From the NCBI GenBank assembly GCA_022848865.1, contig JAJISE010000009.1, positions 1 to 53,500 of the forward strand: a stretch of DNA of 53,500 bases, in the 5' to 3' direction. A program made the translations under genes and the position numbers. Source of the stretch: Candidatus Thermoplasmatota archaeon. Its GTDB lineage: Archaea > Thermoplasmatota > Thermoplasmata > RBG-16-68-12 > JAGMCJ01. The notes beneath the pieces were generated by a model, which made no database searches, was not told the DNA's origin, and was given only the letters and a program-made list of their open reading frames with translations. Shown here piece by piece: positions 1 to 53,500 of the stretch (the stretch's first letter is position 1; every line of letters begins with the position of its first letter).

Positions 1-907
1 AGTCGGCACCGCGCTCCTCGACCACCTCTCCTACAAAGACGTCCCCGACCTTTGTCCGCCATATCTTCGCTCCAGAGAGTATGTCATCGAGTACCATCGA
101 CCCGTTTATGGGGACCACGAGAGAGTTCTTCACTTCCTCCTTCGCGAATACCGGGAGTAAGGCTTCTCCGCCAGCGTAGTTGCCCTTTTCGTCGACGGCG
201 ACCATTCTGTCTCCGTCGCCGTCATGTGCGATTCCCAGGTCAGCGTTCTTTGAGCGAACCGCCTCTTTCAATGCTGCCAGATTCTTCTCAACTGGCTCCG
301 AGCCCCTGCTCCGAAATCGCCCGTCGGGTTTGCAGTTAAGAGGGATGACCTCGCACCCCATTCTCTCGAGCACTTGTGGCGAGATCTCTGCAGTCGCGCC
401 CCCGCCGCAATCGACAACAACGCGAACCGTCGACTCAGGAACATGATCCAGGATGGAATCGATGTGATCAGCAATCGCGTTCTCCAGCACGTCGATCCTT
501 CCCACTCTGTCCCAAGTCGTCTTGACAAAGCTTCCCTGCTCAATCCGACTCTCGATTCCCGCCCTTTGAACGGAAACGAAGGAGAGCCCATTCGGGTTCC
601 AAAGCTTGACCCCATTGTACTCTGGCGGGTTGTGCGAGGCGGTTATCATCGCTCCGCAGGCGTGGTTCCTGCCCGCCCAAGCGAGCGTTGGCGTAGAGAC
701 CATTCCCGCCAAAGAGCAGTCGCGTCCCGCAGAAAGGAGGCCAGAGACGAGAGCACACTCCAGCATCTCGCTCGAGGTCCTGGGATCGTGGCCCACGACG
801 CAATCCTCGTACTCCGCGCCGATGGCCCGCCCAATGTCGCGAAAAAGCTCGATGGTGATCTCCTCGCCGACCCTCCCGCGAATCCCAGAGGTCCCGAACA
901 AGCCCAT
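1..907 (-). CDS. glmM: Phosphoglucosamine/phosphomannomutase family protein, 3' end beyond the window
   Basis: Alpha-D-phosphohexomutase, which moves phosphate between C6 and C1 of a hexose phosphate (glucosamine or mannose) for nucleotide-sugar synthesis. About 302 codons are visible. The protein begins MGLFGTSGIRG, the usual start of archaeal GlmM/ManB enzymes. The phosphoserine loop TASHNP is present (Ser near residue 91), and the metal-binding DGDGDR loop lies near residue 228. The ATG at 905-907 fits the family start exactly. The C-terminal sugar- and phosphate-binding domains lie outside the window, so glucosamine cannot be told from mannose specificity. The family call is secure; the gene symbol is the likely archaeal assignment. 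Confidence 0.9.
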   Translation of the reverse strand, partial: MGLFGTSGIRGRVGEEITIELFRDIGRAIGAEYEDCVVGHDPRTSSEMLECALVSGLLSAGRDCSLAGMVSTPTLAWAGRNHACGAMITASHNPPEYNGVKLWNPNGLSFVSVQRAGIESRIEQGSFVKTTWDRVGRIDVLENAIADHIDSILDHVPESTVRVVVDCGGGATAEISPQVLERMGCEVIPLNCKPDGRFRSRGSEPVEKNLAALKEAVRSKNADLGIAHDGDGDRMVAVDEKGNYAGGEALLPVFAKEEVKNSLVVPINGSMVLDDILSGAKIWRTKVGDVFVGEVVEERGAD

Positions 908-990
908 GGGTCCCTATCATACTTCATGTAGTTATTCTTATTCGTTTTGCCCTTCAGAACGCCTCCAGAGACTGTCTGGCTCGAAAAAGC

Positions 991-1009
991 TTTTATATGG
1001 ATTATATGA
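991..1009 (+). promoter_or_regulatory. TATA-like promoter for the small gene at 1063
   Basis: Two overlapping AT-rich boxes, TTTATATG and ATTATATGA, lie in otherwise GC-rich DNA after an A-run. They would place transcription start near 1020-1031, ahead of a GGAGG ribosome site at 1051-1055. Seen in sequence only. Confidence 0.5.
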
Positions 1010-1062
1010 TTACCACCTGGCCATAGGCCAGATATGTGACCGAAAGATTCGGAGGGCATACA

Positions 1063-1287
1063 ATGGTGATGGAAGCAATAACACCCGATAGCGCAAAGAA
1101 CATAGCGAAGAAGAAGGGACTGAAGCCGGGAAGAGTAAAAGGAACGGATGGCATCCAGTTCACGAAGGGAAGGAACGCCCGCCTAGAGATCATAACCTGG
1201 GACGAGTTCGAGAGTACGCTGAGCAAAAGGAAGCTCCAGGTCTACGAGTCCGGCGGCTGGATGAAGATAATGAAGAAGAAGAGATAA
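1063..1287 (+). CDS. Small basic hypothetical protein (74 aa)
   Basis: I do not recognise this family. The protein is about 74 aa and lysine-rich (KNIAKKKGLKPGRV near the N-terminus, KIMKKKR at the C-terminus), with a short mixed alpha/beta middle that includes RLEIITWDEFE. The basic charge could mean nucleic-acid binding, but that is inference. I chose the ATG at 1063 because GGAGG at 1051-1055 sits 7 bases before it. A GTG at 1036 in the same frame would add nine residues that include the ribosome site. It is monocistronic, between the phosphohexomutase promoter region and tRNA-Leu. Confidence 0.65.
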   Translation: MVMEAITPDSAKNIAKKKGLKPGRVKGTDGIQFTKGRNARLEIITWDEFESTLSKRKLQVYESGGWMKIMKKKR

Positions 1288-1349
1288 TCCTCTTCTATTC
1301 CCAGCGCACAATCTTTTTGTTCGCAGCCGTGTTAGAGTGAACGCTCTAT

Positions 1350-1434
1350 GCGGAGGTAACCAAGTCTGGTCAACGGTGCTAGATTCAGGGTCTAGTCTCG
1401 CAGGAGTTCCGGGGTTCGAATCCTCGCCTCCGCA
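1350..1434 (+). tRNA. tRNA-Leu(CAG)
   Basis: 85-nt class II tRNA. The acceptor stem GCGGAGG (1350-1356) pairs with CCTCCGC (1427-1433), with discriminator A at 1434. The anticodon stem CTAGA/TCTAG encloses the loop TTCAGGG, giving anticodon CAG (1386-1388), which reads CUG leucine codons. A long variable arm follows, then the T-arm with GGTTCGAATCC. There is no intron, and the 3' CCA is not encoded. Confidence 0.96.
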
Positions 1435-1525
1435 TTCTCCTGATGCTAGATTCCTGTGCGCAAATGTCGTCATCTTCACTCGGCGAGCGGGAAGTTTTCT
1501 ATAGTCGTGGTCAGTTCGATTTCTG

Positions 1526-2188
1526 ATGAGGGGGAAGAGACCGGCTCGAAGACCGGGGGCGCCGAGGAATCTGCCTCCAGATTTCCCAACTGACCCCGAA
1601 CTCTACGGTGACCCAGAGAACTGGAAATACCCGCTAGACACGCCCAGAAGGGCAAAGCTCGCCCGCCGATTCTTCAGCATGGAAAGGAGCCGCCGGAGAT
1701 ACTCGGAGGAGGAGCGGGCCTACATCGACAGCAGGATCGACTCGGCTCTGGAGAGATTCGGTATAGACTCGGAGGAGTACGGTGGTTCCGTCAAGGACTC
1801 CGAGCGCGTCCCTGACGTCGTCTTCCCCGATGATGTGGACGCGGACGCTCTCACGCTGGACGATCTCTTGCTGCATTTCGTGGGAGAGAAGAGGATGGAG
1901 AGCTCAAGGGACATTCCCCACGAAAGGATTGAGATTGAGAAGGTGACTGACGAGTACATCGTTGCGAGGGTGAAGGAGTACCTCGTCAAGGTCGACATCG
2001 GATCGAGGGTGTTCGCCCACGACTGCGGAGACTGGATAGCCTGGATGTCGAAGAAGCTCATGTGCAAGCACGTTGCCAGACTTCTGGGGACGATCGATCC
2101 ACAGGTCGCCGTGGAAATCCTCCGAGACCTCTACACGAGCAAGGGTGAGTGGACTTTCTCATCGAAGCCGAGGGAGATATTCGCATGA
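1526..2188 (+). CDS. SWIM zinc-finger-like protein
   Basis: 220-aa protein. Its N-terminus is basic and proline-rich, the middle is charged and helical, and the C-terminal quarter resembles a SWIM zinc finger: HDCGDW, then 12 residues on, MCKHVARLLG. The normal SWIM pattern is CxC...CxH. Here the first cysteine seems replaced by His or Asp, so it may bind metal through H/C/C/H or be degenerate. SWIM domains generally mediate DNA or protein contacts. A TATA-like box TTTCTATAG at about 1496-1504 lies 26 bases before the ATG, which fits a leaderless transcript. No enzymatic domain is visible. The SWIM call is moderate; the function is unknown. Confidence 0.7.
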   Translation: MRGKRPARRPGAPRNLPPDFPTDPELYGDPENWKYPLDTPRRAKLARRFFSMERSRRRYSEEERAYIDSRIDSALERFGIDSEEYGGSVKDSERVPDVVFPDDVDADALTLDDLLLHFVGEKRMESSRDIPHERIEIEKVTDEYIVARVKEYLVKVDIGSRVFAHDCGDWIAWMSKKLMCKHVARLLGTIDPQVAVEILRDLYTSKGEWTFSSKPREIFA

Positions 2189-2245
2189 CGTGCCTACGCT
2201 CAGGAACCTTTTAGTGCGAGAAAGCCGTTTGGTGAGGTTGATAGG

Positions 2246-3022
2246 ATGATGGAACTCGAGAAACTCGATGTGACGCTCAACATGAGCAGGAATGTGGAAG
2301 TGATAGAAGCGGCGATAGAATCCACCGGTCTTAGCATGGATCCTTCGGGAAACCCGACTGTACAGGATGTCGCTACCAGTCGAAACGTGCTCCAGTTAAT
2401 CGATGTGAAGGTGAAGGAGGCCGAGGAGTACTTCTGGCGCCCGCTCGATTCTCCCGAGGTCTACAAGAGACTGACGGACCTTGCTGTCGCAGTTGGTGAC
2501 ACCGGGATGGCGAGGGGCTACGAGATCATGATGAGAACGATAGAGGCGAACGACTTGGAGTTCCTTGGACGGATGTCCAGGTTCTACGGTAACAACAAGA
2601 AGGCTCTCGGATACTACACGAGGGCACTGGAGCTCGCTCCGGACCATCCGTTGGCGGGACCGGATGCCGAGAAGGCGTCCAAGGCGGTGGACAAGGCATC
2701 TGGAGAGCTGGAGAGGGCTCAGAGGACGCTCGGGTCCAATCCCGAGGACAAGAAGGCCTGGTACAGGCAGGCGGTCGCCTACATGAACCTCGACAAGGTA
2801 GACGAGGCTATCGAGTCATATCACAGGACGACCGAGCTAGACCCAGAGGACGCGGATGCATGGGCAAAGAAGGGAACAGCCTTGCTCAGCCTCGAGAGGT
2901 ACGATGAGGCGCGACCCCTGCTGGAGAAGGCCCTGGAGCTGAAGCCGAACTCCCTGACAGCCAAGAGGGGGCTGAACTACCTCAGATACTTCACGACGGG
3001 CGTGGCGACCGACCTGGACTGA
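2246..3022 (+). CDS. TPR-repeat protein
   Basis: 258 aa. The first 90 residues form a helical region without a recognised domain. At least three tetratricopeptide repeats follow, for example KKALGYYTRALELAPDHPLA, AWYRQAVAYMNLDKVDEAIE and AWAKKGTALLSLERYDEARP, with the W/Y, G, Y, A and P positions of TPR. It is probably a cytosolic scaffold; there is no signal or membrane segment. The start is ATG 2246 or the next codon, ATG 2249. A TATA-like CTTTTAGTG lies near 2212. It stands alone on the plus strand and ends two bases before the convergent nitroreductase. It is one of six TPR genes in the window. Confidence 0.85.
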   Translation: MMELEKLDVTLNMSRNVEVIEAAIESTGLSMDPSGNPTVQDVATSRNVLQLIDVKVKEAEEYFWRPLDSPEVYKRLTDLAVAVGDTGMARGYEIMMRTIEANDLEFLGRMSRFYGNNKKALGYYTRALELAPDHPLAGPDAEKASKAVDKASGELERAQRTLGSNPEDKKAWYRQAVAYMNLDKVDEAIESYHRTTELDPEDADAWAKKGTALLSLERYDEARPLLEKALELKPNSLTAKRGLNYLRYFTTGVATDLD

Positions 3023-3024
3023 CG

Positions 3025-3594
3025 CTACTCCGTGAAGGGATTCCCCCAGGAGTCCAGGAAGAAGTCATCGTCGATGGGATCCCGTTCTGGCCTTTCTGGC
3101 TCGATTTCCCTCTGTTTCTCCGAGAGAAGGCTATCATCGTCACCCTGATGGGCGCAGACGATCAGGGTGATGACAACGTAGTCTTCAGGAATGCCGAGCG
3201 CCTTCTTGACTGCCTCGGGGTCATAGCCGGCGATGGGATGGGCGATGAGATTCAGTTCCACGGCTCGCAGGATCAGTTGACTGACGGATAGTCCGCAGTC
3301 GAAGAGGAAGTAGTCGCGCCCGTCGGAGAGCTTGCAGTCATCATCCCGCCTGGCGGCAACAGCGATTATCAAGGGTGCCCTCGTGGCCCAGTTGTTCCCG
3401 CCCGGCAGGGCATCCTTCACCGCGGACAGGGCAGGCTCAGCCTGCGCGAAGATGAATCGCCAGGGCTGATTGTTGAAGCAGGACGGTGCGAGTCGCGCGG
3501 CCTCGACCAGGGAGTTGACTGCTTCATTTCCTATCGAACGGTCGCTGAGAACCCTCAGGGCTCTCCTTGCGCGTATGGCATCTGCAACATCCAT
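3025..3594 (-). CDS. Nitroreductase family protein (FMN-dependent)
   Basis: 189 aa, normal size for a compact nitroreductase-fold NAD(P)H:FMN oxidoreductase. Family marks are the N-terminal RRALRVLSDRSI, which contacts FMN phosphate, LAPSCFNNQPWRFIFAQ, the middle DCGLSVSQLILRAVELNL, and GIPEDYVVITLIVCAHQ near the C-terminus. Members reduce nitro groups, quinones or flavins; the substrate cannot be read from the sequence. A GAGGTG site lies 5 bases before the ATG. It is convergent with the TPR gene and upstream, on the same strand, from nothing clearly related. Confidence 0.88.
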   Translation of the reverse strand: MDVADAIRARRALRVLSDRSIGNEAVNSLVEAARLAPSCFNNQPWRFIFAQAEPALSAVKDALPGGNNWATRAPLIIAVAARRDDDCKLSDGRDYFLFDCGLSVSQLILRAVELNLIAHPIAGYDPEAVKKALGIPEDYVVITLIVCAHQGDDDSLLSEKQREIEPERPERDPIDDDFFLDSWGNPFTE

Positions 3595-3652
3595 CTGAAC
3601 ACCTCATTGGCGGTATGCCCGGCTCCGTAGAAAAGCTTTCATCCTGCTCATA

Positions 3653-4450
3653 TCAGGTCAGAATGGAGTAGAGATCGATGCTCATCTTGGCGGCCGCAAG
3701 GAATATCACGATGATGAAAATGAGAGCGACCATCCTGCTCTTGAGCTTCTCCAGCCCCCACCTTGACCCCACGAAGGCGCCGACGAAGACGAAGGGCCAG
3801 AGTAGGAATATGAGATTGAAGTCTATCGGCTCCGGGGTTCCAAGGAAGAGATATGTCATGAACCCAAAAGCGCCTGTGAATATGATCATGAGGCTCGATG
3901 TTCCGATTGCTCTTCTCGCCCCCCGCCCGAGGACATACTCCATCAGCGGGACGTTGATCAATCCCCCGCCGATTCCGAGACTGCCCGATGTGAACCCTGA
4001 CGCGAGCGTTCCGGTAGAGCTGGCAATCCTTCGCGGTCTGGTGAGTTTCGAGTCGTCGTCGGCGTCCTCGTCCCTGGTCTCCCGGATCCAGTCCCTGAGC
4101 ATTTTCGAGGACATGAGCAGAATGACCGCAATGAAGACGGAGTAGAAGATCTCCTTGGGCACGTTGAGATTGAAGAGAACGCCAAGAACCGCGCCAATCA
4201 GGGCTCCAGAGAGAAGCATGAGGGCGAGGTTGAAATCGACCAGCCCCTTTCTCCGATGGTTGATCGTGGCGGAGAGCGCTGTGGCGACCGTGAACGTCAG
4301 AGATATCGGGACGACGACCTCCTTCACGTATGGCGTGAAGGAGAGAAGGATGGGGACGTAGAGGAGCCCGCCGCCCAGGCCGAGGTTCGAGTAGACGAAG
4401 GCGACGCCAAAGACCATGACTATCAGGAGAGCGATGGTCCAGAAGTCCAT
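3653..4450 (-). CDS. Sulfite exporter TauE/SafE (TSUP) family membrane protein
   Basis: 265 aa with about eight hydrophobic segments. Two halves each carry the family's glycine-rich loop: LGLGGGLLYVPILLSF near residue 25 and SLGIGGGLINVPLMEY near residue 160. They are separated by a charged cytosolic loop (RETRDEDADDDSK). TSUP proteins move small organic or inorganic sulfur anions such as sulfite, sulfoacetate or thiosulfate across the membrane. The substrate is unknown here. A TATA-like AGTTTAATAG lies about 30 bases before the ATG, so it is probably transcribed alone. The adjacent ThiI-like gene is divergent, and a shared sulfur theme is only suggestive. Confidence 0.9.
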   Translation of the reverse strand: MDFWTIALLIVMVFGVAFVYSNLGLGGGLLYVPILLSFTPYVKEVVVPISLTFTVATALSATINHRRKGLVDFNLALMLLSGALIGAVLGVLFNLNVPKEIFYSVFIAVILLMSSKMLRDWIRETRDEDADDDSKLTRPRRIASSTGTLASGFTSGSLGIGGGLINVPLMEYVLGRGARRAIGTSSLMIIFTGAFGFMTYLFLGTPEPIDFNLIFLLWPFVFVGAFVGSRWGLEKLKSRMVALIFIIVIFLAAAKMSIDLYSILT

Positions 4451-4523
4451 CGGGCGGGAATGTGTGTGACGCCTATTAAACTACCGAGAAGGATATTAGC
4501 GGTGGCGTGCATGAGGAGGATGA

Positions 4524-5375
4524 ATGACCAGGTTCCTGATCAGGTATGGCGAGATAGCCCTGAAAGGCGATTGGGTTAGGAAGAAGTTCCAGGACAAGCT
4601 GGTCGCCAACATCCAGGACTACTTCCTTCACGAGCGCATCCAGTGCATGATGAGGTCGGAGCGCGGAAGGATCTTTCTGGACACGGACGAGATCCCGCGA
4701 GCCTCGGATTTACTGAGCAGGATATTCGGGATCACTTCCTTCAGCGCCGTGGAGACTACGAGCTCCGACATGAAGGACGTGGCGCAACTCGCCGCTGAAC
4801 AGTTCGGCACCAAACTCAAGCGGGGAACCAGTTTCGCGGTGAGGGCCAGGAGATCTGGGAACCATAAGTACACGAGTCCAGAATTGGCGGGCTATGTGGG
4901 CGGTGCAATGCAATCGGCGTTCGAGGACCTGGCGGTGGACTTGAGCAATCCGGATCTTGAGATCTTCATCGAGGTCAGAGGGAAGGAGGCCTACGTTTTT
5001 GGCGGGAGGACGCCGGGACCGGGCGGGATGCCCATGGGCACCCAGGGCACCGTTCTCGCAGCCGTGTTCTCCGACGAGGGCGTGGCCGGAGCGTGGCTCA
5101 TGATGAAGAGAGGGTGCAAGGTTCACATCGCCCACTCCGATCAGCAGGATAATGTTGAACCGCTCAAGAAGTGGGATATCCGTTTGATGACCCACCGCCT
5201 CAATGATGCGTCCGAGCTGGATTCCATAGTGAAGGAGACCGGCTCCCAGGGTTTCGTGACGGTCTGGCGGGAGAGGAGGCGCTCCGTGCCGACCAAGAAC
5301 GTCCCTGTCTTCTACCCGACGATCGGGTTGACACAAAAGGAGTTGGATGACCTTCTGCGGAGGATTGGAAGCTAG
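4524..5375 (+). CDS. ThiI-like THUMP protein with degenerate ATP-binding loop
   Basis: 283 aa. The N-terminal ferredoxin-like part (FLIRYGEIALKG, residues 3-14) and THUMP domain (about 60-165) match ThiI, the tRNA 4-thiouridine synthetase. At the junction the ThiI signature PMGTQGTVL is kept, and LMMKRGCKV follows. The PP-loop between them, normally SGGxDSPVA, is FSDEGVAGA (from about residue 182), so the ATP pyrophosphatase motif is gone. The C-terminal domain is also shorter than the roughly 380 aa expected. It probably still binds tRNA through THUMP but should not adenylate uridine by the normal route. The start is well set by GAGGAGG just before ATG 4524. It may be a paralogue with a binding role. 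Confidence 0.85.
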   Translation: MTRFLIRYGEIALKGDWVRKKFQDKLVANIQDYFLHERIQCMMRSERGRIFLDTDEIPRASDLLSRIFGITSFSAVETTSSDMKDVAQLAAEQFGTKLKRGTSFAVRARRSGNHKYTSPELAGYVGGAMQSAFEDLAVDLSNPDLEIFIEVRGKEAYVFGGRTPGPGGMPMGTQGTVLAAVFSDEGVAGAWLMMKRGCKVHIAHSDQQDNVEPLKKWDIRLMTHRLNDASELDSIVKETGSQGFVTVWRERRRSVPTKNVPVFYPTIGLTQKELDDLLRRIGS

Positions 5376-5376
5376 C

Positions 5377-6009
5377 CTACTTCCCCTTGTTGTCGTGAGC
5401 TTTCAAGGACGGGCGGATCTTCTCCGCACCCTTGCCCTTCTTCCTCAGTCCGCGACCCTTCTTTCCGGCCGATGTCAGACCCCGGTAGACCCTGCGCTTG
5501 TGAGGAGGATTTCCTATCCACGAGATCTTTGGGTCGCTTTTTATCACGGGATGATGCGGGTCGACCAGAATGACTTCATAGTACTTGCTCATCCCGTCCT
5601 CACCCACCCAGTAGGAGTTTAGAACCTCCAGGTTCGGGTGCCTCTTGGCGGTCCTTTCCTCGGCTATCCTCTGGATGCTCTTTGCCATCGTGATTTTCTT
5701 CAAGCCTTTCCTCTTGGGCCTTCGACCGCCCTTGATGGTGTGCTTTCGCAAGCCTCCTCTCCTAACTCTCGCCCGCACGATGACGTAGCCCTGCTTCGCC
5801 TTGTACCCGAGGGCCCGGGCGCGGTCAATCCTCGTGGGCCTCTCGACCCTCTGGAAGGAGGGACCTTTCCTCCACTCGATCATCCTGCGCCACTGCAATT
5901 CCTTGACGTAGCTGGCGTCAGGGTCCTTCCAAGCATCTCTTACAAAATGATACATGCTCCGGGTCTCAGCGGATTCTTCCGCTTCCCCTTCTTCGGTTTT
6001 CTCGTTCAT
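5377..6009 (-). CDS. rpl15e: 50S ribosomal protein L15e
   Basis: Large-subunit ribosomal protein found in archaea and eukaryotes. The L15e core is easily read: [13 protein letters not shown], then [20 protein letters not shown], the basic [36 protein letters not shown] and [18 protein letters not shown]. The 210 aa include an acidic N-terminal extension of about 18 residues before the usual start. AGGAGG lies 7 bases before ATG 6009, so the extension is probably real. A TATA-like CATTTATACG at about 6102-6111 (minus strand) gives a 70-base leader. The gene follows polB on the same strand but seems to have its own promoter. Confidence 0.96.
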
Positions 6010-6101
6010 TCACTGCCCTCCTGGGCGTTTGTGGATTCACCTTTCGGCACATCTCCGGCGAGATCTTCTCTCGCGACTTGGGCGCTGTAAGGATTCACCT
6101 C

Positions 6102-6112
6102 GTATAAATGGC
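6102..6112 (-). promoter_or_regulatory. TATA-like promoter of rpl15e
   Basis: The minus-strand sequence CATTTATACGAG lies between polB and rpl15e. It is the only AT-rich stretch in this 117-base gap and predicts transcription starting near 6080. Confidence 0.45.
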
Positions 6113-6126
6113 TTTGCCGAGCCGGT

Positions 6127-8496
6127 TCACATGAAGTCCTTCAGGGTGAGTTTCTTCTCTGTCTTCTTCACCCTTGTCTCGTCCCTCCTCTTCGAGTCGA
6201 ATTCGTCGCGGAACAGGGTGACCTGCTGACTTCCCGCCAAAAGGCTCTTATCGTCCCATCCGAAGACTTCCGTGACGTAGGCGAGCGTGTGCGCCAGCCT
6301 GCGAGCGTAGTAGTTCCAATCAGGCGATCCATCGAACTCCCTGCCGCTGACGTACGGGTGGATCCGCTGCGGCGATTTCTTCGCGTCTGTGACTATCCAG
6401 GAGACCTTCATTCCGGGAACGACCTCGTAGCCCCACTTCTTCAACTTGCGCGCCGCTTGGACGTTCGGAAGCGCATCTGGAGTGACGTAGTCCTTCTCGG
6501 CCTTCACGGATCTCGATATGACCAGTTTCTCATGGGACACCTTTCCCTCCTTGGTGTCGGCAACGAGGTCCCTTGCGATGCGGACCGCACCGTCTATGTC
6601 ATCCTCCATCATCCGCTCGAAGAGCATTGCCTGCCCCTCGCTCTGAAGATCGAAGGCATCCGTCCTCCTGAGCTCGTAACCGCGAACGAGAAGGTCCTCC
6701 TCTGGCCACAGGACCTTGCCGACATATCTCTTCTTCCTCCCGTGAGAGAAGAACGGGTCCATGACCTTCTCGAATTCAAGAATCGCCCCGCCCTTTGAGA
6801 ACCTCTTGGCGATTTCCTGCCCCATCTTCACGGCGCCATCCAAACTCTCCTCGGGTGACTGGAAGAACACGCTGTCCGTGTCACCGTAGATCACGCTGAT
6901 GTCCTCGTCCTCGAGCTGGGAGATCAGGGCCTTGGTGTTCTCTCTGGCAATCGCGGTTATGGTAGCACCGATCTTGGGATTGGTGAACCTGTAGAAGCTC
7001 GATGCGAAGACGCCGTAGAACGCGTTCATCAGGATCTTGATGGCGTTCTGCAATCCGTTGTAGTACTTCCTCTTCTCCCCTTTGGCTTCCTTCATGAGGG
7101 CCTTCGCTTCGTCACGTTCCTCCATCAGGTCGCTGAGGATTTTTGGCAGAAGGCCTGGTTTCTGGTCTTTGCTCAGGAACCTCTCCCCTGTGGGACTTGA
7201 GAATGTCCCCTCCTCGGAGAGTGTCGTGAAGCAGATGTTGTTGGCGATGATCAGATTCGGATACATCGCCTTGAAGTCAAGGACGCAGACCCAGTGGTAC
7301 AGCCCGGACGGGATTGTGTGAACGTAGCCGCCCTCTATGGACTCCCCTTTGCGACCCTGGCGGGTCATCGGTACTCCCACGCCCGCGCGATCGGCGGCCC
7401 TGATGAGCAAGGAGTCTATCAGCGATGATGTCCTCCCGTTCAGGACGTAATCGACCGGAAGCTTGGAGACCGCCCCAAGGTCCATCGATTTCTCCAGGAT
7501 GGCTATGTCCTCCAAGATGCGAAGTGCGAGCTCGGCGTCCTTCTTGCAGTACCGGATCACCCGGTCCTTGTCCCTCTTCCACTCCTCATCTATCTTGGTT
7601 GGATCGACGTCCTTCTTCCCTTCCCCGAGAACAAGCTTCGCCACGTGGTCGAGCGTCTCTTGCTTCGGCCGCAGCTCCCTTTTGGCGTTCCACCACGCAT
7701 CAGCGACTATTCGGCCGTAGATTCGCCAGAACCGTCCGCCGCCCTCCCGCATACGGATCTCATTTCTTGAGAGGTGAAGGTCGGGGATGCCGTTCTTCCT
7801 GGCTCTCTCGAGAAGAACCGGTATGTCGTACCCATCGATGTTGTATCCGGTGATCACGTCGGGGTCCTTCTCTTTCACGTAGTTCACAAAGCCCTCGATC
7901 ATCTCCTTCTCCGGGCCTTCGAAGCACTTCTCATGGAGCTCGCCGTTCTCCCTCAGGGCACAGCATATCGTGAATATCGTCCCGTCCTTGATGCTGTTCT
8001 CGATGTCGAAGCTCAGAATCGTCAGGCGGGGACTGAACGGTTCGATCTGCCCGAACGTCTCGGCCTTGACAACGATATCCGTGCTGTAAGGACCCTCCAC
8101 CTCTTCTCCCTCAATCCTCACGCATGAACCCAGGTCCTGATCGAAGATGAAGCGGAGTGCGAATGGTATGTCAGCCGCCAGAACGCGACAATGGCTTTTC
8201 GCTCGCGTCCTGTATTCGGGCGTTCTCCGGGGCAATCGCAGGAAGACCTTCTTGCAGTCCCTCGTCTCGCCGTCGGTCCAGAGCTGCACGTCCTCCATTC
8301 TCCTGACCTCGGGATCGCGTTCGAAGTCGTCAACGAGAACCTTGGGCGGCTCGACTATGTAGAAGTAGGGATGGAACCCTTCGACCCTTATGGATATGGA
8401 CATATCATCACGAGTCTTCCCGAAAAGTTCGACGACGACCCCCTCACCCTCTTCTTTGTAGGAGGCGTTGAGCAGTCTGACATCCCAGCTTCCCAT
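6127..8496 (-). CDS. polB: Family B DNA polymerase
   Basis: 789-aa replicative-type archaeal PolB with 3'-5' exonuclease. Exo I is SFDIENS near residue 162, with Exo II YNIDGYDIPV downstream. Polymerase motif A is LDFKAMYPNLI near 405, motif B is KILMNAFYGVFASS, and motif C is YGDTDS near 535. The KKRY template-contact motif lies near 588. The C-terminal KKLTLKDFM could be a PCNA-interacting tail of the QxxLxxF type, although the fit is loose; that is inference. Its start follows the stop of the YchF-like GTPase by one base, so the two are translationally coupled. All catalytic aspartates appear present. Confidence 0.97.
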   Translation of the reverse strand: MGSWDVRLLNASYKEEGEGVVVELFGKTRDDMSISIRVEGFHPYFYIVEPPKVLVDDFERDPEVRRMEDVQLWTDGETRDCKKVFLRLPRRTPEYRTRAKSHCRVLAADIPFALRFIFDQDLGSCVRIEGEEVEGPYSTDIVVKAETFGQIEPFSPRLTILSFDIENSIKDGTIFTICCALRENGELHEKCFEGPEKEMIEGFVNYVKEKDPDVITGYNIDGYDIPVLLERARKNGIPDLHLSRNEIRMREGGGRFWRIYGRIVADAWWNAKRELRPKQETLDHVAKLVLGEGKKDVDPTKIDEEWKRDKDRVIRYCKKDAELALRILEDIAILEKSMDLGAVSKLPVDYVLNGRTSSLIDSLLIRAADRAGVGVPMTRQGRKGESIEGGYVHTIPSGLYHWVCVLDFKAMYPNLIIANNICFTTLSEEGTFSSPTGERFLSKDQKPGLLPKILSDLMEERDEAKALMKEAKGEKRKYYNGLQNAIKILMNAFYGVFASSFYRFTNPKIGATITAIARENTKALISQLEDEDISVIYGDTDSVFFQSPEESLDGAVKMGQEIAKRFSKGGAILEFEKVMDPFFSHGRKKRYVGKVLWPEEDLLVRGYELRRTDAFDLQSEGQAMLFERMMEDDIDGAVRIARDLVADTKEGKVSHEKLVISRSVKAEKDYVTPDALPNVQAARKLKKWGYEVVPGMKVSWIVTDAKKSPQRIHPYVSGREFDGSPDWNYYARRLAHTLAYVTEVFGWDDKSLLAGSQQVTLFRDEFDSKRRDETRVKKTEKKLTLKDFM

Positions 8497-8497
8497 C

Positions 8498-9688
8498 TTA
8501 CGCCCTTGCCGCTATCGTGATGATGTCTCCATCCTTCAGCTCGTGATCGGCACCGAGAACCCTCTTGGTTCTGCCATCAATAGCACGAATGAAGTTGTCT
8601 CCGAGGTCTGTATGCACCTCGTATGCTAAATCCTTTGCATTGCTGCCCCGGGGAAGAAGGTAGGCATCGGGCAGCGCTCGACCGTCCTTGTCGGTCCACT
8701 TGTTCTCATCCTCGACCGGGTAGACGACTATCATGTCCAGAAGATTGAACACGGCCTCCTCCACGCATTTCTGGATCCCGGTGCTGCCGAATTTCTTCAA
8801 GACATTGCTCATGAATTCCAAACCCTTGAGCTGCTCGGCGTTCAGCCCGCTCTCATCCAGAATCTCGAAGTGATCGTCTCCCACTCCGTACGAGATTAGG
8901 TCTGATTTCGCCGCGCGCCGAAGGGCAAGCTCCGCTTCCGCGGATGTCGGAACAACTATCTTGTCATCCAGGGATTCCAGCCTCTTGATGTTCCCATCCG
9001 GGGCGACATCGCACTTGTTGGCGGCGACTATCATGGGTTTGCCGACCGTGCGAAGGTTGTCCGCGAGTCTGAGAATGTCGTCCTCGGACCAGTTCATTGG
9101 CGTCTCATCGGTCTCCATCCGTCTAAGCGAGTCCAGGACCATTGCATCGGTGAATCCCAGACCGGTCATCCTCTCCTGGATCGCCTTCTCAACCTTTAGT
9201 CCGTCCAGCTGGACCTGCCTGACGACCTTCTTCCATCCTTTCTCCAGGATGCTCCTTATCCACTGAGAGATCTCGGTGTCCAGGAACTGCACATCGGACA
9301 GGGGGTCGTGGGTACCCGACTGAACTATGTTCCCCTCGTGGTCCGTGCCGCCACTGGCATCAACGATATGAATCAGGGCCTTCGCCTGTCTGAGGTCGTC
9401 CAAGAACTTGTTGCCGAGTCCCCGGCCTTTGTGAGCGTCCGGAACGAGACCTGCAACGTCCAGCATCTCGACGGGCACAAGCCGGGTCCCGTTTTCGCAA
9501 GGGGCGTTGTTCGGGTTGCACTCGACTCCCAGCTCCTCGTGGGGACACTTCGCCCTCACATAAGTGACTCCTCTGTTCGCTTCGATCGTCGTGAAGGGGT
9601 AGTCCGCGATTTCGGCGGGAGCTAGAGTTGCTGCGGAAAAGAAGGTCGATTTCCCGACGTTTGGCTTCCCTACAATCCCAATTTCCAT
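8498..9688 (-). CDS. YchF/OLA1-type translation-associated GTPase/ATPase
   Basis: 396-aa Obg-family P-loop protein. G1 is GKPNVGKS (residues 7-14), G3 is DVAGL near 75, and the G4-equivalent is ANKCD near 228. A TGS domain ends the protein, including the conserved HTDLGDNFIRAIDGRT. OLA1/YchF proteins bind ribosomes and often prefer ATP. The insertion with PHEELGVECNPNNAPCENG matches the archaeal form. It starts 11 bases after the stop of the upstream giant zinc-ribbon/TPR gene, and polB follows after one base, so all three are probably co-transcribed. No Shine-Dalgarno is evident, which suggests coupling. Confidence 0.93.
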   Translation of the reverse strand: MEIGIVGKPNVGKSTFFSAATLAPAEIADYPFTTIEANRGVTYVRAKCPHEELGVECNPNNAPCENGTRLVPVEMLDVAGLVPDAHKGRGLGNKFLDDLRQAKALIHIVDASGGTDHEGNIVQSGTHDPLSDVQFLDTEISQWIRSILEKGWKKVVRQVQLDGLKVEKAIQERMTGLGFTDAMVLDSLRRMETDETPMNWSEDDILRLADNLRTVGKPMIVAANKCDVAPDGNIKRLESLDDKIVVPTSAEAELALRRAAKSDLISYGVGDDHFEILDESGLNAEQLKGLEFMSNVLKKFGSTGIQKCVEEAVFNLLDMIVVYPVEDENKWTDKDGRALPDAYLLPRGSNAKDLAYEVHTDLGDNFIRAIDGRTKRVLGADHELKDGDIITIAARA

Positions 9689-9699
9689 CGGAGTAATGA

Positions 9700-12600
9700 C
9701 TACTTCTTTCTCCGCCTTAAAGCTATGGGTACCAGGAGGGTGAAAGCGATGGGTGCGAGGATGTCGTGGAACTCTGGGATTCTCTCGAAATCGATGTCAT
9801 AGTTCGAGCCCGTGGTGTTGAGCCATTCCCAGGAAACATAGCTCGTCGATGAGACGGAGTATATCGAAGTCAGATTGGTCTTCGTGCTCGTGTCCGGCGT
9901 GAGAGTGATTGAGGTCCACCCCCCAGCGCCGACATTCTTGTCCTTGCAGTAGATCTGATTGTTCCTGATATAGAAGGAGTACAGGCGTTCGGGGTCCGTA
10001 TCCGTGAGGATGGTCAGTGCTGGATACCTGTTATCGGTCTGGGACTGCTCGACTTGCGGACCGTTCTGCCAACTACCTCCGGTCTGCCGGAATCTGTAGG
10101 CTATGTATCCCGTTGAGTCACTGTAAATCAGGTGAACCAGATCAGTGGCATCCACGACCGCAGATGGCGACTTATAGTCCAAGTTGGGGCTTGTCGATGC
10201 AATTGACTCCAACGACCCCCAGTTCCCTGTGCTGTTCTCCCATTTCTTTCCCTCGATGTTCCCGTCGGCGTACCACAAGGAATACACATCAGCATCATCG
10301 GCCGCTGATGAAAGGGGCAATATCATCGGATAGACTGAATCGTTGGCCACAGCCGTGCCCCTGAGAACAGTCCTCGCATCCCAGTTCGTGATGTCGTCGG
10401 AACTCGTGGATCTCCTCGCCGCGATGTTATACGAGGGTGTCCCCGCTTCATTCGTGCCGGAGATTATCCAGAGTCTCCCGTCGGCAGCTTTGCATATGAA
10501 CACCGCCTTTGCCCCCAGTCCCAGATTCGAGATGACTACTGTCTGCTGGCTTCCCCACGTAATCGTCTTCGCGCTCGGTGATACTGTCCCCCTTCTGACG
10601 AAGGCAGAGTTGTCGGCTGTCGTGTCGTCCCCAACGACGTAGACAATCAGGTTCGATGAGTCGTACCAGAGCGATGAGACGACCACTCCTGAGGTGGAGA
10701 AGGCATCATCTGCAATGTTGCTCCAGTCTTCGCCGTCGTCACTGTACTCATACCGCGTGTTCCCGATGGCCCCATCATAGTAGAACGCCCAGAAGTTCGT
10801 CCCGTCATGGAACAGCTTCCTCTGCGTGGGATACGCCGTTGTGGTGAACGAGCTAGTAGTCCCCTCGACCGTGTAGATCGCTCTCGTCCTGCTCCGGGTT
10901 CCCCATGATGTCTCCAGGGTGGCATTGTCGGCATCCCTCTTCCAGTCCGTCATGGTGAACACGATTCTGGTGTTGCTCACATCAGGTGTGTAAGCCAGAC
11001 TCATGGAAATCTCAACTTGCGTCCTGTCGTTTGCAGAATCCGACGCTGGGTCGCTGACAGCGGTCCAGCTTCCACCCTGACACGTGTACAGTGCGTGACT
11101 CCTTATCTCGCCGTGTTTGCCGCGTATCTCGATCAGCGCATCCGCGAATATCTCGTGTACGAAGCACGTGGACGGGACGGAGGAATTGGAGTCCATATAG
11201 ATTCGAGCGATGTCCTCTCCCTTCCTCGGTGGAGGGATACCCGGAGGTCCTGGAATCGTCGGCGCAGATGGGATTTTCTTGATGGCCTTCGGGATCGTGT
11301 GACCCGCGAGGATGTCTCCCTCGACGTTGAAGTAGAAGTACGCGAAGTTGTCATCTCGATCGTGATATGCGAAGTAGTCCTGGATGTCCATGTTCCCGTT
11401 CGTGGGCGGGACCGGATCGCTGTCCGTCCTGAGACTCCGGTTCTTCCACCCTCCGAACCAGCCATCGATGACCTCCTTGGCGGGTGGCGAAGATATGTAG
11501 GACGCAGAGGGCTGGCCCTCGCAGTGGAACGCGATTGCACCGCCGCCGCCGTCCTTGAGCTGGACAACGGAGAATGTGACGAGCTCCCCCGAGTGGGACA
11601 CTAGGTCTGACATGCTCACTGTGATGTCCGCAATCCTCCTTTCCCCCTGACGCAGAGGTCCGCCTGAGACCGCATACTCGTAGACGTTCGAGAAGGAGTC
11701 TACCAGAGATATCGATTCAATGCGCGTTTCCCTGATTCCCCTCAGCTCTGCTCTGAGGACTATTGCATCCTGGCCCAGCTCGATGACCTCATCGGTTGTC
11801 CCTTGCTGAACGACCACAACGGACGGATTGTCCCTCGTCCCGAAGGCGATGGATGAGTGCGTCGTGTTCCCGAGGTTGTCGTCCGAGTAGATTATCGTGC
11901 GGAACCCTTCGGAGAGGTCCCCGATCAACGACGTGCTGAGCTGGACTTCCATCCGGTTGTCCTTGAAGGCCGCTGATGCCCCGCCTGTTCCTGTCCAGCC
12001 TGCCCAGTCATCGGTGTTGCGGGAAGTGTCGAACTCGAGAACGCGGTGAGCTACGATCGTGCCGTTTTGACCTGAAAGCTCCACCATATAGTCCGCCCCG
12101 AGTTGCGGGAGAGCATAGCCGGTCTCGGACTGTGAGTCGCTATCAATGAGCATGTAGAACGATTCTGGTGAGGGGGCTTCGAAGGGCAGACCCTCGACCC
12201 CTATGAAGTAGGACAGTTGTCCGTTTCTGAGGTCAATAGCATACCCAGACATGTTTATGGCGGGATTCGTCACTGACTGGAACGGATCGGAGAACATGCT
12301 CACTCCGGACCAGTCGTCGAAGCTGCCATCTATGACTATGCCGGCCTCCGCCTCTTCGACTGGGTACATCATCACCATGACTGAGATGAGCATTATGAGG
12401 GCTATGCCGATCGCGGAGACCCTGGACACCACCGGCTTGGGCTTCAGCACCCTCAGGTTCGTGAGCCCGCTGCCGTTGATCAGGCCATTCCCGTTGATGA
12501 GCCCGTTGACCTTTCCCCTTCCATTGACCAGGCCTCGCCCGTTGATCAGGCCGAGAGGCCTGAGTCTCGGGAAATCCCTCCGATATTCGAGCGGCACGAG

Positions 12601-13767
12601 TCCGGGCGCTTCCTCCTCTTCCTCTTCCGGGATCTCTGGCTCCTCGGGCTCGACGAGTGATTGCCCGCACAGGGGACACATTTCGGTGCCCACGAAGACC
12701 GTGGCTCCGCAGTTCGTGCATCTTTCCTCGCTGAGCCTGCTCAGGAACCATCTCAGCTCTTCCCTTCTTGTCTGGATCTCCTCATCCGTGACCCCGACCT
12801 CTTCCTCCACGCCCTTCTTGTAGCAGAAGGCTGCTTCATCGAACCTTCTTGTCTTTGTAAGGATGTCCGCCTTGAGGATCCACGCATTCCTCAGGAACGG
12901 GTTGAGCTCAAGCGCTCTGTCGATGGAGTCGAGAGCCTTCTCGTACTTCCTCATGGACCGTAGAAGCACGCCTCTCGAGAACCAGAGCATCGAGTCCTCG
13001 GGATATTCCAGGAGCTTGTCATCGAAGAAGGCCAGGGTGGATATGCCCTCCCTCTTCCTGCTAGTGTCATAGGGGATGACGCGATCGTCCACCTCGGTGA
13101 TGTAAAGGGTTCCACAGCTGTAGCAGGAGTCGTCGAACCCGCTGACGACCAGGGAGCACACGGGACACTCGTACTCCCTCTCAGCTATCTCCTGCATCCG
13201 CTTCTTCAGTTCTTTCGCCTTGGTCGGGGCTTCCTTTGCGGCTGCCTTTATCTTTCTTGCTTCGTCTCTCTTCAGCCCAGTCTTCATCAGCTCCTTGATC
13301 GTCGCCCGCTTCAGCTTCCAAACCGAGTTGTATCCGTTCCCGCAGAGGAGTTCAGCGGTGTCTCCATCGATATCCAGCGTCTTCTTGAGCGCCTCGATGT
13401 CATCCTCATGCATCTTGCCGAGAATCTTCCTCGTCTCCCTCGTCTTCTCGATGATTATCTCCTTGGGTTTCTCTTCCTCGACGAGAAGAGTCGCCCCGCA
13501 CGAGGAGCACTGTCTTGCGTCCTTCTCAGCCTCGGTGCCGCAGAGAGGACAGGCCTGAAACTCCTCCCTGACAATCCTTTCGTAGCCGAATCTCGAACCG
13601 CAGGAGGAGCATGTGAATTGAATGCGGGCGCTTCCCTCGCATCTCTGGCATCTTTCGGAGGGTCCGGCGAGATCTTCGATGTTCTTCCTGACCGTGAACC
13701 CGCACCGAGTGCATCGGACGTAGGGGCGGATCATGCCCCCGCAGAGGGAGCACCTGTCCCGTTCCAT
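9700..13767 (-). CDS. Giant zinc-ribbon/HhH/TPR membrane protein with exterior CBM9-like and beta-propeller-like regions
   Basis: 1355 aa in two halves. The N-terminal half looks cytosolic. It has zinc ribbons with CxxC pairs at about 6-22, 39-55 and 73-90, a helix-hairpin-helix-like stretch near 118-170, another CxxC pair near 200-218, TPRs at about 240-340, another ribbon near 350-368, an acidic linker, and a GLINGR repeat near 405-440. A basic stretch then leads into a membrane helix near 450-470. The exterior half has two CBM9/DOMON-like segments (DGSFDDWSG near 480; DGWFGGWK near 766) and a sialidase-like beta-propeller region, about 960-1320. The end IPEFHDIL, a hydrophobic helix and RRRKK resembles a PEF/PGF-type C-terminal sorting signal or anchor. 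It lies five bases after a TPR gene and before the YchF-like gene. Function unknown; perhaps a surface sensor or anchor. Confidence 0.85.
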   Translation of the reverse strand: MERDRCSLCGGMIRPYVRCTRCGFTVRKNIEDLAGPSERCQRCEGSARIQFTCSSCGSRFGYERIVREEFQACPLCGTEAEKDARQCSSCGATLLVEEEKPKEIIIEKTRETRKILGKMHEDDIEALKKTLDIDGDTAELLCGNGYNSVWKLKRATIKELMKTGLKRDEARKIKAAAKEAPTKAKELKKRMQEIAEREYECPVCSLVVSGFDDSCYSCGTLYITEVDDRVIPYDTSRKREGISTLAFFDDKLLEYPEDSMLWFSRGVLLRSMRKYEKALDSIDRALELNPFLRNAWILKADILTKTRRFDEAAFCYKKGVEEEVGVTDEEIQTRREELRWFLSRLSEERCTNCGATVFVGTEMCPLCGQSLVEPEEPEIPEEEEEEAPGLVPLEYRRDFPRLRPLGLINGRGLVNGRGKVNGLINGNGLINGSGLTNLRVLKPKPVVSRVSAIGIALIMLISVMVMMYPVEEAEAGIVIDGSFDDWSGVSMFSDPFQSVTNPAINMSGYAIDLRNGQLSYFIGVEGLPFEAPSPESFYMLIDSDSQSETGYALPQLGADYMVELSGQNGTIVAHRVLEFDTSRNTDDWAGWTGTGGASAAFKDNRMEVQLSTSLIGDLSEGFRTIIYSDDNLGNTTHSSIAFGTRDNPSVVVVQQGTTDEVIELGQDAIVLRAELRGIRETRIESISLVDSFSNVYEYAVSGGPLRQGERRIADITVSMSDLVSHSGELVTFSVVQLKDGGGGAIAFHCEGQPSASYISSPPAKEVIDGWFGGWKNRSLRTDSDPVPPTNGNMDIQDYFAYHDRDDNFAYFYFNVEGDILAGHTIPKAIKKIPSAPTIPGPPGIPPPRKGEDIARIYMDSNSSVPSTCFVHEIFADALIEIRGKHGEIRSHALYTCQGGSWTAVSDPASDSANDRTQVEISMSLAYTPDVSNTRIVFTMTDWKRDADNATLETSWGTRSRTRAIYTVEGTTSSFTTTAYPTQRKLFHDGTNFWAFYYDGAIGNTRYEYSDDGEDWSNIADDAFSTSGVVVSSLWYDSSNLIVYVVGDDTTADNSAFVRRGTVSPSAKTITWGSQQTVVISNLGLGAKAVFICKAADGRLWIISGTNEAGTPSYNIAARRSTSSDDITNWDARTVLRGTAVANDSVYPMILPLSSAADDADVYSLWYADGNIEGKKWENSTGNWGSLESIASTSPNLDYKSPSAVVDATDLVHLIYSDSTGYIAYRFRQTGGSWQNGPQVEQSQTDNRYPALTILTDTDPERLYSFYIRNNQIYCKDKNVGAGGWTSITLTPDTSTKTNLTSIYSVSSTSYVSWEWLNTTGSNYDIDFERIPEFHDILAPIAFTLLVPIALRRRKK
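12452..12560 (-). repeat. In-gene GLINGR-type hexapeptide repeat
   Basis: About six tandem units of five to six codons with consensus G-L-I/V-N-G-R/N/S, encoded on the minus strand inside the 1355-aa protein just before its first membrane helix. The DNA units are imperfect, with GTTGATCAGG-like cores on the plus strand. The protein repeat is conserved better than the DNA, so selection on the peptide is likely. Confidence 0.8.
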
Positions 13768-13772
13768 CTCGA

Positions 13773-14471
13773 CTATTCGACTGCCTCCTTCGCCTCTACT
13801 GCCTCCTTCATAGCCGCCTCTGCGGCAGGGTACATGTCCCGGTAGTAGAGAGCCTTCTCGAAACAGATTATGGCATGCCTTGGACGGCCGAGCTGCATGA
13901 GGGCCCTGCCCTTCTGGAGCCAGACCTCGGCAAAGCCTGTCCGCCTCCTAAGAACCCTATTGAAGCATCTCAGAGCCTCGTGATACTTGCCAGTCTTGAG
14001 CAGCGTGGCGCCTCTGTTGTTCCAGGCCGCGACGTAGTCACTATCTATGTCGAGCGCCTTGTCGAAGCATTCCAACGCCTCGTCATACTTCCCTCTCCTG
14101 GACCACAGGTTCCCCTTGTTGTTCCACGCAATCTCGTTGTCGGGATCGATCTCAACTGCCCTGTCGTAGCATTTCATCGCTCTCCGGTACTTGCCCAGCT
14201 TGGCAAGCGCTAGACCTTTGTTCATCCAGGCATCGGAGTAGTTGGCGTGGACCTTGATCGCCTCGTTGAAACACTTAATCGACTCAAGAGACTTACCGGC
14301 TTTCAGGAGAATGATTCCCCGATTGTTCCACGCGATAGCGTTCTTGGGATTCGTCTTCAGGGCCCTGTTGAACTCCTTCATCGCGTCCCCGAACTTACCC
14401 TTCTTGAAGAGCTCGTTGCCCGAAGAGACCGCGCGATTGCTCTCAACCTTCGACTTACCACTGGCCGACAC
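13773..14471 (-). CDS. TPR-repeat protein
   Basis: 232 aa made almost wholly of about six consecutive tetratricopeptide repeats of 34 residues. Typical units are AIAWNNRGIILLKAGKSLES, DAWMNKGLALAKLGKYRRAM and AAWNNRGATLLKTGKYHEAL. The N-N-R/K-G and P positions are very regular, as in archaeal TPR arrays. There is no signal peptide or membrane segment, so it is probably a cytosolic protein-binding scaffold. It starts at GTG 14471, with GGGGGAG 8 bases upstream. Five bases separate its stop from the giant zinc-ribbon/TPR gene, so it heads the TPR - giant protein - ychF - polB transcription unit. Confidence 0.9.
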   Translation of the reverse strand: MSASGKSKVESNRAVSSGNELFKKGKFGDAMKEFNRALKTNPKNAIAWNNRGIILLKAGKSLESIKCFNEAIKVHANYSDAWMNKGLALAKLGKYRRAMKCYDRAVEIDPDNEIAWNNKGNLWSRRGKYDEALECFDKALDIDSDYVAAWNNRGATLLKTGKYHEALRCFNRVLRRRTGFAEVWLQKGRALMQLGRPRHAIICFEKALYYRDMYPAAEAAMKEAVEAKEAVE

Positions 14472-14510
14472 GCTGTTGACTCTCCCCCTTTCTTGGATTC
14501 AATCACGATG

Positions 14511-14536
14511 GGCTTATAAATAGCTTCTTAAATATC
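14511..14536. promoter_or_regulatory. Divergent TATA boxes between the TPR gene and the DUF1611 gene
   Basis: The AT-rich stretch GCTTATAAATAGCTTC is followed by TTAAATATC. TTATAAAT reads as TATA on both strands. It can serve the minus-strand TPR operon (start 14471) and the plus-strand DUF1611-PPS operon (start about 14566). Confidence 0.6.
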
Positions 14537-14565
14537 TACCGTTCTGGTTATTGGGCCAACGAGCG

Positions 14566-15630
14566 ATGGTGACGATGAAGAAGGCGATAGTACTCTGTGA
14601 GGAAGGGTTTGGTCGGAGCGTGGGCAAAACCGCCAACGGCCTGGTGAGGCTCTCGAAGAAGTATGGGATTGTTGGAGTGATAGACAGCAGTTGTGCTGGC
14701 CAGGATGCTGGTGCCGTGCTGGAGGGGAAGCCGAAGGGGATACACATATATCCGTCGATTGAGGAAGCTCTCCGTCTCGGAGAGAGGCCCGATTGGCTCA
14801 TAATCGGGGTCGCGACAATCGGAGGTTTCCTCCCGGCTGAGTTTAGGCCTGCCATACGACATGCGCTTCAGACCGGGATCGGTGTGATATCGGGTCTCCA
14901 TGAGGAGCTGGCTTTGGATCCAGAGTTCTCGGACATCGCTCGAGAGAGAGGAGTGGAAATCAGGGATATCAGGAAGCAGCCCCCGTTCAGGGAGCTCCAC
15001 CACTTCGCCAATCTTGCGGGAGACGTGGATGCGTTGAGGATTCCCATACTCGGGATGGATGGTTCGATAGGGAAGAGGACAACTGGATGGATCCTCAGTG
15101 AGGCCCTTGAGCGGGCGGATGTGGAGTCTGTGTTCGTCGTCACGGGTCAGACTGGCCTTCTTCAGGGAGCGGAATACGGTCTTCCCCTGGATGCAGTCGG
15201 CGGGGACTTCATTGTGGGCGAGCTGGAGCACCAGATCAGCTTGGCAAACGAGGAGAGAGAACCCCAGGTCATACTCATCGAAGGGCAGGGAAGCATATCC
15301 CACCCAGCCTACGTTTGCGGCACCCGGGCCATCATCACGGCAAGCAGACCGAGTGGCATAGTCCTTCAGTGCGCGCCCGGTCGCAAGTTCAGGAACTATC
15401 ACAAGGAGGAGCTCCGCATACCGATGCCATCCGTTGAGGAAGAGATCCTGCTTCTGGAGTCCTTCTCCAAATCCAAGGTAATCGCTCTCACTGTGAACAA
15501 AGAGGGGCTGACCGAAGAGGAGTTGAATGCGGTCATCGATGGATACCAGTCTCGCTTTCACATTCCTGCGTGCGAGCCTCTGACACAAGGCTGTGAGGAT
15601 ATCGTTGAGAGAATCAAGGAGATGCTGTGA
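14566..15630 (+). CDS. DUF1611 family protein (P-loop NTPase-like)
   Basis: About 354 aa. It has an N-terminal Rossmann-like half (KKAIVLCEEGFGRSVGKTANG; VGVIDSSCAGQDAG; RPDWLIIGVATIGG) and a C-terminal nucleotide-binding half with DGSIGKRTTGWILSEAL as a Walker A-like loop, plus TGQTGLLQGAEYGL and LIEGQGSISHPAY. These are the marks of the DUF1611 family, whose members have been tied to amino-acid epimer/amide metabolism. The role here is not established. The start is uncertain: ATG 14566, ATG 14575 or TTG 14551; I took the first ATG. Its stop overlaps the PPS start by one base, so the two are coupled and a link to coenzyme A synthesis is possible. Confidence 0.85.
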   Translation: MVTMKKAIVLCEEGFGRSVGKTANGLVRLSKKYGIVGVIDSSCAGQDAGAVLEGKPKGIHIYPSIEEALRLGERPDWLIIGVATIGGFLPAEFRPAIRHALQTGIGVISGLHEELALDPEFSDIARERGVEIRDIRKQPPFRELHHFANLAGDVDALRIPILGMDGSIGKRTTGWILSEALERADVESVFVVTGQTGLLQGAEYGLPLDAVGGDFIVGELEHQISLANEEREPQVILIEGQGSISHPAYVCGTRAIITASRPSGIVLQCAPGRKFRNYHKEELRIPMPSVEEEILLLESFSKSKVIALTVNKEGLTEEELNAVIDGYQSRFHIPACEPLTQGCEDIVERIKEML

Positions 15631-16388
15631 TGAGAATCCCCAAGAGCCATCCGCGCTACGAGTCCCTGATGGCGAGGGAAGCGCTCGTGGAAGGCGTCAA
15701 GGAGGGCATCGTCGTGAGGCAAGGACTCATAGCCCACGGCAGGGGCGAAGCGTTTGACTACCTGATTGGCGAAGTGAGTATCGAACCGGCAGTCGAGGCG
15801 GGGTATGCAGCGGCTGGGCATCTTCTCAGGGCAAAGCATCCAGTCATCTCGGTGAACGGTAATGTCGCCGCTCTGTCAGCCAAGGAGACGGTAGGGGTCG
15901 CCAAGGCAGTGGGTGCGACAATCGAGGTCAACATCTTTCATAGAACAGAGGATCGCGTGAAAAGGATCGTGGGGAGACTGAAGAGCGCTGGTGCTGAGGT
16001 CGTTCTTGGACTTGATCCCGACGCGGGAATCGAGGGATTGGACCATCCCAGAGGTTTGTGTGCCAAGGCGGGGATTTATTCGGCAGACGTGGTCCTTGTC
16101 CCGCTCGAGGACGGTGACAGGGCGCAAGCGTTGAAGGACATGGGGAAGGTCGTGTTGACGATAGATCTCAATCCGCTATCGAGGACGTCGCGAGTCTCCG
16201 ACGTTACGATCGTCGACAACATCACGCGCTGCATGCCCAAACTCGCGATATTCGCCACTGAGCTCAGGGATGATGATGAGAGAGTGGACAGGATCCTTTC
16301 CGAGTTCGACAACAGGAAGAACCTCTCTGATGTTCTCAGACACATCGCACGAAGGCTCGGAGAGCTGGAATCATACTCTCTTGACTAG
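15630..16388 (+). CDS. 4-phosphopantoate--beta-alanine ligase (phosphopantothenate synthetase)
   Basis: 252-aa archaeal PPS, which joins 4-phosphopantoate to beta-alanine with ATP in the archaeal route to coenzyme A, replacing bacterial PanC/PanK. Family signatures run from the start: IPKSHPRYESLMAREALVEG, GLIAHGRGEAFDYLIGE, AAGHLLRAKHPVISVNGN, then VPLEDGDRAQAL, IDLNPLSRTS and VDNITRCMP. ATG 15630 overlaps the upstream TGA, and AAGGAG lies 8 bases before it, so the DUF1611 gene and PPS are translated together. The last 18 bases overlap the end of the convergent small gene. The size matches the family. Confidence 0.94.
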   Translation: MRIPKSHPRYESLMAREALVEGVKEGIVVRQGLIAHGRGEAFDYLIGEVSIEPAVEAGYAAAGHLLRAKHPVISVNGNVAALSAKETVGVAKAVGATIEVNIFHRTEDRVKRIVGRLKSAGAEVVLGLDPDAGIEGLDHPRGLCAKAGIYSADVVLVPLEDGDRAQALKDMGKVVLTIDLNPLSRTSRVSDVTIVDNITRCMPKLAIFATELRDDDERVDRILSEFDNRKNLSDVLRHIARRLGELESYSLD

Positions 16389-16577
16389 CTCAATCATGTT
16401 CTCTTCCGGCTTCACAGCGGTCTCTGGCGTAGCGGGTTCTCCCCATAATTTCACAATCTCCGGGACCGCCTTCTTTCCCACGTGCGAGAGTATGAAACCG
16501 AACAACTGATGATCCTCCATGTCTTCGAGAATCTTCCTCGCGAGTTCTATGAGATCCTTCCTTCTCTTCGACGCCAT
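16371..16577 (-). CDS. Small conserved-looking hypothetical protein (68 aa)
   Basis: Basic and helical N-terminus (MASKRRKDLIELARKILED) followed by HQLFGFILSHVGKKAVPEIVKLWG and a proline-rich tail. I do not recognise a family. It is supported as a gene by GGAGG 7 bases before ATG 16577 and a TATA-like AATAATAAG upstream on the minus strand. It overlaps the 3' end of the PPS gene by 18 bases, tail to tail. Possible roles such as a regulator or small ribosome-associated protein are guesses. Confidence 0.6.
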   Translation of the reverse strand: MASKRRKDLIELARKILEDMEDHQLFGFILSHVGKKAVPEIVKLWGEPATPETAVKPEENMIELVKRV

Positions 16578-16746
16578 CTTGTGCCTCCACCGAGTCCATC
16601 TTGTTTCACTTATTATTCCTTTTCGCTGGCAAGTCTGCTGATTGGGCCAATGCAGGGTCGCGTATGCTCCTGTGAGCTCCCACCCGAGTCGGCACCCAAG
16701 ACAAAGATTAATTTACGTCCAAACCATGTGCTTCCCCCGTGGAATC

Positions 16747-18348
16747 ATGAAATATGTGATAGTCACGGGCGGTGTTTTGTCGGGCCTTGGAAAGGGCATC
16801 ACGACCTCCTCGCTCGGTATGCTACTCAGAGCGCGGGAGCTTCACGTGACAGCGATCAAGATCGACCCTTACCTGAACTGCGATGCTGGAACGATGAATC
16901 CCTTCCAGCACGGTGAGGTCTTCGTCCTGGATGATGGTAGCGAAGTCGACATGGACTTCGGGAACTACGAGAGGTTCATAGATGTCAGTCTCACGACCGA
17001 TCACAACATAACGACCGGGAAGGTCTACAGAGAGGTCATCGAGAAGGAGAGAAGAGGGGACTACCTCGGTAACACTGTGCAGATCATTCCGCACATCACG
17101 GACGAGATAAAGAACGAGATCGTGCGGGTGGGGGAGGACAGCGGTGTCGATGTGACGCTCGTGGAGCTCGGTGGAACCGTCGGTGACATAGAATCCATGC
17201 CCTTCCTCGAGGCGGTCAGGCAACTCTCAAGAGATGCGGGGAGAGAGAACATCGTTTTCATCCACACGACTCTGGTCCCTATACTTGGAGCCGTGAAGGA
17301 GCAGAAGACGAAGCCGACCCAGCACTCGGTGAGAGAGCTGAGAGCGATAGGCATCAAGCCAGACATAATTGTTACGAGGTCCGAGAGACCGCTTGAGCCG
17401 TCCATCAAGAACAAGATATCGCTCTTCTGCGATGTTCCTAGTGACGCGGTAATCAGCGCGCATGACGTTGGGTCCATCTACGAGGTCCCGCTCCTGCTGG
17501 AAGAACAGGGTCTTACGGACTTCGTGCTGAAGAGATTCGGGTTTGACAGGACAGAGGAGAACCTCACGGAATGGAAGGGCTATCTTGACAGGCTGCTGAA
17601 TCCAAAGGATGCCGTGAACATCGCCCTGGTCGGGAAGTACACTCACCTGATGGACTCGTACATCAGTCACGTTGAGGCCCTGAACCATGCTGGAGCCAAG
17701 GCCAAGGCCAGAGTGAACATCGTGTGGGTGGAAAGCGAGGACCTGGAAGCAGGCCGGTCAAAGGATCTGCTCACCAAAGCAGATGGCATACTGGTCCCCG
17801 GTGGTTTCGGCGACAGGGGAACACAGGGAAAGATCATCGCGATCCGGTTTGCGAGGGAGAACGGCGTTCCCTTCCTGGGCGTATGCCTTGGCTTCCAGCT
17901 GGCAACGGTGGAGTTCTCGAGGCATGTAGCTGGCATGGATGGTGCAAACAGCTCGGAGTTTGACCATGACACGCCCTATCCGGTCGTGGACCTGCTCCCA
18001 GAGCAGAAGGAGGTCGTGGACATGGGCGCAACGATGAGGCTCGGTGTTCACGAAATAGCTGTCAGAGAGAGCTCAACCGCCGAGAGACTCTACGAGAACA
18101 CCAGGATAAAGGAGAGACACAGGCACAGGTTTGAGATAAATCCTGACTTCATAGACAGAATCGAGAAGGAAGGTCTGGAATACACCGGACGGTCGATGGA
18201 TGACAGGAGGATGGAGATTGCGGAGTTGGCAGGCCATCCCTATTTCGTCGCGTCGCAGTTCCATCCGGAGTTCAAATCGAGGCCGCTCAGGCCGTCCCCG
18301 CTCCATTACGGACTGGTCCGGGCATCTCTCGAGCGGAAAAGGGAATAG
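16747..18348 (+). CDS. pyrG: CTP synthase
   Basis: 533 aa. It makes CTP from UTP, glutamine and ATP. The N-terminal synthetase domain starts [21 protein letters not shown] and contains [15 protein letters not shown] and [14 protein letters not shown]. The C-terminal class I glutamine amidotransferase has GGFGDRG, the nucleophile loop FLGVCLGFQ (Cys near 380), and the catalytic His-Glu in [11 protein letters not shown] 16747 matches the family start; a longer frame to 16642 is not supported by homology. TTAATTTACG about 35 bases upstream is a possible TATA box. The length is normal. Confidence 0.98.
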
Positions 18349-18397
18349 ATGGCCTGATGGCAAAGCTTTTTAGATGACCTGACTCTTCTGTCGGTGA

Positions 18398-19018
18398 ATG
18401 GCAGAGCAAGACTACGATGCACTATTGGAGAGGGCAAGAAAGAGCCTGCCCGAGAGAGTGATCACACGCGAGAGGTTCAGAGTGCCCGAGGTCCAGGTGT
18501 TCATCGAGGGGAAGACTACTGTCTTCAGGAACTTCGAGGAGATAGCCGATGCCGTGAACCGAGAGCCGTCGCAGATACTCGTCTACCTTCTCAGGGAACT
18601 CGGCACGGCTGGCACGATCGACGGGAAGAGGGTCGTTTTCAAGGGGAGGGTTCCGGCGATCCAAGTCGAGAAACGCCTGAAGGGCTACATCGAGACCTTC
18701 GTCCTGTGCTCGGAATGCCAGCGCCCGGACACGAAACTCGTCAAGGAGGGGCGAGTAACGCTGCTGGAATGCGATGCTTGCGGTGCTCATAGACCTGTTA
18801 AGTTCGGAAGGATTCTCCCAAAGGAGGAGGAGGCGCCTCTTGTGGAGGGCAAGATCTACGAGGTCATGATTCAGGACATAGGGAAGAAGGGAGACGGTAT
18901 CGCAAAGAAGGACAAGTACATCATCTATGTGCCAGGAACCGCTAAGGGCTCGATCGTCAAGATCAGGATTGACAAGATCACGGGGAACATCGCCTTCGCC
19001 ACTCTCTCAAGGGAATGA
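18398..19018 (+). CDS. Translation initiation factor aIF2 subunit beta with C-terminal TRAM domain
   Basis: 206 aa. The beta subunit of the heterotrimeric aIF2 carries initiator Met-tRNA to the small subunit. The core domain includes IADAVNREPSQILVYLLRELG and GRVPAIQVEKRLKGYI. The zinc finger is CSECQRPDT (Cys near 104 and 107) and LECDACGAHR. After residue 145 comes a TRAM RNA-binding domain: EGKIYEVMIQDIGKKGDGIAK then GTAKGSIVKIRI. Such fused forms are known in some archaea; plain aIF2-beta is about 140 aa. CTTTTTAGATG centred near 18370 suggests a leaderless transcript. One base separates its stop from the presenilin-like gene. Confidence 0.95.
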   Translation: MAEQDYDALLERARKSLPERVITRERFRVPEVQVFIEGKTTVFRNFEEIADAVNREPSQILVYLLRELGTAGTIDGKRVVFKGRVPAIQVEKRLKGYIETFVLCSECQRPDTKLVKEGRVTLLECDACGAHRPVKFGRILPKEEEAPLVEGKIYEVMIQDIGKKGDGIAKKDKYIIYVPGTAKGSIVKIRIDKITGNIAFATLSRE

Positions 19019-19019
19019 G

Positions 19020-19961
19020 ATGAAAGAGGAAGTCCCCGCCGTCGTCGCAATGGGTTGTCTATTAGTCATCACGCAATCGCTCGCGGTCCTCCTTGCGATA
19101 CCTTTCGCGGCGAGCGGATACGAGGCGTTCCCCAATCCCGAGGACCCGGTCAACCCCATTCTCTATGTGTTCCTCATCCTGGCCTTCACGGGTGTCATCC
19201 TTCTTGCGATTAGGATGGGTAGGAAGGGGTTAATCACCCTTTTCGTGCTCCTAGCGATCTTCCTCACCATGATCTTCGTCCTATCCGTTCCTCTGTACTA
19301 CGTCTTGCTTGTGGCCTTTGATCCTGCGACTGCCGATCTAATCTCCATGATAGTATCGGTTGCGATCGCCACAGTCGTAACTTTCGTCTCCTACAAGCAT
19401 CCTGAGTGGTACGTCGTCGACGGTGTGGGAATCACTGTTGCGGCGGGTGTGACGGCCATAATCGGAATATCCTTCGCGATACTCCCGGCAATCATTCTGC
19501 TTGTCGCGCTTGCGGTGTACGATGCGATCTCCGTCTACAAGACAAAACACATGGTGACCTTGGCCGATGCTGTCACGGAACAGCATCTCCCGATTCTTCT
19601 TGTCATACCGAAATCGAAATCATATTCCTACAAGACCGAGGCAGGTCTCAAGGAACAGCTAAAGAAGAAGAAAAAGCGGGAGGCGATGTTCATGGGGCTC
19701 GGGGACATAATAATCCCCGGGGCCCTCGTCGTGTCTGCCTTTCGCTGGCTACCCGACCAGCTCTTCATCGGTTTCCCCGCTCAGATCCTGGTCGCCATAT
19801 TCACGATAATCGGCGTCGTCATCGGCTTCTCGATTCTGATGAGGTTCGTGCTGAAGGGGAATCCGCAGGCAGGCCTTCCACTACTGAATGCAGGAGCCAT
19901 CCTCGGGTTCCTAGTCTCCTACATCTTCTTCTATGGCGATCTGAGCTTTGGAATAGCCTGA
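19020..19961 (+). CDS. Presenilin-like A22 family intramembrane aspartyl protease
   Basis: 313 aa with about nine membrane segments. The two catalytic aspartates of the presenilin/signal-peptide-peptidase family are visible: VYDAISVYKT (Asp near 168) and GLGDIIIPG (Asp near 229, the GxGD motif). The third signature, usually PALP, is present as QAGLPLL, so the first Pro-Ala step is altered. Family members cut membrane helices, for example remnant signal peptides. A cytosolic loop rich in lysine (KEQLKKKKKRE) lies between the aspartates. ATG 19020 begins one base after the aIF2-beta stop, and a phosphoesterase follows 13 bases downstream, so it sits in a three-gene operon. Confidence 0.9.
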   Translation: MKEEVPAVVAMGCLLVITQSLAVLLAIPFAASGYEAFPNPEDPVNPILYVFLILAFTGVILLAIRMGRKGLITLFVLLAIFLTMIFVLSVPLYYVLLVAFDPATADLISMIVSVAIATVVTFVSYKHPEWYVVDGVGITVAAGVTAIIGISFAILPAIILLVALAVYDAISVYKTKHMVTLADAVTEQHLPILLVIPKSKSYSYKTEAGLKEQLKKKKKREAMFMGLGDIIIPGALVVSAFRWLPDQLFIGFPAQILVAIFTIIGVVIGFSILMRFVLKGNPQAGLPLLNAGAILGFLVSYIFFYGDLSFGIA

Positions 19962-19974
19962 AGGGCGTGGGGAC

Positions 19975-20598
19975 ATGAGGATACTGGCAACTTCTGACAT
20001 CCATTCCTCGAACGAAGGGGCAAGGGCGCTTCGCGAGGCTGTTCTCTCCCAAGAGCCAGACCTGACTCTCGTGTGTGGAGATATCACTCACTTCGGGCCC
20101 TTGGCTTGGGCGAGGTCCTTTCTGGAGGGGCTTCCAGGCAGAGTCCTCGCCATCCCAGGAAACTGCGACCCCCTGGAAACGAAGTCCCTATTGGAGGACA
20201 TGGGCGTCTCGCTTCACGCAAGGAGAATCGAGGTGGATGACTGCACCTTCGTTGGACTGGGCGGTTCGAGCCCGACGCCTTTCCACACCCCGTTCGAGGT
20301 CTCGGAGGACGAGATTAGGTCAGCGCTCACTCCATTGATGAGGCCAGGCGTTATTCTCGTGACGCACGACGCGCCCAGGGGACGGCTGGATGTCGTGCCA
20401 GGACGGGGTTCCGTTGGAAGCATGGCCATCAAGGAGATCGTGGAGGAGTTCTCGCCCATCTTCTCAATCTTCGGTCATCTGCACGAGAGTTTTGGAATCC
20501 ACAGAGAGGAGACTATCTACATCAATCCGGGCAGCGGGATGTTCGGTAGGTACGCGATGGTCGACACTGAGACCAGGGAAGTCCTTCTGAAGGAGTGA
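19975..20598 (+). CDS. Calcineurin-like metallophosphoesterase
   Basis: 207 aa with the complete metallophosphoesterase motif series: TSDIHSS (D-x-H, residues 7-9), CGDITH, PGNCDPLE (the GNHD box with Cys in the third place), VTHDAPRG, and FGHLHES near the C-terminus. It binds two metal ions and hydrolyses phosphate esters. The substrate is unknown; YfcE- and Mre11-like small members are similar in size. GTGGGGAC immediately precedes the ATG. It is the third gene of the aIF2-beta and presenilin-like operon. Confidence 0.9.
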   Translation: MRILATSDIHSSNEGARALREAVLSQEPDLTLVCGDITHFGPLAWARSFLEGLPGRVLAIPGNCDPLETKSLLEDMGVSLHARRIEVDDCTFVGLGGSSPTPFHTPFEVSEDEIRSALTPLMRPGVILVTHDAPRGRLDVVPGRGSVGSMAIKEIVEEFSPIFSIFGHLHESFGIHREETIYINPGSGMFGRYAMVDTETREVLLKE

Positions 20599-20636
20599 CC
20601 GTGCTGTCATCAGACCAGCAACTGGACCTTCGCAAC

Positions 20637-20648
20637 GTTTTTATAGAG
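20637..20648 (+). promoter_or_regulatory. TATA-like promoter of rps8e
   Basis: GTTTTTATAGAG lies in the 81-base gap before rps8e, centred about 37 bases before the ATG. Confidence 0.5.
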
Positions 20649-20679
20649 CACCGTCAATGGTGCAGGCCCCAGTGAAACC

Positions 20680-21060
20680 ATGGCTCTTTGGCAAGGAAAA
20701 TCCAGGAGGAAGTCCTCAGGCGGAAGACTGCGCCGATCCCGCAAGAAGAGGAAGTTCGAGATAGGCAGGGAGCAGCAGTATGCTTCCACCGGGGAACATA
20801 GAGTCAAGCTGTACAAGACCAGAGGACACAATCAGAAGGTCAGGCTGTTGAAGGCCGAGTGGGCCAACGTTCTGGACCCGAAAAAGAAGACTACGAAGAA
20901 GACAAAGATCCTCACCGTGAAGACCAATCCCGCCAATCCCCACTTCGTGCAGAGGAACATCATCACGAAGGGTGCGACGATAGAGACGGAGCTGGGCACG
21001 GCGAGAGTGACTTCCCGCCCCGGTCAGCACGGCGTGGTCAACGCCGTTCTCACTGAATAG
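20680..21060 (+). CDS. rps8e: 30S ribosomal protein S8e
   Basis: 126-aa archaeal S8e, a small-subunit protein shared with eukaryotes. The start [18 protein letters not shown] and basic [11 protein letters not shown] are diagnostic. Further marks are [35 protein letters not shown] and the C-terminal [30 protein letters not shown] at about 20636-20648 is a good TATA box, giving a start about 11 bases before the ATG. SRP19 follows 41 bases downstream. Confidence 0.98.
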
Positions 21061-21101
21061 AACGGAAAGGCTTTTTTGTCCTGCAAGGGATACGTGCGAC
21101 G

Positions 21102-21389
21102 ATGCCTCGGAAAAAGGACCTGATTATTCTTTGGCCCTGCTACTTCGACAAGGCCAAGACCAGAAAGGAGGGCAGAAGGGTCCCGAAGAAGTTCGCCATA
21201 CACGAACCGACTGTGGAGGCAATCGCAAACGCGGCGAAGGACCTGGGCTACTATGTCGAGATCGAGCCGGAGAAGAGTCATCCTTCTGAGCCCTGGAGAG
21301 GCAACGGCCGTGTGATCGTGGCCAAGACGACTTCCAAACCGGACATCGTTATGCAGATAGCTTCCCGACTGAAGGATCAGCGGTCCTGA
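21102..21389 (+). CDS. srp19: Signal recognition particle 19 kDa protein
   Basis: 95 aa. It binds helices 6 and 8 of SRP RNA and prepares the site for SRP54. The family pattern is clear: IILWPCYFDKAKTRKEGRRV, then FAIHEPTVEAIANAAKDLGY, and the basic C-terminal GRVIVAKTTSK. Size is normal for the archaeal protein. The last 13 bases overlap the 3' end of the convergent DUF211 gene. It lies just downstream of rps8e and may share its transcript. Confidence 0.96.
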   Translation: MPRKKDLIILWPCYFDKAKTRKEGRRVPKKFAIHEPTVEAIANAAKDLGYYVEIEPEKSHPSEPWRGNGRVIVAKTTSKPDIVMQIASRLKDQRS

Positions 21390-21691
21390 GGCGTCTCCAC
21401 CTCTTCCACCATCTTCTTTCCCGCTGAAACACTGTCAACGGAGTGTATGACCGCCCCCATCGCCTCGATGGTGCCAGTCACCTTGTCGAAGTTTATGGAG
21501 TGTCCCTCGATGGTTATCTTGATGCTCTCGGTGTCTTTGTCGACCTCGTTGACCGAGCAGTTCACTCCAAGAACTCCCACGAGCTTCCCAAGCTTCCTGG
21601 AAAGCTCCACAATAGAAGGGGTATGAGGCTTCAGAACGTCGAGAACCAATCGTTTTATTTCGCTCACTATGTGTTCCCTGCCTATAGCCAT
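21377..21691 (-). CDS. DUF211 family protein
   Basis: 104 aa with the DUF211 signature: KRLVLDVLKPHTPSIVELSR, LGVNCSVNEVDKDTESIKIT and GAVIHSVDSVSAG. These are small archaeal ferredoxin-like proteins, thought to be ligand-binding or regulatory; no activity is certain. The start could be ATG 21691 or GTG 21667, which has AGGGA just upstream and matches the usual N-terminus better. A TATA-like CTTATAATCC lies at 21705-21714. It is tail to tail with srp19. Confidence 0.9.
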   Translation of the reverse strand: MAIGREHIVSEIKRLVLDVLKPHTPSIVELSRKLGKLVGVLGVNCSVNEVDKDTESIKITIEGHSINFDKVTGTIEAMGAVIHSVDSVSAGKKMVEEVETPQDR

Positions 21692-21706
21692 AACACGGAT
21701 GAGGGA

Positions 21707-22609
21707 TTATAAGCTTTTTGGGCTGGTTATGATCTCACACCCAGACTCTGTTACGATGACCGTGTGTTCGGCTTGGGACACCATTCCACCGCCCCCGTCC
21801 CTGAGAATGGGATAGGTATACAGGGCTCCGAGTCTGACGAGCTTGCCGATCCTGTGCGAGGATTTGTTATCGAATTGCAGACACCAGCGCTCGGCGAAGG
21901 GCAATGTCAGGAAGGTTTCCTCAATCGAGCGGAGTAGGGTTGTCAGCGCTCTCTTCTTCAGATCCCTGGCGCGGAGAAGCCTGTAGATGTTCCCTCCCTT
22001 CTTGCCCGTGACCTTTCCCGCCCCGTTGGTGGCAAAGGGCTCGATCGCCAGAACGTCCCCTTCTTTCGCTGTGGCACTGTTGGTGTCCAGTACGTTCGGG
22101 ACGCTCTTTCCAGCGTGCAGAGAGAATTGCTGCATACTATGACCGGTGAGGTTCGAGATGGACTTGTACCCGACCGAGTCGACTGCCCTCTCGATGGCTC
22201 CCCCAATCATCCTCATCTGGACGTTGGGCTTGAGCAGCTCGATTGCCGTCTGGAGAGCGTGTTCGGAGGCTCGTATCAGGTCCGTCCAGTTCCGCGTGCC
22301 GACCTCCACTGTCATGGCCGTATCGCCGATGTACCCGTTAACGTGGACGCCCACATCAACCTTGACGATGTCCCCTCTGACGAATACGTCCTTGGAGTTG
22401 TGATGTGGTGTGAAGTGTGCGGCCACGTCATTGACGGCGACGTTGACAGGGAACGCGGGGACGCCTCCCTTCTTCTTGATGAGGTCTTCCGTTTTCTCGG
22501 CCACCTCGAGGTAGGTCGACCCTTCCCTGACGAGACTAGCTCCGTAAGTCCTGGCCTCACCCGCAATCCTTCCTGCGGTGTGATAGGCCTCCAGAACCTC
22601 ATCATCCAT
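21707..22609 (-). CDS. map: Methionine aminopeptidase, type II (archaeal)
   Basis: 300 aa. It removes the initiator methionine from new proteins. The pita-bread metal site is intact: VDVGVHVNGYIGDTA (two Asp), LTGHSMQQ (His), AIEPFAT (Glu) and SQAEHTVIV (Glu). The helical insertion of type II enzymes is present near residues 195-270. The first 8 bases overlap the end of the sua5-like gene (stop at 22602-22604), so the two are coupled. It is the last gene of the radA - MBL - sua5 - map cluster. Confidence 0.97.
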   Translation of the reverse strand: MDDEVLEAYHTAGRIAGEARTYGASLVREGSTYLEVAEKTEDLIKKKGGVPAFPVNVAVNDVAAHFTPHHNSKDVFVRGDIVKVDVGVHVNGYIGDTAMTVEVGTRNWTDLIRASEHALQTAIELLKPNVQMRMIGGAIERAVDSVGYKSISNLTGHSMQQFSLHAGKSVPNVLDTNSATAKEGDVLAIEPFATNGAGKVTGKKGGNIYRLLRARDLKKRALTTLLRSIEETFLTLPFAERWCLQFDNKSSHRIGKLVRLGALYTYPILRDGGGGMVSQAEHTVIVTESGCEIITSPKSL

Positions 22610-23228
22610 AGGACTCTATCCTCTCCCTCGGAATCGCGCCCACTCTTAATATCCTTATCTCATTCTGCGAGAGGTCCACTATCGTGGATGGAACTCCGAG
22701 CGGAGCCTTGCCCCCGTCTACGTAGTAGTCGACCTTGCTTCCGAGCTGGTCGATTGCCCCCTCAACCGACGTGGGATTCTCACCGCCGTGGAGGTTTGCG
22801 CTTGTGGCTGTTATGGGGCCAAACTCCTCTGCGAGTTCCACGACAAGGGGCTGGAATGGAATCCTGATACCAATCGTATCGCCTCCGGAAATCAACTTGA
22901 AGGACATGGCTCTCCTCTTCTTGAGGACGAGGGTCAGCGGACCGGGCAGGAACTCATCGAAAAGTGTTCGGGCAAGTTCACCGACTTCTGCTATCTTCTC
23001 CACATCCTCCCACGTGCTCACAGCGAGAGGGAGCGGGTCATTCCTTGGCCTACCTTTCAGATCATAAATCCTCTCGACGGCATTTCCGTTCTCGGGATCC
23101 CCGCCCAGACCGTAGAGGGTTTCTGTCGGAAAAACGACCAGTTTTCCTTCTTCCAATGCGAGTCGAACTAGCTCGAAGTCCTCATCCGCTAGCGTCCCTT
23201 CGGGCTTCTTGCATCTAAGCAGCTTCAT
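22602..23228 (-). CDS. Threonylcarbamoyl-AMP synthase (Sua5/YrdC/YciO family)
   Basis: 208 aa. It makes threonylcarbamoyl-AMP from threonine, bicarbonate and ATP, the first step of the tRNA t6A modification. Family marks: GKLVVFPTETLYGLGGD, ERIYDLKGRPRNDPLPLA, FLPGPLTLVLKKR, TIGIRIPFQPL and ATSANLHGGENPT. Length matches YrdC rather than the longer Sua5 with its extra C-terminal domain. It begins 9 bases after the MBL hydrolase stop and overlaps map by 8 bases, so it sits within an operon. Confidence 0.94.
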   Translation of the reverse strand: MKLLRCKKPEGTLADEDFELVRLALEEGKLVVFPTETLYGLGGDPENGNAVERIYDLKGRPRNDPLPLAVSTWEDVEKIAEVGELARTLFDEFLPGPLTLVLKKRRAMSFKLISGGDTIGIRIPFQPLVVELAEEFGPITATSANLHGGENPTSVEGAIDQLGSKVDYYVDGGKAPLGVPSTIVDLSQNEIRILRVGAIPRERIESYG

Positions 23229-23237
23229 CTATGTCCC

Positions 23238-23891
23238 TCAAACGAGTGTGTAAACCTTGATGCTCCTGTAGCTGGCTTGGATGTGCTTGTGGGCATTGCC
23301 TTGCACTGCTGGACCATGACCGGGGTAGAGGTTTTCGATTGGAATCTCTGTGAGGCTCTTAACCGATTTCACCAGCTCCTGGAGGTTTCCAGTCGGGAAA
23401 TCCCATCTGCCGACCCCTCCATACGCGAACACGGTGTCTCCGCACAAGAGAGATTTCGTGCCCTCCTCATAGAGGCATATGCTCCCCTTTGTATGGCCTG
23501 GTGTGTGTATGACCCTCAGCCCTTCTGTCCCGATCTCGATGACGTCGCCATATCCGATGGACTCCACATCGAGCTTGTCCAGTTCCTTTCCGAACATCTG
23601 CGCTGCCGTCGTCACTTGGTCAGCTGACCTGAGAGAGGGTGCTTCATCCTTTGAGGCGTAGAGAGTTGCATCGCAGGCTTCTGAGAGTGCTTTAGCCCCT
23701 CCCACATGGTCGATGTGCCTGTGCGTGAGGATTATCCTGTCGATGTCCTTCGGATCGATGAACTCCGACAATGCGTTGACGCACTCCTCCGACGAGAGGC
23801 CTGTGCCAGTATCAATGAGAATTGATGTCCGAGACATCACCAGGTACATATTCGCATCGTACCCTGGATCCGCAATGAGTCGCACTTCCAT
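23238..23891 (-). CDS. MBL-fold metallo-hydrolase
   Basis: 217 aa, glyoxalase II-like. It carries the zinc-binding LTHRHIDHVGG (HxHxDH), HTPGHTKGSICLY, LLCGDTVFAYGG and YPGHGPAVQ motifs. The substrate is unknown; many such proteins hydrolyse thioesters. I chose ATG 23891 because a longer frame to 24113 would run deep into radA. CTAAATATCG at about 23914-23924 lies about 28 bases before it, which suggests a leaderless transcript starting inside the radA tail. It precedes the sua5-like gene by 9 bases. Confidence 0.9.
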   Translation of the reverse strand: MEVRLIADPGYDANMYLVMSRTSILIDTGTGLSSEECVNALSEFIDPKDIDRIILTHRHIDHVGGAKALSEACDATLYASKDEAPSLRSADQVTTAAQMFGKELDKLDVESIGYGDVIEIGTEGLRVIHTPGHTKGSICLYEEGTKSLLCGDTVFAYGGVGRWDFPTGNLQELVKSVKSLTEIPIENLYPGHGPAVQGNAHKHIQASYRSIKVYTLV

Positions 23892-23931
23892 GAGGAGTTG
23901 CAGTAGGGCGGGTTCGATATTTAGGATTTCC

Positions 23932-24873
23932 TCAGTCAGATACCCCATTCCCGTCAACGAGGAAGACAGCTTCGCCCTCTGGAAGGTTTGGAGAGTCCAC
24001 GAGCCTCGCGATGCGTTTTCCGCCTTTGCTCTTCCTGAGATACATTCTGAATGTGGCGGTGTGGCCGACGATGTGACCGCCAATCGGACGGGTCGGATCC
24101 CCAAAGAATGCATCCGGCTTTGCCATGACCTGGTTCGTCACACAAACCACAGCGTTGAAGGCATCTCCAAACCTCAGAAGACCGTGCATGTGCTTGTTGA
24201 GAAGCTGCTGCCTTTCGGCGAGAGCTCCCCTTCCTATGTACTCCGCCCTGAAATGCGCGGTCATAGAATCGACCACGAGAAGCCTAGCGTTGTATTCCTT
24301 GGCAACCTCCATTGCCTTCTCTGCGAGAAGCATCTGGTGATGGGAATTGAAAGCCCGAGCAACGTGTATGCTTTTGAGCGTTTCGTCCGGATCCAGTTCC
24401 AGAGCGGTCGCCATTTGTGATATTCTCTCTGGCCTGAACGTGTTCTCGCTATCAATCCAAATCGTCCCGCCATCGAGTCCTCCTTGGTCGACCGGGAGGG
24501 TCACGTTCACCGCGAGCTGATGTGCGATCTGTGTCTTGCCGCTCCCGAATTCGCCAAAGAGCTCACTTATGGCCTGTGTCTCGAATCCTCCACCGAGAAG
24601 CTCGTTCAGGGCCTTCGCCCCCGATGTCAGTTTTCCTACAAACTTACGCTTCTCCAGCAGTGCCTCTCCTGTCTCGAATCCGCCGATGTCCGCGGCCTCC
24701 CTGGCGGCCAAGATAATCTTCTGAGCCGTGCTCGCGCCAATCTCAGCGGCATCTGCGAGCGCCTGAGGTGCCGTAACAGCAATCGCCATGAGATCGTTGT
24801 ATCCAGCGTCCTTCAGTTTGTCGGCGGTTGCAGGTCCTACTCCTGGCAACTCCTCGATATCTGTTGCGTTCAT
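23932..24873 (-). CDS. radA: DNA repair and recombination protein RadA
   Basis: 313-aa archaeal Rad51/RecA-family recombinase. The N-terminal helix-hairpin-helix domain reads [18 protein letters not shown]. The ATPase core has Walker [10 protein letters not shown] near residue 113, Walker [12 protein letters not shown], and the L2-side [22 protein letters not shown]. No intein is present. TTATAAGG at about 24907-24915 is the TATA box, and GGTGGTGAAGGA lies directly before the ATG. It heads the minus-strand cluster with MBL, sua5-like and map genes. Confidence 0.98.
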
Positions 24874-25018
24874 TCCTTCACCACCATGGAGTAAATCCCG
24901 CCGCGCCTTATAAGGCTATTTTTCGGAGATGAGTAAAACTGAAGTCTGAACCCCTCGAAATACGTCGAATTTGGCGGTGAAACGACAACTGCTTAAGACT
25001 CAATACAATCGCTCACCT

Positions 25019-25768
25019 GTGAAGAGAGTAAGCTTCGACAGGATCGCCAATGAATATGATAAGACCAGGGAGTTGCCAGAAGACGCGATGAACAGCGTCC
25101 TTGACGCCCTGTGCGAGGAAATGCCTGAGAGTTCGGGCATACTCGACGTTGGATCCGGAACCGCCAGATTCGCAATTCCACTGTCAACGAGGGGTTTTTC
25201 GGTTGTGGGCATCGACATATCTGAGGAGATGCTCGGGATCTCCAGATGCAAAGGGTTCGATCGCCTGGCAAGAGCGGACTCGTCATCCTTACCATTCAGA
25301 GACGCAGCATTCGACTTCGCCTTGGCGGTCCATGTCTTCCATCTCCTTGAGGACTGGACCCGCACGGTCGCGGAAATCAGGAGGGTCCTGAGAGATTCTC
25401 TTATGTCTGTCGTAATCGAGAACGAAACGAAATGGTTTGGTGAGACGTATCATGATTTGCTCAGAGAGCACGGGTACGACAAGGACCATCCAGGCGTAGG
25501 GGAGAAGGGTCTCGCCGAAAGGGTGAAACCCAGACTAGTGAAGGAGGTGGCAAGTGTGACGCACCATCGAGCAGCCGATCGCGTCATAGACAGACTGGAT
25601 GAAAGGTGCTTTTCGAGTCAATGGGAAGTCCCAGGGGAGTTGCACAGAGCCGTGATTACGGAGATGAGGGAGAGGTGGTCCGGAGAGGAATTCGAAAACA
25701 GCTACGATGTCCTCGTCTACGCATGGGATGTGGGGCAACTGGATGAGTTAGTCACTGAAGCGCGCTAG
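25019..25768 (+). CDS. Class I SAM-dependent methyltransferase
   Basis: About 249 aa. The Rossmann-fold methyltransferase core has motif I ILDVGSGTARFAIPL, the acidic GIDISEEMLGI (motif II), ADSSSLPFRDAAFDFALAVHVFHLL (motifs III-IV) and EIRRVLRDSLMSVVI. The family is the UbiE/SAM11 type acting on a small molecule or unknown substrate. The frame is open to TTG 24971, but GTG 25019 gives the usual start (FDRIANEYDKTRE) and has TTAAGAC about 26 bases upstream, fitting a leaderless transcript. It overlaps the end of dphB by 4 bases, tail to tail. Confidence 0.88.
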   Translation: MKRVSFDRIANEYDKTRELPEDAMNSVLDALCEEMPESSGILDVGSGTARFAIPLSTRGFSVVGIDISEEMLGISRCKGFDRLARADSSSLPFRDAAFDFALAVHVFHLLEDWTRTVAEIRRVLRDSLMSVVIENETKWFGETYHDLLREHGYDKDHPGVGEKGLAERVKPRLVKEVASVTHHRAADRVIDRLDERCFSSQWEVPGELHRAVITEMRERWSGEEFENSYDVLVYAWDVGQLDELVTEAR

Positions 25769-26553
25769 TGCATCCTCTCGTCCACGTCTTCGGGCGCACC
25801 CGCGAAGGCAATGAGGGCCTCTTTCTCCATGAAGTGAAGGTCCGCGGGAATGATCAGGCAGTGAAGGGGCTCCCCAAGGTCCATGCCCAAGAGCTTGCCC
25901 ACCCTATCGCATCTGGCTACCGCATCAGGAGAGCCCACCTCCGAGACGACGCACACGACCGTGTCCTCGATGAACGCCTTCTTCTGCTCTTTCCCTTCCA
26001 TTTTCAGGAGGTGGTCCAGTGCCTCCTTCGCGCCCATCCCCCTGCCATCCTCGCCTAGGTCCAGGAGAATCAGCGTGTGCAGCCCCATCATGCGGTTCTC
26101 GTGGATGACCTCGTACGGGCTCGTGGGGAAGAACTTCTCCTGCGGGAACGGGAGGCTCGTCGTCCTGCCGAACTTGTACGACTGAAGACCGACCAGACCA
26201 GCTGCGGCCGTCAGGATCGAGACGCCGTACACTATTCTCGTGGGTATCCCCATCTTCTTGGCCCTGAGCCTCAGGTCGACATGGGTCGTCGCGGTCATCG
26301 GATCGCCTCCGATGAGGAGTCCCACGCGCTTGGATTTGGCGGCCTCGAGAATGATGTCGCCCTTCTCGACATCCTCCCGGCGGAGGACTCGGATCTCCTT
26401 GCCGATAAGGGATTCGATGCTTTCCCGAGTTGCGCCTACGAGCTTGGACGTGTAGAACTCTGCGAAGAGGGCATCGCACGAGCGGGCCTCCTCCATCCCG
26501 TTCACCGTCATGTCCTTCTCATCGAAGAGTCCCAAGCCTATGAATATTATCAC
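25765..26553 (-). CDS. dphB: Diphthine synthase
   Basis: 262-aa SAM methyltransferase that trimethylates the 3-amino-3-carboxypropyl-histidine of elongation factor 2 during diphthamide synthesis. It has the tetrapyrrole-methylase fold: FIGLGLFDEKDMTVNG at the start, LLIGGDPMTATTHVDLRLRA, YGVSILTAAAGLVGLQSYKFG, and a C-terminal HCLIIPADLHFMEKEAL. GTG 26553 is the start; TTTTATC centred about 26 bases upstream on the minus strand suggests a leaderless transcript. Length is typical. Confidence 0.96.
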   Translation of the reverse strand: MIIFIGLGLFDEKDMTVNGMEEARSCDALFAEFYTSKLVGATRESIESLIGKEIRVLRREDVEKGDIILEAAKSKRVGLLIGGDPMTATTHVDLRLRAKKMGIPTRIVYGVSILTAAAGLVGLQSYKFGRTTSLPFPQEKFFPTSPYEVIHENRMMGLHTLILLDLGEDGRGMGAKEALDHLLKMEGKEQKKAFIEDTVVCVVSEVGSPDAVARCDRVGKLLGMDLGEPLHCLIIPADLHFMEKEALIAFAGAPEDVDERMH

Positions 26554-26654
26554 GTTGGGTTAATGGTCTGTCTGGATGATAAAATTGAGGGTTGAGAAGG
26601 GTGAGGGGAATTTATAAGGGAGGATGGAACAATTATGGATTGGAGGATGTCTCG

Positions 26655-26879
26655 TTGAGGAAGAGTAAGAGAGTGTTGATGAGCTTTGCTTTTCGTGAGG
26701 GCATTCTGGTTGGGTTGCTTGTGTTGATGTTCTTCATCGTTTTCTTGATCGCGCTGATATATGTGGTGTGGAGCGGAGATGGTGGAAATGCAATGTGCTT
26801 GTTGTTCTCGTTCTTGTGCAGCATCGTGATAGTCATTCTGGCAGCGATATCATCCCGTAGTGGAGGGAAGAGCGGTTAG
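26655..26879 (+). CDS. Small two-helix membrane protein (orphan)
   Basis: About 74 aa with two hydrophobic segments (ILVGLLVLMFFIVFLIALIY and MCLLFSFLCSIVIVILAAI) around a short polar loop, a basic N-terminus and a basic tail. No family is recognised. TTTATAA at 26611-26617 predicts transcription from about 26640, GGAGG sits at 26642-26646, and TTG 26655 follows 8 bases on. This makes TTG the best start, although the frame is open to 26592. Leucine is coded mostly by TTG, unlike the CTC/CTG of its neighbours, which may mean foreign origin. Confidence 0.55.
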   Translation: MRKSKRVLMSFAFREGILVGLLVLMFFIVFLIALIYVVWSGDGGNAMCLLFSFLCSIVIVILAAISSRSGGKSG

Positions 26880-26954
26880 CTCTCTTCTTTGGGAATTCAC
26901 GTTGGCATTCCATTGGATAGATAATAAATAGAATCTCTCCCATGATATCGCCAG

Positions 26955-27956
26955 ATGAAATCTCTGTTCTTGGTCGTCCCCAAGGCCAAAGGTGAGGCCA
27001 TTCGCAAGAGCCTTCTGGACATGGACGCTCTGGATAAGGACTTCAAGATTGAGTCCGACGTGGAGAATGTCCTTATCCCGGTAACGAGAGAGATTGACCT
27101 CGGCTTCGAGCTTATCGAACGGGAGGGCAGGGCAATCGAGAGGAGACCGAGGTCCTACAGAGAGCTCGTTGATGTGCCTGAGGAGTTGGAACGTCTTCTT
27201 CCAGCGTCATTTGACGTGATTGGTGGCGTGATCGTCATCAAGCTAGCTGAGGAGCTCGTCCCGTTCTCGGACGAAATCGGGCGGGCCATGACGGCGGCAT
27301 ACAAAGGTGTCAGAACCGTGGCGCTCGACGAGGGCGTCAAGGGGGAGTTCAGGATCAGGAAGTTGCGGGTCATCTACGGGGATGAGTCGCTCAGGACGGT
27401 CCACAGAGCGCACGGAGTGAGCCTGGAGGTGGATCTCTCGAAGTGCTACTTCTCCCCAAGGATATCGACGGAGACGTGGAGGATCGCCCAGCAGGTGGAG
27501 GAAAACGAGGTCGTCGTGGACATGTTCAGCGGCGTTGGACCATTTGCCCTGACGATAGCGAAGCACGCGAGGCCCGCCCAAGTGTACGCGATCGACTCGA
27601 ACCCGCACGCGGTCCGCTATCTGGAGAAGAACATCGCCCGCAACAAGGTCCTGAACGTAAGGGCGATCCTTGACGACTCGCGGGCCGCCGTGGAGAGGAT
27701 AGAGGGCGCGAGCAGGGTGATTATCGACCTGCCACACTCCTCGATGGATTACTTCGCACCGGCAATCAGGGCGGTGGAGAAGGGGTTCGTGCACTACTAC
27801 GAGATTCTCGAGGAGACGGATGTCAAGGACAGGATCGAGGACCTCGGCACGACGGCCAGAGACGAGGGCAAGTCCATTCGCCTGGCGGGGACCAGAAGAG
27901 TGAGGACGTTCTCCCCGTCCGAGGCGCACTTCGTCTTCGACCTGGAAGTCCAGTAG
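26955..27956 (+). CDS. Trm5-like tRNA (guanine37-N1) methyltransferase
   Basis: 333 aa. Archaeal Trm5 methylates G37 next to the anticodon with SAM. Family marks: FDVIGGVIVIKL, VHRAHGVSLEVDLSKCYFSPR, motif I VVDMFSGVGPFALTIAKHA, AIDSNPHAVRYLEKNI, and the catalytic-region VIIDLPHSSMDYFAPA (the NLPxxS position). The short N-terminal region before FDVIGG resembles the D1 recognition domain. GATAATAAATAG about 27 bases before the ATG suggests a leaderless transcript. Trm5a and Trm5b subfamilies are hard to separate by eye. Confidence 0.9.
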   Translation: MKSLFLVVPKAKGEAIRKSLLDMDALDKDFKIESDVENVLIPVTREIDLGFELIEREGRAIERRPRSYRELVDVPEELERLLPASFDVIGGVIVIKLAEELVPFSDEIGRAMTAAYKGVRTVALDEGVKGEFRIRKLRVIYGDESLRTVHRAHGVSLEVDLSKCYFSPRISTETWRIAQQVEENEVVVDMFSGVGPFALTIAKHARPAQVYAIDSNPHAVRYLEKNIARNKVLNVRAILDDSRAAVERIEGASRVIIDLPHSSMDYFAPAIRAVEKGFVHYYEILEETDVKDRIEDLGTTARDEGKSIRLAGTRRVRTFSPSEAHFVFDLEVQ

Positions 27957-27977
27957 GGGTTGTACCTCAAGAACGGT

Positions 27978-29177
27978 CTAGCGGGTCGAGTTCAAGGCCG
28001 CCCATGTCATCCTAGCCGCATCCGCGCTCTCCCTCACGTCGTGGGCGCGAACGATGCTCGCTCCGTTCTGGATGCTCATCGAGAGCATGGCGAGACCTCC
28101 GCTGAGCCTGCCGTCGACGTCCTTGTCCAGGACCTTGCCGATGAAGCTCTTGCGGGACGCGCCGACAAGGACCGGCAGACCGAGGCTCTTGAACTCCTTC
28201 AACCGCGAGATTATCTCCAAATTGTGTTCGGCGGTCTTTCCGAAGCCGATGCCAGGGTCGATGATGATGGATTCCCTGCGGATGCCTTTCTTCTCGGCCC
28301 GCTTGATCCTCTCCCTGAGAAAGCGCAGGATGTCTGCGACGACGTCGTCATAGCGGGGGCTTTTCTGCATCGTCTTGGGAGTTCCCTGCATGTGCATGAT
28401 CACGATGCCCGCCTCATGCCTGGCCACGACTCCGGCCAGTTCCGCCCTCGTGAGGCCAGTTATGTCGTTTATGATGTGTGCCCCCATGTCCAGGACCTTG
28501 CTCGCGACCCGCGGCTTGCACGTGTCGACAGATATGAGGACATTCGCATCGTCGATTATCCCCTCAAGAACGGGAACTATCCTCTCGAGTTCCTCCTTGG
28601 CGGAAAGGGTGTCAGAACCAGGGCGCGACGACTCCCCGCCGATGTCGAGGATGTCCGCTCCCTCCTTGACCAGCTTCTTCGCATGGGCTATCGCCACCTC
28701 CGCGTCCAAGAACTCGCCGCCGTCCGAGAACGAGTCGGGTGTGACGTTGATCACGCCCATGACCAGCGGGCGGTCAATCCTCAGTTGCCTTCCCCCCGCC
28801 TTCAGCGTGAACGCCCCCTTGGAGTAATTCTCAAGAGTCTCTTCAATCTCTTCGGCAATCCTCGGACACTCGAACGGTTGCATCGAGAGCTTCCTGGTTG
28901 CCCGCTCGAGCTGCTTGACGGTGCCCATGAGGAGCACGTCGGTCTCCTTGCGGGTGAGGGCAACCGCGCCCTTTGCGACCGCAGCTTCACCGCCCGCGGA
29001 GAGCATCTCCTGCTTGAGGATGTGCGCTTCCTTGACGCCCACTCCTTCGAGCCTGATCAGGGCATGGAGAGCCTTGGGGGTCATGATGCTCACGCCCTCG
29101 GGGTAGACGCCTATGTCCCTGAATCGCTTCCTCACCTGCTCCTCGGTCGAGAGCTCGACCACCCTGGCATTGAACAT
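27978..29177 (-). CDS. folP: Dihydropteroate synthase, with N-terminal extension
   Basis: 399 aa. The C-terminal 270 residues are a full dihydropteroate synthase TIM barrel: MGVINVTPDSFSDGGEFLD, GADILDIGGESSRPGSDT, ISVDTCKPRVASKVLDMGAHIINDI, VIMHMQGTPKTMQ, DPGIGFGKTAEHNL and the end motif RAHDVRESADA. This step joins the pterin to aminobenzoate in folate or pterin biosynthesis. The first 130 residues form an extra domain also seen in archaeal versions. It shares an overlapping divergent TATA region with thrS. In the opposite strand a 429-codon frame lies over this gene; it is not coding. Confidence 0.94.
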   Translation of the reverse strand: MFNARVVELSTEEQVRKRFRDIGVYPEGVSIMTPKALHALIRLEGVGVKEAHILKQEMLSAGGEAAVAKGAVALTRKETDVLLMGTVKQLERATRKLSMQPFECPRIAEEIEETLENYSKGAFTLKAGGRQLRIDRPLVMGVINVTPDSFSDGGEFLDAEVAIAHAKKLVKEGADILDIGGESSRPGSDTLSAKEELERIVPVLEGIIDDANVLISVDTCKPRVASKVLDMGAHIINDITGLTRAELAGVVARHEAGIVIMHMQGTPKTMQKSPRYDDVVADILRFLRERIKRAEKKGIRRESIIIDPGIGFGKTAEHNLEIISRLKEFKSLGLPVLVGASRKSFIGKVLDKDVDGRLSGGLAMLSMSIQNGASIVRAHDVRESADAARMTWAALNSTR

Positions 29178-29212
29178 CGTGTTGCCATCTCGATGCCTCT
29201 ATTTCTGAGTTG

Positions 29213-29226
29213 TGTTTTTATAGAGA
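29213..29226. promoter_or_regulatory. Shared divergent TATA region for thrS and folP
   Basis: TGTTTTTATAGAGA carries TATA-like cores on both strands. On the plus strand it is centred about 27 bases before the thrS ATG (leaderless). On the minus strand CTATAAAAAC lies about 43 bases before the folP ATG. Confidence 0.6.
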
Positions 29227-29245
29227 GATTTCTTTCTACTTGTGA

Positions 29246-31087
29246 ATGAAGGTACTGTTCATCCACTCCGATTTCATGAGGTACGAGGTGAAGGACAAGA
29301 CGCGGTTCGCCGAAGAGATCTCCCCTGGAGAGGAAAAGGGAGAGGTCAAGGAGGCTCTCGTGGCCTTCCTGACCGTCGAGAAAGGTGATGAGGGACAAAT
29401 CGAGGAAACTTCGGCGGCTGCGGTAGAGGAGATAGTGACCACCGCCGAGAAGGTATCCGTCCGCACAGTAATGATCTACCCCTACGCTCATCTCAGCTCT
29501 TCACTCGCGGGGCCGAGCATGGCGAAGAAGGCCCTGGAACTGATGACCGCCAGTCTGCGGGACCGGGGCTACGATGTGACGGCACCGCCCTTCGGCTGGT
29601 ACAAGGCGTTCGTCCTCTCATGCAAAGGGCATCCCCTGGCGGAGTCGTTCCGGGAGATAGAGGCGGGCGAGAAGGCGGAAAAGGTGGAAGAGACGGCGGA
29701 AGAGGATTTCCTTGTTCTCACGCCAGAAGGGAAGGAGTTCGAGCCCGAATCGTACACGGAAGGATCCGAAGCGTTCCAGGTATTGATGAGGAAGGAGGCC
29801 CTCAAGGAGGAGCACAAGGCCGCCGAGAAGCCCGCCTATCTGCGCCTGTGCAAGAAGTTCGGGATGGAATGGGAGCCCATGAGCGATGTGGGCCACATGA
29901 GGTATAACCCGAGGGGCGCCATCATATTCGACCTGTGCGCGGACTATGCGACCGCGGTGGTCAATTCGCTGGGTCTGCCAGTCATGCAGGTCAAAGGAAC
30001 GAACATGTTCGATCTCTCGGAGCCCGCGGTATCGGAACACGCGGAGCTCTTCGGTGACAGACTATACACGATCGAGACCAAGAGGCGATCCTTCGTGATG
30101 AGGTATGCCGCTTGTCACCAGCAGTTCGCAATGATCAAGGACTGGAACTTCAGCTACAAGCAACTCCCTTTCGGCGCGTTCGAGGTCGCGGATTCCTATC
30201 GCCTCGAACAGTCTGGTGAGACGATGCTCGCATTCAGGGTCAGAAGGATGAACATGCCGGACCTTCACGTCTTCTGCAGGGACGACGAGGAGGCAAGGGA
30301 GTGGCTTCTGAACCTGCACGACAGGATCATGCGGGAGGCGAAGGACCTCGGAAGGGATTATGAGGTCCTCATAAACGTCTCATCCAGAGAGGCCTACGAG
30401 AAGGAGAAGGAGCTCATCCTCGAGATCTTGAAGAGAGAGGAGAAGGAGGGCCTCATCCACTTCTACCTCAGCGGGAAGAACTACTACTGGACCGTGAACA
30501 TCGAGTACGTGATCATGGACGCGATCAAGCGGGAGAGGGAGATAGGCACGGTCCAGATCGACGTGGGAAACGCGGAGAGGTTCGGCATGAGCTTCGCTGA
30601 CAAGGACGGGAAGAAGCGCTTTCCGATCATACTGCACTCCGCCATGTTGGGGACCATCGAGAGGTACATCTACATGGTCCTGGACACGGCTGTGAAGATG
30701 GAGGAAGAGGGAAGAGTAGGACATCTTCCGTTGTGGTTGAACCCCGAGCAGGTGAGGTTCGTTCCTGTCTCGGACGATCATCTCCAGAGGGCTTCGGACC
30801 TCGCCAAGGAACTGAGGAAGGGCTCCGTCAGAGTGGGTGTCGACGATACCGGCGGGTCTGTCTCGAAGCGGGTCAGGGACGCAAAGACGAACTGGATTTC
30901 CTACGTGATAGTGATCGGCGAGAAGGAGATGAAGGGAGACCGGCTCGTCGTATACGACCGCGAGCGGGACGAGAACAGGGAGATGACCCTGGGTGGCCTC
31001 CTCGGTGAGATCGAGAAGAAGATGGAGGGAAGGCCCTTCCGCCAGATGTACGTTCCTTCAGAGATCAGCAAGAGGCCTCAGTTCTGA
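29246..31087 (+). CDS. thrS: Threonyl-tRNA synthetase, archaeal type
   Basis: 613 aa. It charges tRNA-Thr. The N-terminal archaeal editing domain (about 1-145), related to D-aminoacyl-tRNA deacylases, begins MKVLFIHSDFMRYEVKDKTR and includes YAHLSSSLAGP. The class II catalytic core carries motif 1-region RYNPRGAIIFD, motif 2 SYRLEQSGETMLAFRVRR and motif 3-region PIILHSAMLGTIERYIY. The anticodon-binding domain ends with MTLGGLLGEIEKK. The transcript is probably leaderless from the TATA at 29213-29226. It is a single complete gene, not the split catalytic/editing pair of some crenarchaea. Confidence 0.97.
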   Translation: MKVLFIHSDFMRYEVKDKTRFAEEISPGEEKGEVKEALVAFLTVEKGDEGQIEETSAAAVEEIVTTAEKVSVRTVMIYPYAHLSSSLAGPSMAKKALELMTASLRDRGYDVTAPPFGWYKAFVLSCKGHPLAESFREIEAGEKAEKVEETAEEDFLVLTPEGKEFEPESYTEGSEAFQVLMRKEALKEEHKAAEKPAYLRLCKKFGMEWEPMSDVGHMRYNPRGAIIFDLCADYATAVVNSLGLPVMQVKGTNMFDLSEPAVSEHAELFGDRLYTIETKRRSFVMRYAACHQQFAMIKDWNFSYKQLPFGAFEVADSYRLEQSGETMLAFRVRRMNMPDLHVFCRDDEEAREWLLNLHDRIMREAKDLGRDYEVLINVSSREAYEKEKELILEILKREEKEGLIHFYLSGKNYYWTVNIEYVIMDAIKREREIGTVQIDVGNAERFGMSFADKDGKKRFPIILHSAMLGTIERYIYMVLDTAVKMEEEGRVGHLPLWLNPEQVRFVPVSDDHLQRASDLAKELRKGSVRVGVDDTGGSVSKRVRDAKTNWISYVIVIGEKEMKGDRLVVYDRERDENREMTLGGLLGEIEKKMEGRPFRQMYVPSEISKRPQF

Positions 31088-31135
31088 AAAAATAGAAGGG
31101 GGGAGGAGGTAATCGTGAGTCCCCCAAAAAAAGAG
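31088..31135 (-). terminator. T-rich terminator region after ftsZ
   Basis: On the minus strand, downstream of the ftsZ stop, there is a T7 run (31126-31132) and later a T5-6 run (about 31088-31092). Between them GGGGGA and TCCCCC can pair. T-runs are the usual archaeal termination signal. Confidence 0.55.
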
Positions 31136-31149
31136 GAGGAGGTTTATCG

Positions 31150-32199
31150 TTATCTGACTATTGAGATTCCGTGAGTGAGGAGGGGTTCATCGTCATAGAT
31201 CACTTGTCCCGCTGAGGGGCTGAGGAGGTTTGGCGAGTGCACGCCCGTGATTATGCTCAATACCCTGATTACGCCCGCGAAGTTTTCGTCCACTCTCGCC
31301 CCGAAGATTACGTTAGCGTCCGGGCTGAGCTGGGAGGATATCCCGTTCACGACCGAGTACGCGGTCCCGATCGAGAGGTCCGGTCCCGATGTGAGGTGGA
31401 TTAGGGCCCCGCTCGCATCAGAGTAGTCGATGTCGAGGAGAGGGTTGTTGAGCGTCTCCACGATGACCTGCTCTGGGTCGTCGGCGCATTCCTCTCCGTA
31501 GAGGATGGTCGCGGTCTGACCCGTCGACATCATCGTCTTGACGTCGGCGAAGTCCAGGTTAATGAGCGAGGGTAGAGTGATCGTCTCTGTTATTCCCCTG
31601 ATGACCTCCGATATCAGCTGGTCCATCACGCAGAACGCCTGCTCGATGGGGAGGCTGGGAACCATCTTCACGAGCCTGTTATTGTCGAGAACGATGACGC
31701 TGTCGCAGTAGCGGCGGAGCTTCTCGAGGCCCTCCTTCGCGGCCCTGCACCTTCTCTTCTCTGCGTCGAAGGGAGTCGTCGCGATGGCAACGACTACGGA
31801 TCCCATGCTCTCGGCGAGCCTTGCAACGACCGGTGCGACGCCTGTGCCCGTGCCGCCTCCCATTCCCACGGTGATGAAGGTCATGTCCGCCCCGCTGATG
31901 AGCCTCCTGATGTCGTCCTCGGCGAGCAACGCGCAGCGCTCCCCGACCTCGGGGCAGCCACCGGCTCCCATTCCTCGGGTAATGGATCTGCCGATGAGGG
32001 CCTTCTTCTCGGCTTCGATGCGGTCTATGTGCATCTTGTCCGTGTTGATCGCGACTGTCTGGGCACCGTGAACGCCAATCCGCATTAGTCTGTCCACGCT
32101 GTTGTTCCCTGCGCCACCGCAGCCGACGACCAGTATCTTTGGTTTTCCGAAGTCTACGCTCATGTCGAAGCTCCTTGCTTCCTTGACTAGATGATCCAT
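31150..32199 (-). CDS. ftsZ: Cell division protein FtsZ
   Basis: About 349 aa. Tubulin-like GTPase that forms the division ring. It begins the fold with KILVVGCGGAGNNSVDRL. The GTP-binding T4 loop is GMGGGTGTG near residue 112, and the T7 region NLDFADVKTMMSTG is near 215, with the catalytic aspartate. In the loop normally GAGGDPE the aspartate is Cys (GAGGCPE). I chose ATG 32199 because GGTGAG lies 9 bases before it; the frame is open to 32247 across a strong hairpin. A double ribbon-helix-helix regulator lies 88 bases upstream on the same strand and may be co-transcribed. Confidence 0.95.
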   Translation of the reverse strand: MDHLVKEARSFDMSVDFGKPKILVVGCGGAGNNSVDRLMRIGVHGAQTVAINTDKMHIDRIEAEKKALIGRSITRGMGAGGCPEVGERCALLAEDDIRRLISGADMTFITVGMGGGTGTGVAPVVARLAESMGSVVVAIATTPFDAEKRRCRAAKEGLEKLRRYCDSVIVLDNNRLVKMVPSLPIEQAFCVMDQLISEVIRGITETITLPSLINLDFADVKTMMSTGQTATILYGEECADDPEQVIVETLNNPLLDIDYSDASGALIHLTSGPDLSIGTAYSVVNGISSQLSPDANVIFGARVDENFAGVIRVLSIITGVHSPNLLSPSAGQVIYDDEPLLTHGISIVR

Positions 32200-32232
32200 A
32201 CCCATTATCTCACCGTTCGTTAGAGTGTGGAG

Positions 32233-32250
32233 GGAATGCTTGCGCATTCC
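32233..32250 (-). other. GNRA-tetraloop hairpin in the ftsZ leader
   Basis: On the minus (RNA) strand GGAATGC and GCATTCC form a perfect 7-bp stem closed by the tetraloop GCAA. It lies 34 bases before the ftsZ ATG and upstream of its GGTGAG site. It is not followed by a T-run, so a control element is more likely than a terminator. Confidence 0.5.
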
Positions 32251-32287
32251 TTCCGATGTGCATCCCGTTGTGTCGTTCCCTTCCGGG

Positions 32288-32605
32288 CTAGGCCCTTTTT
32301 CTTTCGACTACTTCCGACAAGCGTCTCCGGATATACTCCCGCACGGCGTTCCTAACGGCATCCTCAACGGAGACCGAGTCGCCGCTCTTCACGAGCTCCT
32401 CTAGGTTCACGACGTTTCCCTTCGGAAGCTCGATCGTCATCTTGCGGATGTAGTCGGGGGCGAACTTCTCGTCGATGAAGTTGTTGATTGCGGCTCTGAC
32501 GGCGTCGGATATTGTTGCGAATTGTCCGCTCTCCACTAGCGCATGGAGAGCACTCACCTGTACACTTGGCACCCTGACAGTCACTCTTTCTGATTCCGAC
32601 GCCAT
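32288..32605 (-). CDS. Tandem ribbon-helix-helix DNA-binding protein upstream of ftsZ (CdrS-like)
   Basis: 105 aa made of two ribbon-helix-helix domains: residues 7-46 (ERVTVRVPSVQVSALHALVE... SDAVRAAINNFIDE) and 55-96 (RKMTIELPKGNVVNLEELVK... EDAVRNAVREYIRRR). Each has the beta strand, LVxSG turn and DAVR helix of the CdrS/NikR class, so the chain is a built-in dimer. In haloarchaea the one-domain CdrS controls ftsZ and cell division; a similar role here is inference from position. ATG 32605 has GGGA nearby. A second ATG at 32656 lies 26 bases from the TATA box and would give a leaderless 122-aa form. Palindromic operators in its leader suggest autoregulation. Confidence 0.88.
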   Translation of the reverse strand: MASESERVTVRVPSVQVSALHALVESGQFATISDAVRAAINNFIDEKFAPDYIRKMTIELPKGNVVNLEELVKSGDSVSVEDAVRNAVREYIRRRLSEVVERKRA

Positions 32606-32625
32606 GTTGATTCCCTGTAGTTCGC

Positions 32626-32663
32626 GTCGGACACCACTTTCGTATTTGTCCGACATTTGTCGG
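32626..32663 (-). promoter_or_regulatory. Palindromic operator array at the RHH-ftsZ promoter
   Basis: Reading the minus strand, CCGACA-AA-TGTCGG (32650-32663) is a perfect palindrome. It shares bases with a second inverted repeat, GTCGGACA (32647-32654) and TGTCCGAC (32626-32633), separated by 13 bases. The repeated half-site is TGTC/GACA. The first palindrome covers the predicted transcription start, about 26 bases from the TATA box, where a bound repressor would block initiation. Confidence 0.75.
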
Positions 32664-32675
32664 TAATAGCGTATT

Positions 32676-32687
32676 CTATATAAATAG
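32676..32687 (-). promoter_or_regulatory. TATA box of the RHH gene (and probably ftsZ)
   Basis: CTATTTATATAG on the minus strand is the best TATA match nearby. It lies directly before the palindromic operator array and predicts transcription start near 32656. Confidence 0.7.
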
Positions 32688-32785
32688 TTTCTTATGCTCC
32701 CGCTGACGCAAGGAGGTGGGGATTCCATCACCGCAACGAGTCTGAACATTTTTTATCTTGTGAAGCATACACAACAGAGACCCGG

Positions 32786-33859
32786 ATGAGAACCGCAGAC
32801 CCGTACTTCGTGGATCGAGGCGTCTTCAAGAGGTTTCCCCAGAGGAACATCTGCTTCAGTCGGGCAGGGTGGGACAAGGATTTCACCGCATACGGCAGAG
32901 GGATATACGACAGAGCGGAATCGAAGATGGAAAGGGGACAGGAGGGGTACGCGAGAGAGGATTACGCTGCCATGTCGGCTGCGTGGTCCGTGCACGACAC
33001 CTTGCCCCGCTCAAGAGGTCTGCGGATGGGCGGGAGCCTGTCGGCCTATGCCCCGGCGTCCAAGCCCGCAGAGACTCACGCGGACCCAAAGAGGAACTCG
33101 GAGTTCATCAGCCGGTTCGCGAAGGACCTAGGGGCCGCGGAGGTCGGGACCACGAGCCTGAACTTGGACTGGGTATACTCTCATGATGCGGAGGGAAAGC
33201 CGCTGGACCTCGAGGAGTCCGTCAGTCATGCGATCGTCTTCCTTGTTCCGATGGACCAGAAGATGCTCGCTCGTTCGCCCGGAGTGCCCGCCTCCACCGC
33301 GGTCGGTCTGGCGTATTCCAAATGCAGAACGATTTCGGAGAGCATCGCGCGTTGCGTGGCCCAGCTTGGGTACAATGCTCATCCAGCCGTGAACGAACTG
33401 GCCCTCTCCGTGCCACTGGCAATAGATGCCGGGCTCGGAGAGTTTGCTAGGAACGGGTTGCTCGTCTCGGACGTGCATGGGATGGCGGTAAGGATTGGCA
33501 AGGTTCTGACGGACATGCCGCTGCAACAACACCCGCCCGCGGATCTGGGTGTGAGGGATTTCTGCAGGAGATGCAAGCGGTGCGCGGAAAAGTGCCCGCC
33601 CAAGGTCATATCCTTTGATGATGAACCTAGCGGGAAGACGTTCTCCATCTCCAACAACCCAGGAATCGTGAAGTGGTACGTGAACGTCGACCGTTGCTAC
33701 GAGTTCTGGTGCAACAACGGAACCGACTGCTCCAATTGCATTGTGTCGTGCCCTTTCACCAAACCGGATACGTGGCCTCACAGGCTGGCCCGATCGATCA
33801 TCAGAAGGACAGGTTTGCTGAACGGACTGTTCCTGCGACTCGATCGTCTCTATCAATGA
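32786..33859 (+). CDS. Reductive dehalogenase-like corrinoid/iron-sulfur protein
   Basis: 357 aa. The C-terminal third has two [4Fe-4S] motifs in RdhA style: FCRRCKRCAEKCPPKVISF, then KWYVNVDRCYEFWCNNGTDC followed by SNCIVSCPF. The tail RLARSIIRRTGLLNGLFLRLDRLY also matches reductive dehalogenases. The middle (residues 110-250) corresponds to the nitroreductase-like corrinoid-binding domain shared with epoxyqueuosine reductase. There is no Tat signal and no RdhB anchor gene next to it, so it is probably cytosolic. The real substrate may not be halogenated. TTTTTATC centred about 30 bases before the ATG supports the start. Confidence 0.85.
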   Translation: MRTADPYFVDRGVFKRFPQRNICFSRAGWDKDFTAYGRGIYDRAESKMERGQEGYAREDYAAMSAAWSVHDTLPRSRGLRMGGSLSAYAPASKPAETHADPKRNSEFISRFAKDLGAAEVGTTSLNLDWVYSHDAEGKPLDLEESVSHAIVFLVPMDQKMLARSPGVPASTAVGLAYSKCRTISESIARCVAQLGYNAHPAVNELALSVPLAIDAGLGEFARNGLLVSDVHGMAVRIGKVLTDMPLQQHPPADLGVRDFCRRCKRCAEKCPPKVISFDDEPSGKTFSISNNPGIVKWYVNVDRCYEFWCNNGTDCSNCIVSCPFTKPDTWPHRLARSIIRRTGLLNGLFLRLDRLYQ

Positions 33860-33878
33860 AAAGCGCCCCAAGCTCGCA

Positions 33879-33898
33879 GTTCCCCTTCTCATGGGAAC
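33879..33898. repeat. Hairpin between convergent genes
   Basis: GTTCCC and GGGAAC form a perfect 6-bp inverted repeat with an 8-base loop in the 54-base gap after the reductive-dehalogenase-like gene. It may help end transcription from either side, but no clear T-run follows. Confidence 0.3.
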
Positions 33899-33913
33899 GT
33901 CAGTATGGGGGCC

Positions 33914-34177
33914 CTATTCTTCCCCGATGTCGACGTCCTCAGCTTCAGAGGCGGACGAGGGGAGGTATCTCATGATTGTCCCCGCGACGAGTAAAAGCAG
34001 GACCAAAACTGTCACAGGGCCGGCCATGGAAGGGTAGGTCCACACCTTCCAGCCCTCTTCAGCATAGACAAGGAACGACAGAAGCAGGAGAGCGATGTAT
34101 ATCACGAGGAGTATGGACCCGAGGATGATGAGGCCGTTTCCCAGGTCCCGCAGCGTCGTCCTGTCCGCTACCGCCAT
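33914..34177 (-). CDS. Small two-helix membrane protein downstream of a Ras-like GTPase
   Basis: 87 aa. Two hydrophobic helices, GLIILGSILLVIYIALLLLS and AGPVTVLVLLLLVAGTIM, are joined by a short loop (VYAEEGWKVWTYPSM). The N-terminus is charged and the C-terminus very acidic (SASEAEDVDIGEE). No family is recognised. ATG 34177 is supported by GGAG 6 bases upstream; a longer frame runs into the GTPase gene. It starts 34 bases after the GTPase stop on the same strand, so the two are probably one transcript and the protein might anchor the GTPase to the membrane (inference). Confidence 0.7.
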   Translation of the reverse strand: MAVADRTTLRDLGNGLIILGSILLVIYIALLLLSFLVYAEEGWKVWTYPSMAGPVTVLVLLLLVAGTIMRYLPSSASEAEDVDIGEE

Positions 34178-34211
34178 ATCGTTCTCCACGCTGGATATGG
34201 GGATTCGTGTG

Positions 34212-34829
34212 CTAAAAGGCTTTCGCAGAGATTCCAGCGGGGCGTTCCAGGATGCCGAATCTCTGCTCTGCGAGGAAGTCGGTGTCGGGGCCAAGCTGTC
34301 TCTCCACGATGCTCTTGGCCAGGAACTCGAAGGCTTGCTGGACGTTGTTTCCCGTCTTTGCGCTCGTCATCACGACAGAGGAGGAGAATACATCGCCGAG
34401 TCTGAACACATCGTCCTCGTGGACCTCGACCTGATCGACGAGGTCGTCCTTGTTCACGATGATGCACATGGGCAGGTTCCTCACCGACTCTGGGGTTGCC
34501 GCAATCCAGTGGTCAAGACTCTCAGCCGTGCTTCTCCGCGTCACGTCACAGACAGCCAGCAGTCCCTGAACTCCGCGGAAGTACGCCTCGTCCGTGAGGT
34601 CTGACAGGGGAAGGTCCCCCATGATGTCCCACAGCGTCATGTCGATCTCAATCATCTTCTCCCGAAGCTCCAGCTGGAGCTTGACGACCTTCTTGTACAC
34701 CTTCGCGCCCATTGTCTGGCGGTACTCCCCGCTAAAATGGTCCATCATGTATCTCTCGACAAGACAGGTCTTTCCCACTGCTCTGTCACCGATTAGGCAG
34801 AGTTTGATCTTCATCTTGTCATAGTCCAC
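34212..34829 (-). CDS. Ras/Rab-like small GTPase
   Basis: 205 aa, close in size to eukaryotic Ras-superfamily proteins. G1 is GDRAVGKT (residues 14-21), switch I holds a candidate Thr in EYRQTMGAK, G3 is TLWDIMGD, G4 is VNKDD and G5 is TSAKTG. The glutamine that helps GTP hydrolysis (WDTAGQ in Ras) is replaced: the motif reads WDIMGD. Hydrolysis may therefore be slow or need a partner. There is no lipidation motif. The start is GTG 34829 with GAGGT 6 bases before it, and GCATTTAAGCC is the likely TATA box. A small membrane protein gene follows. Confidence 0.88.
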   Translation of the reverse strand: MDYDKMKIKLCLIGDRAVGKTCLVERYMMDHFSGEYRQTMGAKVYKKVVKLQLELREKMIEIDMTLWDIMGDLPLSDLTDEAYFRGVQGLLAVCDVTRRSTAESLDHWIAATPESVRNLPMCIIVNKDDLVDQVEVHEDDVFRLGDVFSSSVVMTSAKTGNNVQQAFEFLAKSIVERQLGPDTDFLAEQRFGILERPAGISAKAF

Positions 34830-34936
34830 GGTAGGACCTCTGAGGATGTGGACTTGATTGCGGCTTAAATGCCTTCTTTCGTGTTTATCAGGATTAATAG
34901 TGAGTCCGCATTCGCCTGAGGAGCCTGTCCATCCTT

Positions 34937-35323
34937 CTAAAGGCCGTTGCAGAACGTATCGATGCCACTGATGACCACAATCTGGGCAAGGATCAGCAGA
35001 ATGTAAGGATGGATTCCTTTCTGTGAGATGCGACTTAGAACCGCGCGGAGATTGTCCAGCTTGCCCTCCGAATCCTGATCGGTCAGGGAGTTCCGACAGA
35101 CGAGGTGCTTCAGCCAGCCCCTGTGCTCCTCGAACCTCTCTTTCCCGACTTCCGGGGAGAACCGGATCTCCTCGTCGTCCACAAAGATGAATGGATTCCC
35201 ATGGATCTCGATCGTCCTCTCCAGTCGGTTCAGCTCGGCGAACAGCATCTGCAGCTTCAGGCTGTCATCGATGTCCTGCTCCACGAAACGGAACTCCGGG
35301 AAGTTCTCAAAATCGGGCTCCAT
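34937..35323 (-). CDS. Hypothetical protein with a C-terminal membrane helix
   Basis: 128 aa. The first 100 residues are acidic and helical, then a single hydrophobic segment (YILLILAQIVVISGI) lies within 10 residues of the C-terminus. This is the layout of a tail-anchored protein. No family is recognised. No Shine-Dalgarno is seen; CGATATAC about 30 bases before the ATG on the minus strand may serve a leaderless mRNA. It is transcribed in the same direction as the Ras-like GTPase but separated by a promoter-like gap. Confidence 0.6.
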   Translation of the reverse strand: MEPDFENFPEFRFVEQDIDDSLKLQMLFAELNRLERTIEIHGNPFIFVDDEEIRFSPEVGKERFEEHRGWLKHLVCRNSLTDQDSEGKLDNLRAVLSRISQKGIHPYILLILAQIVVISGIDTFCNGL

Positions 35324-35412
35324 ATGCCAGGATTAGAGAGGCATATCAGAGTATATCGTTTTCCTTTAGATTTTCAAAGATGATAACGAGCTGGCCCAAC
35401 AGCCAGTCAAAA

Positions 35413-36369
35413 TCACATGCTTTTTGTCCTTTCGAGCAGGCACGCCATCATAATTGGGAGGAACGCTGTGGCATCACCCTCGATCGTGACTTCACTGGCC
35501 TCCTCCGCCACCTTTCCCCAGGATATCCCTTCCCTCACTCGAGCTCCAGAGAGGCTTCCGTCATACTCGAGGGCCGTCGTTACATAGACGGCGTAGTCCA
35601 GACCCCCTTTGAACTGGTTCCACCACATCGTATGGTGCTTCGATATCCCGCCACCGACCATCAGGGCCCCGGTCTTCTCCGCTTCGAAGACCATGTCGCT
35701 CAGCTCCTTCTCGTCCTGGAAGACGTCAATCGTGAGGTCCTTGTGCTCCTGCCAGAAGCTCCAGACCTGATAGCCGAACGCGCCGTCCGTGATGCCGGGA
35801 ACGTATACTGGGATCTTGTTCTTCACCGCCCAGTAGAGAATGGAGCTCTCGTCATCCATGCTCGAGCCGAATCGCCACAAGAGGTCCTTGGTCGAGATCC
35901 TCCGGGTCCCCTCTTCCCACATCTGTTCGAGAACAGGCTGGATCCGCTCCTCGAGGATCTTGCCATAGCTCTCGTTCGGAACAAGGACGTTCCCAAGCCT
36001 GTTCACGCCCTCGCGGTGAAGAAGCGCGTCGTCCATGTCAAAGCTCCCGTGATAGTACTCGGCCCAACTCCTCGCCAGATCGTGGTCAACGGTTCCGCAT
36101 GTGGTGATGACTACGTCGAACCATCCAAGCTTCAGCATGTCCTTGATAATCCCCCTGGCCCCGGTGGCGATTATGCACGCGGGGAACGAGAGGAACCTCA
36201 GACAATCCTCATCCTCGATCATCCTCTGAAGTATCTCTGTCCCATCCGCCAGCTTCTTGGCTGTGAACCCTCCGGAGGCTCTCATCGCGCTCACGAGATC
36301 GCTCACGCTCATGCCCTTGCGAATGGAGATGTCCTCGACCACGTCGGACAGGACGTCCTCACGGTTCAT
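35413..36369 (-). CDS. dys: Deoxyhypusine synthase
   Basis: 318 aa. It transfers the aminobutyl group of spermidine to a lysine of aIF5A, using NAD. Family marks: SFPACIIATGARGIIKDML, VVITTCGTVDHDLARSW, the substrate region PVYVPGITDGAFGYQVW, and the catalytic GGGISKHHTMWWNQFKGG with active-site Lys near 243. ATG 36369 is the family start and has CTTTTATG about 28 bases upstream, suggesting a leaderless mRNA; a frame open to 36603 crosses the CBS gene on the other strand. The long plus-strand frame over this gene is not coding. Confidence 0.96.
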   Translation of the reverse strand: MNREDVLSDVVEDISIRKGMSVSDLVSAMRASGGFTAKKLADGTEILQRMIEDEDCLRFLSFPACIIATGARGIIKDMLKLGWFDVVITTCGTVDHDLARSWAEYYHGSFDMDDALLHREGVNRLGNVLVPNESYGKILEERIQPVLEQMWEEGTRRISTKDLLWRFGSSMDDESSILYWAVKNKIPVYVPGITDGAFGYQVWSFWQEHKDLTIDVFQDEKELSDMVFEAEKTGALMVGGGISKHHTMWWNQFKGGLDYAVYVTTALEYDGSLSGARVREGISWGKVAEEASEVTIEGDATAFLPIMMACLLERTKSM

Positions 36370-36412
36370 CGTAGACGGGTAAGCGGGACATGCATAAAAG
36401 CTCTCATGGGAA

Positions 36413-36424
36413 AGATTATTAATC
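36413..36424 (+). promoter_or_regulatory. TATA-like promoter of the CBS gene
   Basis: GATTATTAATCG is centred about 27 bases before ATG 36446. It lies close to the oppositely directed box of dys (CTTTTATG on the minus strand near 36397), so the two promoters are divergent and within 20 bases of each other. Confidence 0.5.
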
Positions 36425-36445
36425 GGTCGCGCAGATGACGCGGAG

Positions 36446-36919
36446 ATGAGGGCCAAGGATGTGATGGTCAAGGATACCATCGTTCTCTCCCCTGAGGATA
36501 CTATTGCGGATGCGGTCGAGAAGTTCGCGAAGCATAGGATCGGTGGTTGCCCTGTCGTGGATGACAAAGGATGCGTCCTGGGAATCATGACGGAAACGAA
36601 CATACTGGAATCCCTGAAAACGCACTACAAAGAGCTCAAGATGAGGGTTCCTCCTGAGACGATAATCGGAATCAGCTTCGTGGAGATCGCCAAGAAGAGG
36701 GAGGCCGTGGAGGCTTTTGAGCGGATAGCGAACACGCCTGTGAGGGATGCCATGACAAGAAAGGTCGTCACGGCTGCGCCGGATGATGAGGTCGAGGATG
36801 TGATCCAGATGATGGTCAGGAACGACGTGAACAGAATCCCGGTCGTTGACAAGGGTGTGCTCGTGGGAATAGTGACGCGCGGCGATATCCTGAGAGCTGT
36901 GCAGGGCATGCTCACCTGA
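36446..36919 (+). CDS. Two-CBS-domain protein
   Basis: 157 aa consisting of a pair of CBS domains (a Bateman module) and nothing else. CBS1 has RAKDVMVKDTIVLSPEDTIADA and RIGGCPVVDDKGCVLGIMTE. CBS2 has VRDAMTRKVVTAAPDDEVED and NRIPVVDKGVLVGIVTRGDI. Such modules bind adenine nucleotides or SAM and control partners. The partner is unknown. The stop lies directly next to the 3' end of the convergent SAP-like gene. It is divergent from dys. Confidence 0.93.
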   Translation: MRAKDVMVKDTIVLSPEDTIADAVEKFAKHRIGGCPVVDDKGCVLGIMTETNILESLKTHYKELKMRVPPETIIGISFVEIAKKREAVEAFERIANTPVRDAMTRKVVTAAPDDEVEDVIQMMVRNDVNRIPVVDKGVLVGIVTRGDILRAVQGMLT

Positions 36920-38356
36920 TCAAGGCTTGAAGATCCCCTTTAGCTTGTCCTTGATGCCTTCCCTTTTCGCGCTCCACTCGAACACTCTATTGCAGTCCAT
37001 GCACTTCCCCCATCCGTTGTCGTAGAACTCCAGGTTCCTTGACTTGCAGGCGCCGCATATGCCCTCCGTCGGCTTGGCGATTCCCCGCCTTTTCCTCTCG
37101 TCCTCCAGCCTCGGGGCCAGGCGTCTCGCAAGCTCTTCGGCTTCCTTTGCGAAATACGTGCCGTTCACGTAGTCGCCCTGGGACAGGATCTCCTTCGCCT
37201 TCTCGAGAACTGTCTTGACCTCGGTGACGTCAATCCGATACTCCTCGGCCTCGAAGATAAGCGGTTCGACCTTCATGATTATCCTCTGGGCGTTCTCCAC
37301 CTGCCTCCGCCTCAGCTCCATCGCCTTCTGAATCTGCTTGTGCTGGGACTGCATTGCAGCGTGCTCCGCTCTCTTGGTCAGCTCGTTGCAGAGGATGTAG
37401 TCCTTGTTTCTCAGTGCGATCTTCGCCTGTTTGAGGAACTTCTCGGCTTCCACGATGTCGGCTCCTACGTGCTCTGCTTCTTCGACTATGACCGACGTGG
37501 CCGGTATGGCCTGCTTTATCTCCTCAATCCGGGTCTCCTTCGCCTTCTTGGCAAGCTTCTCGGCTCTCGCCAGATGCTTGAGACTGGCGGTGTAGTTACC
37601 GCTCTCCATGGCCTCCTCGGCCCGCCGGATGATGTCCCTCGCCTTGGAGATGTCGGCACCCAGGTCAGCGACGTCGAAGACGAAACGTCGGGTCGAGAGG
37701 AAGGTCTCCTTTGACTTCTGGACGTCCGCCGCATACAGCTTCTTCGTGGCCTTGTCGATGCTCTTGATGACTTTCTTGTCCTCGAATATCGAGCCGTCCG
37801 CATAGGCCTTCTTCGCCCTCATGATCACGGAGATTGCCTTGTCGACTTTCGCATCTGTCTTCCCGCTTTCCCTTACAAGACCCTCCGCCGAGAGCAGCGC
37901 GTAGCTGTACGTGTACCTGTGGAAGTTCCTGAGCAGGTCATCTATGTCTGCCAGCGCTTCCTGAGTCAGGGACAGGGCCTTCGCGTAGCTGCCCTCCTCA
38001 TATCTCATGCGGGCGCGGTCGACCAGCTCCTCGACTCTTCGAAAATCCACGTCGACGTTCTTGCCCTCTATGATGACGGGGTCCGCCTCCTCGTCCTCTA
38101 GCGGCGGGAGTTTCTCGGCCTCTTCCACAATCTCCTGCACGTCCTCGCCAATCTCGGCCGTTTCCTCTTCGTCCTTCTTGAGCTCCTCGACCTCATCCTC
38201 CAGGAGGAGATTATCGATGTCCTCGACCGCGGCGATCGCCGACACGATGTCGACCTTCTTCTTCAGACCCTTCAAAGAAATCGAATGCTCCCTAGCGAAC
38301 TCTCTGAGCTCCTTGACCTTCATCTTGGACAGTGTGTCCTCTACTGCAAGCGGCAT
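36920..38356 (-). CDS. SAP-like / long helical repeat / zinc-ribbon protein
   Basis: 478 aa. Residues 8-45 resemble a SAP DNA-binding motif (KMKVKELREFAREHSISLKG, KKKVDIVSAI). An acidic linker follows. Residues 105-430 are repeated helical pairs with a recurring pattern of the type ARDIIRRAEEAMESGNYTAS and ETVLEKAKEILSQGDYVNGT, similar to TPR but degenerate. The C-terminus is a zinc ribbon: CGACKSRNLEFYDNGWGKCMDC. The combination suggests a DNA- or RNA-linked scaffold in the cytosol; the function is not known. ATG 38356 has GGGGAG shortly before it. Confidence 0.78.
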   Translation of the reverse strand: MPLAVEDTLSKMKVKELREFAREHSISLKGLKKKVDIVSAIAAVEDIDNLLLEDEVEELKKDEEETAEIGEDVQEIVEEAEKLPPLEDEEADPVIIEGKNVDVDFRRVEELVDRARMRYEEGSYAKALSLTQEALADIDDLLRNFHRYTYSYALLSAEGLVRESGKTDAKVDKAISVIMRAKKAYADGSIFEDKKVIKSIDKATKKLYAADVQKSKETFLSTRRFVFDVADLGADISKARDIIRRAEEAMESGNYTASLKHLARAEKLAKKAKETRIEEIKQAIPATSVIVEEAEHVGADIVEAEKFLKQAKIALRNKDYILCNELTKRAEHAAMQSQHKQIQKAMELRRRQVENAQRIIMKVEPLIFEAEEYRIDVTEVKTVLEKAKEILSQGDYVNGTYFAKEAEELARRLAPRLEDERKRRGIAKPTEGICGACKSRNLEFYDNGWGKCMDCNRVFEWSAKREGIKDKLKGIFKP

Positions 38357-38449
38357 GAATGCTCCCCAGGAAGCTATGCGCTAATCAAATCGTGCGGTAA
38401 TAAAAGTTTCGACGTCTCTCGCCGCTTGGATGCTGGAGAGACAGATGGA

Positions 38450-38797
38450 TCATCCCGTCCTGTCTATGACGGCACCGATCTCCTTCTCGAACATGGAGAC
38501 GAGTTCTTTGGCCAACTCGTCCTTCAGTTTCTCGGGAACGAGCTCCATACCCAGTTTCGCCCCGCACTTCGCAATCTTCAAGAGAGCGTATCCTTCCTTC
38601 ACCTTCGCCTCTATGAAATCGGTGACGGCCTCCTTCACCTCTTGCTTAAGCTCTGGATTCGACTCGAGCTTTGCCCTCATGTACAGCTTTATCTCGTCCT
38701 TTATGAGGTCCCTGACGGCCTCGATGAGGATGTCCTCTGATCTAAGCACGCCCCCGGAGGCTTTGATGAAAGGTTCCACGATGCTCTCCTCTACCAT
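38450..38797 (-). CDS. Conserved-looking helical hypothetical protein
   Basis: 115 aa, almost all alpha-helical by pattern and without membrane segments. It contains EPFIKASGGVLRSEDILIEA, then alternating acidic and basic helices (EAVTDFIEAKVKEGYALL) and a C-terminal KLKDELAKELVSMFEKE. I do not recognise a named family. GGGAG lies 4 bases before ATG 38797. It is divergent from the NIF3-like gene; 73 bases separate the two starts and hold both promoters. Confidence 0.72.
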   Translation of the reverse strand: MVEESIVEPFIKASGGVLRSEDILIEAVRDLIKDEIKLYMRAKLESNPELKQEVKEAVTDFIEAKVKEGYALLKIAKCGAKLGMELVPEKLKDELAKELVSMFEKEIGAVIDRTG

Positions 38798-38870
38798 GCT
38801 GCTCCCTATCTCCTCTTACGCTAAAATCCTTTCCGTACAAGTTAAATACCCTCCTCGCTTGGCCAGAAAC

Positions 38871-39824
38871 ATGAAGATGAAGGAGATCTACGGCCTGGCG
38901 ATCAGGATGGGTATGGAAGCGGATCCCAGGGGCAAGAAGTTCGTTCAGGGTGAGCTGAGGAAGACCAAGAAGAAGTTCGAGAAGATGAACGATGAGAAGA
39001 AAGAGGATTTCGATCTGGAGAAGCTGAAGAACCCCTATTCCGACACCAGGATGCTCTACGGTGATGGCGACAGGAAGGTCAAGAGAATGCTGGTGGGTAT
39101 CGACATGACCTCAGGTGAGGTCGTCATGGCCGATCGTCTCGAGGACAAGGGGAAGAAGATCGATCTCATCCTAGGACACCACCCTAGGGGCCGCGCTCTG
39201 GCAGAGCTCCACGATGTAATGCACCTTCAGGAGGAGTGGATGAGGAGCCTGGGCGTTCCCATAAACGTGGCGGAGGGGGTCATGCGGGAGAGGATAATGG
39301 AGGTGCAGAGGCGGGTCATGCCTGCGAATCACTCTCAGCCGGTGGATGCCAGCCGGATATTCGACATCCCGTTCATGACCGTTCACACGCCCTGCGACAA
39401 CATGGGATACAAGTTCGTCCAGGGACTGATGAACAGGAAGAAGCCTGAGACCCTGGGGGATGTGATGAAGGAGTTGAAGAAGGTTCCAGAGTACAAGGAA
39501 GCTGTCAAGAACGCTGCAGGGCCCAAGATAATCATCGGCGCGAAGGATGACAAGGCGGGCAAGGTCATCGTCAAGTTCACCGGAGGCACGATGCCGGGCA
39601 AGGTGGTGTACAAGGAGATGTCCCATGCAGGCGTGGGAACCATGGTCGGGATGCACATACCCGAGGACCATCTGGAGGAAGTAAAGAAACACCACATGAA
39701 ATTCGTGGTCGCGGGGCACATGGCCTCCGACTCCATCGGGCTCAACCTGCTGGTCGACAAGCTCGAGGAGAAGGGGATCGAGGTGATACCTTGCTCTGGC
39801 TTCATCAGGAACAAGAGGAAGTAG
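38871..39824 (+). CDS. NIF3-like (NGG1p-interacting factor 3) family protein
   Basis: 317 aa. The body shows NIF3/DUF34 features: LILGHHPRGRALAEL with paired histidines, FDIPFMTVHTPCDNMGYKF, IIIGAKDDKAGK, and the C-terminal VVAGHMASDSIGLNLLVDKL, in which His and Asp could complete a di-metal site. The function of the family is uncertain; metal-dependent hydrolysis and cofactor-linked roles have been proposed. I chose ATG 38871: GTTAAATACC is centred 25 bases before it (leaderless), whereas the open frame to 38430 overlaps the divergent gene. Confidence 0.78.
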   Translation: MKMKEIYGLAIRMGMEADPRGKKFVQGELRKTKKKFEKMNDEKKEDFDLEKLKNPYSDTRMLYGDGDRKVKRMLVGIDMTSGEVVMADRLEDKGKKIDLILGHHPRGRALAELHDVMHLQEEWMRSLGVPINVAEGVMRERIMEVQRRVMPANHSQPVDASRIFDIPFMTVHTPCDNMGYKFVQGLMNRKKPETLGDVMKELKKVPEYKEAVKNAAGPKIIIGAKDDKAGKVIVKFTGGTMPGKVVYKEMSHAGVGTMVGMHIPEDHLEEVKKHHMKFVVAGHMASDSIGLNLLVDKLEEKGIEVIPCSGFIRNKRK

Positions 39825-39910
39825 ACCGTCGGGCCGCGCTCGGTGATGACACAAGAGGAGAAGTGGTCTCTGGCAAAAGGCTTTATTAAATCGCAATGCC
39901 ATTATTATTG

Positions 39911-41077
39911 ATGATGTTCCCAGAGAGAGGGGGTAGCGTGTTCAAGGACATGAGCAAGCTCTCCTTCGAGTATCTGCCAGAAAGACTCGTTCATAGAGAG
40001 AAGCAGGCGAAGCGGCTGACGACCCTCTTCAGGCCGGTCATCGAGTCGAACGTGACGCAGAACGCCTTCCTCATGGGAAGCGTCGGGACAGGGAAGACCC
40101 ACCTCACCAAGAGGTTCTGTATAGATTTCCAGAGGTTTGCCAACTCGAAGGGGAAGAACCTCGAATACGTGATAGTGAACTGCAGGCAGAGGAACACGGA
40201 CTCCGCCGTTCTCCTGAGAATCCTGACGCATTTCGATGAGCGGTTCCCGGACAGGGGGTTCAGCATAACCGAGATGCTTCAGATCCTGCGAAAGCACATC
40301 CAGAAGAGAAAGGCCCATCTCCTTGTGGTCCTCGACGAGGCGGACGTCCTCCTGAAGAAGAGCGGTTCGGACCTGATCTACAGTCTTTCGCGTTTCGATG
40401 AGGAGTCCGTGGGACAGAAATCGTCGGTCTCCATGATTCTGATCTCCCAAAAGTACGTCCTGGACATAATGGATGTCCCCTCCCTTTCAACGTTCAAGAG
40501 GACGAACATCATCGAGTTCGGGAAATATCCGACGGACGAGCTCAGAGACATAGTAGGTGACAGGGTGGAGCTCGCCTTTCATCCCGGGATGGTTGAGGAT
40601 CAGTCGGTGAGCCTAATAGCTGACATAGCATCGGAGTGGGGGGACGCCAGGTATGCGATCGAGCTCCTCGAGAAGGCGGGGATGCTGGCGGACGAGGAGA
40701 GCTCCAAGGAGGTGACCCCGGAGAACGTGCGGGCCGCCAAGGCCGAGACGTATTCAACTATCACGGAGACCAAGATCGGCGAGCTGGACCCGCATAAGAA
40801 GCTCGTCCTGCTGGGGATAGCGAGGAGGATGAAGCGGGAGGCGTACATAACCACTGGAGAGGCCGAGGATGGATACGCAATCGCATGCGAGGAGTTCGGA
40901 GAGAGAAAGCGAGGACACACACAGTTCTGGAAGTACCTCAAAGAACTGGATGCTCTGGGCCTCATAGACACGAGGGTGTCCAGAGAGGGGATGGTAGGGA
41001 AGACTACCATGATATCCCTTCCAGAGATTCCCGCGAAGGTCCTGGAGGAGAGATTGGAGAGCGGGCTGAGGCTTTGA
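39911..41077 (+). CDS. cdc6: Orc1/Cdc6-type replication initiator
   Basis: 388 aa. AAA+ protein that recognises archaeal origins and loads MCM. The start region has LSFEYLPERLVHREKQ. Walker A is GSVGTGKTH near residue 57, and Walker B is LLVVLDEADVL near 142. Sensor 1 is MILISQ, where Asn is more usual than Gln, and sensor 2 is GDARYAIELLEKAG. A C-terminal winged helix includes TGEAEDGYAIACEEFG and YLKELDALGLIDTR. CTTTATTAAATC centred near 39886 predicts a start at about 39912, so ATG 39911 is likely, in place of the first ATG at 39896. A DUF835 gene follows after one base. No origin-recognition box was seen upstream. Confidence 0.93.
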   Translation: MMFPERGGSVFKDMSKLSFEYLPERLVHREKQAKRLTTLFRPVIESNVTQNAFLMGSVGTGKTHLTKRFCIDFQRFANSKGKNLEYVIVNCRQRNTDSAVLLRILTHFDERFPDRGFSITEMLQILRKHIQKRKAHLLVVLDEADVLLKKSGSDLIYSLSRFDEESVGQKSSVSMILISQKYVLDIMDVPSLSTFKRTNIIEFGKYPTDELRDIVGDRVELAFHPGMVEDQSVSLIADIASEWGDARYAIELLEKAGMLADEESSKEVTPENVRAAKAETYSTITETKIGELDPHKKLVLLGIARRMKREAYITTGEAEDGYAIACEEFGERKRGHTQFWKYLKELDALGLIDTRVSREGMVGKTTMISLPEIPAKVLEERLESGLRL

Positions 41078-41078
41078 G

Positions 41079-41606
41079 ATGAAAAGACCCTACAACATGA
41101 CTGGCGGCCTGTGCTATCTGGTCAAGGAGAAGAAACCGGAAATCAGCTTCAGGATATTCAAGATGATCATGGAGGATGGCGCTCCTGGGCTTTGCGTCAC
41201 CCGCCTGCATCCGGAGAGAGCGAGAAAGGATTTCGGACTCGGGGATGTCAGGATAATATGGTTGTGCCACACCCCTGGGGAGGACTACCACGACCCGACG
41301 GCGCTGGGGACGCTCCTCAAGGTGATAAGCAAGTTCATCCAAGACCAAGGTGAGTGTGTCGTTCTTTTCGATGGATTCGAGTATCTTATGATGAACAACG
41401 GTTTCCTCCAGACGCTCCTGTTCGTTGAGAACCTGAATGAGTTCGTGATGCAGAACAAGGCAATTGTGATTTTGCCCGTCTGTCCAGACACCTTGGATGA
41501 GAAGGAGCTCGCGCTTCTTGAGAGAGACCTGCAGGTCATCGAGACTCCGACCGTTGAGAGGGGACTGGAAGCCACCAAGTTGATAAAACTGCTCGACAAC
41601 TACTGA
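41079..41606 (+). CDS. DUF835 family protein
   Basis: 175 aa. The DUF835 pattern is clear: GGLCYLVKEKKPEISFRIF, GLCVTRLHPERARKDFG, IIWLCHTPGED, VVLFDGFEYLMMNNGFLQTLLF, ILPVCPDTLDEKELALLERDL. The fold is thought to resemble a KaiC/RecA-like domain without nucleotide loops, often fused to regulators. Activity unknown. Its ATG follows the cdc6 stop by one base, so the two are translated together, which suggests a role in replication control (inference). Confidence 0.88.
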   Translation: MKRPYNMTGGLCYLVKEKKPEISFRIFKMIMEDGAPGLCVTRLHPERARKDFGLGDVRIIWLCHTPGEDYHDPTALGTLLKVISKFIQDQGECVVLFDGFEYLMMNNGFLQTLLFVENLNEFVMQNKAIVILPVCPDTLDEKELALLERDLQVIETPTVERGLEATKLIKLLDNY

Positions 41607-41642
41607 GCAAGCTTTATCTGGCGGGCATGAGTTATTCCGATC

Positions 41643-42329
41643 GTGGAGGGGAACAGACTACTGCGGTTGCTCGTCACAATGTCACTCGTCGGAGTCGTGG
41701 GGCTCTTCGCCTATTCGCTCTCACTGGAGCCAGTTGACAAGGGCATCGGGGAGATCGGTACGGAGGATGTGGGCTCTCTCGTGTCCGTGAATGGCGTGGT
41801 CGCGACGGCCTGGAAGACGTCAAGAGGGGACCTCAGTATCATCCTGACGGATGGGGTGGACTGCATCCATGTGTACATCCCTGAGAAGAGCGTGCCTGGG
41901 GACGAACGTCTCATTCCAGGCACGGTTGTGTCGGTGAGCGGCGAGGTCCAGATCTACGCAGGAGAGCTTGAGATATTCGTGACCTCCTCCACGAGCATAA
42001 GGATAGTGAAGGAGTCGACCAGTGGTTCCATACCACCAGGCGTCCTCGCAGAGATGCCCGATGTCTTCGCAGGAGAGACCTTGCGCGTTCATGGATCGGT
42101 CCGGAACATCCACGTTCTGAGAGATGAGAACCTTCAGGCAATAGGCTCCGTATTCGACATCAGCGCGGATGGATATGAGATCTCCTGCATGGTCTTCGGG
42201 TGGGACTGGGAGGTTGACCCAATGGGCATCACTGAGGGAGGCACCACGGTCTTCGAGGCGACCTGGGAGTACTACGCAAGGGAAGCGATGTGGCAGCTCG
42301 TCTCGGACGAGCCAAGCTTCGGAGTCTAG
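41643..42329 (+). CDS. Membrane-anchored extracytoplasmic protein with two OB-fold-like domains
   Basis: 228 aa. The N-terminal segment LLVTMSLVGVVGLFAYSLSL is an anchor or uncleaved signal. Two beta-rich stretches follow with OB-fold character: residues 45-120 (SVNGVVATAWKTSRGDLSIILTD... TVVSVSGEVQIYAGELEIFV) and about 140-225 (GETLRVHGSVRNIHVLRDEN... MVFGWDWEV). Similar tRNA-anti-like OB-fold proteins occur in archaea, but the outward location makes nucleic-acid binding uncertain. The start is GTG 41643; GCTTTATCTGG about 27 bases upstream suggests a leaderless mRNA. It overlaps the end of the DHH gene by 4 bases, tail to tail. Confidence 0.75.
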   Translation: MEGNRLLRLLVTMSLVGVVGLFAYSLSLEPVDKGIGEIGTEDVGSLVSVNGVVATAWKTSRGDLSIILTDGVDCIHVYIPEKSVPGDERLIPGTVVSVSGEVQIYAGELEIFVTSSTSIRIVKESTSGSIPPGVLAEMPDVFAGETLRVHGSVRNIHVLRDENLQAIGSVFDISADGYEISCMVFGWDWEVDPMGITEGGTTVFEATWEYYAREAMWQLVSDEPSFGV

Positions 42330-43663
42330 TCCTCCAATTGGACCTCGATTGTGTTGTCCACGTGCTCGAGGAACTTCTCCTCCTTCCCCTTTGGTATGGA
42401 CGCGCCTGCGGCGATCGAGTGGCCACCACCGGCCCCGCCCAGGACTTCCGCCGATTCCTTGAACGCCTCTGCCAGGTTCACTCCCTTTCCCACTAAGTCC
42501 TTCGTCGCCCTTCCTGAGATCCGTGTTTTCTCGGTCAGGACGGAAAGAGCCACGGTCGCGAGGTCTGGATTGAGCATGTATCTCATGGCGACCCCGCCGA
42601 TGGTTCCCGCAAAGGAGGGGTTCTCGACGTAGAAGAACTGCGTATGGTTCTTCTCGAACGCTCCCTCGTCCTCCACCTTCTTGAGTCCCACGAGGACCTG
42701 ATCCAAGAACTCCTTCCTGAGCCTCTTTCCCTCCTCCAGAGCGGACAGGTCGCCAAGACATATCGCGACCCCGATTCCGTCCTTCCCGAGCCTTCCGCAG
42801 GCGTTCACGTAGGCCGCGGTCCAGTTGGCATAGGTTCCGCGGGACACGTCCCAGTAACCTTCCTCGATCACTTCCTTCACGTCCTCCGCTGTGACGCCCT
42901 GCTCGAGGAGTTTTAGTGACACGGCCGAGATGAGCTTGGTCTTGGACTCGCCCTCCAGCTCCTCGACGCGCATGTCGGGGGATATGCCTAGGTCGGTGAG
43001 GAAGGAACCGGCACCACCCACGTTGCCGGATATGCCGAGCACATAGGGATTGATGGAAAGGGACAGGGCCTCCGCGAGGGTGTCACCGAGGAATGTGTGC
43101 GTTCTGTCTATCCTCATTCCCGCCTTCTCTGAGGCCTCCTTGACGATGGAGCGGTTGAGGCCTTCGAGACCGCCTGGGTGCTGTCTGTCTGCCACGGCTC
43201 CCGCCAAGGCAATGCCGGCCAGGTCCCAATTCGCCTCGTCCATAACGGTGGCGAGGGTGAAGGACAGGGTGGCCGCACAGGCCCCCTTCGTCCCGTCTAT
43301 TCCGTGAAGGTGAGAGTTTATGTGCACAATCTTCTCGCTGTCCCCTCTGGGTTCGTGATGGTCGAGGACGATCACTTCCGCGGACAGCTTCTCGAGGGCT
43401 GGGAGGCTATTGCTGCCCATGTCCGCCATGAGTATCACATCTTCGTCCCCCTCAAGGGTCTCGATGAAGGCCTCGTCGAGCGACCGGGTGGTCCTCACCT
43501 GGAAGCTCAGTCCTTCACGATGGAGCGCCTTCGCCAAGATGCCCGCGGCGCACAGTCCGTCCCCGTCGTAATGAGAGACCACCTTCACTCTCGTTGCCGA
43601 GGAGAGCACGTCCACGGCTTCTTCGAGCTTCCGTGAGAAATCCTCAGGCAGTTCCAGAGACAT
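42326..43663 (-). CDS. DHH-family phosphoesterase (archaeal RecJ-like)
   Basis: 445 aa. DHH motifs: VVSHYDGDGLCAAGI (residues 28-42), VILMADMGSNSL, VIVLDHHEPRGDS and ALAGAVADRQH. The DHHA1 substrate-binding domain has GGAGGGHSIAAGASIP. Archaeal RecJ-like proteins act as single-strand nucleases, some with CMG-like replisome (GINS/MCM) partners. It starts 4 bases after the rps15 stop, and this rps15-RecJ-like order is common in archaea. It contains all the metal-binding aspartates and histidines I can check. Confidence 0.92.
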   Translation of the reverse strand: MSLELPEDFSRKLEEAVDVLSSATRVKVVSHYDGDGLCAAGILAKALHREGLSFQVRTTRSLDEAFIETLEGDEDVILMADMGSNSLPALEKLSAEVIVLDHHEPRGDSEKIVHINSHLHGIDGTKGACAATLSFTLATVMDEANWDLAGIALAGAVADRQHPGGLEGLNRSIVKEASEKAGMRIDRTHTFLGDTLAEALSLSINPYVLGISGNVGGAGSFLTDLGISPDMRVEELEGESKTKLISAVSLKLLEQGVTAEDVKEVIEEGYWDVSRGTYANWTAAYVNACGRLGKDGIGVAICLGDLSALEEGKRLRKEFLDQVLVGLKKVEDEGAFEKNHTQFFYVENPSFAGTIGGVAMRYMLNPDLATVALSVLTEKTRISGRATKDLVGKGVNLAEAFKESAEVLGGAGGGHSIAAGASIPKGKEEKFLEHVDNTIEVQLED

Positions 43664-43667
43664 GGCT

Positions 43668-44123
43668 TCACTTCACTTGAAGCTCAGCCGTTTGAATAGA
43701 ATACTTCCAGTCCTTCGGCATCACTCCGGTCCGGATGTAGTACTTGGTGATCCTCCTGATCTTGGCTTCGATCAGATGGAGCCCTCTCTTGTTGTGCAGG
43801 TCCTTGGGGTTGGTCTTGAGGTGCGCGTTCAGCTGCACCGCCTTTCTCATGAGATTCGACAGGTCCTCCGGTAGGGAGGGGGTCATCTCGTTCTCCCCAA
43901 GTATCTGAGTGATGCTCTTTCCAGTGGCCAGGCGGACGTTGGGTACGCCGTGCTGGTCTCTCAAACGAAGGCCTATCAGAGCGCTGGACATGCCCTCCTT
44001 GGAGTACGTTACCACGAGGTCCTCGATCTCCCTCGGTTTGGGCTTGACCCACTTCGGATTCTCTGTCAGGTAGGGCCTCGTCGAGGACGCCTTTCCCTTC
44101 TTCTTTGCATGCATTCTGGCCAT
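43668..44123 (-). CDS. rps15: 30S ribosomal protein S15
   Basis: 151-aa archaeal S15p/S13e. It begins MARMHAKKKGKASSTRPYL, typical of the archaeal/eukaryotic form with its N-terminal extension. Further marks: GMSSALIGLRLRDQHGVPNV, LNAHLKTNPKDLHNKRGL and the C-terminal KIRRITKYYIRTGVMP. GAGGT lies 6 bases before ATG 44123; the open frame to 44144 is not needed. It is followed by the DHH phosphoesterase gene after 4 bases. Confidence 0.97.
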   Translation of the reverse strand: MARMHAKKKGKASSTRPYLTENPKWVKPKPREIEDLVVTYSKEGMSSALIGLRLRDQHGVPNVRLATGKSITQILGENEMTPSLPEDLSNLMRKAVQLNAHLKTNPKDLHNKRGLHLIEAKIRRITKYYIRTGVMPKDWKYSIQTAELQVK

Positions 44124-44190
44124 TGGAAACCTCGGAGATTCCACAGATGATGCATCTACTATTTAAGATTGGTGCAGGCAGCCAGTCGCC

Positions 44191-44853
44191 TCATTTCTGG
44201 GCTATGAGGGCGGCATGATCCTTCTCGTACGGGTCCAGGTTGACCCTCTGCAGGACATTGACGCCCGAGCGCGAGAGCTCGTCCTCCACGGCATCGTAGA
44301 CCCGCGTGGGCCTCTTCGTCACATCCACGCTCCTGGCCTTGATCATGAGGAACGCGTACCCTCCCTCCCGTACCAATCCGAGATTCTTCAGCAGGATTCC
44401 AGCCTGGTTCCTCTGGGCGACGTCCTGGTAGACTATGTCGGCCCTTCCGATCGCCGCTTGGTAGCTCTCGGGCTTGTTCGCGTCGGCGAGGATAGGCATC
44501 ATGTTCTTCCTGGACTCGCTCAACGAGACAAGCTTCCTGAACGGGCGAGGTGATAACTCAACGCAATATATGACGCCACGGGAGCAGATGTCCGACAGGT
44601 GGCTCGCGGTCGTCCCGCTTGCCGCGCCGAGGTACAGGACGGTCGAGTCCGCTGCGAAGGGGAAGACATCGCATCCTTTGAGGATGAGAGCCGCCAACTT
44701 GCTCCTCCTGGGATTCCAGAACCTGTACTCGGTCTCGTCCTGGGTCTTCAGCCGCTCACCGTAGACGGCTTCCCCCGGAACGAGGTTTCGAGTGAACAGG
44801 CCCGGCCCGTCCGTGTACACATGTTCCATTCCCGCCGATCGGATCCTTGGCAC
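44191..44853 (-). CDS. flpA: Fibrillarin-like rRNA/tRNA 2'-O-methyltransferase
   Basis: About 220 aa. Catalytic subunit of the box C/D RNP, which with Nop5 and L7Ae methylates ribose 2'-OH in rRNA and tRNA. Marks: LFTRNLVPGEAVYGERL, RFWNPRRSKLAALIL, motif I VLYLGAASGTTASHLSD, VIYCVELSPRPFRKL, VYQDVAQRNQA, FLMIKARSVDVT and the end RVNLDPYEKDHAAL. The frame is open to 44940, but GTG 44853 gives the normal family length and has AGTTTTCTAC about 27 bases upstream, fitting a leaderless mRNA. Nop5 is not adjacent in this window. Confidence 0.94.
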   Translation of the reverse strand: MPRIRSAGMEHVYTDGPGLFTRNLVPGEAVYGERLKTQDETEYRFWNPRRSKLAALILKGCDVFPFAADSTVLYLGAASGTTASHLSDICSRGVIYCVELSPRPFRKLVSLSESRKNMMPILADANKPESYQAAIGRADIVYQDVAQRNQAGILLKNLGLVREGGYAFLMIKARSVDVTKRPTRVYDAVEDELSRSGVNVLQRVNLDPYEKDHAALIAQK

Positions 44854-44941
44854 GACGCTCTCATCCGCCGAGGAGTAGAAAACTCTTTCTAGGGTGGAGG
44901 GGCGGGGAGAACCGCACACGCTTGGGAAAGTCACGCTCAAA

Positions 44942-44963
44942 CGAGGTTAACCGCCGAACCTCG
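44942..44963. repeat. Inverted repeat between flpA and a winged-helix gene
   Basis: CGAGGTT and AACCTCG form a perfect 7-bp inverted repeat with spacer AACCGCCG. It includes GGTTAACC, the core also found in the twin palindromes near 51.7 kb. It is an operator candidate only. Confidence 0.35.
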
Positions 44964-45047
44964 GAGACGCCAAGATTCGTCCGCGAGCGATCCGTTTCAT
45001 TCAGCCATCAATAACATTAAAGATTGGAATTCAGTTGCAGTCATTGA

Positions 45048-45533
45048 ATGTCGGATAAGGACTTGAGGAAGGAAATCAGGGAACTCTCAGATAAGATGGA
45101 GAGGTTGGAAAACACCATAAAGGAGATGTCCGCGCCCTATTCCCAGGCCCTCAGCTATATCGAGAAGTTCCAGGACATATCAAAGGGCTACTTCAGGCTC
45201 TTGGAGCTCTACGAGAGATACGGAGCCATTTCCCCAGAGGTCCTCCTACCAGGCCTCAAGGACCCGATCTCAATCGAGATCATCAAGATACTCTTCGACG
45301 CAAAGGAGAGGAACATATCCGAGATAACGAGAGAGCTGAAGACTAGGAGAGGGACCGCATCTAGGAGGATAGTCCGAGAGAGGCTTCAGATCCTGGAGGA
45401 GAAGGGAGCGGTGAAGAGCACGAGTTCGCAGAAGAGCAAGAAGTACAGCATCTCTCAGAGGCTGCTCGACAAGTGGTCACAAGTGCTCGCTTTGCCTAAA
45501 TATGAAGGTCATTCATATGAAGACAAGAGGTGA
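45048..45533 (+). CDS. Winged-helix transcription regulator with N-terminal coiled coil
   Basis: 161 aa. Residues 1-50 are a heptad-like helix (LRKEIRELSDKMERLENTIK). Residues 75-145 form an ArsR-like winged helix: ISIEIIKILFDAKERNISEI, the likely recognition region RRGTASRRIVRERLQILEEKG, and the wing AVKSTSSQKSKKYSISQR. It is probably a dimeric DNA-binding regulator. CATTAAAGA centred about 28 bases before ATG 45048 suggests a leaderless mRNA. A gene of unknown function follows after 6 bases and a small gene after that. Its target may include its own promoter. Confidence 0.85.
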   Translation: MSDKDLRKEIRELSDKMERLENTIKEMSAPYSQALSYIEKFQDISKGYFRLLELYERYGAISPEVLLPGLKDPISIEIIKILFDAKERNISEITRELKTRRGTASRRIVRERLQILEEKGAVKSTSSQKSKKYSISQRLLDKWSQVLALPKYEGHSYEDKR

Positions 45534-45539
45534 TACGAA

Positions 45540-45893
45540 ATGCCGGAAACAGATGCAGAAGAAGTGGCGGAGATTCTCGAGGTCGTCTCAGAGAAGATCC
45601 CGGCACTACTGAACAGCCTGACCGATGTCCTCTACGGAAAGGACCAGGCGATGAAATACGCCCAGGCGGTAGCGGGGTTCTACAAGGCGCTGAAGGAAAG
45701 CGGGATGACGGACGACCAGGCCTTTGCGCTGACGGAGACCTATATGTCGAATCTGAACTTGGCTGGGATGATTGGCGACGCCATGGGCGGGAAGAAGAAA
45801 ATGAAGTTCAAGGTTGGCGACGAGAATGACATCGGAAGCGAGATCGAAGCAGAAATCAAGAAGAAGGTCAAGAAGGAATTCGAGGACGAGTGA
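45540..45893 (+). CDS. Helical hypothetical protein downstream of the winged-helix gene
   Basis: 117 aa. The first 80 residues are helical (EEVAEILEVVSEKIPALLNS, then MKYAQAVAGFYKALKESGMT) and resemble short archaeal proteins of unknown function that often end with a Met-rich helix (YMSNLNLAGMIGDAMGG). The C-terminal 35 residues are highly charged with repeated lysine and glutamate. There is no membrane segment. GAGGTGAT lies 6 bases before the ATG, within the end of the regulator gene, so they are one operon. Function unknown. Confidence 0.78.
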   Translation: MPETDAEEVAEILEVVSEKIPALLNSLTDVLYGKDQAMKYAQAVAGFYKALKESGMTDDQAFALTETYMSNLNLAGMIGDAMGGKKKMKFKVGDENDIGSEIEAEIKKKVKKEFEDE

Positions 45894-45906
45894 GCCCGTA
45901 CTCGAT

Positions 45907-46140
45907 GTGGCGGTCTACATCCCCGTGCTACTGGTCAAGTTCGGCCTTGCCTTCCTGCGGTACGAGATGCGTAGGAAGAGGGGCGTCCGAGCCTTCAAGA
46001 AGGAGCTTCGCGCCCAGAACATGGGGAAGGATCACGTGAACCTCCTCACGATGAGCTACCAATCGGCGGGCAGCGTGAGGAGTCTCGTCAGCAACATCGG
46101 AAAGGGCGGCTCCATCCTGGATCTCGCGAGACTGGGCTAA
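45907..46140 (+). CDS. Small protein with N-terminal hydrophobic helix
   Basis: About 77 aa: a hydrophobic helix (VAVYIPVLLVKFGLAFL), then a very basic stretch (RYEMRRKRGVRAFKKELRAQ) and SAGSVRSLVSNIGKGGS. Probably a single-pass membrane protein with a basic cytosolic tail. No family is recognised. The start is uncertain: GTG 45907 is the first sensible start after the previous gene's stop at 45893, and the frame is open further back over that gene. It is the third gene of the winged-helix operon, and its end overlaps the convergent TPR gene. Confidence 0.6.
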   Translation: MAVYIPVLLVKFGLAFLRYEMRRKRGVRAFKKELRAQNMGKDHVNLLTMSYQSAGSVRSLVSNIGKGGSILDLARLG

Positions 46141-47252
46141 GTGGGACCGGTCTCGCCCGCCTCCAGAAACCCACGCATGTCCGTAGGTTGGGCGAGGTGT
46201 TCATCTTCCCTCCTCTTCTGCTCCATTCTCTCAAGGGCGACCTCCCTTCCCTGCCGGGCTTCGAGGGAGTCCTCGTTCATCTCGAGTGCCCTGCCGAAGG
46301 ATGACAGAGCCTCTGCAAAGCGGTCCATCGAAAGAAGAATCTGTCCTCTGTTGTTCCACAGCTCAGCAGTGGGGCGGATCTCGGTCGCCTTGTCGATCCA
46401 CTTCAGGGAGTCGCCCCCCTTACCGAGCATGTGCAGCGCGACTGCCTTGTTCGCAAGAGCCTCTGGGTGTTCCGGCTTTGAGCCCAGCGCTCTTTCAAAA
46501 CACTCGAGCGCGTCGTCGTAGTGACCCAGATGAAGAAGCGCCACGCCCTTGTTGTTGTGCGCCCCTGTGTAGTCCTGCCGCAGACCTATCGCCTCGTCGA
46601 AACAAGGCAGCGAATTGCCGTAGTTGCCCAGGCGCAGTACGATCTCTCCCTTCATGTTCCAGAGCTCAGGGATCTGATCGTCAATCTCCAGTGCCTCGTC
46701 TAGGAACTGAACGGCAAGACCGGATCGACCCGCCGGTATCGTGGCGAGGGCCTGCAACAGCATTGGAATGGGACCGTCCAGCCTGCCGACAAGGGAGTCG
46801 GCGACGTCCTCAGCATCGCTCCATCTCCCGGCACTGAGAAGGACCAGCGCCCTTCCCAGGAGCACCTCCACGCGATTGTCAACGGCAACAGCCTCGTCGG
46901 AGTAGCCGACCGAGCCCTCCTCGTTCACCACATCAAGCAGAAGGGACTTCGCAATCAGTGAGAGACCGGATTCCGGGCAGACCTCCAGGCACTTGTCGAG
47001 CTCATCCATCGCCCGCTTGGTCTCCCCCTTGGAGGCCAACAGCAGAGCCCTCCTGAAGCGGGACAGGCCGCCGCTCGGGGGCGCAATCTCGATCTCTGAA
47101 CTTGCTTTCTCCTTCCCCAGTCGAATGAGCTCGAACAGCCGCGCCCTCAGGTACCTGTTCTTCCCCTTCTCGGGCAGACCGTAGAGCTTGCAGTAGTGCT
47201 TCAGGGTCGGTCTGTCGGCATCAATCACTTCATCAACAGTTGGCAGTGTCAT
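46137..47252 (-). CDS. TPR protein with N-terminal SAP-like motif
   Basis: 371 aa. Residues 10-48 (ADRPTLKHYCKLYGLPEKGK, YLRARLFELI) resemble a SAP-type nucleic-acid-binding helix pair. From about residue 65 to 345 there are seven or more TPRs, the clearest being PELWNMKGEIVLRLGNYGNS, TGAHNNKGVALLHLGHYDDA and AELWNNRGQILLSMDRFAEA. There is no membrane segment. Its ATG overlaps the TGA of the upstream gene in an ATGA junction (47249-47252). It is the last gene of a three-gene TPR operon. Confidence 0.85.
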   Translation of the reverse strand: MTLPTVDEVIDADRPTLKHYCKLYGLPEKGKNRYLRARLFELIRLGKEKASSEIEIAPPSGGLSRFRRALLLASKGETKRAMDELDKCLEVCPESGLSLIAKSLLLDVVNEEGSVGYSDEAVAVDNRVEVLLGRALVLLSAGRWSDAEDVADSLVGRLDGPIPMLLQALATIPAGRSGLAVQFLDEALEIDDQIPELWNMKGEIVLRLGNYGNSLPCFDEAIGLRQDYTGAHNNKGVALLHLGHYDDALECFERALGSKPEHPEALANKAVALHMLGKGGDSLKWIDKATEIRPTAELWNNRGQILLSMDRFAEALSSFGRALEMNEDSLEARQGREVALERMEQKRREDEHLAQPTDMRGFLEAGETGPT

Positions 47253-48568
47253 TTGCTCTTCTCCTTACATTCGTCAGAGACCTTGCATTCCGCGCATCCC
47301 TCATCCTTTGAATCGTAGTCTCCATAGCAGGGGTATCCCTTCTTCCTGACCCCGGACTTCATCTTCTCCTTCGCCGTCTTCGCCTCGATGAGGCTCGGGT
47401 CGAGTGCCAGGGCCTCCTCGAAGCACTTCTTGGCGTTCGCATCCTCCCGCAGGTTCATGTGCGAGATGCCCTTCTGGAACCAGATCTTAGGATTGTCCTT
47501 GACTTCCTGGAGGATCTTGTCGAAGGCTTTGACGGCCTCCGCGTCGTCCCCTATGAGCTGGAGGAGGACGGCTTTGTTTATCCACGCATCGACGAAATCG
47601 GGATCAATCTCGAGCGTCCTCTCGTACATCTTCAGAGCCTCCTTCTCCTCTCCCAGCTTCCTCAACGCGGCTCCCCTGTTGTTCAGGGCCTGGGTGTTGG
47701 AGGCGTCGAGCTCGAGCACGCGGTCGTAGCACTCCACGGCCTCTTTGTATCTGCCCAGCGAATGCAGGGCCACTCCCTTGTTGGTCCATGCCTGAATGAA
47801 CTTCTTGTTGAGGCCTATCGCCCTGTCATAGCATGCTATCTCTTCCTTCGTCGTTCCCATCCTTGACAGAACATTGCCGAGAGCGAGCCACAGCTCTGGG
47901 TCGCCGATGTTGTACTCCGCCGCCTTCTTGGCGCACTCGAGCGCCATATCCATTTCCCCGAGGGCCTCGCATATTCTGGACTTGAGCGACCAGGCGCGAT
48001 CGTAATTGGGCTTCAGCTCGAGAGCCTGCTCCACATACTGAAGGGCCTTCTTGTGACTGTTAATGGAGAAGTGGTCGTTCGCCAGCTTCATGAATCCCTC
48101 CAACCTGTCGATGCTAGGCAGGAATCTCGCGCCCTCCTTCTCGATGAACTTCTTTCGCAGCCTGTTCTCCAGGGAGTCCGCAAGGTCATACTGCCTGAGA
48201 AGTGAGATGAACCCGTCGGCGTCGAACATCTTGATCTCGAACTCGTCTCCGTAGGCCTTGGCGTCCGAGCTGAACCCCGAGGGAGTGATGAATATACCTA
48301 CCGCGTCCTTGTTCAGCGAGACTATCCTCTGCAGATCCTCAGGTTTCGCGGTGTCCTTCTTGAATGCCAACACGAGGGCGACTGGATCCTTCCCCGCGCG
48401 CTTCATCTCGCCCCTTATCCTCGTTTCCCCTCCAGAGGACTCGATCTCCTCGATCTGGACATCCATGTGATCGGCCAGCTCGCGGCAGAGACTCTGGAAC
48501 TCCTCGTCCTCCATCTCGCCTATGGCCTTCAGGATCCCCTTCGCCACTTTTCCCTCTTCACCCATCAT
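47249..48568 (-). CDS. TPR protein with restriction-endonuclease-like N-terminal domain and C-terminal cysteine cluster
   Basis: 439 aa. Residues 10-130 have the layout of an Mrr-like PD-(D/E)XK domain (EFQSLCRELADHMDVQIEEI; DPVALVLAFKKDTAKPEDL; GIFITPSGFSSDAKAYG), but the catalytic D and E/QxK residues are not evident, so it is probably non-cutting. Residues 160-400 are about seven TPRs. The end carries cysteines C-x11-C-x2-C-x5-C, a possible zinc or iron-sulfur site. ATG 48568 overlaps the upstream TGA (ATGA), and AAGGT lies just before it. Middle gene of the TPR operon. Confidence 0.82.
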   Translation of the reverse strand: MMGEEGKVAKGILKAIGEMEDEEFQSLCRELADHMDVQIEEIESSGGETRIRGEMKRAGKDPVALVLAFKKDTAKPEDLQRIVSLNKDAVGIFITPSGFSSDAKAYGDEFEIKMFDADGFISLLRQYDLADSLENRLRKKFIEKEGARFLPSIDRLEGFMKLANDHFSINSHKKALQYVEQALELKPNYDRAWSLKSRICEALGEMDMALECAKKAAEYNIGDPELWLALGNVLSRMGTTKEEIACYDRAIGLNKKFIQAWTNKGVALHSLGRYKEAVECYDRVLELDASNTQALNNRGAALRKLGEEKEALKMYERTLEIDPDFVDAWINKAVLLQLIGDDAEAVKAFDKILQEVKDNPKIWFQKGISHMNLREDANAKKCFEEALALDPSLIEAKTAKEKMKSGVRKKGYPCYGDYDSKDEGCAECKVSDECKEKSK

Positions 48569-51018
48569 ATTACCTTCTCCGTCTCCTCCATACATCTCTC
48601 CCTCAACCTTCCTGCCCTCTCATGGTTCTCGTCAATGGAGAGAGCCTTATCAAAGCACTTGAGCGCATTCGCATACATGCCCAGCCTCAGTAGCAGGGCT
48701 CCCTTGTTCACGAGCATGTCTGGATCGTTCGGCATCCGGGATGTCTCTCTTTCGAGTTTGTTCAGCAGCTTGATCGGATCCGCGACGTCGAGCAATATGT
48801 CACCGAGCAGCGTCCAGACATCCTCCTCATTGGGATTCTCCTTGATAGCCTTAACGATGGTGTCCGCCGCGTTCTCGTAGTCGGACGTCTGCCTCTGAGC
48901 TCTCGCCGTTCGAAGGTATGATTCGCGGTCCCCTGGCTCGATGGATCGAAGCTTGGACATCATCTCGAGAGCCTTCTCATGATCCGGATGTACCTCCAAT
49001 AGGTCGTCCAGCCACTCCATTGCCTGGATCCTTTGGCCCATCCAATCGAGAGCCTCTGCCTTTCCCAGCCAGGCGTCGATGTTCTCGCCGTCCATCTCAA
49101 GAACCTTCTCGAAGCACCTCTTCGCCTCTTCGTACTTCCCCTGGCGCAGGAGGATGTCGCCCTTTCCTGTCCAAGGATCGGGGTAGTTCCACTTCAATGA
49201 TATCGCCCGGTCATAGAACTGAATCGCAGCTCCCCACCTTCCCCTCTTATCCATGAGGTATCCCCTCGCCCACCAGACCTTCTCGTTGAGAGACGTCAGC
49301 CTTGCCAGACGATCCAGGATTTGCTCGGCCCTGTCCAGGTCGCCCAGTTCGAAGAGCGAGAAGATCACCCCCAGATTGGCATCGGTGTTCTTCGGGCTCC
49401 TGTCCAGGACGATGTCGTAACATAGAATCGCAGCTTCGTGATTGCCATCCTCTGCGAGGATCTTCGCCCTGGCAACGAGATAGCTTGTGTTATCGGATTC
49501 CATCTCAAGGATGTTCCGGTAGCACTCCACCGCATCGAGTGGCTTTCCCATCTCCAGCAGGGTGTTCGCCTTCTCCATCCACGCTCCCGTGTTCTTTTCG
49601 TTGATCGATATGACCGTGTCAAAGGCCTCCACCGCTTCACGGCTCTTCCCCAAGGCCTGCAACAGTTCTGCCTTGTTGAACCACCCATCTTCGTTCCGAG
49701 GATCCGACTCGAGGACGGAATCGTATTCGGCGAGGGCTTTTTCGTAGTCTCCCTGTTCCAGGTAATCCCTCGCGCTTTCCATGGTCTTCTCGGTGCGTTC
49801 ATCACGGCCCTGTGGCCCTTCTGTGGGCTCGCTCTTAATCATCTCCTTGATGTTCTCAGCGATCTTCTGGCTTATTCCCTTCACTTGCGCGAGGTCTTCC
49901 AGCGAAGCTTTTCTGAGCCCGTTGATCGAGTCTATACCGTGAGCGAAGAGCGTCTCTGCCTTGCTCTCCCCGATCCCGTCAACCTGGAGGAGTATGTCCA
50001 GGATCTCCTCGCGGGCCACGGCAACCTCAAGGGGATTAATCAGGGCGGACTCGTCCTCTGGGAGGTCGACCGGCTCGGGCGCTTCGCTCGGTTGCTCGAT
50101 GGACTCTCCCGTACTGACCATGTCATGAAGGACCTCTGAGACCTCCAGTGCCTCTCCCTCCCTTCCGAGTCTGAGGAGGACGTCGATCTTCTCTCTCCAT
50201 GCCCGTATGAACATCCTGTCCCGCACAATCGCTTCGTCGAAGCACTCCACCGCCCGTTCGAGCTCGGACATGTCTACGAGAAGCGCTCCTCGGGCGGTCC
50301 AGATTCGCGGATCGTCCTCATTGAGATTCAAGGCCCGGTCAAGGCACTTCAAGGATTCCTCTAGCTGGTCCGTTCTGTGGAGCAGGACCCCTTTGGCCGT
50401 CCAGAGCTCGGCATCCTTCCTCAGTTCCTTGAGAGCTTCATCGACATGTTTCATGGCCTTCTTGTCGTCTCCGGATTCGAGGTATACGAGGGCGAGATTC
50501 CTCCTTGCCAGGATGTTCGACTTCGCGCGTGAGAAGGCTCTCTTCGCAATCTTCAGATGCTCATCCTTCTTGGGGCCTGCCCATTCCCCGAGTCCATCGA
50601 GGCCCATGGCAAGGAGATAGTGAAGGCTGCCGATCCTCATGAGGGTTTCATCGCCTTTCTCCCTCGTGGGTTTGAGGCGCAGGATCTGGGAGAGGTTCTC
50701 CCGTTCCTCGCTGCTCAGCAGAGGATACGTTCCAAGGCCGCAGGCTTCTGGCATCCCCACGATTCTGAGCAGGGAGTCGTGTGCTCTTTTTTCGCCCGAG
50801 GACCCGTCCAGAACAGCCGGGGGAAAGGCCTCTGTCCTCATGCTCTTGGGAGATGACAGCACAACGAGAAGGCTTCCGCTCCTCCAGGAGTGATCAGATA
50901 TACCCGTCTTCGTGGGAAGAGCGGGAAGGAATGTGACCGGGGAGGATTCATGAATGGATTCCCCGCACGTAGCGCATACCGCGTCTTGGCCTTCGCTACC
51001 GCAGAATATGCAAATCAC
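48565..51018 (-). CDS. Zinc-ribbon / TPR / HhH / TPR protein
   Basis: 817 aa. A short zinc ribbon at the N-terminus (CIFCGSEGQDAVCATCG) is followed by a linker of about 100 residues and a first TPR block (about 150-290). A helix-hairpin-helix pair follows near 340-400 (LLQVDGIGESKAETLFAHGI, LAQVKGISQKIAENIKEMI), then a long TPR array of ten or more units to the end. The HhH pair resembles DNA-binding tandem HhH of Rad51-like proteins. The start is GTG 51018, directly before the zinc ribbon; the frame is open to 51108. First gene of the TPR operon. Its order of zinc ribbon, HhH and TPR recalls the cytosolic half of the 1355-aa protein at 9.7-13.8 kb. Confidence 0.84.
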   Translation of the reverse strand: MICIFCGSEGQDAVCATCGESIHESSPVTFLPALPTKTGISDHSWRSGSLLVVLSSPKSMRTEAFPPAVLDGSSGEKRAHDSLLRIVGMPEACGLGTYPLLSSEERENLSQILRLKPTREKGDETLMRIGSLHYLLAMGLDGLGEWAGPKKDEHLKIAKRAFSRAKSNILARRNLALVYLESGDDKKAMKHVDEALKELRKDAELWTAKGVLLHRTDQLEESLKCLDRALNLNEDDPRIWTARGALLVDMSELERAVECFDEAIVRDRMFIRAWREKIDVLLRLGREGEALEVSEVLHDMVSTGESIEQPSEAPEPVDLPEDESALINPLEVAVAREEILDILLQVDGIGESKAETLFAHGIDSINGLRKASLEDLAQVKGISQKIAENIKEMIKSEPTEGPQGRDERTEKTMESARDYLEQGDYEKALAEYDSVLESDPRNEDGWFNKAELLQALGKSREAVEAFDTVISINEKNTGAWMEKANTLLEMGKPLDAVECYRNILEMESDNTSYLVARAKILAEDGNHEAAILCYDIVLDRSPKNTDANLGVIFSLFELGDLDRAEQILDRLARLTSLNEKVWWARGYLMDKRGRWGAAIQFYDRAISLKWNYPDPWTGKGDILLRQGKYEEAKRCFEKVLEMDGENIDAWLGKAEALDWMGQRIQAMEWLDDLLEVHPDHEKALEMMSKLRSIEPGDRESYLRTARAQRQTSDYENAADTIVKAIKENPNEEDVWTLLGDILLDVADPIKLLNKLERETSRMPNDPDMLVNKGALLLRLGMYANALKCFDKALSIDENHERAGRLRERCMEETEKVI

Positions 51019-51106
51019 TATTCGACACCGTGCATTATCAACGAGAGGGGTGGATATCAACGTAGTGCCGTGATTATCACTTTTGAGTCTCGGGGATGGC
51101 GAAATC

Positions 51107-51628
51107 ATGCGGGGCAGGAGTTTTTATTGGCGGCTTCCATTTCCTTGCGGGGATTCCCTGAGAATTCGTGAGGCCATTTCGGACGACATGAGGCATATTC
51201 TCGAGAGGAGCGTTGAGACGGTCTGGCGGGACATACCCGAGGGTGAGAGGAGGGGAGTTGACTACACCAAATGGAGAAAGACCGCCGTCCAGGTCATCGA
51301 GCCTGTGCTGAAGGACAGGGCGAACAAGATCTACGTGGCGGAGGATGAGAATGATGGTTTTGCGGGATACATCGTCGTCGGAGAGACCAAGAACATATTC
51401 TCCCCCGCGGGCCACGGCTTCATCTATGACGTCTTCGTGGAGGAGCAGTTCCGAAGATCGGGAGTGGCGAGTATGCTTCTGAAAGCGGCGGAGGACTTCT
51501 GCATCTTGAGAGGTCTCGAGGCGATCAAACTGGAGGTTGCGGACGATAATCCGATCGCCATGAAGTTGTACGAGCAAGCGGGGTTCACATCGGAGAGGCG
51601 CTTCCTGGGAAAGAGAATCGAACCGTGA
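51107..51628 (+). CDS. GNAT family N-acetyltransferase
   Basis: About 173 aa. GNAT fold: RIREAISDDMRHIL at the beginning, strands IYVAEDENDGFAGYIVVGET and GFIYDVFVEEQFRRSGVASMLL (the acetyl-CoA loop R-R-S-G-V-A), then the C-terminal DNPIAMKLYEQAGFTSERRFL. RimI-like in length; the substrate is unknown. The start is unclear: ATG 51107 is possible, but GTTTTTATTGG at about 51118-51128 looks like a TATA box inside that start region. A start nearer 51150-51190 is therefore possible, though later starts would cut the first strand. Confidence 0.85.
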   Translation: MRGRSFYWRLPFPCGDSLRIREAISDDMRHILERSVETVWRDIPEGERRGVDYTKWRKTAVQVIEPVLKDRANKIYVAEDENDGFAGYIVVGETKNIFSPAGHGFIYDVFVEEQFRRSGVASMLLKAAEDFCILRGLEAIKLEVADDNPIAMKLYEQAGFTSERRFLGKRIEP

Positions 51629-51680
51629 GCGGTCAGAGTCGAGGAGGGGTTCCCGCACATTCCAGGAAGCTCCACGGAAA

Positions 51681-51764
51681 GTTAACCATGCCCATGGTTA
51701 ACTCGAGCGGCGTCGCAATCGTCGGGACCTGGCCGCGACTCCGTTAACCTTGAACAAGGTTAAC
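51681..51764. promoter_or_regulatory. Twin 22-bp palindromes before the secreted PKD protein gene
   Basis: GTTAACCATG-CC-CATGGTTAAC (51681-51702) and GTTAACCTTG-AA-CAAGGTTAAC (51743-51764) are both perfect, with 10-base arms and a 2-base centre. They share the ends GTTAACC..GGTTAAC and lie 62 bases apart, close to six helical turns. This looks like two binding sites of one dimeric regulator. The rest of the 214-base gap holds a weak TATA-like AAAAAACTAAG and the GGAGG site of the next gene. Confidence 0.75.
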
Positions 51765-51842
51765 CTCGGGCCCGGTTCCCCATCCAGACGGGAAAAAACT
51801 AAGTAGTCGAAACCTCATCGAGAATTCACCGGAGGGAACCTA

Positions 51843-53500
51843 ATGCTGGAGAACCGAAGGTATGTGGGCAGAATCCTGATATGTGGGCTTGTGGTTTTCG
51901 CATTTCTAGTCGTGTCAGTGAATCCGCTGGTGATGAACTCGAGGGCGGCGATTCCCGTTCCTCACAACACGTACGGCCATGCGCACGACATGCAGGGCAT
52001 GCTGTTGGATTCCGGTCAGCTGGTGACCGCGTGGATCGACGGCGTCATGTACGGATGGAACATGACCTTCTTCGACGCAATGGATCCGGACCCCGGGAAT
52101 CAGTCCGGGAAGTATGATATTGACACCAACGGCAACCAGATTACGATTCCAGCCGATCCCGACACGCCTTGGATCAAAGAGGGCGGTGATCACGGCGTTG
52201 ACGACATCATGTACGTCTGGGGGGATATGACCGACTTCGGCACTTCGCCGGGATCGAACGCCTCAAGCTGGATATTCGAACAGAACGCCACCTGGCGGAC
52301 GTTCGTCGCCGAGTACATGGACCTGACCGTCGCACCGATCCAGCCGCCAGCACTGCCGAAGATAAACAACATCACCACGATGCCGGCGGACCAAGGGAGT
52401 CAATACCTGTACATCTACGCGCCTCCCGGAACGCCGCTGAGAGACTTCTATCTGGAGAAGAACGACGGGCAGATCCACGGGGGAACACGGATTGACCTAA
52501 CAGGGGAGACGTCGCTTGCGGGCTACCTGTACGTTGATCTGGGCTCCGCGGATTATCTCGATCCAGACGGCGATGAAGTCAAGCTCGTCTGGGACAATTC
52601 CAACGCAACGGGCCCACCCTTCGATGGAAGGGACGTTGTCGTGGACAGGGTCGAGTTCAATGGCAGCTGGAACGGGACCCACTACGGCGAGCCGGACAAC
52701 ACGATAATGCCCGACGCGTACGCGCCTGCCGGGGGGTACGAGATTCACCGATACCCGCTCCCAGGCTCGGACACGAACGACTGCATGTACGACTTCACGA
52801 TGGACATGGAGACGGGCAGAGCAATGAAGCTGCCGCCGGTGGCCGACGCTGGGGACAACAAGGTCGTATTCATGTGGGAGGTCGTCACCTTCGACGGGAG
52901 CGACTCGTATGACCCCGACGGATTCATCGTCGACTACTCCTGGGATTTCGGTGACGGTGATAGCGCTGGCGGAGTGATAGTGAACCACACGTACCTCGAA
53001 GCGGGAGAGTTCTACGCCACGCTCACGGTCATGGACGATGACAATCTCACGGGCACGGACACGATAATCGTTGTGGTCCTGGACCCGCGTCCGGACCCGC
53101 CAGACCTGATGAGAGCGATCTTGGCGGGAACCGATCTCGAGGACGTGCTCATAGAGTGGGCGCTGTCCTCAGACGACGGCTCGGGCTTCGACGACGTCAT
53201 CAACTACGCTGTCTACTGGAGCGACTCATATGATTCTGGCGGGGCGGAGTATCAGTTCCTCACGGAGCTCCCGCCAGGAACGACTTCCCTGACTCTGGCG
53301 GGCTGGGGAGACGGTGACTGGTCCGACTACTTCTTCTACGTGCAGGCGAACGACACGGACGGATACACCAACTGGGAAGGACAGGCGGGCAAGTTCGTGA
53401 GGTTCATGGAAGCGGGGAAGCGTATCGCATCCGTACCGCTGGTGCAGGACGACGAGACGCTCGAGACCGTCCTGCAATCCCTGACGGGCAGCTACAACCA
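51843..53500 (+). CDS. Large secreted PKD-domain protein, 3' end beyond the window
   Basis: 552 codons visible. A signal peptide or anchor lies at residues 10-30 (ILICGLVVFAFLVVSVNPL). A beta-rich region with many N-x-S/T sites follows (about 40-320). A PKD domain lies at about 330-415 (VADAGDNKVVF... FDGSDSYDPDG... YSWDFGDGDSAGG... HTYLEAGEFYATLTVMDDD). A fibronectin type III-like stretch follows (about 420-520: VLIEWALSSDDGSGFDDVI). It is probably an exported surface or cell-envelope protein. GGAGG at 51831-51835 is 7 bases before the ATG. Two perfect palindromes lie 80-160 bases upstream. The C-terminus, where a sorting signal would be, is outside the window. Confidence 0.88.
   Translation, partial: MLENRRYVGRILICGLVVFAFLVVSVNPLVMNSRAAIPVPHNTYGHAHDMQGMLLDSGQLVTAWIDGVMYGWNMTFFDAMDPDPGNQSGKYDIDTNGNQITIPADPDTPWIKEGGDHGVDDIMYVWGDMTDFGTSPGSNASSWIFEQNATWRTFVAEYMDLTVAPIQPPALPKINNITTMPADQGSQYLYIYAPPGTPLRDFYLEKNDGQIHGGTRIDLTGETSLAGYLYVDLGSADYLDPDGDEVKLVWDNSNATGPPFDGRDVVVDRVEFNGSWNGTHYGEPDNTIMPDAYAPAGGYEIHRYPLPGSDTNDCMYDFTMDMETGRAMKLPPVADAGDNKVVFMWEVVTFDGSDSYDPDGFIVDYSWDFGDGDSAGGVIVNHTYLEAGEFYATLTVMDDDNLTGTDTIIVVVLDPRPDPPDLMRAILAGTDLEDVLIEWALSSDDGSGFDDVINYAVYWSDSYDSGGAEYQFLTELPPGTTSLTLAGWGDGDWSDYFFYVQANDTDGYTNWEGQAGKFVRFMEAGKRIASVPLVQDDETLETVLQSLTGSYN

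Follow-up and report, generated by a model that had tools for sequence, protein, structure and literature searches.

In the archaeal genome studied here, a regulator with two ribbon-helix-helix (RHH) domains in one chain is encoded directly before ftsZ, and downstream of the TATA box in its promoter lies a pair of palindromes of the form TGTCnGACA that is conserved among relatives and recurs at smc and other genes. We consider it likely that these features represent a Thermoplasmata form of the cdrS-ftsZ2 system, in which a tandem-RHH CdrS would bind the paired sites, repress its own operon by feedback, and control a small regulon. According to a review, the few RHH regulators so far known account for little of the expression of archaeal cell-cycle genes (PMC7617429). 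An operator that can be read from the sequence would yield a testable regulon, comprising ftsZ, smc, and an uncharacterised membrane protein, across a class that includes Methanomassiliicoccus methanogens, and would provide a cis-regulatory handle on the coupling of division to chromosome organisation.

A Double-RHH Regulator

The regulator gene lies at positions 32288 to 32605 (minus strand) of the window, by which we mean the whole stretch of 53,500 nucleotides that was analysed. It encodes a CdrS-like protein of 105 amino acids, with one RHH domain (RHH A) at approximately residues 5-48 and another (RHH B) at approximately residues 53-97. In a Pfam profile search, the protein matched PF01402 (RHH_1) in two stretches at 33.8 bits, against a cut-off of 20.5, and this match, together with the strand-helix-helix order, places it in the RHH_1, or CopG-Arc-MetJ, fold. 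The two halves align with a score of 71, compared with a maximum of 37 for shuffled sequences, which indicates that the domains arose by duplication and bears out the claim of an earlier note on this DNA that both are held in one chain. An AlphaFold2 model of the monomer, of low confidence (pLDDT 62, pTM 0.38), has four helices at the expected places, with no strands assigned and no pairing between the strands of A and B.

RHH proteins contact DNA through the ribbon strand, and their usual targets are short palindromes. Residues R7, T9, and R11 of strand A do not vary among 23 diverse and 58 named homologues, while strand B has K or R at position 55, a variable residue at 57, and the acidic E59; the linker from helix 2 of RHH A to strand B is only about six residues long. 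A sequence search of the PDB returned just weak matches to single RHH domains and nothing related to the tandem protein. Matches to ParD- and VapB-like proteins were also weak, and identification as an antitoxin was rejected because the gene partner is ftsZ at nearly all loci.

Linkage to ftsZ

The next gene after the regulator is ftsZ (31150 to 32247, minus strand; TIGR00065, 361 bits), on the same strand and separated by 40 bp. The gene beyond ftsZ is on the opposite strand, so the predicted operon consists of the regulator and ftsZ only. Homologues of the regulator were found at E<=0.001 in 57 of 61 genomes (this one included), mostly at full length and with 42-100% identity, and ftsZ is downstream at 47 of the 48 loci where the contig permits the assessment (at L045 it is about 1.1 kb away); the same-strand order of regulator and ftsZ described earlier is upheld. 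Named matches of the double-RHH protein are from Thermoplasmata, Methanomassiliicoccus species among them. The strong form is largely limited to this class but is found in a few genomes of another class too, including two (G326 and G318) in which it precedes ftsZ and the sites are single or degenerate.

A tree built from 78 FtsZ rows of the class places all 23 regulator-linked FtsZ sequences on one side of one branch with support of 100/100, as a group separate from all other FtsZ of the class. Because the neighbourhood of ftsZ2 usually contains an RHH_1 gene (PMC9871819), this group fits FtsZ2, and the regulator-linked gene, as judged from this context and from a tree of class sequences, is probably ftsZ2. 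The genome itself has five loci of the FtsZ/CetZ type (C7:8691, C7:9951, C1:31283, C9:31240, and C19:287), of which the regulator-linked one alone has paired sites.

Other genes around the operon in the window include one divergent from the regulator for a 357-amino-acid protein with a C-terminal double 4Fe-4S cluster domain (32786 to 33859, plus strand), a Ras-family small GTPase gene (34212 to 34829, minus strand; Pfam Ras, 101 bits), and a deoxyhypusine synthase-like gene (35413 to 36603, minus strand). In family f12 (L079, L088, and L090), a deoxyhypusine synthase-like gene is divergent from a second ftsZ, with a 22-bp pair between them.

The Predicted Operator Array at the Regulator Promoter

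The core promoter of the regulator, predicted from the sequence, has the TATA box TTTATATA at 32677 to 32684 (minus strand). An archaeal TATA box predicts a transcription start about 25 bp downstream, and at this point candidate operator site 1 (TGTCGGACA, 32647 to 32655, minus strand) overlaps the palindrome CCGACAttTGTCGG (CCGACA-nn-TGTCGG, 32650 to 32663), whose outer half-site falls within a weaker site that precedes site 1 by 11 bp. The centre of candidate site 2 (TGTCCGACG, 32625 to 32633, minus strand) is 22 bp downstream of that of site 1.

Single sites carry little weight: the window contains 14 copies of GTCnGAC, fewer than the 24 that chance would give, and such occurrences were dropped as evidence. 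A search of the genome that allowed two mismatches, which gave 75 against 72 in the control, was dropped as well. The exact 22-bp pair, by contrast with these counts, occurs once in the 2.03-Mb genome, at the regulator promoter.

Conservation was assessed in 142 promoters of the same gene, reduced to 70 non-redundant ones. GTCnGAC is present in 69 of the 70, whereas the runner-up among 64 palindromes of the same form is present in 9 and a Markov control gave a mean of 2.1 and a largest value of 6. At least two sites are present in 56 of the promoters, and a 21/22-bp pair in 50, compared with none in 200 control rounds. The two half-sites of site 2, GTC and GAC, are equally conserved, and a profile of half-site offsets over the 70 promoters has a weaker signal at -11 and another at +/-4. 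In most of these promoters, site 1 follows the start of the TATA word by 26-31 bp, whereas the distance from site to ATG varies from 16 to 136 nt; the sites are therefore a feature of the promoter, not of the coding sequence. The exact 22-bp pair was found in 156 of 300 class genomes, compared with 17 for the reversed pattern (hand count). The earlier note had placed one of two palindromes over the predicted start, had proposed to check whether the array and the double-RHH form occur together before ftsZ in related genomes, and had named lack of conservation of the palindromes in close relatives as grounds for refutation; the array does lie over the predicted start, both its conservation and its co-occurrence with the double-RHH form are evident in the relatives, and the proposed refutation thus failed.

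Three genomes of one genus (G005, G010, and G016; loci L037-L039) have a third perfect site 22 bp further upstream. G050 and G060 (L074 and L075) have a second 22-bp pair, which directly adjoins a TATA word that precedes the gene of a predicted secreted protein.

Recurrence at smc, a Membrane Protein Gene, and Other Genes

Elsewhere in the genome, pairs one helical turn apart (11/12 bp) precede two further genes. One, at G000:C2:81196-81214 (GTCCGACAAATTGTCGGAC), lies before smc with a TATA box upstream; the other, at G000:C2:61115-61132, is preceded at 22 bp by a third, weaker site and lies before a gene for a membrane-type protein of 296 amino acids (G000:C2:61139-62026; L264/L298). This protein, for which Pfam and NCBIfam searches returned no match, has homologues in 25 of the 27 class genomes searched; the gene that follows it is TFS-like. 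Other pairs in the genome (C7:54678, C10:11817, and C26:11109) are located within reading frames or where these begin, lack a TATA box, and were set aside as chance occurrences.

In relatives, paired sites were found upstream of smc in 18 of 29 genomes and upstream of the membrane protein gene in 16 of 25, the runner-up palindrome scoring 0-1 in each case. Over 38 genomes, one-turn pairs number about 90, compared with 11 for the reversed pattern (hand sums). Among loci with a readable downstream gene, the genes that recur behind TATA boxes and pairs are smc, the membrane protein gene, a divergon of TPR-protein and small-protein genes, and the second ftsZ of f12; genes for topoisomerase I and a KaiC/RadA-like ATPase likewise recur, but no clear TATA word accompanies them. 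In three genomes of f24, of the Methanomassiliicoccaceae type (L376, L380, and L383), a topoisomerase IA gene follows the pairs at a distance of about 110-180 bp. In several families (L360, L361, L382, L386, and relatives), they are in the promoter shared by a TPR-repeat gene and a divergent gene for a protein of about 80 amino acids, which has no Pfam match. In f19 (G049 and G173), the membrane protein gene and smc are divergent neighbours.

The smc leader (L223, L225, L234, and other loci) also contains a GGGATG word (often GATGGGATG) that is conserved across the class, including families without paired sites; in this genome, GATGGGGTGC stands at its position (L247, near 1670, minus strand). 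A structured RNA in the leader was considered and dropped, since no consensus fold and no Rfam match were found.

The presence of the same sites at smc, the membrane protein gene, and other genes marks, in our reading, a division-and-chromosome regulon, and suggests that one regulator co-ordinates division and chromosome handling. The autoregulated cell-division switch proposed in the earlier note was accordingly too narrow in scope. The 296-amino-acid protein becomes a candidate division or chromosome gene, pointed to by its promoter alone.

Proposed Mechanism and Alternatives

In the mechanism that we favour, CdrS would have become a tandem double-RHH protein in the Thermoplasmata cdrS-ftsZ2 operon and would bind TGTCnGACA palindromes spaced by one helical turn (11/12 bp) or two (22 bp), directly downstream of TATA boxes. 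Bound over the start of its own promoter, it would block recruitment of RNA polymerase or initiation, so that expression of the regulator and ftsZ would be held by negative feedback; we infer repression, and hence this feedback, from the position of the predicted sites at and directly downstream of the start. Through one-turn pairs, the same protein would control smc and the conserved membrane protein, and in some families the regulon would add a second ftsZ, the TPR-protein/small-protein divergon, and perhaps topoisomerase I. At each palindrome, the RHH A domains of two chains would form one A-A' homodimer, and the RHH B domains would join neighbouring dimers, which would explain the whole-turn phasing of the sites. 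This division of labour, with A reading the DNA and B linking the dimers, appears the most likely, because R7, T9, and R11 are invariant, the second strand is not, and the sites are symmetric.

That the double-RHH protein is what binds the TGTCnGACA sites is likewise something we infer, from the distribution of the two among genomes. A different transcription factor, with the regulator gene as merely one of its targets, seems improbable to us. The genome has six further RHH loci as well as other regulators, and the sites are found at genes away from the regulator; yet GTCnGAC is near-universal at the regulator's own gene (69/70) and less so elsewhere, and short palindromes are what RHH proteins usually recognise. 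Loss of the array also follows loss of the regulator. In families f11, f22, and f31, where the regulator-ftsZ pair has been lost or has diverged, no smc pair was found in about 21 genomes, and the f11 loci L339 and L340 have another residue in place of T9, which is invariant elsewhere, and have lost their arrays; this co-variation comprises three families and hence few independent events. In f22, R-T-R is kept although the sites decay, and some genomes (f14, f19, and in part f29) have the regulator with a single smc site or none. We regard as highly improbable the idea that the palindromes act in RNA, as part of the 5' leader, or that they simply reflect chance or base composition. Site 2 would lie within the leader if transcription starts at the point predicted from the TATA box, but the stems are just 3-4 bp long and outer C..A combinations disrupt pairing, the window has no Rfam match, position is tied to the TATA box and not to the ATG, and the Markov control for the pairs gave 0.

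Two other readings keep the array and its binder. In one, which we hold to be possible but unlikely, each chain is an intramolecular RHH pseudo-dimer that reads a palindrome by itself, two molecules filling the array. The F-plasmid TraY monomer has a whole RHH-dimer fold in one chain (PMC12117103), and RHH A and B are clearly a duplication; the invariant R-T-R, however, is confined to strand A, with E59 and a varying residue 57 in B, whereas the half-sites are equally conserved. The short linker to strand B also argues against such a fold; the AlphaFold2 model, of low confidence, shows A and B unpaired. In the other, the bound protein activates, as CdrS supposedly does at ftsZ1, or tunes the start. 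The fall in ftsZ1 expression upon repression of cdrS in H. volcanii (PMC8406309) speaks for this, but sites at or downstream of the predicted start are where archaeal regulators usually repress, and the distance from site to TATA box is fixed; we consider activation doubtful.

In the most far-reaching reading, the double-RHH protein would be a Thermoplasmata-wide master regulator tying division to chromosome organisation, a proposition to which we give an even chance. A single 9-bp palindrome would then serve throughout, its spacing of one turn at smc and the membrane protein gene and two turns at the regulator's own operon setting the strength of control, and the membrane protein would be a new component of division or of chromosome anchoring.

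Comparison with Known Systems

In NikR, an oligomerising domain links RHH units that bind half-sites at a distance of two turns; the joining domain there is a metal-binding ACT domain, whereas in the Thermoplasmata protein a second RHH would take its place. The aCcr1 protein of Sulfolobales has a single RHH. As described in a review, it shares with the present protein the character of an archaeal RHH factor acting on a division gene, although that gene is cdvA, of the ESCRT-type division system, and not ftsZ (via PMC7617429). F-plasmid TraY likewise has two RHH units per polypeptide, but it is a relaxosome protein and an intramolecular dimer (PMC12117103), whereas the Thermoplasmata protein is a candidate chromosomal division regulator. 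In the open-licence literature we found no description of the tandem RHH form, its operator, or the link to smc.

The closest system is the cdrS-ftsZ2 locus, which is known to be conserved in haloarchaea (Darnell 2020, PMC7439475). The regulator in each case is an RHH_1 protein whose gene immediately precedes a co-oriented ftsZ, with a symmetric DNA site (reported for CdrS) and division genes as targets (predicted here). The likeness to haloarchaeal CdrS that had been drawn earlier is upheld by the NCBIfam CdrS model NF058555, a haloarchaeal model that matches both domains in two stretches at 59.8 bits, below its cut-off of 100. The protein is very probably a homologue of CdrS, predicted to work in a similar way. 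CdrS, however, has one RHH and 55 amino acids, compared with two and 105 here; given this difference and the score, we call the protein a CdrS-like double-RHH variant and not CdrS. At the Halobacterium cdrS-ftsZ2 promoter, it is CdrL, not CdrS, that has been reported (PMC7439475). In H. volcanii, ftsZ1 appears to be activated by CdrS through sites that mostly precede the start by 41-110 nt, and not repressed at the start itself; the promoter of cdrS is not among the sites listed (Liao 2021, PMC8406309). The Thermoplasmata system differs in having paired sites at the regulator's own start, smc and a membrane protein gene as predicted targets, and no CdrL.
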